36,429 nt of DNA, taken from contig NZ_FQUG01000013.1 of the NCBI RefSeq assembly GCF_900129225.1, positions 1 through 36,429 on the forward strand, written 5' to 3'. Of this stretch, positions 1 through 36,429 are shown piece after piece. The notes beneath the pieces are model-generated. The model was not told where the DNA came from, ran no database searches, and saw nothing but the letters and a program-made list of their open reading frames with translations. This stretch comes from Schwartzia succinivorans DSM 10502. Its GTDB lineage: Bacteria > Bacillota > Negativicutes > Selenomonadales > Selenomonadaceae. Both the position numbers and the translations under genes were made by a program. Each line of letters begins with the position of its first letter. The stretch's first letter is position 1.

Positions 1-147
1 CATCTAAGCGTGAAGCCTGCCTTAAGATGAGGTTTCTCACAGCACAAGCTGGTAAGGCACCTTGAAGACGACAAGGTTGATAGGTTGGGAGTGGAAGTCC
101 CGTGAGGGATGGAGCGGACCAATACTAATATGCCGAGGGCTTGACTT
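1..147 (+). rRNA. 23S ribosomal RNA, 3' end (partial)
   Basis: The first ~147 bases match the conserved 3' end of bacterial 23S rRNA, including the terminal block that reads GACCAATACTAAT followed by a GAGGGCTTGACTT-type end. The 5' part lies outside the window. The exact mature end is estimated by comparison with other Firmicutes. The 5S gene follows after about 65 bases, as in a normal 16S-23S-5S operon. Confidence 0.95.
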
Positions 148-212
148 ACAAGACTAAAATGTTCGAATCTTCTTCTGTATAGTTTTGAGAGAGCAATCTC
201 TTAACAAAATAT

Positions 213-330
213 ATCCGGTGGTGATGCCTACGTGGTTCCACCTGTTCCCATTCCGAACACAGTAGTTAAGCACGTAAAGGCCGAAAGTACTTGGCTGGAG
301 ACGGCCCGGGAGGATAGGAAGCTGCCGGTT
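213..330 (+). rRNA. 5S ribosomal RNA
   Basis: Length (~118 bases) and conserved blocks (CCGGTGGTGATG at the 5' end, CCATTCCGAACACAG in the middle, GCTGCCGGT at the 3' end) identify 5S rRNA. The two ends pair to form helix I. It closes the rRNA operon whose 23S end starts the window and is followed at once by a strong terminator. An open reading frame that begins inside this gene is only the upstream extension of the chemoreceptor frame. Confidence 0.95.
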
Positions 331-337
331 AAAATGA

Positions 338-368
338 GCGATACACCTTTTGGTGTGTCGCTTTTTTT
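338..368 (+). terminator. Rho-independent terminator of the rRNA operon
   Basis: A 10-bp stem (338-347 with 352-361, one G-T pair) closes a TTTT loop and is followed by seven T residues. It sits 8 bases after the 5S gene. Confidence 0.93.
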
Positions 369-462
369 ATTGAAAAAACATAATATATTTTTCTGTAAGC
401 AGGATTATTATATGTTTTGGAGAAATATATTAGAGAAATATGAATTTTTGGAGGTGGAGATT

Positions 463-2502
463 TTGGCAGACGATAATAAAAAACAAAAAGAGAGCGCCAG
501 GACCGTCAAAACAGAGATTTTGATGTTTGTCCTCCCTATTGTGGCCGCAGGCTTGATTATTTTGTCCGGTGTCGTTTTCAAGTACATGGGACAGTCCTTT
601 GAGGATCAGCTGGTCACTAGCTCGCTTAGTACGGCATCCGAGGTAAGCGAGGGTGTTTCGGCTTGGCTGGATGCCCGTATGCTTGAAACACAGACTGCCG
701 CGTCTCATCCGGCAGCAAGAAATCTTGATGCGGATTTGATGAACCGGAACAATCTGAACCGTCTCAAGCTGATGAACAAGGTTTATCCGGGAGTTTACGA
801 CAGCGTCAGCTGGGGCCCTTTTGACGGCTCCGGCGTTTTATACGGCGAAACGAAATCCGGATTCAAGGAAATGCATAATGCGGATAAGGCCTGGTATAAA
901 CAGACCATGACGGGCACGCAGGATTCGTTCATGTCGTCGCCTGTTATTTCCCAGGCAACGGGAAAGATTATTGTCAATTCCATTGCTCTGGCTAAGGATG
1001 AGAATGGCAAGAATAATGCCATGGTTCTTGCTGCGATTTATGTAGATGCAGTGATGGACAAGGTCGATAAATTGAAGTTTGGCGCGGACGGATACAGCTA
1101 TCTTGTTTCCAAAGAGGGTACTTATATTGTAAGCCCTGACAAGGAAGCAATTATGAAGAAGAAAATAACGGAGGAAAGCGACCCTGCCATTAAGGAACTG
1201 GGCAAGAAGATGCTTTCCGGGGAGCATGGCGTATACCGCTTCAAGCTTAACGGCAAGGATATGATTGCATTCTATAATCCTATCAAGGCAACCGGTTGGG
1301 GCATGGCTACCGTCGCGTATGAGGACGAGCTTTTCGCGCCGGTGTTCAATGCGCTCAAGATTATGATTGGCATTTCCGTTGTTCTTCTGATTCTGATTTC
1401 CGTGGCGATTCTCTTTACGGTCAACAGGATTATGAGTCCTATGGATATTATGATGGACGAGATGCGTCATCTTTCAACAGGCGATTTCAGAAAGCGCAAC
1501 AATGTGGTGGATTCTTCCAACGAGCTTGGTCTTTTGGCAGAGGCCGTTGAGGATATGCGTGCCGGTGTAAGCAGGGTTGTAAGCCGCGTAAATGAATCTT
1601 CTACCAATCTGTCTGCGGCGGCTGAAGGCCTCAATACTACAGCGGCGCAGTCGGCCTTGGCTTCCAACCAGATTGCGGATTCCATTATGAAGGTCGCGCA
1701 GGGAACACAGGAGCAGCTTTCAGCGGTAGGCGGTACATCAGAATCCATTGAACATCTGAATGATACTATTCAGCATATCGTTGTAACAGCAGATGCTGCT
1801 GCATCGCAGGGCCTTGAAGCGGCTGATGTTGCCCGTGAAGGCGGACAGACACTTGAAGAAGCGATCACGCAGATTAAACGTATTGAGACATCTACGCTGA
1901 AATCCACCGAGGTCGTAACCGCGCTTGGCGAACGTTCTGCGGAAATCGGGCAGATTATCGATACTATTACGGGAATTGCGGAGCAGACGAATCTTTTGGC
2001 TCTTAACGCGGCTATTGAGGCAGCCCGCGCAGGCGAGCAGGGCCGAGGCTTCGCGGTTGTCGCGGAAGAGGTAAGAAAGCTTGCCGAGTCCTCCCGGGAG
2101 GCGGCTCAACAGATTGCGGACCTGATAGAGGTAACCCGCAAGGATACGGAGGAAGCTGTTGCGGGAATGCAGCAGAGCAGCAAAGACGTACAGGTCGGCG
2201 CGAAAAACATCATATCCATGGGCGAGGCATTCCGCAGGATTATCGATATTGTCGGTAAGGTTTCCGAGCAGGTTGATGGAATTTCGAAGGAAATCAGCGG
2301 GCTTGCAAAGAATGGAGAGGATATTGTCGAACATATGCGTGTAATCAGCAAATCCAGCAGCGGAGCGGCAGAGGAAGCGCAGACAGTTTCGGCGGCAACG
2401 GAAGAGCAGTCCGCGTCCATCGACGAGATTGCCAATGCCAGCCACCGTCTTGCAGAGATGGCAGGAGGCCTGCAGCAGGAGGTTCAGAAATTCCGCCTCT
2501 GA
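463..2502 (+). CDS. Methyl-accepting chemotaxis protein with Cache-type sensor
   Basis: Transmembrane chemoreceptor of 679 residues that would pass an extracytoplasmic signal to the CheA/CheW array. In order: a short lysine-rich cytoplasmic N-terminus; TM1 at about 18-40; an extracytoplasmic region of about 250 residues with Cache-like features ([33 protein letters not shown]); TM2 at about 300-322; HAMP; then a long coiled-coil signalling domain whose hairpin tip reads [20 protein letters not shown] (about 506-525). No C-terminal CheR-binding pentapeptide is seen. The TTG at 463 is chosen because GGAGGTGG lies 6 bases upstream; an in-frame ATG at 412 has no good ribosome site, and the frame further upstream runs into the 5S gene. 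The ligand is unknown. Confidence 0.93.
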
Positions 2503-2538
2503 TATGACAAGGTTTACAATAGGAAGCTAGTTCAAAAC

Positions 2539-2580
2539 GCCAATGGAAAATTTTGTCTGCGGACAGATGCTTCCGTTGGC
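2539..2580 (+). other. Nested RNA hairpin between two chemoreceptor genes
   Basis: A 10-bp outer stem (2539-2548 with 2571-2580, one G-T pair) encloses a second 6-bp stem (2554-2559 with 2564-2569) capped by CGGA. No T-tract follows, so it is not a classical terminator. It lies 37 bases after the first receptor gene and about 145 bases before the short receptor gene. It may be an mRNA processing or stability element or part of a leader. Confidence 0.45.
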
Positions 2581-2725
2581 ATTATTGGCCAGCATGAGAG
2601 ATTTATTAAACTTTACACGCTATAAATTAGTTGATAACCTATTATTGCTTTTTATGGCTGTTTAAGCTATCATTAAATGTGCAGAACATCTTCGGGACGA
2701 AGTTAAATTGGGAGGATGAGATAAG

Positions 2726-3238
2726 ATGGCAGGAACAGAAAACACAGAGCTGGTAAATTCCATAGAGGAAATTGCCCGTTCCACACAGACTGTCTATCAG
2801 GCAGTCGAGCAGGTCGCAACGAGTGCCGGGGAGTTGGCAAGAGCAGGGCAGGCTTCCATCAAACAGGCGAAATTTTTGCAGGAGCGCAACGCTGATACTA
2901 TTAAGGTCATTGATTTCATTACGAATATTGCACAGCAGACAAACCTTCTCGGATTGAACGCTGCAATTGAGGCAGCGCGCGCAGGTGAGCAGGGACGCGG
3001 CTTTGCTGTTGTCGCTGAGGAAGTAAGAAAGCTGGCCGAGCAGTCCCGTGAGGCGACGGAAAAGATTCAGGCAACGCTTATGGAAATGAATAAGGCCGTA
3101 GAGGAAATCTCGAGGTCTATTGAGACGACCGGTGCAATCAGTCAGGAGCAGGCGGCTTCGACAGAGGAGATTACGGCAAATCTTTCGCGCGTGACCAAGG
3201 CAGCGGAGGATCTCAAGGCAAAGGTGCTTAACGGCTGA
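2726..3238 (+). CDS. Short soluble methyl-accepting chemotaxis signalling module
   Basis: A 170-residue protein made almost only of an MCP coiled-coil hairpin. The conserved tip reads [20 protein letters not shown], followed by [20 protein letters not shown], with about 70 residues on each side. It has no transmembrane segment, HAMP or recognisable sensor domain, so it should be cytoplasmic. Chemoreceptor signalling domains are usually well over 200 residues, so the helical arms are shortened. GGGAGG lies 11 bases upstream of the ATG. It follows the full-length receptor by 223 bases and is followed by the tRNA cluster. It may be a cytoplasmic receptor that signals through a partner, or an array modulator; its input cannot be told from sequence. 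Confidence 0.88.
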
Positions 3239-3270
3239 AACAAAGCCTCTGCCGCATAAAAAGAAATGTG

Positions 3271-3299
3271 TTGACAAAAATTACTGTGCCCTGTATACT
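3271..3299 (+). promoter_or_regulatory. Sigma-70-type promoter of the tRNA cluster
   Basis: A perfect -35 TTGACA (3271-3276) and a TATACT -10 (3294-3299) are separated by 17 bases, about 80 bases upstream of the first tRNA. Confidence 0.88.
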
Positions 3300-3378
3300 G
3301 TTGTTCTGTGAGTACCACAATGGTTTACGGGGCACTCATTTTATCCGTTATTAATGGGTAAATTTTACTAGTTTTTAT

Positions 3379-3454
3379 GGTTCACTAGCTCAGTTGGCAG
3401 AGCACCTGACTTTTAATCAGGGTGTCCCGGGTTCAAATCCCGGGTGAGCCACCA
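3379..3454 (+). tRNA. tRNA-Lys (anticodon TTT)
   Basis: Cloverleaf with 7-bp acceptor stem GGTTCAC/GTGAGCC, anticodon stem CCTGA/TCAGG around loop CTTTTAA, and T-arm CCGGG-TTCAAAT-CCCGG. The CCA end is encoded. First of four tRNAs in one transcript. Confidence 0.96.
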
Positions 3455-3455
3455 T

Positions 3456-3530
3456 GGCGCCATCGTCAAGTGGTTAAGACACCGCCCTTTCACGGCGGGT
3501 TCGTGGGTTCAAATCCCGCTGGCGTCACCA
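3456..3530 (+). tRNA. tRNA-Glu (anticodon TTC)
   Basis: Acceptor GGCGCCA/TGGCGTC with one G-T pair, anticodon stem CCGCC/GGCGG around CTTTCAC, T-loop TTCAAAT, encoded CCA. Only one base separates it from tRNA-Lys. Confidence 0.96.
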
Positions 3531-3561
3531 TGTATTTACGCATCCTCGGATGCTTTATATT

Positions 3562-3639
3562 GGCCCGGTAGTTCAGTCGGTTTAGAATGCCGCCCTGTCA
3601 CGGCGGAGATCATGGGTTCAAGTCCCATCCGGGTCGCCA
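3562..3639 (+). tRNA. tRNA-Asp (anticodon GTC)
   Basis: Acceptor GGCCCGG/CCGGGTC, anticodon stem CCGCC/GGCGG around CTGTCAC, T-loop TTCAAGT, discriminator G and encoded CCA, as expected for tRNA-Asp. Confidence 0.96.
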
Positions 3640-3643
3640 TTTT

Positions 3644-3719
3644 GCCTCGGTAGCTCAGTTGGTAGAGCAAAGGACTGAAAATCCTTGTGTCAGCGGTTCG
3701 ATTCCACTCTGAGGCACCA
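3644..3719 (+). tRNA. tRNA-Phe (anticodon GAA)
   Basis: Acceptor GCCTCGG/CTGAGGC, anticodon stem AAGGA/TCCTT around CTGAAAA, encoded CCA. The T-stem AGCGG/CCACT carries a C-A mismatch at its central pair, unusual for an otherwise regular tRNA. Confidence 0.94.
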
Positions 3720-3761
3720 TTTAACACAGGATGGATCACGGGAGAACGTGATCGTTTGAAG

Positions 3762-3789
3762 GCGGGTCTCTGGGGAGGCTCGCTTTTTT
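3762..3789 (+). terminator. Rho-independent terminator of the tRNA cluster
   Basis: A 9-bp stem (3762-3770 with 3775-3783, two G-T pairs), TGGG loop and six T residues. A second hairpin (perfect 7-bp stem, 3734-3740 with 3747-3753) lies just upstream, directly after tRNA-Phe. Confidence 0.82.
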
Positions 3790-3839
3790 GCAATATGCTG
3801 TGCCGGCAGAAAATATGCCAGGGGGAGAGGAACAGATTT

Positions 3840-4454
3840 ATGGGAAGCTTATCTGAGATGTTTTTGGGATTTATCGCTGATTGGGGTTATTTGGCGGTCG
3901 CTGTGCTGATGGGAATGGAAAATGCATGTATCCCGATTCCCAGTGAGCTGATTCTCGGGTTTGCCGGGTATTTGATTTTTGCCGGGCAGATGACTTTTTC
4001 AGGGGCGCTTTTGTATGGAATGGTGGGCGGTCTTTTGGGCTCATGGTTTGCGTATGAGGTTGGACGTCGGGGAGGACGTTCATTTGTTGATAAGTATGGT
4101 CATTACTTCCTTATAAAGAAATCTCATGTCGACCTTGCACAGAACTGGTTTGATAAATATGGTATCAAGGCTGTATTTTTCAGCCGTATGCTTCCTGTGG
4201 TCAGAACCTTTATTTCTCTGCCGGCGGGTTTTGCGCATGTGGATTTTAAAAAGTTTACAATCTATACGATTTTAGGTTCGCTTCCTTGGACGGCACTTAT
4301 TCTCTGGGCAGGTATGTTCCTCGGAGAAAGCTGGAAGTATCTTTTGAAAATTGGGCATGAGGCTAGCATAGCGTTTGTTGTTATCTGTGTTGTCGGAGCT
4401 GCAGTGTGGTATTTCTGCTATCACAAGAAACAGAAAAAGAGACATCTTAAGTAA
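3840..4454 (+). CDS. DedA-family (SNARE-associated/VTT) membrane protein
   Basis: A 204-residue polytopic inner-membrane protein of the DedA family. Members are linked to lipid scrambling, undecaprenyl-phosphate recycling and proton-motive-force homeostasis. The sequence has the family's acidic motif (GMENACIPIPSELILGFAG, about 25-43) and the arginine motif FSRMLPVVRTFISLPAG, plus four to five hydrophobic segments and a lysine-rich C-terminal tail. GGGGGAGAGG lies 10 bases before the ATG at 3840; the frame is open further upstream but runs into tRNA sequence. It appears monocistronic, between the tRNA terminator and its own terminator. Confidence 0.9.
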   Translation: MGSLSEMFLGFIADWGYLAVAVLMGMENACIPIPSELILGFAGYLIFAGQMTFSGALLYGMVGGLLGSWFAYEVGRRGGRSFVDKYGHYFLIKKSHVDLAQNWFDKYGIKAVFFSRMLPVVRTFISLPAGFAHVDFKKFTIYTILGSLPWTALILWAGMFLGESWKYLLKIGHEASIAFVVICVVGAAVWYFCYHKKQKKRHLK

Positions 4455-4463
4455 AACGTAAAG

Positions 4464-4491
4464 AGAGCGCGCATAAACGGCGCTCTTTTTT
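4464..4491 (+). terminator. Rho-independent terminator after the DedA gene
   Basis: Stem AGAGCGC/GCGCTCT (4464-4470 with 4480-4486), 9-base loop, then a T-run. Confidence 0.82.
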
Positions 4492-4609
4492 ACTGGCGGC
4501 AGAAAAGTTTCTTTTTTGCCTGTGTTGTGGTATGATTAAGGGGTTGTTGGACAAAAACGAAACATAATGGTTTCATATAGAGAAACCGCGGTCATAGGAG
4601 GACGAAATA

Positions 4610-5572
4610 TTGCTTTATCCTTTGTTATTGAAGGCACCGCTCAAGGATTATATATGGGGCGGAAAAAAGCTTAAAACGGAATATAATAAGAAAACGGAAC
4701 TGGAAAATGTGGCAGAGAGCTGGGAACTTGCGTGTCACAGGGATGGACACAGCATAATTCTGAACGGTGAGGCTGCGGGGATGGAGCTGGAAAGCTACAT
4801 TGCATTGAAGGGCGACCGTGTTGTGGGGGCACATGCGGCACGTTTTTCGTATTTCCCTATATTAATCAAGCTTTTGGATTCGGAGCAGGATCTTTCTGTG
4901 CAGGTTCATCCGGATAATGATTATGCGCTCCGTGTCGAAGGAGAGTACGGGAAGACTGAGTTCTGGTATGTTGTTGACTGCGAGCCGGGGGCAAGCCTGA
5001 TTTATGGGCTGAATCGTGAAGTCACCCGTGATGAGCTCAGGCAGCGTATCGAGGATAAGACTCTGCTTGAGGTCTGCAACCGTGTTCCGGTGAAACCTGG
5101 GGATGCTTTCCTGATTGAGGCAGGTACGCTTCATTCCATCGGTGGGGGCATTACTGTAGCAGAGATTCAGCAGAATTCCAATACCACATACCGTGTTTAT
5201 GATTACGGGCGTCTCGACAAAAATGGTAAGCCTCGGGAGCTGCATGTGGATAAGGCGCTTGATGTCGTAAGCCTTAAGCCTTCGCCGAAGCCGTCGGCTC
5301 TGCCTCCGAATCTTCTTTTTGCGGAGTATGACATGAAGCAGCTGGTGTCCTGCGAGTATTTTACTGTGCATGAGTTTAATCTGCACGGACGCTGTCATCT
5401 TTTGTCAGACCGAAGCAGCTTCCAGTCGATTATGGTTCTTGACGGACTTATGGAGCTGGAGTGCCGTACAGGATATGAAACTCTCGAAAAGGGCGCGTCG
5501 GTTTTTGTTCCGGCGGATTATGGTGAGTACTGGATTCGTGGAAACGGAAAGTTCCTTTTGACGACAGTTTGA
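4610..5572 (+). CDS. manA: Mannose-6-phosphate isomerase, class I
   Basis: A 320-residue zinc enzyme that interconverts fructose-6-phosphate and mannose-6-phosphate in the cytoplasm, feeding mannose use or GDP-mannose synthesis. Cupin metal ligands are visible in QVHPDND (His at about 100), GKTEFWYV (Glu at about 117) and AGTLHSIGGG (His at about 175). These are followed by the substrate-binding segment around QQNSNTTYRVYDYGR. The N-terminal KAPLKDYIWGG is typical of the short bacterial class I forms. It starts at TTG 4610, with GGAGGAC placed 6-7 bases upstream. It appears to be a single-gene unit closed by a long hairpin terminator. Confidence 0.93.
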   Translation: MLYPLLLKAPLKDYIWGGKKLKTEYNKKTELENVAESWELACHRDGHSIILNGEAAGMELESYIALKGDRVVGAHAARFSYFPILIKLLDSEQDLSVQVHPDNDYALRVEGEYGKTEFWYVVDCEPGASLIYGLNREVTRDELRQRIEDKTLLEVCNRVPVKPGDAFLIEAGTLHSIGGGITVAEIQQNSNTTYRVYDYGRLDKNGKPRELHVDKALDVVSLKPSPKPSALPPNLLFAEYDMKQLVSCEYFTVHEFNLHGRCHLLSDRSSFQSIMVLDGLMELECRTGYETLEKGASVFVPADYGEYWIRGNGKFLLTTV

Positions 5573-5583
5573 ATGAAATGACG

Positions 5584-5619
5584 AAATACCATGCTTCATT
5601 TGAAGTGTGGTATTTTTTT
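5584..5619 (+). terminator. Rho-independent terminator after manA
   Basis: A long stem (5584-5598 pairs with 5601-5615, two G-T pairs, very small loop) followed by seven T residues. Confidence 0.88.
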
Positions 5620-5664
5620 GATGTTAATTTCATAATTGGGTGCTAGAATGCGATTCATGTTTTC

Positions 5665-5688
5665 ACCTGAACCTTTTAGGGTACAGGT
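5665..5688 (+). promoter_or_regulatory. Dyad upstream of the cytidylate-kinase-like/lrgAB operon
   Basis: Arms ACCTG-A-ACC (5665-5673) and GGT-A-CAGGT (5680-5688) form a 24-bp near-palindrome with a single A-A mismatch. It ends 21 bases before the first start codon of the operon. It could be an operator or a short leader hairpin; no regulator is identified. Confidence 0.35.
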
Positions 5689-5709
5689 ATCATTGAAAGA
5701 AGGATTTAT

Positions 5710-6297
5710 ATGATTATCACATTGGCAAGGCAGTGCGGCAGCAACGGAACACTTATCGGACGGACGCTGTCACAGAGGTACCGGATGCCGCTTTTTGATT
5801 TGCGGGCGCTCACAGAGGCGGGTAAGACGAAAGGGCTTTTGGAGAGGTATCCGGATTTTTTTGCAGAGAGGCCTATGAACAGCCTGCTTTCGGCAATAAC
5901 CCTTTCGGCAGTGCCGGATAATGTCAGAATCGCGGCGAAGGAGATTTTGACAACGCTGCTTCCTGAGGACAATTTTATACTCATTGGCCGCTGCGGCAAT
6001 GTGGTGTATGGCGGACGGGCTGACTGCGTAAGGATTTTCCTTTGCGGCGAGTTTGATGAGCGTGTGAAGGTACTCATGGGGAGGTATAATTTAAGCCATC
6101 AGTCTGCTGAGAAAAAGGTCAGGGAAGCCGATGAAAACAGACTGGCCTATCACCGCTATTTTACAGGAACGACATGGGGGCAGGCAGATATGTATGACCT
6201 TTCAATAAACAGCTGTCGTCTTGGACTGAACCGGACAGAAGCCATTATCGAAAATTACATTGATGATGTGATGACAGGAGAGGTGGCAGCAGAATGA
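5710..6297 (+). CDS. Cytidylate-kinase-like family protein
   Basis: A 195-residue protein of the cytidylate-kinase-like family (AAA/NMP-kinase fold; true substrate of the family not settled). The N-terminus MIITLARQCGSNGTLIGRTL has the family's modified P-loop (normally SREYGSGGREIG-like). The segment ILIGRCGNVV is the usual central motif, followed by VRIFLCGEFDERV and a C-terminal region with the family's NRLAYHRYFTGTTWG block. AAGGA precedes the ATG by 6 bases. Its stop overlaps the lrgA start as ATGA, so the two are translationally coupled. The P-loop is rich in small residues but lacks the canonical GK[ST]; whether it is an active kinase is uncertain. Confidence 0.82.
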   Translation: MIITLARQCGSNGTLIGRTLSQRYRMPLFDLRALTEAGKTKGLLERYPDFFAERPMNSLLSAITLSAVPDNVRIAAKEILTTLLPEDNFILIGRCGNVVYGGRADCVRIFLCGEFDERVKVLMGRYNLSHQSAEKKVREADENRLAYHRYFTGTTWGQADMYDLSINSCRLGLNRTEAIIENYIDDVMTGEVAAE

Positions 6298-6644
6298 AAT
6301 CCTTGAAGCAGTTCGCTGTCATTTTATTCTTTTCATTTATAGGAGAGGCACTGCACGCGCTTATCCCGCTTCCTGTGCCTGCCAGTATTTATGGCATAAT
6401 ACTTCTGTTTTTGGCGCTGCAGCGCAAATGGATACAGTTAAGGGATATTCACGGCATTGTGGTTTTTCTTATTCAGATAATGCCTGTGCTTTTTGTTCCT
6501 GCAGCGGCAGGACTGATTAAATCATGGCCGGTGCTTCAGCCTGCGCTGCTGCCGTACCTTGTGATTACCGTGTTTTCGACGGTTGCGGTGATGGTGGTAA
6601 CGGGACATGTTACACAGCTCATTATCAGAAAAAGCCGCAGATGA
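6294..6644 (+). CDS. lrgA: CidA/LrgA family holin-like membrane protein
   Basis: A 116-residue protein with four hydrophobic segments. The family signature is visible: FIGEALHALIPLPVPASIYGIILLF at the N-terminus, and IMPVLFVPAAAGLI in the middle. LrgA partners LrgB in systems linked to murein-hydrolase export control and, in other Firmicutes, to pyruvate or glycolate transport. It overlaps the preceding gene by 4 bases and is followed by lrgB after 28 bases, giving the operon [cytidylate-kinase-like]-lrgA-lrgB. Confidence 0.92.
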   Translation: MKSLKQFAVILFFSFIGEALHALIPLPVPASIYGIILLFLALQRKWIQLRDIHGIVVFLIQIMPVLFVPAAAGLIKSWPVLQPALLPYLVITVFSTVAVMVVTGHVTQLIIRKSRR

Positions 6645-6672
6645 TATAGAAGACATAGAAGGAAGAATAAAA

Positions 6673-7365
6673 ATGTACGAATTTTGGCATCACTCTTTAT
6701 TTTTTGGAACGCTGCTGACGTTGGCGGCGTACGGTGCGGGCGTGTGGCTAAAGGAAAAATCCGGAAGTCCTCTTTTGAATCCGCTGCTTTCTGCCATTGT
6801 GATTACTATTGCATTTCTGCTTATTTTCGGAATAGATTACGACACTTATTATGATGGAGCGAAATACGTCAGCTATCTTTTGACGCCTGCCACCGTATGC
6901 CTTGCTGTCCCTCTTTATGAGCAGCTTGAAACCATGAAGAAAAACATTACGGCTGTGGTTGTAGGAGTCACGGCAAGCGTAGTAACGAGTCTTACTGTCA
7001 TACTTGTGATGGCGGTCCTGTTCGGCCTTGACCATGCGGGCTATGTGACGCTGCTCCCAAAATCAATCACGACGGCCATCGGCATGGGCGTGACGGAGGA
7101 GCTGGGAGGATATGTGTCTATTACTGTTGCCGTTATCATCGTCACAGGTATCCTGGGAAACATAATCGCCGAGCCTGTATGCAGAATCTTTCGGATAAAG
7201 GAGCCTATAGCCAAGGGCATAGCAATAGGCTCTGCGGCGCACGCCATAGGAACGGTAAAGGCTATGGAAATGGGTGCTGCGGAAGGAGCAATGAGCTCTC
7301 TTGCTATTGTAGCTGCCGGAATACTGACTGTATTTGGTGCAAGCATCTACGCCATGATTTTCTGA
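6673..7365 (+). CDS. lrgB: LrgB family membrane protein
   Basis: A 230-residue polytopic membrane protein of the LrgB/CidB family. Signatures are SPLLNPLLSAIVITIAFLL near the N-terminus, YLLTPATVCLAVPLYEQLE in the middle, LLPKSITTAIGMGVTEELGG, and IGSAAHAIGTVKAMEMG near the C-terminus. It is the partner of LrgA. The ATG at 6673 is chosen over upstream in-frame codons because GAAGGAAG precedes it at good distance and the protein then starts where the family usually does (MYEFWHHSLFFG). A terminator follows. Confidence 0.92.
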   Translation: MYEFWHHSLFFGTLLTLAAYGAGVWLKEKSGSPLLNPLLSAIVITIAFLLIFGIDYDTYYDGAKYVSYLLTPATVCLAVPLYEQLETMKKNITAVVVGVTASVVTSLTVILVMAVLFGLDHAGYVTLLPKSITTAIGMGVTEELGGYVSITVAVIIVTGILGNIIAEPVCRIFRIKEPIAKGIAIGSAAHAIGTVKAMEMGAAEGAMSSLAIVAAGILTVFGASIYAMIF

Positions 7366-7388
7366 GTTGAAAAATATAGTATTGCTTA

Positions 7389-7429
7389 AAAGGACTGCTT
7401 TCGCGTAACTGCGTGGGCAGCCTTTTTTT
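7389..7429 (+). terminator. Rho-independent terminator after lrgB
   Basis: Stem AAGG-(A)-CTGC paired with GCAG-CCTT around a loop that can form a small inner CGC/GCG helix; seven T residues follow. Confidence 0.75.
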
Positions 7430-7469
7430 GAAAAAATTTGTTTTCATTGTATATAGACAGAGTTCTCCG

Positions 7470-7499
7470 TTGACAAACTTTGATTTAATGCATTATAAT
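7470..7499 (+). promoter_or_regulatory. Sigma-70-type promoter of the amino-acid permease gene
   Basis: TTGACA (7470-7475) and TATAAT (7494-7499), both perfect, with an 18-base spacer. The start codon lies 50 bases downstream. Confidence 0.9.
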
Positions 7500-7548
7500 G
7501 TTATTGCTGTAACGCTTTACTGAACTAAAGAAAGGAAGGATGATGTAA

Positions 7549-9024
7549 TTGAACTCTAGTAATTCCCTAAAGAGGACTCTGGGGATGCAGGAGGCAGTCA
7601 CCATTACTGTTGGTACTGTCATCGGCGTCGGCCTGTTTACCATTGGTTCTCAGATTGTCGGAAACATGGGCAGCATGGTTGTTTTGGCGACCTTTGTTGC
7701 GATGCTTATCAGTATTTACCCTGCGTGGCTATATGGAGAGATGGGGGCGGCGCTTCCATTTGCAGGAGGAACGTACAAATATGCCCAGCTTGGGTTAAGT
7801 CACAGCGCGGGGGTTCTGGCAGGTTGGAATTTTATCGCGTCTCTTGTTGCGGTCACATCGGGTGAGGCGCTTGCCTTTGCCTTTTATTTTAAAACGCTGT
7901 TTCGCGCTATGGGAATAGAGCTTCCTCTTGATGACGCGGTTCTTGCCATGATTCCTATCGCTGTTTTTATCGGCACTAATATTTACGGTACAAAGTTCAC
8001 AGGCCGCCTGCAGAATGCATTTATCTATTTTTTCTGGAGTATCGCCTTTATCTGGGCACTGACCATGCTCCCGAATATTCAGATGCCGCACTATGTAGTG
8101 CTTCCTGCGGGGCTTTCTGATATGTCCTCATGGAGCTTTATAGGAATGGTTGCCCTCATTTGGTGGTGCTTTGCCGGATTTGAGACCTGCTGCGCTCTCG
8201 GGGAAGAGATACGCTTTCCGGAAATCAATATTCCGCGTGCATTAAAGCTGGCACCGTTCATCGTATTCATTGTCAATGCTATTTTCCAGTGGTTCCTTGT
8301 GGGTATTACACCTGCTGATTCACTGCCGGCACTGGCTTCTGCCGATGCTCCTTATGCGGAGGCAATGGAGGCGGCAGGAATCCTCGGACTGCCTCTTGTT
8401 ATGCTTGCTTTGGGCATTTCCGTGGGCGGAGATTTCTCGACGCTCAACTCGTCCATTGCTGTACCGCCAAGATATCTTTATGCCATGGCCCGTGAAGGCT
8501 CTATGCCGAAAATTTTCAGCAAGCTGCATCCGAAATACGGTACGCCATGGGTGGCGATTCTGTTTCTTGGTGTGCTTTCGCTTATACTTGTAAAATATCC
8601 TATCACATTCGTCGCCTCAGTCAGTCTCTTTGCAGACCTTTTCTATTACATTATAGGTATTGCGGCAGCGTGGGGACTCCGTCACCGTCTGCCGGACCTG
8701 AAACGTCCGTTCAAGGCGCCGATGGTTGAAATAGGTGTACCTGTCAGTATCATCATATACTTCATTATGATGACACAGCTTGATCAGGACGCTATTGTGT
8801 CCGGTATTATCTGGTGCGTTGCAGGTATTGTTGTATACTGGTTCTGCCGCAGACAGAACCGTGGTATAGAGGAGGTACGGCTTGAGACACTGATTGTCGA
8901 TACACCTGAACCTACAGCAGAGGAGAAGCTGGCTATGGATAAGGATTACAGATTCTGGAAGCGCGTTACTGCGACGTTCTTCATACTGTCGCTGCTTATC
9001 TATGCTGTTCCTGTATTCTTTTGA
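7549..9024 (+). CDS. APC-superfamily amino acid permease
   Basis: A 491-residue integral membrane transporter with about 12-14 hydrophobic segments. The N-terminus (GMQEAVTITVGTVIGVGLFT) carries the glycine-rich TM1 motif of APC amino-acid/polyamine permeases. TM2-TM3 features such as ALPFAGGTYKYAQ and TM6 FAGFETCCALGEEIRFPEINIP fit the same family. The substrate cannot be told from sequence. It starts at TTG 7549, 8 bases after AAGGAAGGA; the nearby ATGATG is followed at once by a stop. Monocistronic, with its own promoter and terminator. Confidence 0.9.
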   Translation: MNSSNSLKRTLGMQEAVTITVGTVIGVGLFTIGSQIVGNMGSMVVLATFVAMLISIYPAWLYGEMGAALPFAGGTYKYAQLGLSHSAGVLAGWNFIASLVAVTSGEALAFAFYFKTLFRAMGIELPLDDAVLAMIPIAVFIGTNIYGTKFTGRLQNAFIYFFWSIAFIWALTMLPNIQMPHYVVLPAGLSDMSSWSFIGMVALIWWCFAGFETCCALGEEIRFPEINIPRALKLAPFIVFIVNAIFQWFLVGITPADSLPALASADAPYAEAMEAAGILGLPLVMLALGISVGGDFSTLNSSIAVPPRYLYAMAREGSMPKIFSKLHPKYGTPWVAILFLGVLSLILVKYPITFVASVSLFADLFYYIIGIAAAWGLRHRLPDLKRPFKAPMVEIGVPVSIIIYFIMMTQLDQDAIVSGIIWCVAGIVVYWFCRRQNRGIEEVRLETLIVDTPEPTAEEKLAMDKDYRFWKRVTATFFILSLLIYAVPVFF

Positions 9025-9032
9025 TTAAAAGC

Positions 9033-9074
9033 GGGGCTGTCCCGGGGTAAAATCCTTGGGACAGCCCCTTTTTT
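9033..9074 (+). terminator. Rho-independent terminator after the permease gene
   Basis: Perfect 11-bp stem GGGGCTGTCCC/GGGACAGCCCC (9033-9043 with 9058-9068), 14-base loop, then six T residues. Confidence 0.93.
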
Positions 9075-9147
9075 GAGATAAGCTTATCCTTTTTGGGGTG
9101 CTTTATTCTGTAGTTTGGCTGCAGGTCATGGAGGAATAGGCCCCCCC

Positions 9148-9176
9148 TTGTTCAATCCGAAATATTACTGTATAAT
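9148..9176 (+). promoter_or_regulatory. Sigma-70-type promoter of fabH
   Basis: TTGTTC (9148-9153) and a perfect TATAAT (9171-9176) separated by 17 bases. The expected transcript start (~9183) lies just before a large dyad. Confidence 0.75.
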
Positions 9177-9188
9177 GAAAGCTAGTCG

Positions 9189-9217
9189 TTACACTGCAAA
9201 ATTCATTTGCAGTGTAA
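9189..9217 (+). promoter_or_regulatory. Perfect 12-bp inverted repeat in the fabH leader (operator or hairpin)
   Basis: Arms TTACACTGCAAA and TTTGCAGTGTAA are perfectly complementary around ATTCA. The dyad begins about 6 bases after the predicted start of transcription and ends about 70 bases before the fabH start codon. The size and symmetry suit a dimeric repressor site; it could also act as an RNA hairpin, although only a weak T-rich stretch follows. The regulator is not identified. Confidence 0.6.
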
Positions 9218-9288
9218 TTTGTTATTTTATGAACGAAACAAAGTTAATTTAGTATTAAATGACAGGGCAAGGGGGAAGATACGAAAGA

Positions 9289-10293
9289 ATGACGTTTAAG
9301 AAACATAGTGCAGGAATCCTTGGAACAGGCTTTTATGTTCCGGAAAAAATATTGACCAATGACGATTTGTCCAAGATAGTTGATACAAGTGATGAATGGA
9401 TCACCGAGCGCACCGGTATCAAGGAGCGGCGTATAGCGGCAGATGACGAGGCAACCTCTGATTTATCCATGAGGGCGGCAGAGGCTGCTTTGAAGGACGC
9501 GGGAGTAACTCCTGAGGAGCTGGATCTCATTATCGTATGCACGCTTACCTCTGACAGAATCATCCCGTCGACGGCATGTATGCTGCAGACCCGGCTCGGC
9601 GCAAAAAAAGCGGCGGCATTTGATTTATCTGCCGCATGCTCAGGCTTTGCTTACGGACTCAGTGTGGCAACGCAGTTCATTGAGACGGGTGCGTATAAAA
9701 AGGCATTGGTTATAGGCGCGGAGACCCTTTCGAAATATATAAACTGGGAGGACCGCAATACCTGTGTGCTTTTCGGTGACGGTGCGGGAGCCGCAGTGGT
9801 CGGAGAGGTTGAGGATGGATACGGAATCCTGAGCTTTGACCTGGGAAGCGACGGCTCCGGCGGAGATGCCATACAGATTCCCTCCAGCGGAAGCCGTCTG
9901 CCGGTAAGCAAGGAAACCATTGACCAGCGGCTCAATCTCATTCATATGAACGGCAGGGATGTTTTCAAATTTGCCGTAAAAGCCATGGGAAATACTGTGA
10001 AGCATGCTCTTGAAAAAATCGGTATGCCTCAGGAAAAGATTGACTGGCTTGTGCCGCATCAGGCGAATATCCGCATCATTCAGTCCGCGGCAAAGCGGCT
10101 GAACATGCCTATGGAAAAGGTAATATTAACAGTACAGAAATACGGAAATATGTCGGCGGCGTGCATTCCTATCGCGTTGGCTGAGGCTGCTGCTGAAAAA
10201 CGCTTTAAGAAAGGCGATATAGTGGCACTTTCGGGCTTTGGCGCGGGCCTTACATGGGCCTCCTGCATAATACGCTGGTCCAAAGAAGACTAA
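9289..10293 (+). CDS. fabH: Beta-ketoacyl-ACP synthase III (FabH)
   Basis: A 334-residue thiolase-fold enzyme that condenses acyl-CoA with malonyl-ACP to start fatty-acid synthesis. The Cys-His-Asn triad is visible: Cys117 in DLSAACSGFAYG, His257 in PHQANIRI and Asn287 in GNMSAACIP. The C-terminal GFGAGLTWAS loop is typical. ATG 9289 is preceded by AAGGGGGAAG at about 10 bases; the frame could begin at 9259 but lacks a ribosome site there. The gene stands alone, with its own promoter, dyad and terminator, rather than in a fab cluster. Confidence 0.95.
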   Translation: MTFKKHSAGILGTGFYVPEKILTNDDLSKIVDTSDEWITERTGIKERRIAADDEATSDLSMRAAEAALKDAGVTPEELDLIIVCTLTSDRIIPSTACMLQTRLGAKKAAAFDLSAACSGFAYGLSVATQFIETGAYKKALVIGAETLSKYINWEDRNTCVLFGDGAGAAVVGEVEDGYGILSFDLGSDGSGGDAIQIPSSGSRLPVSKETIDQRLNLIHMNGRDVFKFAVKAMGNTVKHALEKIGMPQEKIDWLVPHQANIRIIQSAAKRLNMPMEKVILTVQKYGNMSAACIPIALAEAAAEKRFKKGDIVALSGFGAGLTWASCIIRWSKED

Positions 10294-10324
10294 ATTTGAA
10301 TTTAATATGACAGCTTTTTACGGG

Positions 10325-10355
10325 CCGCTGCACTTTTGTGCAGCGGTTCTTTTTT
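10325..10355 (+). terminator. Rho-independent terminator after fabH
   Basis: Perfect 9-bp stem CCGCTGCAC/GTGCAGCGG, TTTT loop, then a T-rich tail. Confidence 0.92.
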
Positions 10356-10362
10356 GTATAAG

Positions 10363-10395
10363 AAAACCTCCGCCCGGAGTGGTGGGCGGAGGTTT
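10363..10395 (-). terminator. Rho-independent terminator of the flagellin gene
   Basis: Perfect 12-bp stem (10364-10375 with 10384-10395) with an 8-base loop. On the minus strand it is followed by a TTTTCTT-type run, 53 bases after the flagellin stop. Confidence 0.9.
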
Positions 10396-10447
10396 GAATC
10401 GACACCGTAAAAAATCTGAAACATGGAATGAAATATTCTTTTATGAG

Positions 10448-12385
10448 TTACCTGAGAAGTGACAGCACCTGACTTGAGTTCTGGTTTGCCTGTGCCAGCA
10501 TAGCTTGAGACGACTGCGACAGGATGTTGTTCCTTGTGTATTCGGTTATAGCCTGTGCCATATCGACATCACGTAGAGTACTTTCTGATGCCATGACATT
10601 TTCGATTGCCGTGGTCAGATTCGTCGAGGTGTAGGTTAGACGACTTTCAATAGCACCAATGGAGGTCTGCTGATCCAAGGCCTTTTGAATCGCCGTATCC
10701 AATACATTGATGGCGGCATTCGCATTCTGTTGGTTCGATACGTTCAGTGTTGAGCCGTCAGTTCCCTGCAGTCCGAGAGCCTGGGCACGCATATCGGTGA
10801 GCCCGATTTTTATTGCTTGATTTGCTCTTGTTCCGACCTGCAGGACAATTGCTGTATCCTCGGCTTCCTCATTTTCTCCGCGGATGGTTTCGCTCCATGC
10901 GTCGAGCACTGCATTGACAGATTTCTTTATCTTACCGTCAATATCGGAGACGCTGACGGTAAATCCGGAAATCTGACCGCCTACACCGCTGTTCATAGCT
11001 GTAACGGTAATCGCGTTTTCGTTGTTGGCTGTGTAGACAATCTCATCTGCACGAGAAATGCCGACTTTAGTACCGTCCAAAAGCTTCGGACCGGACAGGG
11101 AATCATAGAAGTTGCTTGCTTCCGTAGCAATCGCAGAGGCTGATGAAGCATACCCTGAGTACGATGATGTGTTGTAGCCGGCGGTTCCCAGTGGATATGG
11201 ATTGGAGCCCAAAAGAGGAACTTCCGGAGGCGTGGGAGTACTCACATCGTTTAAGGAAGTTGAATCTGAGCTTAGGAAGTTACTTAATGCCGTATAAGCA
11301 GACGAGTACGCATCTCTAGTGCCTGTGTCACCTGTCAGGTCAAGACATACATTCAAATACGATAGAGTACTGAGATCACTGACTTTTGGGGTGTTGTTGA
11401 TGGGAGTTCCGGCCTCTTTAAGTGAGCTGCCAGTCTTCCAGCCATCAAATTCATTCAGAGCTTTTGATGCTATACCAGCCACAACAACATCGGTTGAGGA
11501 GGCGAATGAAACCACAGTGTTCCTGAAATCATCAAGCGCGCTGTGCAAATTGGATAATAACGATGAATAACTATTATATAGCCCTGTTGCCGCCAGTGAA
11601 ACATTTGAGCTTGTAGTAACCCAGCCCTGCGCCAAAGCAGCCTGTGCCGCAAGCTCCGCGTAATCCGTAACACCGTTAACCTTTGCTATAGCGATATTAT
11701 ACTGATCTGCAAATGTATATGTGCTGGTATCAATATCCTCAGCCGCTTTGAAGATATACTGCAGAGATGTTGTTCCTGCGGTATATGAGGTGGTATAGGT
11801 TTTGCCGTTTTGTACATAGGAAACTGTGACATTATCCGATGACAAAATCCCCAGATTATTTCCATTGCGGTCTTCCAGTTCAGTCAGTGCAGTACCTGCG
11901 CCTGTATTCGTCGAAAAGCTTTGATTCGTAAGCGCATTGTAGGTTGCAATTCCTTTGCCACGTTTAGAACCATCGACGAGATATTTTCCGTTGTAGGTTA
12001 CATTGGCATTGTCGTTAATCTGGTCAATGCTCTGATCAAGTTCTTTCTGGATAAATGCACGGTCAGCATCCGTGTTGGTGTCGTTTGCTGCATCGATGAC
12101 CTTTTCTTTCAGGGTTTTCAAAATATCAACCGTACTTTGTACGGCTCCTTCGGCCACCTTCATCATGCTGTTGCCGTTCTGCGTGTTAAGATTGTCCTGA
12201 TTCAGGGAGCGTATCTGCACACGCATACGCTCCGAGATAGCATATCCCGAAGCATCATCCCTGGCACTGTTGATGCGCATTCCCGAAGATACCATCTCTA
12301 GGTTCTTCGACAGCGCGGTTTGATTCCTGTTCAGCGTGTTTAGCGTGTTCACGGCTGACAGGTTGTTCCTGACTACCATCGACAT
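10448..12385 (-). CDS. fliC: Flagellin with large Ser/Thr-rich central domain
   Basis: Structural protein of the flagellar filament, 645 residues, secreted through the flagellar export apparatus. The N-terminal D0/D1 region (MVVRNNLSAVNTLNTL, then LSKNLEMVSSGMRINSARDD) and the C-terminal D1/D0 region (ESTLRDVDMAQAITEYTR to a QVLSLLR end) are canonical. The variable centre (about 155-540) is long and rich in Ser, Thr and Tyr, with an Ala/Ser-rich stretch and a TPTPPEVP segment. The start at 12385 is chosen for AAAGGAG upstream; an in-frame ATG at 12412 would add nine residues that flagellins lack. A sigma-28 promoter and leader lie upstream. No other flagellar gene is near. Two heptosyltransferases and an FkbM methyltransferase downstream of its promoter region make it a candidate glycoprotein. 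Confidence 0.95.
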   Translation of the reverse strand: MSMVVRNNLSAVNTLNTLNRNQTALSKNLEMVSSGMRINSARDDASGYAISERMRVQIRSLNQDNLNTQNGNSMMKVAEGAVQSTVDILKTLKEKVIDAANDTNTDADRAFIQKELDQSIDQINDNANVTYNGKYLVDGSKRGKGIATYNALTNQSFSTNTGAGTALTELEDRNGNNLGILSSDNVTVSYVQNGKTYTTSYTAGTTSLQYIFKAAEDIDTSTYTFADQYNIAIAKVNGVTDYAELAAQAALAQGWVTTSSNVSLAATGLYNSYSSLLSNLHSALDDFRNTVVSFASSTDVVVAGIASKALNEFDGWKTGSSLKEAGTPINNTPKVSDLSTLSYLNVCLDLTGDTGTRDAYSSAYTALSNFLSSDSTSLNDVSTPTPPEVPLLGSNPYPLGTAGYNTSSYSGYASSASAIATEASNFYDSLSGPKLLDGTKVGISRADEIVYTANNENAITVTAMNSGVGGQISGFTVSVSDIDGKIKKSVNAVLDAWSETIRGENEEAEDTAIVLQVGTRANQAIKIGLTDMRAQALGLQGTDGSTLNVSNQQNANAAINVLDTAIQKALDQQTSIGAIESRLTYTSTNLTTAIENVMASESTLRDVDMAQAITEYTRNNILSQSSQAMLAQANQNSSQVLSLLR

Positions 12386-12480
12386 TTCAATCCACTCCTT
12401 TGTTTCATCCATTCTTCCATGCGGTGTCGATTCCGTTCGTGAGTGTCAATCATTGACACCCGTAGAGGTAAAACTCTCAT
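12386..12480 (-). promoter_or_regulatory. Flagellin 5' leader with hairpin and five GGA motifs
   Basis: The ~95-base leader holds a perfect GTGTCAA/TTGACAC hairpin (12443-12459). The proximal 45 bases carry five GGA triplets, the last two around the ribosome site. GGA clusters overlapping a flagellin ribosome site are the hallmark of CsrA repression in Firmicutes. A second GACACC (12424-12429 region) could compete for the same GGTGTC arm. Confidence 0.45.
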
Positions 12481-12486
12481 CAATAT

Positions 12487-12513
12487 ATATCGGTGGAAAA
12501 TAAGATGCCATTA
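12487..12513 (-). promoter_or_regulatory. Sigma-28 (FliA/SigD-type) promoter of flagellin
   Basis: On the minus strand TAAT (12510-12513) and ACCGATAT (12487-12494) are separated by exactly 15 bases. The sigma-28 consensus is TAAA-N15-GCCGATAA/T. Position about 100 bases upstream of flagellin fits. Confidence 0.8.
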
Positions 12514-12554
12514 AAAAATTGTATAAATTAATTACATCAGTAGATAATCCACCT

Positions 12555-12578
12555 ATTATATGTATTATAACATATAAT
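12555..12578. repeat. AT-rich perfect dyad in the flagellin/DUF3298 intergenic region
   Basis: Arms ATTATATG (12555-12562) and CATATAAT (12571-12578) flank TATTATAA. This intergenic stretch (12413-12760, about 350 bases) also holds the flagellin leader and promoter and one copy of the 24-bp repeat; I see no gene in it. Could be an operator or simply an AT-rich spacer. Confidence 0.35.
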
Positions 12579-12633
12579 ATACATTGATTTGCAGTGAGTG
12601 TAGATTAAAAAAACAGTAAAGTTTAGTTTGTTT

Positions 12634-12657
12634 GGGGACATCTTTTGCCGAGTTATA
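12634..12657 (+). repeat. 24-bp repeat, copy 1, resembling a sigma-54 promoter
   Basis: Identical over 24 bases to 16552-16575. It contains GGGGAC-N5-TTGCC, with GG and GC ten bases apart, close to the sigma-54 consensus TGGCAC-N5-TTGCA. Located about 110 bases upstream of the DUF3298-heptosyltransferase-FkbM operon and pointing toward it. Confidence 0.55.
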
Positions 12658-12760
12658 TAAAGCGGATGCGCATGAAATTGAAAAAATTATGGCAATTTTA
12701 TTTATGATTTTATATTATGTAGCTAAAAGGATTATTTATCGTGAAACGGAGGGAATTTAA

Positions 12761-13624
12761 ATGTGGAAAAAGGTTTTGGCGGCAGGAAGCGCGGTATTTG
12801 CGTTGGGATTTCTTGCACCGATTGACAGCGGCTGCTCCATTGTGTGGAGTACAGCGTCCTGCGAGGAAGGAATGCAGCTCAAGGCACCGGACGGGCTTGA
12901 GTACAGTACGCCTCTGGCGTATGATTCAATAGTGCAGCGGACAGAGCTTAAGCATGACGACAGAGTGATTATGACCGGCCGCACCTACGAGGTTGAGCTT
13001 GCGGTTCAGAGCGCCCGAAAGTTTCCAAAGCTTCAGAGAGCGCTTGAAAGACTCGCCACTGATAACTGGGCATACATGCATAAAATGATGAAATACTGGG
13101 AGCCTGACCTCGTTGAACAGTATAATGCGCGCAAGGCAGACGGTTGGTTCAGTGACGGCTCGACCCCTCCATTTTGCTACGAGTTAAAATTCTCCGGGCT
13201 CAGGGCGGATACAACGGTATTCAGCTGTGTAGGAGAGGAGTTTATTTTTCTTGGTGGAGCACATCCGGTAACATACTACAGAGGTCATGTGTTTGATACA
13301 AAGTCAGGGCAAGAGCTCAATCTTGATGATATATTTGAGACCACCGAAGGACTGGCAGAGATTATCGTGCATGAAACGACTGCACAATGCAGGGAACAGA
13401 CAAAAATGATAGATAAAAAAGAAACTGTAAAAAAGGTGCAGAAAATGATAGATGACCATAAGCTGCAGTACGGCATGACAGAGGAGGCACTGGTTGTCTA
13501 TTTCGGCTCCTATGCCATCGGGCCATATGCCATGGGGACAATGGAGGTCAAACTCCCGTACACGAAATATATGAATATGTTCAATAATAAATATGTCTTC
13601 TACGGTGAGAAGGCAAAGGGTTGA
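12761..13624 (+). CDS. Secreted DUF3298-like (RsiV/PdaC-type) protein
   Basis: A 287-residue exported protein. An N-terminal signal sequence (MWKKVLAAGSAVFALGFLAP) is followed by a domain resembling the DUF4163/DUF3298 pair of RsiV and PdaC. Characteristic blocks are FLGGAHPVTYYRGHVFD-TKSG-ELNLDDIF and, near the end, VYFGSYAIGPYAMGTMEVKL. In characterised relatives this domain binds lysozyme or accompanies peptidoglycan-modifying modules; here no catalytic domain is attached. The ATG follows GGAGGG by 7 bases. The next gene starts 41 bases later with no terminator, so it probably heads the glycosyltransferase operon. Confidence 0.72.
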   Translation: MWKKVLAAGSAVFALGFLAPIDSGCSIVWSTASCEEGMQLKAPDGLEYSTPLAYDSIVQRTELKHDDRVIMTGRTYEVELAVQSARKFPKLQRALERLATDNWAYMHKMMKYWEPDLVEQYNARKADGWFSDGSTPPFCYELKFSGLRADTTVFSCVGEEFIFLGGAHPVTYYRGHVFDTKSGQELNLDDIFETTEGLAEIIVHETTAQCREQTKMIDKKETVKKVQKMIDDHKLQYGMTEEALVVYFGSYAIGPYAMGTMEVKLPYTKYMNMFNNKYVFYGEKAKG

Positions 13625-13665
13625 GCCCCGGTGTGGCGAGAAAATAAAAGAAAGCGGGATTACAG

Positions 13666-14919
13666 TTGAAAATCGTGCATGACCTTCCGATACTCTATTT
13701 CAGTTCTGATGTTAAGGATGTAGGCGGTTCGGATTTCAGTGAAATTGCAAGTCTGGATTCCGATGCAGGACCGATTAAAGGCGAGACAGGAATCGAGGGA
13801 CTCAGAATTGATTTTAATGCAGGACTCAGGCTGAGAGTGCCAAAAGGAAATTGGCATATCTGTATTTCGGATGATGACAGCGAATTTGTCTTTTTTGATG
13901 AAGCTGTCTCGGAAAAAGTGTTGATTTCCATGGAAAAATACTACATAAAATGGCGCGTTGAGGCATATCTGGACGGTGAGCTGAAATTTGCGCATGTTTT
14001 CAATCCTGAAGGGATGAATGTATTATTTTCCCTGAAAAAAACGCCACTTGGAGAGGCGGTAATGCTTCTTCCGTATGTTCAGGAATTTGTTAATCTTCAT
14101 AAATGCCATGGGCTGATTTTGACTAATCCTGCGTATGAGCCTATTATACGGGAGTATTTTCCGGAACTTGAGATTATAAACAGTATAACGGATGATACAT
14201 ATGCGAATTATCTGATAGGCACAGTAATGACTCCGCCATTTCTGCTGTCGGATTCATCCAGGGCACTTCCGGTACAGTATGTGGGAAGATTTTTGCTTGG
14301 TTTGCATCGTAATCCCCAAAAGGTTTTGTTTTACCCAAAGAAACCAAGAGAAATTGAAACACCTTATGTGTGCATTGCCGTACAGGCATCGGGAGTGGCG
14401 AAGTCGTGGCTTAATCCCAATGGATGGGATATTGTTATAGACTATCTGAAGCAGCTGGGATATCGTGTACTCTGTATAGATCGTGACAGATGTAACGAGG
14501 ATTCAAAGGGACGTAAGGTGTGTATGCCTAAGGGAGCAGAAGATTATACGGGAAATCTTCCGCTGACGGATCGCATTGAACTTCTGGCATATGCAGATTT
14601 TTTTATCGGAGTTGGCAGCGGTCTTTCGTGGCTGGCAGATGCGGCCGGCTGCCCCGTTGTACTCATCAGTGGGTTCAGTATGCCAGTGGCAGAGTTTGAC
14701 ACGCCTTATCGTGTTATTAATCCGTTGGTGTGCCACGGCTGCTACAATGATATGACGGTAGATTGGCTGAATCCATTGTGCCCAAGACATCATGATACGG
14801 AACGTGAGTATGAGTGCTCGGTTAAAATTCCACCTAAAATGGTGATTTCTACAATAGACCGTCTGAGAAAAGACTTAAAGGATAGAAAAGAATTATCTGA
14901 TGCATGGAAAATAAGATAA
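13666..14919 (+). CDS. TibC/Aah-type protein O-heptosyltransferase (GT9-like), copy 1
   Basis: A 417-residue cytoplasmic glycosyltransferase of the bacterial autotransporter heptosyltransferase family, which transfers heptose from an ADP-heptose donor to Ser/Thr of a surface protein. An N-terminal all-beta-like region (about 1-115, with FDEAVSEKVLISMEKYY and HVFNPEGMNVLF) precedes a GT-B fold containing VCIAVQASGVAKSWLNPNGW, YRVLCIDRDR and IGVGSGLSWLADAAGCPVVL. Four cysteines at 356, 359, 372 and 384 (CHGC, LCPRH, YECS) match the metal-binding finger of TibC. The start is TTG 13666, with only a weak GCGGGA site. It is followed by the FkbM gene. No autotransporter is in the window; flagellin is nearby. 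Confidence 0.82.
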   Translation: MKIVHDLPILYFSSDVKDVGGSDFSEIASLDSDAGPIKGETGIEGLRIDFNAGLRLRVPKGNWHICISDDDSEFVFFDEAVSEKVLISMEKYYIKWRVEAYLDGELKFAHVFNPEGMNVLFSLKKTPLGEAVMLLPYVQEFVNLHKCHGLILTNPAYEPIIREYFPELEIINSITDDTYANYLIGTVMTPPFLLSDSSRALPVQYVGRFLLGLHRNPQKVLFYPKKPREIETPYVCIAVQASGVAKSWLNPNGWDIVIDYLKQLGYRVLCIDRDRCNEDSKGRKVCMPKGAEDYTGNLPLTDRIELLAYADFFIGVGSGLSWLADAAGCPVVLISGFSMPVAEFDTPYRVINPLVCHGCYNDMTVDWLNPLCPRHHDTEREYECSVKIPPKMVISTIDRLRKDLKDRKELSDAWKIR

Positions 14920-14972
14920 TAATGATTTAATAGAACGTGTGTATGTGATTTAGAATAACAGGGGGAATTTTC

Positions 14973-15782
14973 ATGTGGCATTCAACACTTTGTCATGATT
15001 TTCGCTATGGAAAAATTATGTACAATCAGCTTGATCAATATGTTGGGAAATCTCTGAGGCTTTATGGTGAGTATAGTCAGGGCGAGGCGGATATCTTTGA
15101 ACAGCTTGTGCACCAGGGAGATATTGTCGTGGAGGCCGGAGCGAATATCGGATCGCATACTGTACATTTGGCACAGATGGCAGGAGATAAAGGACAGGTT
15201 TGGGCATTTGAACCACAGCGGCTGGTTTTTCAGCTTCTAGCGGGAAATGTTGCGATAAACAGCCTTACAAATGTGCATTGTTTGCAAAAATGCCTTAGTG
15301 ATGTGAGTGGGGAAATTATCAAGGTTCCTGTCCTGAATGTAGATGCTATAACTAATTGGGGTGGACTGGAGCTTGGTGATTATACGGAAGGCGAACCGGT
15401 TGAAACGGTTACGGTTGATTCACTTAATTTGCCGGGATGTAACTTTTTTAAAATTGACGTAGAGGGAATGGAGCTTAAAGTTCTGCGCGGGGCAGAGAAA
15501 ACAATAAAGAAATATCGTCCCATTATTTACACGGAAGCGGACCGCAGTGATAAAAATAAGGAATTGTTCGAATATATTAAATCACTCGGATATCGTATCT
15601 ATAAGCATGAGCCAACGCTTTATAATCCAAACAATTATTTTCATAATCCGGAGAATGTATTTGTAAATGAAGCGATGCTTTCTGATGGTACTAAGATACC
15701 TGTAAATATTGTTTCGAGCAACGTGTTGTGTATTCCAAGCGAAATAGATGCTAAAGTGGATGGATTTCCGGAAATATCATAA
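14973..15782 (+). CDS. FkbM-family SAM-dependent methyltransferase
   Basis: A 269-residue Rossmann methyltransferase. The SAM motif VVEAGANIGSHTV is at about 52-64, AFEPQ at 78-82, and the family signature FFKIDVEGMELKVLRGAEK at about 158-176. FkbM enzymes O-methylate sugars in polyketide, polysaccharide and flagellin-glycan pathways. GGGGGAA lies 6-7 bases before the ATG. It is 53 bases downstream of the heptosyltransferase gene on the same strand with no terminator between, so modification of the same glycan is plausible. It is convergent with the next gene. Confidence 0.88.
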   Translation: MWHSTLCHDFRYGKIMYNQLDQYVGKSLRLYGEYSQGEADIFEQLVHQGDIVVEAGANIGSHTVHLAQMAGDKGQVWAFEPQRLVFQLLAGNVAINSLTNVHCLQKCLSDVSGEIIKVPVLNVDAITNWGGLELGDYTEGEPVETVTVDSLNLPGCNFFKIDVEGMELKVLRGAEKTIKKYRPIIYTEADRSDKNKELFEYIKSLGYRIYKHEPTLYNPNNYFHNPENVFVNEAMLSDGTKIPVNIVSSNVLCIPSEIDAKVDGFPEIS

Positions 15783-15798
15783 TTGGTAGAATAATATT

Positions 15799-16326
15799 TT
15801 AATGCCACTCTACACCCAATCCTGCTCTCGGATTGCGGAAATATTCCAGGACGGTACCGTCATCAAGATTCAGCACATTGTAGCTGTAGTCAACTATATC
15901 CGTGGGATCGGCTTCGTCAGAGGGGTTTGCTTTCACGTAAAGTATTCTTCTTCCATCAGGAGAAAGAGTGCATTGTCCTATATGTCCTGCGTTACCCGGG
16001 GCAAGACGCTGCAATGTATCGTGAGCGGTGCTGTTCAGCTGTTCGCCGTGATAAGAAAAATCTGCGGGCTCATCTGTTTCTGTCAGCCCGCAGAACGAAC
16101 GCTTGTAGGCTTTCTGCTTGTTATAATCTTTGAGGACGATGCCCTCGTACGCATCAATTTTCTTGTATTCCTGTGATACGTCCAGCAGAGTCCATGAAAG
16201 CATCACTTTATAGGTTCCTGCCGCCAGCAGAAATACAATAAAAAGAACGTGCAGTCCAAGAATCAGACAGAAAAGACGGAATATGAACTTTGTAATTTTA
16301 GAGGTAATTCTGCTAAGGTTTGTCAT
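15799..16326 (-). CDS. Membrane-anchored hypothetical protein
   Basis: A 175-residue protein, not recognised. One N-terminal membrane segment (about 15-40, FIFRLFCLILGLHVLFIVFLL) is followed by an extracytoplasmic domain. Near residues 120-150 it contains CTLSPDGRRILYVKANP and, later, YSYNVLNLDDGTVLEYF. This resembles a single blade of a TolB/WD40-like beta-propeller repeat (S-PDG-R-I-Y), but the protein is far too short for a propeller. The ribosome site is weak. It is convergent with the FkbM gene, 16 bases apart, with no clear terminator. Confidence 0.6.
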   Translation of the reverse strand: MTNLSRITSKITKFIFRLFCLILGLHVLFIVFLLAAGTYKVMLSWTLLDVSQEYKKIDAYEGIVLKDYNKQKAYKRSFCGLTETDEPADFSYHGEQLNSTAHDTLQRLAPGNAGHIGQCTLSPDGRRILYVKANPSDEADPTDIVDYSYNVLNLDDGTVLEYFRNPRAGLGVEWH

Positions 16327-16408
16327 GTCATATAAGTCCGTTCAGTATTATAGTTGGATTTTATGCAATGGTCTAATTATAGAAATACGAGGATGAAATT
16401 TTTATGAA

Positions 16409-16426
16409 TATGCATTATAATGCATA
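16409..16426. repeat. Perfect 18-bp palindrome upstream of the unknown/M18 pair
   Basis: TATGCATTATAATGCATA reads the same on both strands. It lies in the ~285-base space between a minus-strand hypothetical and the plus-strand unknown gene; that space also holds copy 2 of the 24-bp repeat and a small TGGCA/TGCCA hairpin (16460-16472). The palindrome may be a dimer operator. Confidence 0.4.
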
Positions 16427-16551
16427 CAATCAAATTTGTCATAGGCAAACTTTCCTCTGTGGCATTTTGCCAATGGCATTAGCTTCGCGTCGCGCGAGGC
16501 AGGAGACATTCTCGCCGTCTGTTGTTTGCTTCAGCCCTAATTACAGAAGTG

Positions 16552-16575
16552 GGGGACATCTTTTGCCGAGTTATA
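16552..16575 (+). repeat. 24-bp repeat, copy 2, resembling a sigma-54 promoter
   Basis: Exact copy of 12634-12657 (GGGGAC-N5-TTGCC core). A transcript starting about 12 bases after the GC element would leave a ~35-base leader before the TTG start at 16613. Confidence 0.55.
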
Positions 16576-16612
16576 CTAATTACAAATGATGAAAGAACAG
16601 GAGGAATCTAAA

Positions 16613-16915
16613 TTGGTCGGAACATCAATGGAAGTTACGGGATACGCTGAAAGAACGTATTCCAATAAGGACTGGGAAGGGAAATATCCCACCGAGAACG
16701 ATTACCGTATGGCTCTTATCGGCAAGATTAACTGTGGAGATATGGTGAATCCAAAGGGAGAAATCGTTGGCGTTGAATCTGTGGAAAAGGGCATGACGAT
16801 TACCTACTTCATGACAGGAAGCGTCGATACGGGCTGCTATGATGAGGGTGAAGCAGATGCATACGTAGCGCAGAAATGCAGCTTCGGTGAATTGTTTGAT
16901 GTGGAATGGAACTGA
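16613..16915 (+). CDS. Unknown 100-residue protein coupled to the M18 aminopeptidase
   Basis: Not recognised. A small soluble acidic protein without signal peptide, with three cysteines (INCGDM, DTGCYDEGEADAY, QKCSFGE). The TTG at 16613 is preferred because AGGAGGA lies 8 bases upstream; the in-frame ATG at 16586 has none. It ends 4 bases before the M18 aminopeptidase start, so the two are translated together. Confidence 0.72.
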   Translation: MVGTSMEVTGYAERTYSNKDWEGKYPTENDYRMALIGKINCGDMVNPKGEIVGVESVEKGMTITYFMTGSVDTGCYDEGEADAYVAQKCSFGELFDVEWN

Positions 16916-16919
16916 AGGC

Positions 16920-18185
16920 ATGAATACACAGGAACTTCTTAAATTTATAAAGAAAAGTACATCACCGTACCACACGGTAATGGCGGTGGAGAAAATACTG
17001 AAGGCTGCAAAGTTTCAGGAGCTTGCCTGGGGAAGGGCATGGAAACTTAAAGCAGGCGGGGCTTATTTTGTCAGCGTATTCGGGAGTGCGCTCATGGCCT
17101 TTCGCGTCGGAAGGAAAAAAGGAATGCTCCGCATTGCGGCAGCACATACGGATTTCCCGGGCTTTCGTGTTAAGCCTTCACCTGATATGAAGGAAGGCGG
17201 CTGCCTTATGCTGAATGTAGAGCCGTATGGCGGGCTTATACAGTCCAGCTGGCTTGACCGGCCCCTTTCGATTGCAGGAAGCGTTGCGCTTCGCGGAGAG
17301 AACGCTTTTCATCCTGTGACGCGGTATGTGGATTTTGGACGGCCGATTTTGACTATACCCCGGCTTGCTATACACATGGACCGAAAGGTCAATGATGGCG
17401 AAAAGCTGAACAGACAGACGGAGATGCTCCCGCTTGCCGCGCTGGACGGTGAGGAAATTTCAAAGGAGTTTTTCATCGAACAGCTGGCAGGAGAACTTGA
17501 TTGCAGGTCGGACGATATTCTCTCCTATGACCTCACCGTGTACGCCTGTGAAGAGCCATGTGTGCTGGGCTTTGACAGAGCATTCATTTCTGCGCCGCGT
17601 TTGGATAATCTTACATCAGTAAAAGCCTGCATGGATGCGCTTTTGGACGCAAAAACAGAAAGCGGTATTACTGTTGCAGCCATGTTTGATAACGAAGAGG
17701 TTGGAAGCCGCACGAAACAGGGAGCAAATTCCGCTTTACTTGATGAGCTGCTTCGAAAAATTTACGAGAGCCTTGGCCGCGAAAATGAACGCTCACAGGA
17801 TATTGCACAGGGCTTTCTTCTTTCCGTGGATGTAGCGCATGGATGGCATCCGAACTATTCGGGAAAAGCTGACCCGACAAATCGTCCGAAGCTTGGCGGC
17901 GGCTTTGCCATAAAGCAGGCTGCAAGCCAGTCCTATGTTGGGGATGCCGAGGCACAGGCAGTTGTAAAGGCATTGGCGGATGAAGCTTTTGCGCCGTATC
18001 AGACCTATGTGAACCGTTCAGATATCCCCGGCGGTTCGACACTTGGCTCCATGGTATCGGCAAATCTTTGCCTTAGAGGACAGGATATAGGTGTACCCAT
18101 CCTTGCCATGCATTCCGCAAGGGAATTCATGGCAGCTGCAGACCAGGAAGCCCTTACGGATTTAATTACGAAATTTTTCGCGTAA
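16920..18185 (+). CDS. M18-family (aspartyl-type) aminopeptidase
   Basis: A 421-residue cytoplasmic dinuclear zinc aminopeptidase that removes N-terminal, often acidic, residues from peptides. Metal and catalytic motifs are visible: AAHTDFPGFRVKP (His and Asp), MFDNEEVGSRTKQGANS (two Glu), SVDVAHGWHPNY, KLGGGFAIK and GGSTLGSM with a late LAMHSAREF (His). Length and order match M18 enzymes. ATG 16920 is used; the frame extends upstream into the previous gene without a better site. GAAGG sits very close to the start, consistent with coupling to the preceding small gene. Confidence 0.93.
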   Translation: MNTQELLKFIKKSTSPYHTVMAVEKILKAAKFQELAWGRAWKLKAGGAYFVSVFGSALMAFRVGRKKGMLRIAAAHTDFPGFRVKPSPDMKEGGCLMLNVEPYGGLIQSSWLDRPLSIAGSVALRGENAFHPVTRYVDFGRPILTIPRLAIHMDRKVNDGEKLNRQTEMLPLAALDGEEISKEFFIEQLAGELDCRSDDILSYDLTVYACEEPCVLGFDRAFISAPRLDNLTSVKACMDALLDAKTESGITVAAMFDNEEVGSRTKQGANSALLDELLRKIYESLGRENERSQDIAQGFLLSVDVAHGWHPNYSGKADPTNRPKLGGGFAIKQAASQSYVGDAEAQAVVKALADEAFAPYQTYVNRSDIPGGSTLGSMVSANLCLRGQDIGVPILAMHSAREFMAAADQEALTDLITKFFA

Positions 18186-18192
18186 AACTGAC

Positions 18193-18240
18193 TGAATCCG
18201 GCATACAGCCTTTCATTAGGGTGAATGGCTGGCGGATTCA
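18193..18240 (+). other. Long hairpin after the M18 gene
   Basis: TGAATCCG/CGGATTCA (18193-18200 with 18233-18240) encloses CAGCC/GGCTG (18206-18210 with 18227-18231) and a short TTCA/TGAA helix. No T-run follows. It starts 8 bases after the stop codon and may stabilise or process the mRNA end ahead of the true terminator. Confidence 0.45.
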
Positions 18241-18276
18241 CTGTTGTCCGCACAGATATTAAGTAAATAGGCATGC

Positions 18277-18310
18277 AAAAAGGGACTGTGAAAACGCAGT
18301 CCCTTTTGTG
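18277..18310. terminator. Bidirectional terminator between convergent genes
   Basis: A 13-bp stem (18278-18290 with 18295-18307) capped by AAAA. T-runs follow on both strands, serving the M18 gene and the minus-strand unknown gene. Confidence 0.85.
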
Positions 18311-18314
18311 ACGT

Positions 18315-18677
18315 TCAGATGTAATTTGATCCGGATTTGAAATATTTTGTTGGAGGTATGCAGTTCAGAGTTTTCTCCGTGTGTTTTGCATATCCAAGGA
18401 AATAGGCAATGGCGCCAATAAGTTTGCCAACATTTTCCTTCCATTCATCGGGGATTTGTCCGTTTCTTGCGATGCCGTTGTTTTCGGCAAAGAGCTCAAT
18501 ATCGTGAACAACGGCTGTTATTGGCGGTTCGCCTATGATGCAGAAGGCAGTAATTTTTCTGATGTTGATCGGAGTTGCCAGAGCGCTTATCAGCGTAGCT
18601 GTTGTTGAGTCATTTATGAACGGTGTGTCTCCGTAACGGTCCTTAAATGCTTCCTTGATAAGATTTTCTCGTGCCAT
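18315..18677 (-). CDS. Unknown 120-residue cytoplasmic protein
   Basis: Not recognised. Starts MARENLIKEAFKDRYGDTPF; no signal peptide or membrane segment is clear, although the middle (TTATLISALATPINIRKITAF) is moderately hydrophobic. The C-terminal third includes VGKLIGAIAYFLGYAKHTEK. A strong GGGGAGG ribosome site, an extended -10 promoter and a terminator all support a real gene. It is monocistronic and convergent with the M18 gene. Confidence 0.75.
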   Translation of the reverse strand: MARENLIKEAFKDRYGDTPFINDSTTATLISALATPINIRKITAFCIIGEPPITAVVHDIELFAENNGIARNGQIPDEWKENVGKLIGAIAYFLGYAKHTEKTLNCIPPTKYFKSGSNYI

Positions 18678-18720
18678 GATTTTACCTCCCCTAAGTCAGT
18701 ATAAAGAAGTTTCTGTTAAA

Positions 18721-18729
18721 ATTATAACA
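18721..18729 (-). promoter_or_regulatory. Extended -10 promoter of the 120-residue protein gene
   Basis: On the minus strand TGTTATAAT gives a perfect TATAAT with TG one base upstream, about 45 bases before the start codon. No good -35 is seen, as expected for an extended -10 type. Confidence 0.55.
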
Positions 18730-18892
18730 TATCAGGACGTTTTTTACTGACATAATAATGCTGCCTTGAAAATAAATTTATATATAGGGGATTTCTTTTT
18801 TGCTGTGTCTGTTCAGTCATATCGCCTCATTAAGGTATTGCACAATTCATTTCCGGTGTCAGGTACCATCCTTAAGCTATGCGTAGTTAAAT

Positions 18893-19216
18893 TTACTGAA
18901 GTAATATTTCTACACCGCTCACTATCTCGTCAGGTTTTACCCGGCAAATACAATGACTATATTCCTTTTTGCACCCGCCATATCCCATCCATCCTGCACA
19001 ATCACCTGCACGCTCATCGGGACAGCAAATCACATGATTCGTCTGCCAGGGAGCAAATCTCTGATTTGCACTGAATACTCCGGCTAAATCTCCACAAAAA
19101 TCGTCCTCTTCCTGGGATACCATAACTACAGGTAGTCCCACAGCAGCCGCCATATACCCAAATGGTTTTGCAATTATATCCCTAACGCTTTCTGGTACCG
19201 CAGTAAAAAGATTACA
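18893..19216 (-). pseudogene. 3' remnant of a GT9-type glycosyltransferase gene
   Basis: Directly after the stop codon of the second heptosyltransferase the same frame stays open for 107 codons. It encodes what looks like the C-terminal part of another GT9 transferase: FGYMAAAVGLPVVMVSQ, RFAPWQTNHVICCPDE and CRVKPDEIVSGVEILL. The internal ATG at 19153 has no ribosome site, and the Rossmann donor domain is missing. I read it as a truncated, probably untranslated leftover. A short separate gene or stop-codon readthrough is less likely. Cysteines are frequent (ICC, GDCAGW, GGCKKEYSHCIC). The 215 bases between it and the next gene hold only that gene's promoter. Confidence 0.65.
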
Positions 19217-20464
19217 TTACTTGTTTTCGTTCGATAAATCGTGTCGAAGCCTCTCGATAGTCATTATAACTTGTTGAGGAGAAATAGACCGTGAACACTC
19301 AAAAGCCCTATCTGTCCCACGATGATATGGACAATGTTGAACATGTACCCATTCTGCACGAACGTCGTTAAAGCATCCATGGCATTTTGTGAAATTTTGA
19401 ACACGATAAGGTGTGTCAAATTCAAACCAGGGCAGTGTAAAGCCTGATATCATAACAACAGGACATCCAGCTGCGTGCGCAAGCCAGGAAAGACCGCTGG
19501 AAAGTCCAACGAAAAAATCCGCATATGCCAAAAGATTTATGCGTTCAATCAAAGGAATATCGCCTGTAAAATCCTCAGCTTCGGCTGGAATTTTCGAGGA
19601 AATACCTTCATACACATTTTCACGGTCCCGGTCAATGCAGAGTACTCTATATCCGGCATCTTTTAAGTATGCAACAACCTCATCCCATCCTCTCGGATGA
19701 TGCCAACCTTTCCACGTTCCGGAAGCCTGCACCCCAATACACACATAAGGCTCCTGTATAGCGCGGGATTTTGTTGGGATATACCTTACCGTCTGTAGTG
19801 TATATGGTGTACCCAAAACAGTTTTGCCGATTATTTCCATAGGCATTAGTCTGCTATCTACGGAAGCTCCTGCAAGAAAGTTCATCCATGTTCCGACGAA
19901 ATACGATGCATAAGTTTTATCACTACGTGCATCTGCAAAAACCAGATCAGGATAATACCGCTTTGCGATATCGCGTAAATTTGCTGCCATAGAAACAATT
20001 GGTTTGCATTTCAGGCGTCGGATGAAATCAGACACATAAGGAAGCAGCGCAATTGCATCTCCAATTGCAGCGCTTGGAAATTTGAAGAAAACTTCCATTC
20101 CCATCGGATTGAATGTATGAGAAAAGATTTGCGTCCCTTGAAAGAAAATTTCTATTTGCCAAGGAATAAAAAACTTTTCAAAAGAAACGAGAATTACGCC
20201 CGATACGTCTTCATCAAAATAAATTTCTTCACTATCTGCATTCCCTATAACAACTCTGAGGGTATCTTCACCTAAGTTTGGAATCTGCATACGTAATCCG
20301 CAATTAAAATCAATTCTTAACCCTTCAAACTCTGTTTCTCCCAGAATCGTCTCCGGGGGTTCTGCAATTTCTTGAAACTTTTTCAGCCACGCTGACATAA
20401 GGGTCTGCGGGTAATTTTCATTCGAACATTTGAAGATGCGTATCGGAAAACGATCCTCCATCAT
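19217..20464 (-). CDS. TibC/Aah-type protein O-heptosyltransferase (GT9-like), copy 2
   Basis: A 415-residue paralogue of the transferase at 13666-14919. It has the same N-terminal region (FEGLRIDFNCGLRMQIP, FDEDVSGVILVSFEKFF, HTFNPMGMEVFF), the GT-B blocks VCIGVQASGTWKGWHHPRGW, YRVLCIDRDR and VGLSSGLSWLAHAAGCPVVM, and the four-cysteine finger (CHGC, HCPYH, FECS) with nearly the same spacing. The start at 20464 follows TAGGAGG; an upstream ATG at 20512 lacks a site. It is transcribed toward copy 1, with the glycosylation genes and M18 locus between them. A GT9 remnant follows in frame. Donor and acceptor are inferred to be ADP-heptose and a surface or flagellar protein. Confidence 0.82.
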   Translation of the reverse strand: MMEDRFPIRIFKCSNENYPQTLMSAWLKKFQEIAEPPETILGETEFEGLRIDFNCGLRMQIPNLGEDTLRVVIGNADSEEIYFDEDVSGVILVSFEKFFIPWQIEIFFQGTQIFSHTFNPMGMEVFFKFPSAAIGDAIALLPYVSDFIRRLKCKPIVSMAANLRDIAKRYYPDLVFADARSDKTYASYFVGTWMNFLAGASVDSRLMPMEIIGKTVLGTPYTLQTVRYIPTKSRAIQEPYVCIGVQASGTWKGWHHPRGWDEVVAYLKDAGYRVLCIDRDRENVYEGISSKIPAEAEDFTGDIPLIERINLLAYADFFVGLSSGLSWLAHAAGCPVVMISGFTLPWFEFDTPYRVQNFTKCHGCFNDVRAEWVHVQHCPYHRGTDRAFECSRSISPQQVIMTIERLRHDLSNENK

Positions 20465-20527
20465 CCATGGCCTCCTATAATATAAGATAGTCACCTTGAA
20501 ATATTGTAACACAAATTGTATAAACAG

Positions 20528-20539
20528 AACTCGGCAAAA
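20528..20539 (-). repeat. Partial third copy of the TTGCCGAGTT motif
   Basis: TTTTGCCGAGTT on the minus strand matches 12 bases of the 24-bp repeat and points toward the second heptosyltransferase, about 65 bases upstream of its start. The GG element is not conserved here, so it may be decayed or coincidental. Confidence 0.3.
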
Positions 20540-20697
20540 AGAATTCTGCTCCTATATAAATACAGATTTGAAAATAAATTTATATCATGCAGGAAAATCT
20601 TCTTTTTGGGCGAATATATTATATGCTGAGTATTTCCACAGGAGAGCAGGAAACGGTACAGAGGCATGAATCGTGTTAAAAAACATGGAGGTGCGGT

Positions 20698-21420
20698 ATG
20701 GAGTTTGGACTGACGGATAAGCTGTGCAAGAAGATAAAGCTGGACACCCTGCAAAGGCCGGAGGAACAGGAAGCGGCTTTTTGCTGGGAAGTCAATTTTG
20801 ATATCGCATTCCGCAAAATGATTATTTTTATCGTGAATGCGAGCAGCCGTTTTGCGGTTATCGCTTACGGAATTTCTCCGGGAGATTTGAGGAAGAATTT
20901 GCCGGGTATTGCAGAAGGACTCATCCGGCAGGCCATGAGGGACTGCATAGGGATTCCGGAGACTGCCATAGATGCCTATTTCGATGCGGCAGGAGAGGCC
21001 AAACTCACGAAGACGCATGGTAAAAAAGCGGTAGGAAATATGACGCGGCTTATGATGGATGCACCATGCTGGCGTGTGCCTGTTTTTACAGATATTGTGT
21101 ATCAGGACGAAATGACAGATATTGCGAATCACGAGATTTTCAAGGACGGTCCCAGGGACAGGGATTACCGTGTTGTCATGGAGAAAATGGTAGATGATTT
21201 GATGAGGCTTGGGATTATTTCAAAGGAAAAGCGGAATATGCCAAGAGGAGCCAGCTATGCGCAGCTTAAGCAGGAAGTGATGAAGCTGCAGATGGGAGCA
21301 GAACCAAGCGAGGATGTTGCAGAGTACCTGCGCGGCGGCATAAATGAGTCGCGGTGGAAGCATATTTTGACTGAGGATGAAGCTATGGAGCTTCATAACA
21401 GACTTAATGAATTACGGTAA
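20698..21420 (+). CDS. DUF6933-like protein with extra C-terminal region
   Basis: A 240-residue cytoplasmic protein of unknown function. Residues ~1-125 resemble DUF6933: a K-L-C-KKIKL start, FCWEVNFDIAFRKMIIFIVNASSRF, YGISPGDLRKNL, and a GEAKLTKTHGKKAVGNMTRLMMD block. The remaining ~115 residues (IFKDGPRDRDYRVVMEKMV, LKQEVMKLQMGAEPSEDV) form a charged, mostly helical tail I do not recognise. GGAGGTG lies 5 bases before the ATG. It is monocistronic with a terminator and divergent from the second heptosyltransferase. Confidence 0.7.
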   Translation: MEFGLTDKLCKKIKLDTLQRPEEQEAAFCWEVNFDIAFRKMIIFIVNASSRFAVIAYGISPGDLRKNLPGIAEGLIRQAMRDCIGIPETAIDAYFDAAGEAKLTKTHGKKAVGNMTRLMMDAPCWRVPVFTDIVYQDEMTDIANHEIFKDGPRDRDYRVVMEKMVDDLMRLGIISKEKRNMPRGASYAQLKQEVMKLQMGAEPSEDVAEYLRGGINESRWKHILTEDEAMELHNRLNELR

Positions 21421-21440
21421 AAATTTTTACGGATTTTTTG

Positions 21441-21466
21441 AGCGGTAACATTTGTTACCGCTTTTT
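21441..21466 (+). terminator. Rho-independent terminator after the DUF6933-like gene
   Basis: Stem AGCGGTAAC/GTTACCGCT (21441-21449 with 21454-21462), ATTT loop, then a T-rich tail. Confidence 0.85.
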
Positions 21467-21543
21467 CTTTTGCTGTTTGTTAAGATTACAACATCAGAAA
21501 ATGCATGGACAATGTAACCATAACTCGGCAGGAGGAATATGTA

Positions 21544-23172
21544 ATGGAAAATCAGATGTTTTGCTATCAGTGCCAGGAAACTGCAGGCTGCGCGGGCTGC
21601 ACAGTGCGCGGCGTGTGCGGAAAGACAGCAGAGACCGCACGCATGCAGGACTTGCTTATATATGTAACAAAGGGCATCAGCGAGGTGACGACGAAACTGC
21701 GAGGCGAGGGTAAAACAGTTTCCTCGGAAGTAGATGCGATGGTAAACGATAATCTTTTCACGACGATTACAAACGCGAATTTTTCCGAGGATGTTATCAG
21801 AGATTGTGTAGAAATGACGCTTTCTAAAAAGGAAGAGCTTTTGAAGGAGCTTGATTCAAAAGATGGGCTTCATGCTGCTGCACTTTGGCACGGAGAGCGC
21901 ACAGTTTTCGACGCAAAGGCAAAAAACGTCGGAGTGCTCTCCACAGAAAACGAGGATATTCGAAGCCTGCGTGAGCTCATCACTTACGGACTCAAGGGAT
22001 TGGCAGCTTATGTAAAACACGCGGATGCGCTTAAGGCTGACAGCAGGAAAATAGATGCATTTATCCAGTCCGCGCTGGCAAAACTTCTTGATGACAGTCT
22101 TGATGCGGAGGCGCTTACGGCGCTGGCTCTTGAAACAGGAAAATTCGGCGTTGACGGTATGGCACTTCTTGATGCGGCAAACACAGGGGCGTACGGCAAT
22201 CCTGAAATAACAAAGGTAGACCTCGGTGTAAGAAAAAATCCGGGAATCCTTGTTTCGGGACATGATTTGAGGGATTTGGAGATGCTCTTGGAGCAGACGG
22301 AAGGCACGGGTATAGATGTTTACACCCACGGAGAGATGCTCCCCGCACATTATTATCCTGCATTCAAAAAATATAAGCACTTTGCAGGAAATTACGGAAA
22401 CGCGTGGTGGAAGCAGAAGGAGGAATTTGAAGCCTTCAACGGCCCGATTCTTCTGACGACGAACTGCATCGTTCCCCCGAAGGATTCGTATAAAGACCGT
22501 CTTTTCACAACAAACGTGGTGGGGATGCCGGGTTGTCCCCATATAGACGGAGACTTCAACTATAAGGATTTTAGTCCGATTATAGAGCGTGCGAAAAAAT
22601 GTCAGCCGCCTACAGAGCTTGAGACGGGTACAATAGTTGGCGGCCTTGCTCATGAGCAGGTATTTGCTCTGGCAGATAAGGTCGTTGAGGCAGTAAAAAG
22701 CGGAGCAATAAAAAAATTCGTTGTCATGGCAGGCTGTGACGGACGTATGAGGTCCCGTGAGTACTATCGTGAGTTTGCAGAGAAACTCCCAAAGGACACT
22801 GTTATTTTGACTGCAGGCTGCGCAAAATATAAATACATCAAATTGCCATTGGGAGATATTGGTGGCATTCCCCGTGTTCTGGACGCAGGCCAGTGCAACG
22901 ATTCCTATTCTTTAGTGCGCATTGCGTTGAAGCTTTCCGAGGTTTTCGGTGTCGGCGTAAATGAGCTTCCGATTGTTTATAATATAGCGTGGTATGAGCA
23001 GAAGGCTGTTATAGTGCTTCTGGCGCTGCTTTCTCTGGGGGTTAAAAATATTCATCTTGGCCCTACGCTTCCGGCATTCCTTTCGCCAAACGTTGCAAAT
23101 ATACTGGTGGAAAACTTTGGTATTGGCGGAATTACAGATGTTGAAAGCGACCTTAAAACAATGCTCGCATAA
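21544..23172 (+). CDS. hcp: Hybrid-cluster protein (hydroxylamine/NO reductase)
   Basis: A 542-residue iron-sulfur enzyme of the Hcp family, acting in nitrosative-stress defence (NO or hydroxylamine reduction). The N-terminal cysteines C7, C10, C19 and C25 (C-x2-C-x8-C-x5-C) are the class I pattern of strict anaerobes. Hybrid-cluster ligands are visible in [35 protein letters not shown] and DAGQCND. ATG 21544 is chosen because GGAGGAA lies 7 bases upstream and the protein then starts [10 protein letters not shown]; the frame is open back to 21505 without a site. A ferredoxin-type gene follows after 20 bases. Confidence 0.96.
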
Positions 23173-23192
23173 GAAAGTGCAGGAAAAGTAAA

Positions 23193-23975
23193 ATGATAAG
23201 AAAGATTGTTCAGATAAATGAAGAAAAATGTATAGGCTGCGGTCTGTGCGCATCAGCGTGTCATGAAAACGCTATACAAATGGTAGACGGAAAAGCCAGA
23301 CTCGTAAAAGATGATTACTGCGACGGGCTGGGAGACTGTCTGCCTGCATGCCCAACGGATGCCATAAGCATTGTTGAGCGTGAAGCTGCGGAATATGACG
23401 CGGAGGCCGTGGCAAAAAGACAGGAAGCCATGCGCTCGGAGGCGGACGAGTGGGATGCGGCAGGGATGGCCGCAGGTGCCGGCACAATGGACTTTGAGCC
23501 TGAACCGGAGACTTTTTACGGATGCCCCGGAACACAGGCGAGAGCTATAGGAAGAGCAGAAAGCGCTGTCGCAGCGGCATCACCGGAGCCTGCTGCTACT
23601 GCAAAAAGCGAACTTCGCCAGTGGCCTGTGCAGATACAGCTTTTACCTATAAAGGCACCGTTTTATGAAAATGCTAATCTTTTGATAGCTGCGGACTGCA
23701 CAGCATACGCCTATGGGAATTTTCATGAGGATTTCGTAAAAAATCACATTGTACTCGTCGGCTGCCCGAAGCTTGATCCTGTTGAGTACTCGGAAAAGCT
23801 CACTGCTATTCTTGAGCAGAATAATATCAGGAGCGTCCATGTAGTGCGCATGGAGGTTCCGTGCTGCGGAGGAATTGAGATGGCGGCCAAGCGCGCCATG
23901 CAGATGAGCGGCAAATGGATTCCCTGGCGAGTCACAACCATCAGTATCGATGGTAAAATTATTGAAGAAACATAA
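23193..23975 (+). CDS. 4Fe-4S ferredoxin-type partner of Hcp
   Basis: A 260-residue protein. An N-terminal two-cluster ferredoxin domain (CIGCGLCASAC at 14-24; CDGLGDCLPACP at about 43-54) is followed by an acidic linker. The C-terminal domain has AADCTAYAYGNFHEDF, LVGCPKLD and VPCCGGIEMA motifs found in stand-alone ferredoxin proteins next to hcp. It is likely the electron donor to Hcp. AGGAAA precedes the ATG. It forms an operon with hcp. No terminator follows directly; the next plus-strand terminator is at 24110, behind a separate promoter. Confidence 0.9.
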   Translation: MIRKIVQINEEKCIGCGLCASACHENAIQMVDGKARLVKDDYCDGLGDCLPACPTDAISIVEREAAEYDAEAVAKRQEAMRSEADEWDAAGMAAGAGTMDFEPEPETFYGCPGTQARAIGRAESAVAAASPEPAATAKSELRQWPVQIQLLPIKAPFYENANLLIAADCTAYAYGNFHEDFVKNHIVLVGCPKLDPVEYSEKLTAILEQNNIRSVHVVRMEVPCCGGIEMAAKRAMQMSGKWIPWRVTTISIDGKIIEET

Positions 23976-24003
23976 TCCAATTAAAGTTTAACTTTTAGAC
24001 TTA

Positions 24004-24032
24004 TTGACATTTTGACTTTAATAATATATCAT
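24004..24032 (+). promoter_or_regulatory. Sigma-70-type promoter with no protein gene downstream
   Basis: Perfect TTGACA (24004-24009) and TATCAT (24027-24032), 17 bases apart. The only downstream plus-strand object is a structured region ending in a terminator. Confidence 0.7.
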
Positions 24033-24038
24033 AATAAC

Positions 24039-24145
24039 TGTGGTGAGAAATTGTGAATTTCTTACTGAGATAAAGCCCCCCTCTCCGTGTTTTCACGGTT
24101 GAATACTAAGACGCCCTGCAGCTTTGCCGCAGGGCGTCATTTTTG
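24039..24145 (+). ncRNA. Candidate small RNA behind the hcp operon
   Basis: Predicted transcript of about 107 bases from the promoter at 24004-24032 to the terminator at 24110-24145. It can fold into a 10-bp hairpin (24043-24052 with 24056-24065), a C-rich single-stranded stretch (AAAGCCCCCCTCTC), a CCGTG/CACGG hairpin (24085-24098) and the terminator hairpin. No open reading frame with a ribosome site is evident. The layout is typical of a trans-acting sRNA; no known RNA family was recognised. It could instead be the 3' untranslated region of the hcp operon. Confidence 0.5.
24110..24145 (+). terminator. Rho-independent terminator
   Basis: Perfect 10-bp stem GACGCCCTGC/GCAGGGCGTC (24110-24119 with 24129-24138), 9-base loop, then ATTTTTG. 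Confidence 0.92.
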
Positions 24146-24188
24146 TGTTTCCTTATTCTTCATCCCAGAAAACTACCGCGGCTGCGTA

Positions 24189-24620
24189 TCAGCCGAGCAG
24201 AGGTGTCAATGATAAGTCACTTAAAATGCAATTTGTTCTTTCTACGGATAGCTTTTTATTAAGCGCGTAGATTATGACCTTATCCCAATTGTTCTTGGCA
24301 TACAGTTTGTTTACTCTGCCATAATACAGCAAATGCTCTGTTTCAACACGGGAAAGCTTCATAGCTATGGAAAGCGCTAAAAGCTTTGCTCTTCCCGGTT
24401 GTTTTTTGTCTCCTGAAAAAATATGATACGCATACGCCTGATCAATGCAGGAAGCATTGATAATGTCATTTTTTTTGAGATTATGCTCCTGTAGAAGTTG
24501 ATTTAGATATTCAGCGACAGTCACATCAGAGAGCGTGTTTTCATCAAAATCCAATACGTCTTCTATTTCATCAGCTCGTGACAGTGCATTCTCAAGCTCT
24601 TGAGTACTGCGTTCCTCCAT
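24189..24620 (-). CDS. XRE-like helix-turn-helix regulator
   Basis: A 143-residue protein with a Cro/C1-type helix-turn-helix at about 38-95: YLNQLLQEHNLKKNDIINAS, AYAYHIFSGDKKQPGRAKLLALSIAM. The C-terminal part (LLYYGRVNKLYAKNNWDKVI to LSLTPLLG) is of the kind seen in small regulators encoded beside Hanks-type kinases in Firmicutes. The start at 24620 follows GAGGGGAA; the frame extends 12 codons upstream without a site. It lies downstream of the kinase gene on the same strand, separated by a strong hairpin, and is a plausible target or output of the kinase. Confidence 0.78.
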   Translation of the reverse strand: MEERSTQELENALSRADEIEDVLDFDENTLSDVTVAEYLNQLLQEHNLKKNDIINASCIDQAYAYHIFSGDKKQPGRAKLLALSIAMKLSRVETEHLLYYGRVNKLYAKNNWDKVIIYALNKKLSVERTNCILSDLSLTPLLG

Positions 24621-24668
24621 GATAAGTTCCCCTCTTGTTGAATGAAAGCTATACACTAAAGGATAACA

Positions 24669-24710
24669 TAAAATTAAGCAGCCGTGTTGTCCTGCGCGGA
24701 CAACACGGCT
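24669..24710 (-). terminator. Hairpin/terminator between kinase and regulator genes
   Basis: Perfect 13-bp stem (24680-24692 with 24698-24710), 5-base loop. On the minus strand it is followed by GCTTAATTTTA, a broken T-tract, so termination may be partial. Confidence 0.6.
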
Positions 24711-24748
24711 ATATTGATTTTTGACTGAAGATGGAGACGATTTCCTTA

Positions 24749-26308
24749 TTAAATATCCTTTATAAAATTTATCCTTACAGAGGTGCTTACTATAGTTTGC
24801 TTGAGTCCGGTAGGGATGTTGATGCGTGGGGTGAAATATATATCAATACAATCATCACCTGAGTACATAAATCTGGCGGTTGTTTTCATGCCTGAGAGAC
24901 TATATACCAAAGCATATGATTCACCGGGAGGCAGGTCGGGGAAGGAACGTATATCATGATGGGCATAATCCGAAAGCCTTCCGTAATTTATTTCTACCTC
25001 GGGATTTTCCCAGGTTGTAGTTTGTGAATTGTTGGTGAATATTACCTCTACAGCATAGTCGTCAGGGAAAGTTATTTCCCTGTATAAGGGTGTTTCAAGC
25101 GGGCTGCTTGCCCATGTTGAATATTCGCTGTATGGAATTTCCTCGCTATTCGCCACGGTTCCACGGTGAGGAGAGTTATGACGGAGACTTGCTGTCATAT
25201 CGATAAAATCAAAACCTGATTCCTTAAAAGAATGACTCTCGCTGCTTTTTTCGGCATTATCAACGGCGGATTTAGTGCTGCCGGGCTTCTCGGTTATCGT
25301 TGTTTCAACGGAGGATTGACTTTTTGCCTCCTTATTTGTGACTGCATCTTTCACAGCAGGGCTACTCTTTTTTTCGTCCTGCTGAGTGGAATGCGTTGTT
25401 TCAGCAGAGGTTTGATTTTTTTCCTCCTTGGTTGGCCCCGATTCTTTAGCAGCAGGCTGAACCTTTTCTTCATTCTGCTGAGAGGAATATTTCTGTTCGT
25501 GCTTTTGTTCCTCTGTTGGCTTGGCGGACATGGGGAACAATACGAATTTAATCAGAAGCAATGTCGGTATCGCCAAAAGTAATAATCCACCCAATATCTT
25601 AATAAGTCGGGCATAAGACAAAGCACGAAGTATTTCATAGGCACTTTGGTATCTATTATCCGGGTCAAAGGCACGACATTTGCGTACAATCTTCTTCAGC
25701 ATAAAAGGACTGTCGGCAGGCAGGACCTTATCAAAGGTTACACCAAGGGCATAAATGTCACTGCGTACATCCGTAGTGGCGTAGCCAAACTGCTCGGGAG
25801 GCGCGTAGCCTTTTGTGCCAAGGAGGACTGTGTCAGAGGTTTTTCCTCTGTCCGAGGAAGCAAGGCGTGCAGAATCAAAGTCGACAAGTACAGGGCTGCC
25901 ATCCTCTTTTATGACAATATTTGAAGGCTTTATATCTCTATGAATAATTCCGAGAGCATGTAAATCCTTTAATCCACGGCAAAATTCCTTGAACAGTGTT
26001 ACGCCTTTTGAAGGTGTGATTTTTCTGTCATTGATAAAAGCCTCCAAAGTTTTTCCTTGAATAAACTCCTCAATGACAAGCGTATATTTCTGATCTTTAT
26101 CTTCATGAAGCAGATGAATTTTAGGCCAAAAACGTGATGGATTGTCTTTTAATAGCTTAATGGGCAGACCGGTATTGTATATGGTCTTCATTACAGCCAG
26201 ATTTCCATCTGTGTCGTAAACCAGCCATACTTCGCTTTTTTCACTTTTCTTGATAAGCTGAATTTTTATGTACTGCTCCTGCAGATATTCCAGTGTCAAT
26301 GGATCCAT
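24749..26308 (-). CDS. Transmembrane Hanks-type Ser/Thr protein kinase with extracellular domain
   Basis: A 519-residue membrane kinase. The cytoplasmic kinase domain (1-232) has the lysine in LAVMK (41), HRDIKPSN (123-130), DFD in place of DFG (143-145) and an activation segment ending GYAPPEQF. The glycine-rich loop is replaced by LIKKSEKSEVWLV, with no glycine. One TM follows (about 236-259). Next comes a K/E/S/T/Q-rich linker with two ~30-residue repeats (about 278-338), then a C-terminal extracellular domain (about 385-519) that I do not recognise, probably beta-rich. The start at 26308 follows GGAGGT by 7-8 bases. It is divergent from two secreted small proteins, which may be related to its signal. 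Confidence 0.88.
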   Translation of the reverse strand: MDPLTLEYLQEQYIKIQLIKKSEKSEVWLVYDTDGNLAVMKTIYNTGLPIKLLKDNPSRFWPKIHLLHEDKDQKYTLVIEEFIQGKTLEAFINDRKITPSKGVTLFKEFCRGLKDLHALGIIHRDIKPSNIVIKEDGSPVLVDFDSARLASSDRGKTSDTVLLGTKGYAPPEQFGYATTDVRSDIYALGVTFDKVLPADSPFMLKKIVRKCRAFDPDNRYQSAYEILRALSYARLIKILGGLLLLAIPTLLLIKFVLFPMSAKPTEEQKHEQKYSSQQNEEKVQPAAKESGPTKEEKNQTSAETTHSTQQDEKKSSPAVKDAVTNKEAKSQSSVETTITEKPGSTKSAVDNAEKSSESHSFKESGFDFIDMTASLRHNSPHRGTVANSEEIPYSEYSTWASSPLETPLYREITFPDDYAVEVIFTNNSQTTTWENPEVEINYGRLSDYAHHDIRSFPDLPPGESYALVYSLSGMKTTARFMYSGDDCIDIYFTPRINIPTGLKQTIVSTSVRINFIKDI

Positions 26309-26470
26309 CTCAGAGACCTCCACTTGGGTTCTTGATATTATCTTTACAGAAAAATTAAAGTTTTGCAAGCGTTGGCAACTGTTTGTGCGGTGTTCTGCCG
26401 GGACAACAAAATAGTGTTGAATTGTGACATAATCATATCAATAGAATAAGTGATGAGCTTGGAGGGATGC

Positions 26471-26509
26471 GTGAAAGCTGGTGTTTTGCAAATTGTTTTT
26501 AAAATTTAA
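26471..26509 (+). CDS. Possible 12-residue leader peptide
   Basis: GTG start 4 bases after GGAGGG, encoding (M)KAGVLQIVFKI and a TAA stop, 31 bases before the first secreted-protein gene. The ribosome site is better than chance would suggest, but so short a frame cannot be shown to be real. The nearby ATG at 26467 sits too close to the site. Confidence 0.25.
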   Translation: MKAGVLQIVFKI

Positions 26510-26540
26510 GGAAATAATAGTTTGTGAAGGGGGATTTATT

Positions 26541-26939
26541 ATGTTAAAGAAAGTTATTTCAAGTTTAATCATAGGGGCAGCAATTATTGGAACAGCCCCT
26601 ATGGTGACAGATGGAGCATTGGGAATATCAGTGACTGAAGCAAGTGTAAACATAAACGTAGACCGTAGCTCAGCCTGGTATGACCAGGAAAACCAGGTAT
26701 TTGGTGCAGCTGTGAGTATTAATGGTGGAGAATATCAGTCAAGAATGTATAAAAAAGAGCGCAACTCAGGTGGAACAGACATCTATATGCGGTTTAGCGC
26801 TGATGAAGAATGGGTATTTATAGGTGTTTATACTGGTGGTGCTGCCGGCTATCATTTCGCGGATTCTGATGAGAAAATGATTTTTATTAAGGTAGCAAAT
26901 GTAGCGGCCCAAAGTGCGGGATACGATAAAATGTTTTGA
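26541..26939 (+). CDS. Small secreted protein 1, unknown function
   Basis: A 132-residue protein with a signal peptide (MLKKVISSLIIGAAIIGTAP, probable cleavage near VTEA-SVN). The mature part (about 95-100 residues) is acidic and glycine/tyrosine-rich without cysteine (WYDQENQVFGAAVSINGG, DIYMRFSADEEWVFIGVYTG). No family is recognised. GGGGGA lies 8 bases before ATG 26541. Its N-terminus closely parallels that of the next gene, suggesting an old duplication of at least the signal region. Confidence 0.8.
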   Translation: MLKKVISSLIIGAAIIGTAPMVTDGALGISVTEASVNINVDRSSAWYDQENQVFGAAVSINGGEYQSRMYKKERNSGGTDIYMRFSADEEWVFIGVYTGGAAGYHFADSDEKMIFIKVANVAAQSAGYDKMF

Positions 26940-26979
26940 TTTCTAGTATTAGTAACGAAAATTTTAGAGGATAATATTT

Positions 26980-27324
26980 ATATTTAAGAAAGTTTTAGCG
27001 AGTATCTTGTTGGGCGTAGCATCGGCTGTTTTATCGCCAATCGCGTATAGTCCTGTAGCAGAGGCAGGGATTATATCTGTTGATTGCGGTGGTGCGCAGT
27101 GGGAAGTAACTATTGATGACGAATCTGTTCTAATGATAGGAAAAAATCATGCGCATGTATCCATTAAGAGATATTGTTTAGACATGGGGCATCCGTTGGC
27201 TCCTCAGGTTGCAGACGTTATGTGGGGAGCAGGGTATGTGTGCAATGATTTGAATACCGGAAAGCCGATTGGGCCAGCCAACGTTGCCTTGGCTATTGCT
27301 AATTATATGAGTGCCAATTATTAA
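26980..27324 (+). CDS. Small secreted protein 2, apparent AUA start
   Basis: A 114-residue protein if translation starts at ATA 26980. From there the frame gives a full signal peptide, (M)FKKVLASILLGVASAVLSPI, with cleavage near VAEA-GII. The codons line up with the preceding gene's ATG TTA AAG AAA GTT start, so ATA sits exactly where ATG is expected. GAGG lies 9 bases upstream. The nearest ordinary start, TTG 27007, has no ribosome site and would cut off the positively charged signal region. The mature protein (about 85 residues) holds three cysteines (DCGG, RYCLD, VCNDL). Function is unknown; it may be weakly translated or a recent pseudogene. Confidence 0.62.
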   Translation: MFKKVLASILLGVASAVLSPIAYSPVAEAGIISVDCGGAQWEVTIDDESVLMIGKNHAHVSIKRYCLDMGHPLAPQVADVMWGAGYVCNDLNTGKPIGPANVALAIANYMSANY

Positions 27325-27362
27325 AGTAGTTGATGTATTTCTTGTTTCATTGATTTTGCAAA

Positions 27363-27412
27363 TAAAAAAGCTTCCGCATTAAACAATTTGCTTAATGTGG
27401 AAGCTCTTTTTT
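27363..27412. terminator. Bidirectional terminator
   Basis: A 14-bp stem (27369-27382 with 27392-27405, one G-T pair) with a 9-base loop. Runs of A before and T after serve both the secreted-protein operon and the minus-strand ABC transporter operon. Confidence 0.9.
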
Positions 27413-27416
27413 ATGT

Positions 27417-28211
27417 TCAGCTCAAAAGCAGGCTGTCGCTTGTGAGCTCGCTGCCGGCGGCTTTTTCGAACATTGCCAGCAGATCGGGGACGGTGAGGTT
27501 TTTCTTTTCCTCGCCTTTGACGTCAATCAGAATTTTTCCGTCGTACATCATTATGAGACGGTTGCCGCAGCGCAGGGCATCACGCATGTTATGGGTAATC
27601 ATGAGCGTGGTGAGGTGGCGTTCGCCTACGATTTTTGTTGTGATGTCCAGTACCTTTTCGGCAGTTTTCGGATCCAGAGCAGCCGTGTGCTCATCCAGAA
27701 GAAGGAGCTTCGGGTTTGCCATGGTTGCCATGAGCAGTGTGAGTGCCTGCCTCTGTCCGCCTGAGAGAAGGCCGACCTTTGATTCGAGACGGTCTTCAAG
27801 GCCGAGCTTTAACGGAGCTAACAGCTCACGGAATTTTGTGCGGTTGCTCTCAGGAGCGCTCCAGCGGAGCGTGGGCATTTTGCCGCGCCTTGAGGCGATG
27901 GCAAGATTTTCTTCAATCATCATGCCTGCGGCAGTGCCCATCATGGGGTCCTGGAAGACACGTCCGATATATTTTGCACGGCGGTGCTCAGGCCATGATG
28001 TGATGTCTTCGCCGTCAATGGATATAGAGCCGCGGTCAACGGGAAAGGTGCCGGCGATGGAGTTCATCAGCGTAGATTTTCCTGCGCCGTTTCCACCGAT
28101 GACTGTAACGAAATCTCCATCATCAAGATGCAGGGATACATCTACAAGCGCGATTTTTTCGGTTATAGTGCCGGGATTAAAGGTTTTGGCGATATGTACT
28201 ATGTCCAGCAT
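27417..28211 (-). CDS. ABC transporter ATP-binding protein
   Basis: A 264-residue ATPase that powers the importer encoded by the two upstream genes. Walker A GGNGAGKST (about 39-47), Q-loop VFQDPMMGT, signature LLSGGQRQA, Walker B KLLLLDEHTAALD and switch histidine MITHNMRDA are all present. The start at 28211 overlaps the permease stop as TAATG, giving tight translational coupling. Last gene of the operon. Confidence 0.94.
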   Translation of the reverse strand: MLDIVHIAKTFNPGTITEKIALVDVSLHLDDGDFVTVIGGNGAGKSTLMNSIAGTFPVDRGSISIDGEDITSWPEHRRAKYIGRVFQDPMMGTAAGMMIEENLAIASRRGKMPTLRWSAPESNRTKFRELLAPLKLGLEDRLESKVGLLSGGQRQALTLLMATMANPKLLLLDEHTAALDPKTAEKVLDITTKIVGERHLTTLMITHNMRDALRCGNRLIMMYDGKILIDVKGEEKKNLTVPDLLAMFEKAAGSELTSDSLLLS

Positions 28212-29098
28212 TATTTCGCGGCCTCCTTCCACTGCTTTGCTTTATATTTTGCCTGCAAAAGCGGCAGACCGAGTGCTATTGCAACAAGGATGGCCGTGAA
28301 GAGCTTCAGGTCGTTTGGCGGCATGCCAAGCTCCAGTACCAGCGCAATTACTATACGGTAAACGACAGAGCCGAGCACGACAGATACGAGACAGCGCCAG
28401 AAGCATTTTGTACCGAAAAGGACCTCGCCTATAATGACGGAAGCAAGTCCGATGACGATTGTTCCTACACCCATGCCAACGTCAGCAAAGCCGTTGCTCT
28501 GAGCGACAAGCGCACCGCAGATGGCGACGAAGGCGTTGGAGATAAGAAGTCCGAGGACTATTGTGACATCTGTATTGACTCCGTTTGCACGTATCATGTT
28601 CGGGTTGAAGCCGGTTGCGCGGATTGCCGCACCGATTTCTGTTCCGAAGAACCAGTAGCACAGGAGGCAGAGAAAAAGAGTTGCCGCCGCGCCCACGATG
28701 AGTGTAACGAGCTGCCTGTCGTCGGATATAAAGGAAAACTTTGTAAAAACTGTATCAATCTGCAGTAGGGAAAGATTTGCTTTTCCCATGACATGGAGAT
28801 TGACCGAGTAGAGCGCAATCATCGTGAGAATGCCGGCGAGAAGCGCAGGTATTTTAAGTTTTGTTGTAAGAAGACCTGTGATGATGCCTGCAAGCATTCC
28901 GGCAACAGCAGCAACAAGGATGGCGGTAAAAGGGTCAGAGCCCTTTACAAGACACGCAGAGGCTGCAGCTGCGCCAAGAGGGAAGCTGCCTTCTACGGTG
29001 AGGTCGGCTATATCCAGCACGCGGAACGTGAGGTATACGCCGAGTGCGAGGATGGACCATAAGAGGCCCTGTGATAATGTAGGTATTATTAAATCCAA
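28211..29098 (-). CDS. ABC transporter permease (branched-chain-type fold)
   Basis: A 295-residue integral membrane protein with about 8-10 hydrophobic segments. VLDIADLTVEGSFPLGAAAAS near the N-terminus and GLASVIIGEVLFG toward the C-terminus are typical of permeases paired with ABC_sub_bind lipoproteins (putative tryptophan/tyrosine importers). It starts at TTG 29098, with AGGGGAAA about 7 bases upstream. The upstream ATG is in a frame that stops at once. A terminator hairpin separates it from the lipoprotein gene. Confidence 0.9.
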   Translation of the reverse strand: MDLIIPTLSQGLLWSILALGVYLTFRVLDIADLTVEGSFPLGAAAASACLVKGSDPFTAILVAAVAGMLAGIITGLLTTKLKIPALLAGILTMIALYSVNLHVMGKANLSLLQIDTVFTKFSFISDDRQLVTLIVGAAATLFLCLLCYWFFGTEIGAAIRATGFNPNMIRANGVNTDVTIVLGLLISNAFVAICGALVAQSNGFADVGMGVGTIVIGLASVIIGEVLFGTKCFWRCLVSVVLGSVVYRIVIALVLELGMPPNDLKLFTAILVAIALGLPLLQAKYKAKQWKEAAK

Positions 29099-29124
29099 GA
29101 TTGCATTTCCCCTAAGTTTTTTCT

Positions 29125-29160
29125 AAAAAGACCGCCTTCCCACATGTCGAGGGAAGGCGG
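29125..29160 (-). terminator. Intra-operon terminator between lipoprotein and permease genes
   Basis: Perfect 10-bp stem CCGCCTTCCC/GGGAAGGCGG with a 9-base loop, followed on the minus strand by TCTTTTTAG. It would reduce transcription of permease and ATPase relative to the binding protein. Confidence 0.8.
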
Positions 29161-29176
29161 AATTTGTTTGCGGTAA

Positions 29177-30184
29177 TCAGAAGGTTTCCGCGCCTTTAAG
29201 CACGTCTTCCGGAATCTTGACTCCAAGGCGCTCTGCATCAGCCTTGTTGACGAAGACCTTGAGGTCCTTGGCAAGCTGAATCGGCATTGTTGCCGGTTTG
29301 CCTTTGCCTTCGAGGACATCGGCTGCCATTTCGCCTGTCTGCAGACCGAGCTTGTAGTAATCAATACCGTATGTGATGAGGCCGCCTGCCTTGACCATAT
29401 TCGGCTCTCCGCAGATGACACCCTTCTTTGCTGCATCGGTGATGGCAACGAGTGTCGGCATTGCGGAAGCGATGATGTTGTCCGTCGGCTCATAGAATAC
29501 GTCAACTTTTCCGACGAGGCTCTGTGCTGCCTGCTGAATGTCGTTGACTGTGGAGATAGTTGCTGTTTCAACCTTGAGACCCTTGGATTCGGCATATTCC
29601 TTCATAGCCTTGACCTGAACCTCGGAGTTGACCTCGCTGGAGCAATAAACAACGCCTACTGTCTTGGCATTAGGATAAATCTTCATGAGAAGGTCTACCT
29701 GCTCTTTTATCGGGTTCATATCGCTTGTTCCGGTGACATTGCCTTTAGGCGCTTCGTTGGAAGCTGCAAGCTTTGCACCTACATAGTCGGTGATAGCTGT
29801 GCCGACTATGGGAATATCCTTTGTCATGTTCGCTACTGTCTGGGCAGCAGGTGTAGCGATGGCGCAGATAAGGTCAACCTTATTGTTGACAAAGCGCTGT
29901 CCTATGTTCTGCAGATTCGACTGGTCTGCCTGTGCATTCTGACGGTCGATAGTGATGTTTTTTCCTTCCTCGAAGCCGCGTTTCTTAAGCCCATCCACGA
30001 AGCCCTTGTTTGCGGCGTCGAGAGCATTGTGCTCAACCAGCTGTACAATACCGATCTTATGCTGTTTTTTCTCTGCGGATTGCTTGTCTGACGACGATCC
30101 ACCGCCGCAGCCTGCAATGATTCCTGCTGCGAGAACCGCTGTCAGGCCCATGGCAATTTTCTTTAGTTTCTTCCCCATGAACAT
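29177..30184 (-). CDS. ABC transporter substrate-binding lipoprotein (ABC_sub_bind family)
   Basis: A 335-residue lipoprotein. The signal peptide ends in AAGIIAGC with the lipid-anchored cysteine at 26, followed by GGGSSSDK. The mature domain is a periplasmic-binding fold: KIGIVQLVEHNALDAANKGF, ITIDRQNAQADQSN, DLICAIATPAAQTV, TVGVVYCSSEVNS, VDVFYEPTDNIIASAMPTLV, GGLITYGIDYYKLG. This family in Firmicutes includes TrpX-like tryptophan/tyrosine binding proteins, but the ligand is not proven and no T-box leader is seen. GGAGAGGTGG lies 9 bases upstream of the ATG. First gene of the importer operon. Confidence 0.92.
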   Translation of the reverse strand: MFMGKKLKKIAMGLTAVLAAGIIAGCGGGSSSDKQSAEKKQHKIGIVQLVEHNALDAANKGFVDGLKKRGFEEGKNITIDRQNAQADQSNLQNIGQRFVNNKVDLICAIATPAAQTVANMTKDIPIVGTAITDYVGAKLAASNEAPKGNVTGTSDMNPIKEQVDLLMKIYPNAKTVGVVYCSSEVNSEVQVKAMKEYAESKGLKVETATISTVNDIQQAAQSLVGKVDVFYEPTDNIIASAMPTLVAITDAAKKGVICGEPNMVKAGGLITYGIDYYKLGLQTGEMAADVLEGKGKPATMPIQLAKDLKVFVNKADAERLGVKIPEDVLKGAETF

Positions 30185-30234
30185 AAATGTTCCACCTCTC
30201 CATACATATGTTTATTTTTATGTAACATAAAGAT

Positions 30235-30263
30235 ATTATACATTGTAAACTTGTAATAGTCTA
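30235..30263 (-). promoter_or_regulatory. Sigma-70-type promoter of the ABC importer operon
   Basis: On the minus strand TAGACT (30258-30263) and a perfect TATAAT (30235-30240) are 17 bases apart, leaving a leader of about 45 bases. Confidence 0.65.
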
Positions 30264-30395
30264 TATAAAATCCGTAATCGGTGGACATTCTTTGCAAAAA
30301 TTTTTGTATTTTTTCAGAAAATAGAAGGTATTTTGTTTCAAATGACGAATTTAACTAATTGTGTTTGCAATTGGAAAAATTTGGAGGCGGGGTTA

Positions 30396-31928
30396 TTGTT
30401 TTCAAGGACGTATGGAGCGACAACGCTGGGCGTCAACGGTGTACTTATTGATGTGGAGGTAGATGTTTCCTCAGGGTTTCCACAGTTTGATGTGGTGGGG
30501 CTTCTTGATACAGCGGTTAAAGAATCAAGAGAACGTGTCAGAACAGCAATAAAAAATTCGGGTATTCAGATGAAGGCTGAAAGGGTGACAATCAGCCTGG
30601 CACCTGCGGATATAAGGAAGGACAGCTCGGGGCTTGACCTACCGATTGCTGTAGGTCTCCTGGCAGGATATGGGATTGTGCCGACGGAAAGGACAAAGGG
30701 ATGCCTTTTTGCCGCGGAGCTTTCATTGGAAGGAGAGCTCAGGGGCATTCATGGTATTCTTCCTATGGCTGTGCATGCAAGAGAACAGGGTATTGAAACA
30801 ATGTTTGTATCGCCTGCGAATGCGAAGGAGGCCTTGCTTGTGGATGGGCTTAAGGTTTATGCTCCCGCAACACTGGCAGAGCTTGTCGCGTTTTTGACGG
30901 GACGCGCTGAATGCGAGCCCGCAAAGGCTGAGTCGATTTCGGAAAACGATGATGCATCTGGTATAGAGGATTTTTCTGATGTACAGGGACAGTTCATGGC
31001 TAAGCGTGCATTGGAAATAGCGGCGGCAGGAGGGCACAATGTTCTGATGGTTGGCGCGCCAGGGGCAGGGAAAACTATGCTGGCGCGCAGGCTTCCGTCG
31101 ATTCTTCCGGTAATGACGAAGCAGGAGGCATTGGAGGTTACTAAGATATACAGTATCGCTGGGCTTTTGGGACAGAATGGAGGCCTTATTACTGAGCGCC
31201 CCTTCAGAAGTCCGCACCATACAACGTCTGCCGCTGCCATAATCGGAGGGGGAAGTGTGCCGAGACCGGGGGAGGTAACACTGAGCCACAACGGTGTTTT
31301 GTTTCTGGATGAGCTGCCTGAGTTTGCAAAGGCAGTGCTTGAGGTGCTGCGGCAGCCGTTGGAGGATGGCGTTGTAACGGTTGCCAGGGTGAATGCGACG
31401 CTGACTTTTCCGTCGCGTATGATTCTCGTCGCGGCAATGAATCCGTGCCCATGCGGCTGGGCAGGGGACAAGGATCGTGTCTGTAACTGCACGCCAAACG
31501 AAATTAAACGGTATACGAGGAAGATATCAGGGCCTCTCCTGGATCGTATTGATATACATATCCGTGTGCCAAGAGTTGAGTACAAGGACCTTACATCCGT
31601 TAAAAAATCTGAGAGCTCGGCGGCGATAAGAAAACGTGTCATGGCGGCAAGAGAGATTCAGCTTGAAAGGCTAGCTTCGTGTCATGCGTACTGCAACGCA
31701 CAGATGAACCATGCGGCACTGCAGAAGACCTGCGTGCTGACCGAGAGCGCCAAGAAGCTTTTGGAGCAGGTCTTTTCAAAGATGAAGCTGTCGGCCCGCT
31801 CCTATGACCGGATAATAAAGGTGGGGCGCACAATAGCGGATTTAGATAAGTCGGCAAATATTGAAGACCGCCATATTGCAGAGGCTGTGCAGCTTCGAAA
31901 TGACCTTGGTCTTGGCATTGATTCATGA
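30396..31928 (+). CDS. comM: ComM/YifB-family Mg-chelatase-like ATPase
   Basis: A 510-residue AAA+ protein. ComM is a branch-migration helicase that promotes integration of incoming DNA during natural transformation. The N-terminal Lon-like domain (MFSRTYGATTLGVNGVLIDV, FDVVGLLDTAVKESRERVR), Walker A GAPGAGKTM (about 220-228), FRSPHHTTSAAA, Walker B GVLFLDELPEF, MNPCPCGWAGD cysteine motif and C-terminal SARSYDRIIKVGRTIADL are all present. The TTG at 30396, 8 bases after GGAGG, gives the usual family N-terminus; upstream in-frame ATGs (30333) lack a site. A pilus motor gene follows after 11 bases, so a competence/pilus operon is likely. Confidence 0.93.
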   Translation: MFSRTYGATTLGVNGVLIDVEVDVSSGFPQFDVVGLLDTAVKESRERVRTAIKNSGIQMKAERVTISLAPADIRKDSSGLDLPIAVGLLAGYGIVPTERTKGCLFAAELSLEGELRGIHGILPMAVHAREQGIETMFVSPANAKEALLVDGLKVYAPATLAELVAFLTGRAECEPAKAESISENDDASGIEDFSDVQGQFMAKRALEIAAAGGHNVLMVGAPGAGKTMLARRLPSILPVMTKQEALEVTKIYSIAGLLGQNGGLITERPFRSPHHTTSAAAIIGGGSVPRPGEVTLSHNGVLFLDELPEFAKAVLEVLRQPLEDGVVTVARVNATLTFPSRMILVAAMNPCPCGWAGDKDRVCNCTPNEIKRYTRKISGPLLDRIDIHIRVPRVEYKDLTSVKKSESSAAIRKRVMAAREIQLERLASCHAYCNAQMNHAALQKTCVLTESAKKLLEQVFSKMKLSARSYDRIIKVGRTIADLDKSANIEDRHIAEAVQLRNDLGLGIDS

Positions 31929-31939
31929 GGATGTGAATT

Positions 31940-33199
31940 ATGGACAACAGGATGAAGGACATTATAGGAAGGGCACTTCTTGCGGCAAGGCGGCGCGGAG
32001 GTTCGGAGGGCTTTATGCCTGACGGGGCTGCGGCACCCGTGGTGGCCCTTGTGGATGATATTATTCGTGAGGCATTGGATAGACACGCCAGCGATATTCA
32101 TATTGAGCCGCTGGAAGGAGGCCTGCGCATCCGTTACCGCGTGGACGGTGTGCTTGAGACAGCAGAGGATGAGATACCACGGGAGCTTTCGGAGATGGTA
32201 CAGGCTCGGGTAAAGGTCATGGCAGGTCTCAACACCACAGAGCATTATCTTCCGCAGGATGGGCGGTTTACGTGGAAGAACGGCGCTTTTGAGGTGGACG
32301 TGCGCGTATCAACGATGCCTGTCATGCGGGGAGAAAGTCTGGTTTTAAGACTTCTGACGGGAGCAAGGGAGTTCCGTACGATTGAAGAGCTGGGCTTCCT
32401 TCCTGAAAATGAAAAGCTTTTTCGGGAATGGTGCAGGGTTCCGTACGGGCTTTTGATTCTCTGCGGTCCTGTAAACAGCGGAAAATCTACGACGCTTTAC
32501 GCAGCGCTGCATGCATTGAATACGAGCGGAAGAAATATAGTAACCATAGAGGACCCCGTGGAATGCCGCATTGAGGGAATAAATCAGATGCAGGTAAACG
32601 CGAGGACCGAGCTTACCTTTGCTAAGGGCCTGAGAGCTCTGCTTCGTCAGGACCCGGATGTATGCATGGTCGGAGAAATAAGGGATGAGGAGACTGCAGA
32701 GGCAGCGGTGCGCGCTGCTCTTAGCGGACGTCTGCTCTTTACTACACTTCATACGGACAGTGCGGCAGGAGCTGTGTTCCGGCTTCTGGATATGGGGATT
32801 CCGTCGTATCTTTTGGCGGCGGCGCTTTTGGGAATCGTGGCTCAGCGCCTCGTCAGAAGACTCTGCCCGACCTGCAGGGAGGCCTATGAGGTGAAGGAAG
32901 GCAGCCGTGAAGCCGCGCTTCTTGGAGAGCTTTATCACCCGGGAGTAAAGCTGTGGCGGGCTAAAGGCTGCGACGAATGCCGCAATACCGGTTATCAGGG
33001 AAGAATTGCAGTGCATGAGCTTTTGCGTGTTACTCCTGCAGTGCGTCAGGCAGTTATCGACCGGATGAACAGAGGAGAGCTTAAAAGGCTGGTGGCGGAA
33101 GAAGGACTTGTTTCTCTTATGTCCGACGCAGTGAAAAAAGCATTGGCAGGACACACTTCTATGGAAGAGATTGGACGTGTTATACATGGAGGATTTTAA
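31940..33199 (+). CDS. Type IV pilus/type II secretion assembly ATPase (PilB/GspE family)
   Basis: A 419-residue hexameric motor ATPase for pilus assembly. N2 domain DDIIREALDRHASDIHIEP and RIRYRVDG; Walker A GPVNSGKSTT (about 176-185, where GPTGSGKTTT is usual); Asp box IVTIEDPVE; Walker B DPDVCMVGEIRDEETA; His box LLFTTLHTDSA. The CPTC...CDEC zinc-binding cysteines are present. The N-terminal MshEN-type domain of typical PilB is absent: only ~35 residues precede the N2 domain. Operon with comM upstream; overlaps pilT by 14 bases. Confidence 0.92.
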   Translation: MDNRMKDIIGRALLAARRRGGSEGFMPDGAAAPVVALVDDIIREALDRHASDIHIEPLEGGLRIRYRVDGVLETAEDEIPRELSEMVQARVKVMAGLNTTEHYLPQDGRFTWKNGAFEVDVRVSTMPVMRGESLVLRLLTGAREFRTIEELGFLPENEKLFREWCRVPYGLLILCGPVNSGKSTTLYAALHALNTSGRNIVTIEDPVECRIEGINQMQVNARTELTFAKGLRALLRQDPDVCMVGEIRDEETAEAAVRAALSGRLLFTTLHTDSAAGAVFRLLDMGIPSYLLAAALLGIVAQRLVRRLCPTCREAYEVKEGSREAALLGELYHPGVKLWRAKGCDECRNTGYQGRIAVHELLRVTPAVRQAVIDRMNRGELKRLVAEEGLVSLMSDAVKKALAGHTSMEEIGRVIHGGF

Positions 33200-34196
33200 T
33201 ATCGAAACATGGGAGAAGCTCTGTCACGAAGCGGAACGTCTTGAAGCATCTGACCTGCATATAGCCGCAGGTCAGCCTGTTTTTCTGCGTGTGGACGGGG
33301 AACTCAGGCGGCTTGAGCTTCCGTTCCCAAGCGCGGCATTTTTACATGGCCTGATTGAGAAAATTGCTTCGGAAAAACAGCTTGCGTACCTGAATGAAAA
33401 TAGGGAACTTGATTTTTCGTGGACCTTCGGGGAAAGAAGGTTCCGTATCAATGCCTTTTATCAGCAGGGGAAGCCTGCGCTGGCATGCCGGCTTATACCC
33501 AAAAGTATACCGACACTTGAGGACATAGGTGCTCCAAGGGTGTTTGAACGTCTTTTGGCGAAAAGGCACGGACTGATACTTGTCTGCGGTGCGACAGGCT
33601 CAGGCAAAACGACGACACTTGCCGCGTTCCTTAATACAATTAACCGCACACGTTCGGAGCATATCCTGACGCTGGAGGATCCTGTGGAATTTGTATTTTC
33701 GTCAGATAAGAGTCTGGTTCAGCAGCGCTCATACGGAGAAGATTTCTTCTCCTTTGCGGGGGCAGTAAAAAGCTCGCTTCGTGAAAATCCTGACATCCTC
33801 CTTGTGGGCGAGCTTCGTGATGCGGATGCGGTGGCTGCGGCGCTTCACGCGGCAGAGACAGGCGTACTTGTACTGGCAAGCCTTCATACGCATACCGCGG
33901 CAGAAGCCGTAATAAGACTTGAAGGCTTTTTCCATGCAGCTCAGCAGGATGAAATACGCATGCAGCTTTCACTGGTATTGGAAGCGGTCATAACGCAGCA
34001 GCTTCTTCCTGCAAAAACTGGAGGGCGCGTTGCGGCATCGGAGGTGCTGTGCGCTACACCGGCTGTAAGGAGCCTCATAAGAAGCGGTAAGGTACAGCAG
34101 CTTGAAACAATAATGATGGCAGGCAGCAAAGAAGGAATGCAGACAATGGGGCAGGCAATTGAAAAGCTTGCCGTACAGGGAAAGCTTGCACCTTAA
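33186..34196 (+). CDS. pilT: Type IV pilus retraction ATPase (PilT family)
   Basis: A 336-residue motor ATPase that drives pilus retraction (twitching, DNA uptake). ASDLHIAAGQPVFLRVDGEL at the N-terminus, Walker A GATGSGKTTT (about 135-144), Asp box ILTLEDPVEF, Walker B DILLVGELRDADAV, His box VLASLHTHTA and the C-terminal retraction motif region AVRSLIRSGKVQQ are seen. ATG 33186 overlaps the end of the assembly ATPase gene; TTG 33171 is an alternative. Confidence 0.92.
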   Translation: MEDFNIETWEKLCHEAERLEASDLHIAAGQPVFLRVDGELRRLELPFPSAAFLHGLIEKIASEKQLAYLNENRELDFSWTFGERRFRINAFYQQGKPALACRLIPKSIPTLEDIGAPRVFERLLAKRHGLILVCGATGSGKTTTLAAFLNTINRTRSEHILTLEDPVEFVFSSDKSLVQQRSYGEDFFSFAGAVKSSLRENPDILLVGELRDADAVAAALHAAETGVLVLASLHTHTAAEAVIRLEGFFHAAQQDEIRMQLSLVLEAVITQQLLPAKTGGRVAASEVLCATPAVRSLIRSGKVQQLETIMMAGSKEGMQTMGQAIEKLAVQGKLAP

Positions 34197-34220
34197 TTTT
34201 TACAGGGGAATGAACTATAA

Positions 34221-35423
34221 TTGAATTTCATATATGAAGCAAAAACAGAGGAAAATATAATCCGCAGAGGCAGTATAACGGCAGACTCTGAACGTGATGC
34301 AGCCAGAATACTGCAGCTGCAGGGGCTTTTTGTTACCCGTCTCCTTCCTGCGTGGCGGAAAAATGCGCGGATTTCATTAAAGAAGAGTCATCCGAAATTT
34401 GTTGTCAGCTTTTTCCGTCAAACGGCGGTAATGCTGAAAGCGGGGATAACCCTGAGCGGCGCGATGGAAGCACTGCTTCGGCAGAAACAGACTGAAAAAG
34501 AAAAAGAAGTTATTTCCGGAATGTACCGAAGCATCAGAGCAGGAGGAACGCTGGCATCTGCCATGAAGGCGTACCCTGCATGGTTCCCAAAATCTGCGGC
34601 AGCTGTTGTGCACGCAGGGGAGGAAAGCGGTACCCTTGACCGTCTGCTGGCCAAAATTGCAGATGTTATGGGCAGGCAGTATGATATGAAAGAAAAAAGA
34701 ATGACATTGCTTGCGTATCCTGCTATTCTTTTTCTGACGTCATTTTTCGCCGCAGTATTTCTTCTTACATTTGTATTTCCGGTTTTCGTATCATTTTTTG
34801 AGGAAATGCATACAGCGCTTCCGTGGCCTACGCGGCTTGTGCTTGGAATATACGGAGGACTTCGTGATTATGGAGCATTTATTGCGGCAGGATTGGCGGT
34901 ATTCGCAGCCGCGGCTGCGATGAAATACAGGAAAAAACGAATCAGGGAACGGGTGGATTTTGCAATGCTTCGTATTCCTGTTCTCGGAAAACTTTTCCTG
35001 TACCAGGAGCTTTCAAAAATTGCGGGAATCCTTGCAGTTCTAATAGAAAGCGGCATTGTTATGAACAGGGCACTTGATATAACCGCAGAGACAACTGACA
35101 ATGCATATATATGTATGGCATCGGGGCGTGCCGCAAGAGACATAGAAAAAGGCTTCACGCTGTCGGCTTCTCTTGAAAAAGCGGAAATCTTTCCGGAGCT
35201 GTTTCTTAACCTTATAAATACGGGAGAACGCACGGGCTCTCTGGAGGAAATGCTTTATCGGCTGGCTGCGGCGTATGAAGAGGAGAGTGAAAGACTCTCC
35301 GGGCGCATGCATACGTTGATTGAACCGTTTATGGTACTGACAGCGGGCGGCGTTATCGGGACACTGATTTTTGCAATAGCGCTTCCGATTCTCGATATGA
35401 TGACGAGCCTCAGCGGTTCCTAG
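34221..35423 (+). CDS. Type IV pilus inner-membrane platform protein (PilC/GspF family)
   Basis: A 400-residue membrane protein that couples the motor ATPases to the pilus. Two related GspF domains: the first with SFFRQTAVMLKAGITLSGAM and VVHAGEESGTLDRLL; the second with ELSKIAGILAVLIESGIVMNRAL and LINTGERTGSLEEMLY. Three membrane segments are at the expected places (about 170-190, 215-235 and near the C-terminus). It starts at TTG 34221 with AGGGGAA upstream. It belongs to the comM-pilB-pilT operon. No pilin or prepilin peptidase gene follows. Confidence 0.92.
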   Translation: MNFIYEAKTEENIIRRGSITADSERDAARILQLQGLFVTRLLPAWRKNARISLKKSHPKFVVSFFRQTAVMLKAGITLSGAMEALLRQKQTEKEKEVISGMYRSIRAGGTLASAMKAYPAWFPKSAAAVVHAGEESGTLDRLLAKIADVMGRQYDMKEKRMTLLAYPAILFLTSFFAAVFLLTFVFPVFVSFFEEMHTALPWPTRLVLGIYGGLRDYGAFIAAGLAVFAAAAAMKYRKKRIRERVDFAMLRIPVLGKLFLYQELSKIAGILAVLIESGIVMNRALDITAETTDNAYICMASGRAARDIEKGFTLSASLEKAEIFPELFLNLINTGERTGSLEEMLYRLAAAYEEESERLSGRMHTLIEPFMVLTAGGVIGTLIFAIALPILDMMTSLSGS

Positions 35424-35434
35424 GAGGAATATGT

Positions 35435-36043
35435 ATGATGAAAATGATTCTGGTCAGACACGGCCAGACCGAATGGAATCTTTTGGGAAAATATCAGGGA
35501 CAGTCAGACACAGCACTGTCGGAAAAAGGAAGACAGCAGGCGGAGCTTCTCGCAAAGAATTTTCCTGGCGACCACGTGGATGCGGTTTATGCCAGCGACC
35601 TTAAACGAGCCTTTGAAACAGGAGAAAAGATAGCAGGGCGTTTCGGATGCCCGATTATTCCTGAGAAGGGACTGCGTGAATTTCATTTCGGCGAATGGGA
35701 AGGACACACATACGAAGAGATTGTCAAAAAATGGCCCGAGGAAGCAGCTAATTTTTTCGGGGCGCCTGAGAAGCTTCAGACACCCGGAGGAGAAACATTT
35801 TCCATACTGCAGGAGCGTGCAATGAAAACAATCAACCGCATTCGTGAAATAAACGAAGGGAAAATTGTCTGCGTTGCAGCACACGGCGCGATAATAAAAA
35901 CGATACTAGCATCACTCATGCACATACCGCTGCATTACCTCTGGGCAATACGTCAGGACAATACAGCAGTGAACATTCTGCGGTTTGATGACGACTATGT
36001 TTCCATAGAACTGATCAACAGTACTGAGCATTTGAGAAAATAA
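35435..36043 (+). CDS. Histidine phosphatase family protein
   Basis: A 202-residue cytoplasmic phosphatase of the phosphoglycerate-mutase-like superfamily. The catalytic RHG motif (ILVRHGQTEWN), the second Arg region YASDLKRAFET, the LREFHFGEWEG block and the distal His in VCVAAHGAIIK are present. Relatives include alpha-ribazole phosphatase (CobC) and broad-specificity acid phosphatases; substrate is open. AGGAGGAAT precedes the ATG at 35435. It follows the platform gene by 11 bases and is probably co-transcribed. No terminator is seen between it and the rRNA promoter. Confidence 0.9.
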   Translation: MMKMILVRHGQTEWNLLGKYQGQSDTALSEKGRQQAELLAKNFPGDHVDAVYASDLKRAFETGEKIAGRFGCPIIPEKGLREFHFGEWEGHTYEEIVKKWPEEAANFFGAPEKLQTPGGETFSILQERAMKTINRIREINEGKIVCVAAHGAIIKTILASLMHIPLHYLWAIRQDNTAVNILRFDDDYVSIELINSTEHLRK

Positions 36044-36057
36044 ATTTAAAAAAGTGC

Positions 36058-36086
36058 TTGACGAACCTTTGACAAAGAGGTAATAT
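36058..36086 (+). promoter_or_regulatory. Promoter of the downstream rRNA operon
   Basis: TTGACG (36058-36063) and TAATAT (36081-36086) are 17 bases apart, ~200 bases upstream of 16S. A second TTGACA at 36069 has no matching -10. Confidence 0.7.
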
Positions 36087-36127
36087 ATAGAAGCTGACTC
36101 GTGAGCACGGCTCCGATGAAGCGCAAG

Positions 36128-36142
36128 GTGTTCCTTGAAAAC
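36128..36142 (+). promoter_or_regulatory. BoxA-like antitermination element in the rRNA leader
   Basis: GTGTTCCTTGAAAAC resembles the boxA element (TGTTCTTTGAAAACT-type) found in Firmicute rRNA leaders, about 145 bases before 16S. The rest of the 36044-36288 stretch is leader sequence with no gene. Confidence 0.6.
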
Positions 36143-36288
36143 TAAACAATGCAGAAATGAATCATCTATTGATTCAAGCCAGATGTCGGGCATGAAGCGA
36201 AGCTTCATGAACCAACAATTTCTAAAGAGAAAAGCGAAAGCTTTAGACTCAAAAGATTATAGAGAGCCAAACAGGTTCTTCAATAAGT

Positions 36289-36429
36289 ATATTGGAGAGT
36301 TTGATCCTGGCTCAGGACGAACGCTGGCGGCGTGCTTAACACATGCAAGTCGAACGGGGCGATTTAAAAGCTTGCTTTTGATGAGCCTAGTGGCAAACGG
36401 GTGAGTAACGCGTAGGCAACCTGCCCTCA
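36289..36429 (+). rRNA. 16S ribosomal RNA, 5' end (partial)
   Basis: The universal 5' block GAGAGTTTGATCCTGGCTCA, then GGACGAACGCTGGCGGCGTG and AACACATGCAAGTCGAACGG, is present. The gene continues beyond the window. The exact mature start is estimated. Confidence 0.97.

Follow-up and report, generated by a model that had tools for sequence, protein, structure and literature searches.

Which protein do the two TibC-type glycosyltransferases encoded near a flagellin gene in Schwartzia succinivorans DSM 10502 modify, and with what sugar? Profile searches of the window (the whole 36,429-nucleotide stretch of DNA analysed here) confirmed the four genes, and their positions, on which an earlier note had built its proposal of flagellin heptosylation: a flagellin on the minus strand (10448–12385; PF00669, 113 bits; PF00700, 74 bits), whose length of 645 amino acids is supported by an AGGAG preceding the start ATG at 12385; a glycosyltransferase, GT1, on the plus strand (13666–14919); an FkbM-family methyltransferase on the same strand as GT1 (14973–15782; TIGR01444, 92 bits, cut-off 37.7; PF05050, 76 bits, cut-off 22.7); and a second glycosyltransferase, GT2, on the minus strand (19217–20464), which starts at ATG 20464 with AGGAGG just before it. 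Flagellin, the candidate acceptor, thus lies on the strand opposite to GT1 and the FkbM gene, at 1.3 kb from GT1 and 6.8 kb from GT2. Between flagellin and GT1, 41 bases before the latter and on its strand, lies a gene for a DUF3298 protein with a signal-peptide-like start (12761–13624, plus strand; PF11738, 40 bits), a possible operon partner of GT1. The interpretation offered in the earlier note is borne out in part. We give a probability of roughly 0.4 to the reading that GT1 and GT2 belong to a TibC-type branch using ADP-heptose on an exported protein, and that GT1 and the FkbM enzyme would together produce an O-methylated heptose on flagellin.

The earlier note had assigned both glycosyltransferases to the TibC/Aah family, and this kinship is firm: TIGR04414 (hepto_Aah_TibC) matched GT1 with 337 bits and GT2 with 362 bits (curated cut-off 200), PF21129 (TibC_1st, the N-terminal domain of TibC) matched the two with 58 and 37 bits (cut-off 27), and TibC (4rap/4rb4) was the sole match of either in a PDB search at E 0.001 (E 1e-69 to 1e-74). 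Chance is excluded for these matches and for those of the flagellin and the FkbM protein; a PHROGs search matched the FkbM protein to a methyltransferase family and gave no match for GT1 or GT2. In TibC, according to PMC4358343, Arg286, Trp305, Lys230 and Thr226 bind the sugar and Asp110 is the catalytic base. Alignment to TibC revealed that K230, R286, W305 and all four cysteines of the iron finger, the last also named in the earlier note, are kept in both proteins; that the position of the catalytic base holds Asp in GT2 and Glu in GT1, as in 5 other genes among 63 aligned members of the branch to which both belong (the low-class branch, described below); and that T226 is replaced by Ser in both, a mild change, and P300 by Gly in GT1 and Ser in GT2. 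Across those 63 proteins K230 is kept in 63, R286 in 62, W305 in 61 and each finger cysteine in 60 (3 gaps), the base position is Asp in 57 and Glu in 6, position 226 is Ser in 58, and position 300 is Ser in 30, Gly in 21, Pro in 7, Ala in 4 and a gap in 1.

A structural model of GT2 (19247–20332, pLDDT 88) matched TibC best (Z 38.2, rmsd 2.4, 359 residues), followed by GT9 heptosyltransferase-type chains (Z about 18–20), with other GT-B chains also ranking below TibC. The TibC thumb is a beta-hairpin with a hydrophobic tip that serves the dodecamer; strands 238–241 and 244–247 of the model stand at its position. GT1 and GT2 resemble TibC and AAH (the BAHT enzymes) in fold (as modelled for GT2), N-terminal domain, ADP-heptose contacts, four-cysteine iron finger and TIGR04414 score, but differ from them in that their iron finger is two to three residues shorter and that the thumb-tip pair F265/V266 is not conserved in the low-class branch.

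These features suggest that GT1 and GT2 most likely take ADP-activated heptose, the kind also used for lipopolysaccharide, and would bind the heptose in a TibC-like cleft; the genome encodes an HldD-type protein (416 bits, cut-off 275) and an HldE-domain-II-type protein (214 bits, cut-off 182). We consider it improbable that the low-class branch has switched to another nucleotide sugar. The clear separation of the branch from TibC and the variation at positions 226 and 300 would fit such a switch, but R286, K230 and W305 are kept in 61–63 of the 63 proteins, the GT9 heptosyltransferase-type chains are the nearest folds after TibC, and the Ser at position 300 of GT2 is the state found in AAH, which accepts both ADP-heptoses (PMC4358343, in the part consulted).

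TibC-type genes of 101 related genomes fell into two branches, that of TibC and the low-class branch, which contains GT1 and GT2 and comprises at least 64 genes, spread over 34 of the 101 genomes. In an 84-row tree, from which the wrong-frame row G029_C304_9595 (still included in the TibC-branch alignment figures) and five fragments were excluded, the low class minus G045_C77, a member by score that groups with the TibC side, is split from the remaining rows with an SH-aLRT support of 100. Many low-class members are lone genes and some stand in tandem arrays; the source genome itself carries two further tandem glycosyltransferases of this class (contig C13, 235715–238049). AIDA-type repeats exceeded the cut-off in 9 of the 101 genomes, all nine among the 15 with TibC-branch genes, and in none of the 24 with the low class only, one of which (G095) has a repeat match below the cut-off (E 6.9e-4). 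The low-class branch is sister to the autotransporter heptosyltransferases and common in Selenomonadaceae (family judged by the names of the relatives).

Searches of the source genome found no match to TIGR04415 (the AIDA/TibA-type strand-loop-strand repeat) and no YadA anchor, which rules out the classic pairing of a BAHT with its autotransporter. The earlier note's statement that there is no autotransporter here holds for the window but not for the genome, which has four PF03797 autotransporter beta-domains and four PF05860 two-partner secretion (TPS) exoproteins. The acceptor could therefore be another exported protein (an autotransporter, a TPS exoprotein, or a DUF3298 or BsuPI-domain neighbour), leaving the window flagellin a bystander. 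We regard this as somewhat unlikely, though the DUF3298 gene directly ahead of GT1 would suit it, as would the acceptors tested for TibC in the part of PMC4358343 consulted, the autotransporters TibA and AIDA-I. It would further be favored by the closest relatives of GT2 (in G067, G076 and G089), each followed directly by a gene for a secreted BsuPI-domain protein; no flagellin was seen near these three, on contigs of just 4–10.5 kb, or within ~19 kb on each side of another GT2 relative (G054). Against it stand the absence of AIDA-type repeats from the genome and the contents of 15 chosen, well-assembled low-class genomes, where flagellin is present in 15 of 15 while PF03797 is missing from three (G003, G177 and G186), TPS proteins from one (G093) and YadA anchors from all 15. 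Moreover, a search for BsuPI proteins in the window plus four stretches of the source genome, each 20 kb long, returned nothing with an E-value below 4.4, so a partner of this type for GT2 in the window is unsupported.

Flagellin remains our best single guess at the acceptor for GT1 and the FkbM enzyme; for GT2 it is one candidate among others. The centre of the window flagellin, described in the earlier note as Ser/Thr-rich, does hold 24% Ser+Thr, but this is second among four flagellin genes compared in a genome with seven flagellin-domain matches (28, 20 and 15% in the other three) and hence not unusual; we dropped it as evidence for the acceptor. A scan for sigma-28-like sites found a weak one upstream of the window flagellin (10/12; 27 such sites occur in the whole window on both strands) and none of at least 10/12 before the DUF3298 gene, GT1, FkbM or GT2, and was uninformative because the flagellins on contigs C13 and C15 also lack such a site.

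Linkage to flagellin across the low-class branch depends on distance. With distances of 10, 13 and 19 kb chosen after the data had been seen, and the window's own genome excluded, seven of the 14 contigs that extend a full 19 kb to either side of the enzyme had flagellin within that span (expected at most 1.55; P 3e-4; two of the seven are orthologous Anaerovibrio loci), and at 10 kb flagellin was present in 3 of 20 contigs (P 0.13). Among named loci, which overlap in part with the contigs of the numbered genomes, flagellin lay within 10 kb in 1 of 33 with full flanks and in 5 of all 77; tight 10-kb linkage is thus unsupported. The earlier note had also proposed surveying the co-occurrence of these enzymes with flagellin: among 189 genomes of the family, a glycosyltransferase of either branch exceeded the cut-off in 90 of the 183 with flagellin and in none of the 6 without it. 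These six come from three genera, and the P of 0.019 makes no correction for relatedness.

The closest relatives of GT1 (54–56%; G178, G186, G175 and G185) and of the FkbM enzyme (G178 and G175) are all found within large glycan islands carried by Selenomonas-type genomes, and the window FkbM protein is 62% and 64% identical to FkbM proteins of G178 and G175, each encoded directly beside a low-class glycosyltransferase. The islands hold three TibC-type enzymes and some 20 further genes, chiefly glycan-related when judged by one annotated representative of each cluster, and in the only two genomes allowing a view (G175 and G186) a flagellin-domain gene lies on the same contig, 23–32 kb away. 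Island families occur within 10 kb in 19 of 52 low-class contigs (G020:C56 counted, though its sequence was not included) versus 0 of 17 TibC-branch contigs, a contrast that is partly circular because these families were picked for their frequency near low-class enzymes; the other low-class contigs are without island families or too short.

On contig C13 (175163–184999), GT2/TPR-type genes (a protein type, distinct from the window's GT2), the last with GT41 domains, stand directly downstream of flagellin; three members of this flagellin-linked family come from a stretch chosen as a flagellin locus. Such GT41/GT2-type proteins might start the flagellin glycan and the TibC-type enzymes only extend it with a later heptose, or build another surface glycan, which we think rather unlikely overall. 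The mixed gene content of the islands would agree with extension, as would the rhamnose-linked O-glycans described for Selenomonas sputigena flagella (Rath 2018 as cited in PMC13339959, consulted in part), a heavily O-glycosylated flagellin from a related genus whose glycan differs from the one proposed here. Arguing the other way, no further glycosyltransferase was found among the ten scanned proteins of window positions 10448–21420, and both features that TibC needs for transfer to protein, its N-terminal domain and its iron finger (PMC4358343), are kept.

The earlier note knew of no flagellin O-heptosylation of this type, but a BEMAP study (PMC5000012) reports FliC of ETEC H10407 as heptosylated on Ser/Thr and proposes TibC as the heptosyltransferase. 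Heptose on flagellin is thus already reported, and a TibC-type enzyme is proposed in both cases, the sugar being predicted here; what sets our system apart is that TibC of that strain belongs to an autotransporter system whereas the low-class branch lacks an autotransporter repeat partner, its members standing alone or in glycan islands, part of them with flagellin.

On our preferred reading, heptose would be transferred in the cytoplasm to a protein exported afterwards, or to a sugar already on that protein; GT1 and the neighboring FkbM enzyme most likely act on flagellin to give an O-methylated heptose unit. FlmG of Caulobacter is not known to be a TibC-type enzyme. It does provide a parallel for cytoplasmic O-glycosylation of flagellin (PMC7591256, in part). 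We are doubtful of the broader proposal that in Selenomonadaceae the whole branch has switched its target to flagellin, with FkbM partners O-methylating the heptose and several copies per genome making different flagellar glycans. If flagellin is indeed the acceptor, the automatically assigned name 'autotransporter strand-loop-strand O-heptosyltransferase' may be a misnomer for low-class genes, and these enzymes offer a set for direct tests of acceptor choice. One protein-heptosyltransferase fold would then have moved from adhesins to flagellin, and the low-class genes counted above (at least 64, across 34 genomes) would gain a function.

Open reading frames, family matches and start sites bore out the positions that the earlier note had assigned to four genes: a flagellin (12385-10448, minus strand), two TibC-type glycosyltransferases (GT1, 13666-14919, plus strand; GT2, 20464-19217, minus strand) and an FkbM methyltransferase (14973-15782, plus strand). 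The genome spans 2.66 Mb in 20 contigs, of which the window is one complete contig of 36,429 bases. GT1 and GT2 share 49% identity, and each aligns with TibC across most of its own length. TIGR04414 matches above cut-off in 101 family genomes formed two score groups: a TibC branch (456-582 bits; 26 genes in 15 genomes), with which TibC itself clusters, and a low-scoring class (219-383 bits; 64 genes in 34 genomes) that includes GT1 and GT2. In a tree of 84 rows, built after removal of six, a branch with SH-aLRT 100 separated the low class minus G045_C77 from all other rows. AIDA/TibA-type repeats (TIGR04415) exceeded their cut-off in 9 of the 101 genomes, all nine among the 15 with the TibC branch, and in none of the 24 with the low class alone; sub-cut-off matches occurred in two more genomes, one of which (G095) has low-class genes only. 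Because no strand-loop-strand repeat partner accompanies the window enzymes, we do not class them as bacterial autotransporter heptosyltransferases, the group of TibC and AAH, although their predicted chemistry very probably resembles that of this group.

According to the TibC structure study (PMC4358343), Arg286 touches adenine, Trp305 and Pro300 touch the heptose, Thr226 and Lys230 contact phosphate, Asp110 is the base and four cysteines hold iron. Alignment of 63 low-class genes revealed that these sugar-site residues are largely retained (lysine in 63, arginine in 62, tryptophan in 61), with Thr226 replaced by serine in 58; each iron-finger cysteine is present in 60, with three gaps. The base is aspartate in 57 and glutamate in six, GT1 among them; this glutamate sub-branch comprises 13666-14919, two genes of genome G065, and one each of G032, G002 and G074. 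Position 300 is glycine in GT1 and serine in GT2, the latter being the state of AAH, which the same study describes as taking both ADP-heptose forms. A model of GT2 (19247-20332; pLDDT 88) matched TibC best (Z 38.2 over 359 residues), followed by GT9 heptosyltransferase-type chains at Z of about 18-20, and the genome carries HldD-type and HldE-domain-II-type genes. The putative donor of both enzymes is likely ADP-heptose.

Heptose on flagellin is already known: PMC5000012 reports 14 heptosylated Ser/Thr residues on FliC of ETEC H10407, by direct LC-MS/MS, with TibC as the proposed heptosyltransferase, and PMC6090259 describes an hldE mutant of this strain without flagella and with reduced fliC mRNA. 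Flagellar O-glycans of S. sputigena are described, in PMC13339959, as rhamnose-linked. Among the reports listed by our search, thin in subscription journals, none pairs the flagellin of this family with an enzyme of the TibC type.

Among 189 family genomes, flagellin-domain genes occur in 183 and a TIGR04414 gene of either branch above cut-off in 90; none of the six flagellin-less genomes, which represent three genera, has one (P 0.019). Flagellin lies within 19 kb in 7 of 14 low-class contigs with full flanks, against at most 1.55 expected (P 3e-4), within 13 kb in 4 of 17 (P 0.04), and within 10 kb in 3 of 20 (P 0.13). At 77 loci of relatives (from the best 80 of 468 matches; Selenomonas ruminantium, Anaerovibrio, Schwartzia, Quinella and many Selenomonadaceae/Selenomonadales metagenome bins), flagellin lies within 10 kb in 5, and in 1 of the 33 with full 10-kb flanks. 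The flagellin link thus holds for loci in glycan-gene islands and was unseen at many others, several on short contigs. A single TibC-branch gene of the 26, at L114 (G065:C6:59354-62391), lies 0.6 kb from a flagellin-domain gene.

Low-class genes sit in glycan islands of Anaerovibrio, Selenomonas and others, whose clusters, taken by one representative each, comprise GT2/TPR, GT41, GT8, GT9, FkbM and glycerophosphate-type genes. Any of four island families lies within 10 kb at 16 of the 33 full-flank loci, and on 19 of 52 low-class versus 0 of 17 TibC-branch contigs, a contrast that is partly circular because the families were selected from low-class surroundings. Flagellin lies within 10 kb of 21 of 34 members of the GT2+TPR family, three of them from a stretch chosen as a flagellin locus. 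Contig C13 of the window's genome carries two further TibC-type genes in tandem among glycan-type genes; on the same contig (L227, G000:C13:173710-184999), four GT2/TPR-type genes, candidate flagellin glycosyltransferases, come after a flagellin, and the last of them has GT41 (O-GlcNAc-transferase-type) domains. Elsewhere, tandem arrays comprise five low-class genes (L219, G135:C18) or at least three, outside the island families (L047 and L044, on C200 and C208 of G085). In island L213 (6920-13526), the neighbor of a GDPD gene encodes a protein with cytidylyltransferase-like and GFO/IDH/MocA oxidoreductase domains, and a gene of the CDP-glycerol glycerophosphotransferase type is close by; this island may add a glycerophosphate-like decoration.

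The best relatives of GT1 (54-56% identity) lie in islands of G178, G186, G175 and G185, and those of the FkbM gene (62 and 64%; G178, G175) directly adjoin another low-class glycosyltransferase; in G178 and G186 the GT1 relative has a second FkbM-domain family beside it. The distance from a flagellin-domain gene to the closest low-class gene is 18.4 kb in G175, 16.4 kb in G186 and 17.4 kb in G177; to the GT1 relative it is 31.5 kb in G175 and 27.5 kb in G186, and to the FkbM relative in G175 it is 23.0 kb. The stretches examined around the GT1 relatives of G178 and G185 held no flagellin. The best relatives of GT2 (62-72%; G076, G067, G089) are each followed by a secreted BsuPI-domain protein (L048, G076:C221; L042, G067:C66; L052, G089:C84), with no flagellin on their contigs of 4.1, 10.5 and 6.0 kb, respectively; nor was any found within about 19 kb of the next full-length relative (G054, 53%). 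In G067 and G089 a zinc-ribbon gene follows the BsuPI-domain gene, and its G049 relative is near a flagellin-domain gene. In the window, a DUF3298 gene (12761-13624, plus strand) ends 41 bases before GT1, and flagellin is oriented the opposite way. Taken together, these neighborhoods make flagellin our best guess for the acceptor of GT1 and FkbM; for GT2 it is one candidate among several.

Other exported proteins are candidates as well: the window's genome has four PF03797 autotransporter domains and four TPS exoprotein matches, and no YadA anchor. Across 15 hand-picked, well-assembled low-class genomes, PF03797 occurs in 12, YadA in none, TPS in 14 and flagellin in 15; flagellin alone of the four types is in every genome, but this is weak evidence because flagellin is near universal in the family. 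At L228 (G000:C15:232250-241999), the gene that comes after a flagellin encodes a giant TPS/FHA-like exoprotein (2725 aa in the available stretch), a pairing that recalls the ETEC exoprotein EtpA, which according to PMC5000012 occupies the flagellar tip; flagellin-domain matches also have TPS matches close by in G177:C23, G186:C4 and G016:C31.

That the entire branch was re-targeted to flagellin in Selenomonadaceae, with FkbM partners O-methylating the heptose, seems unlikely. Our main reading, to which we give a probability of roughly 0.4, is that GT1 and GT2 belong to an ADP-heptose-using sister branch of TibC, in which GT1 and FkbM would together place O-methylated heptose on flagellin.
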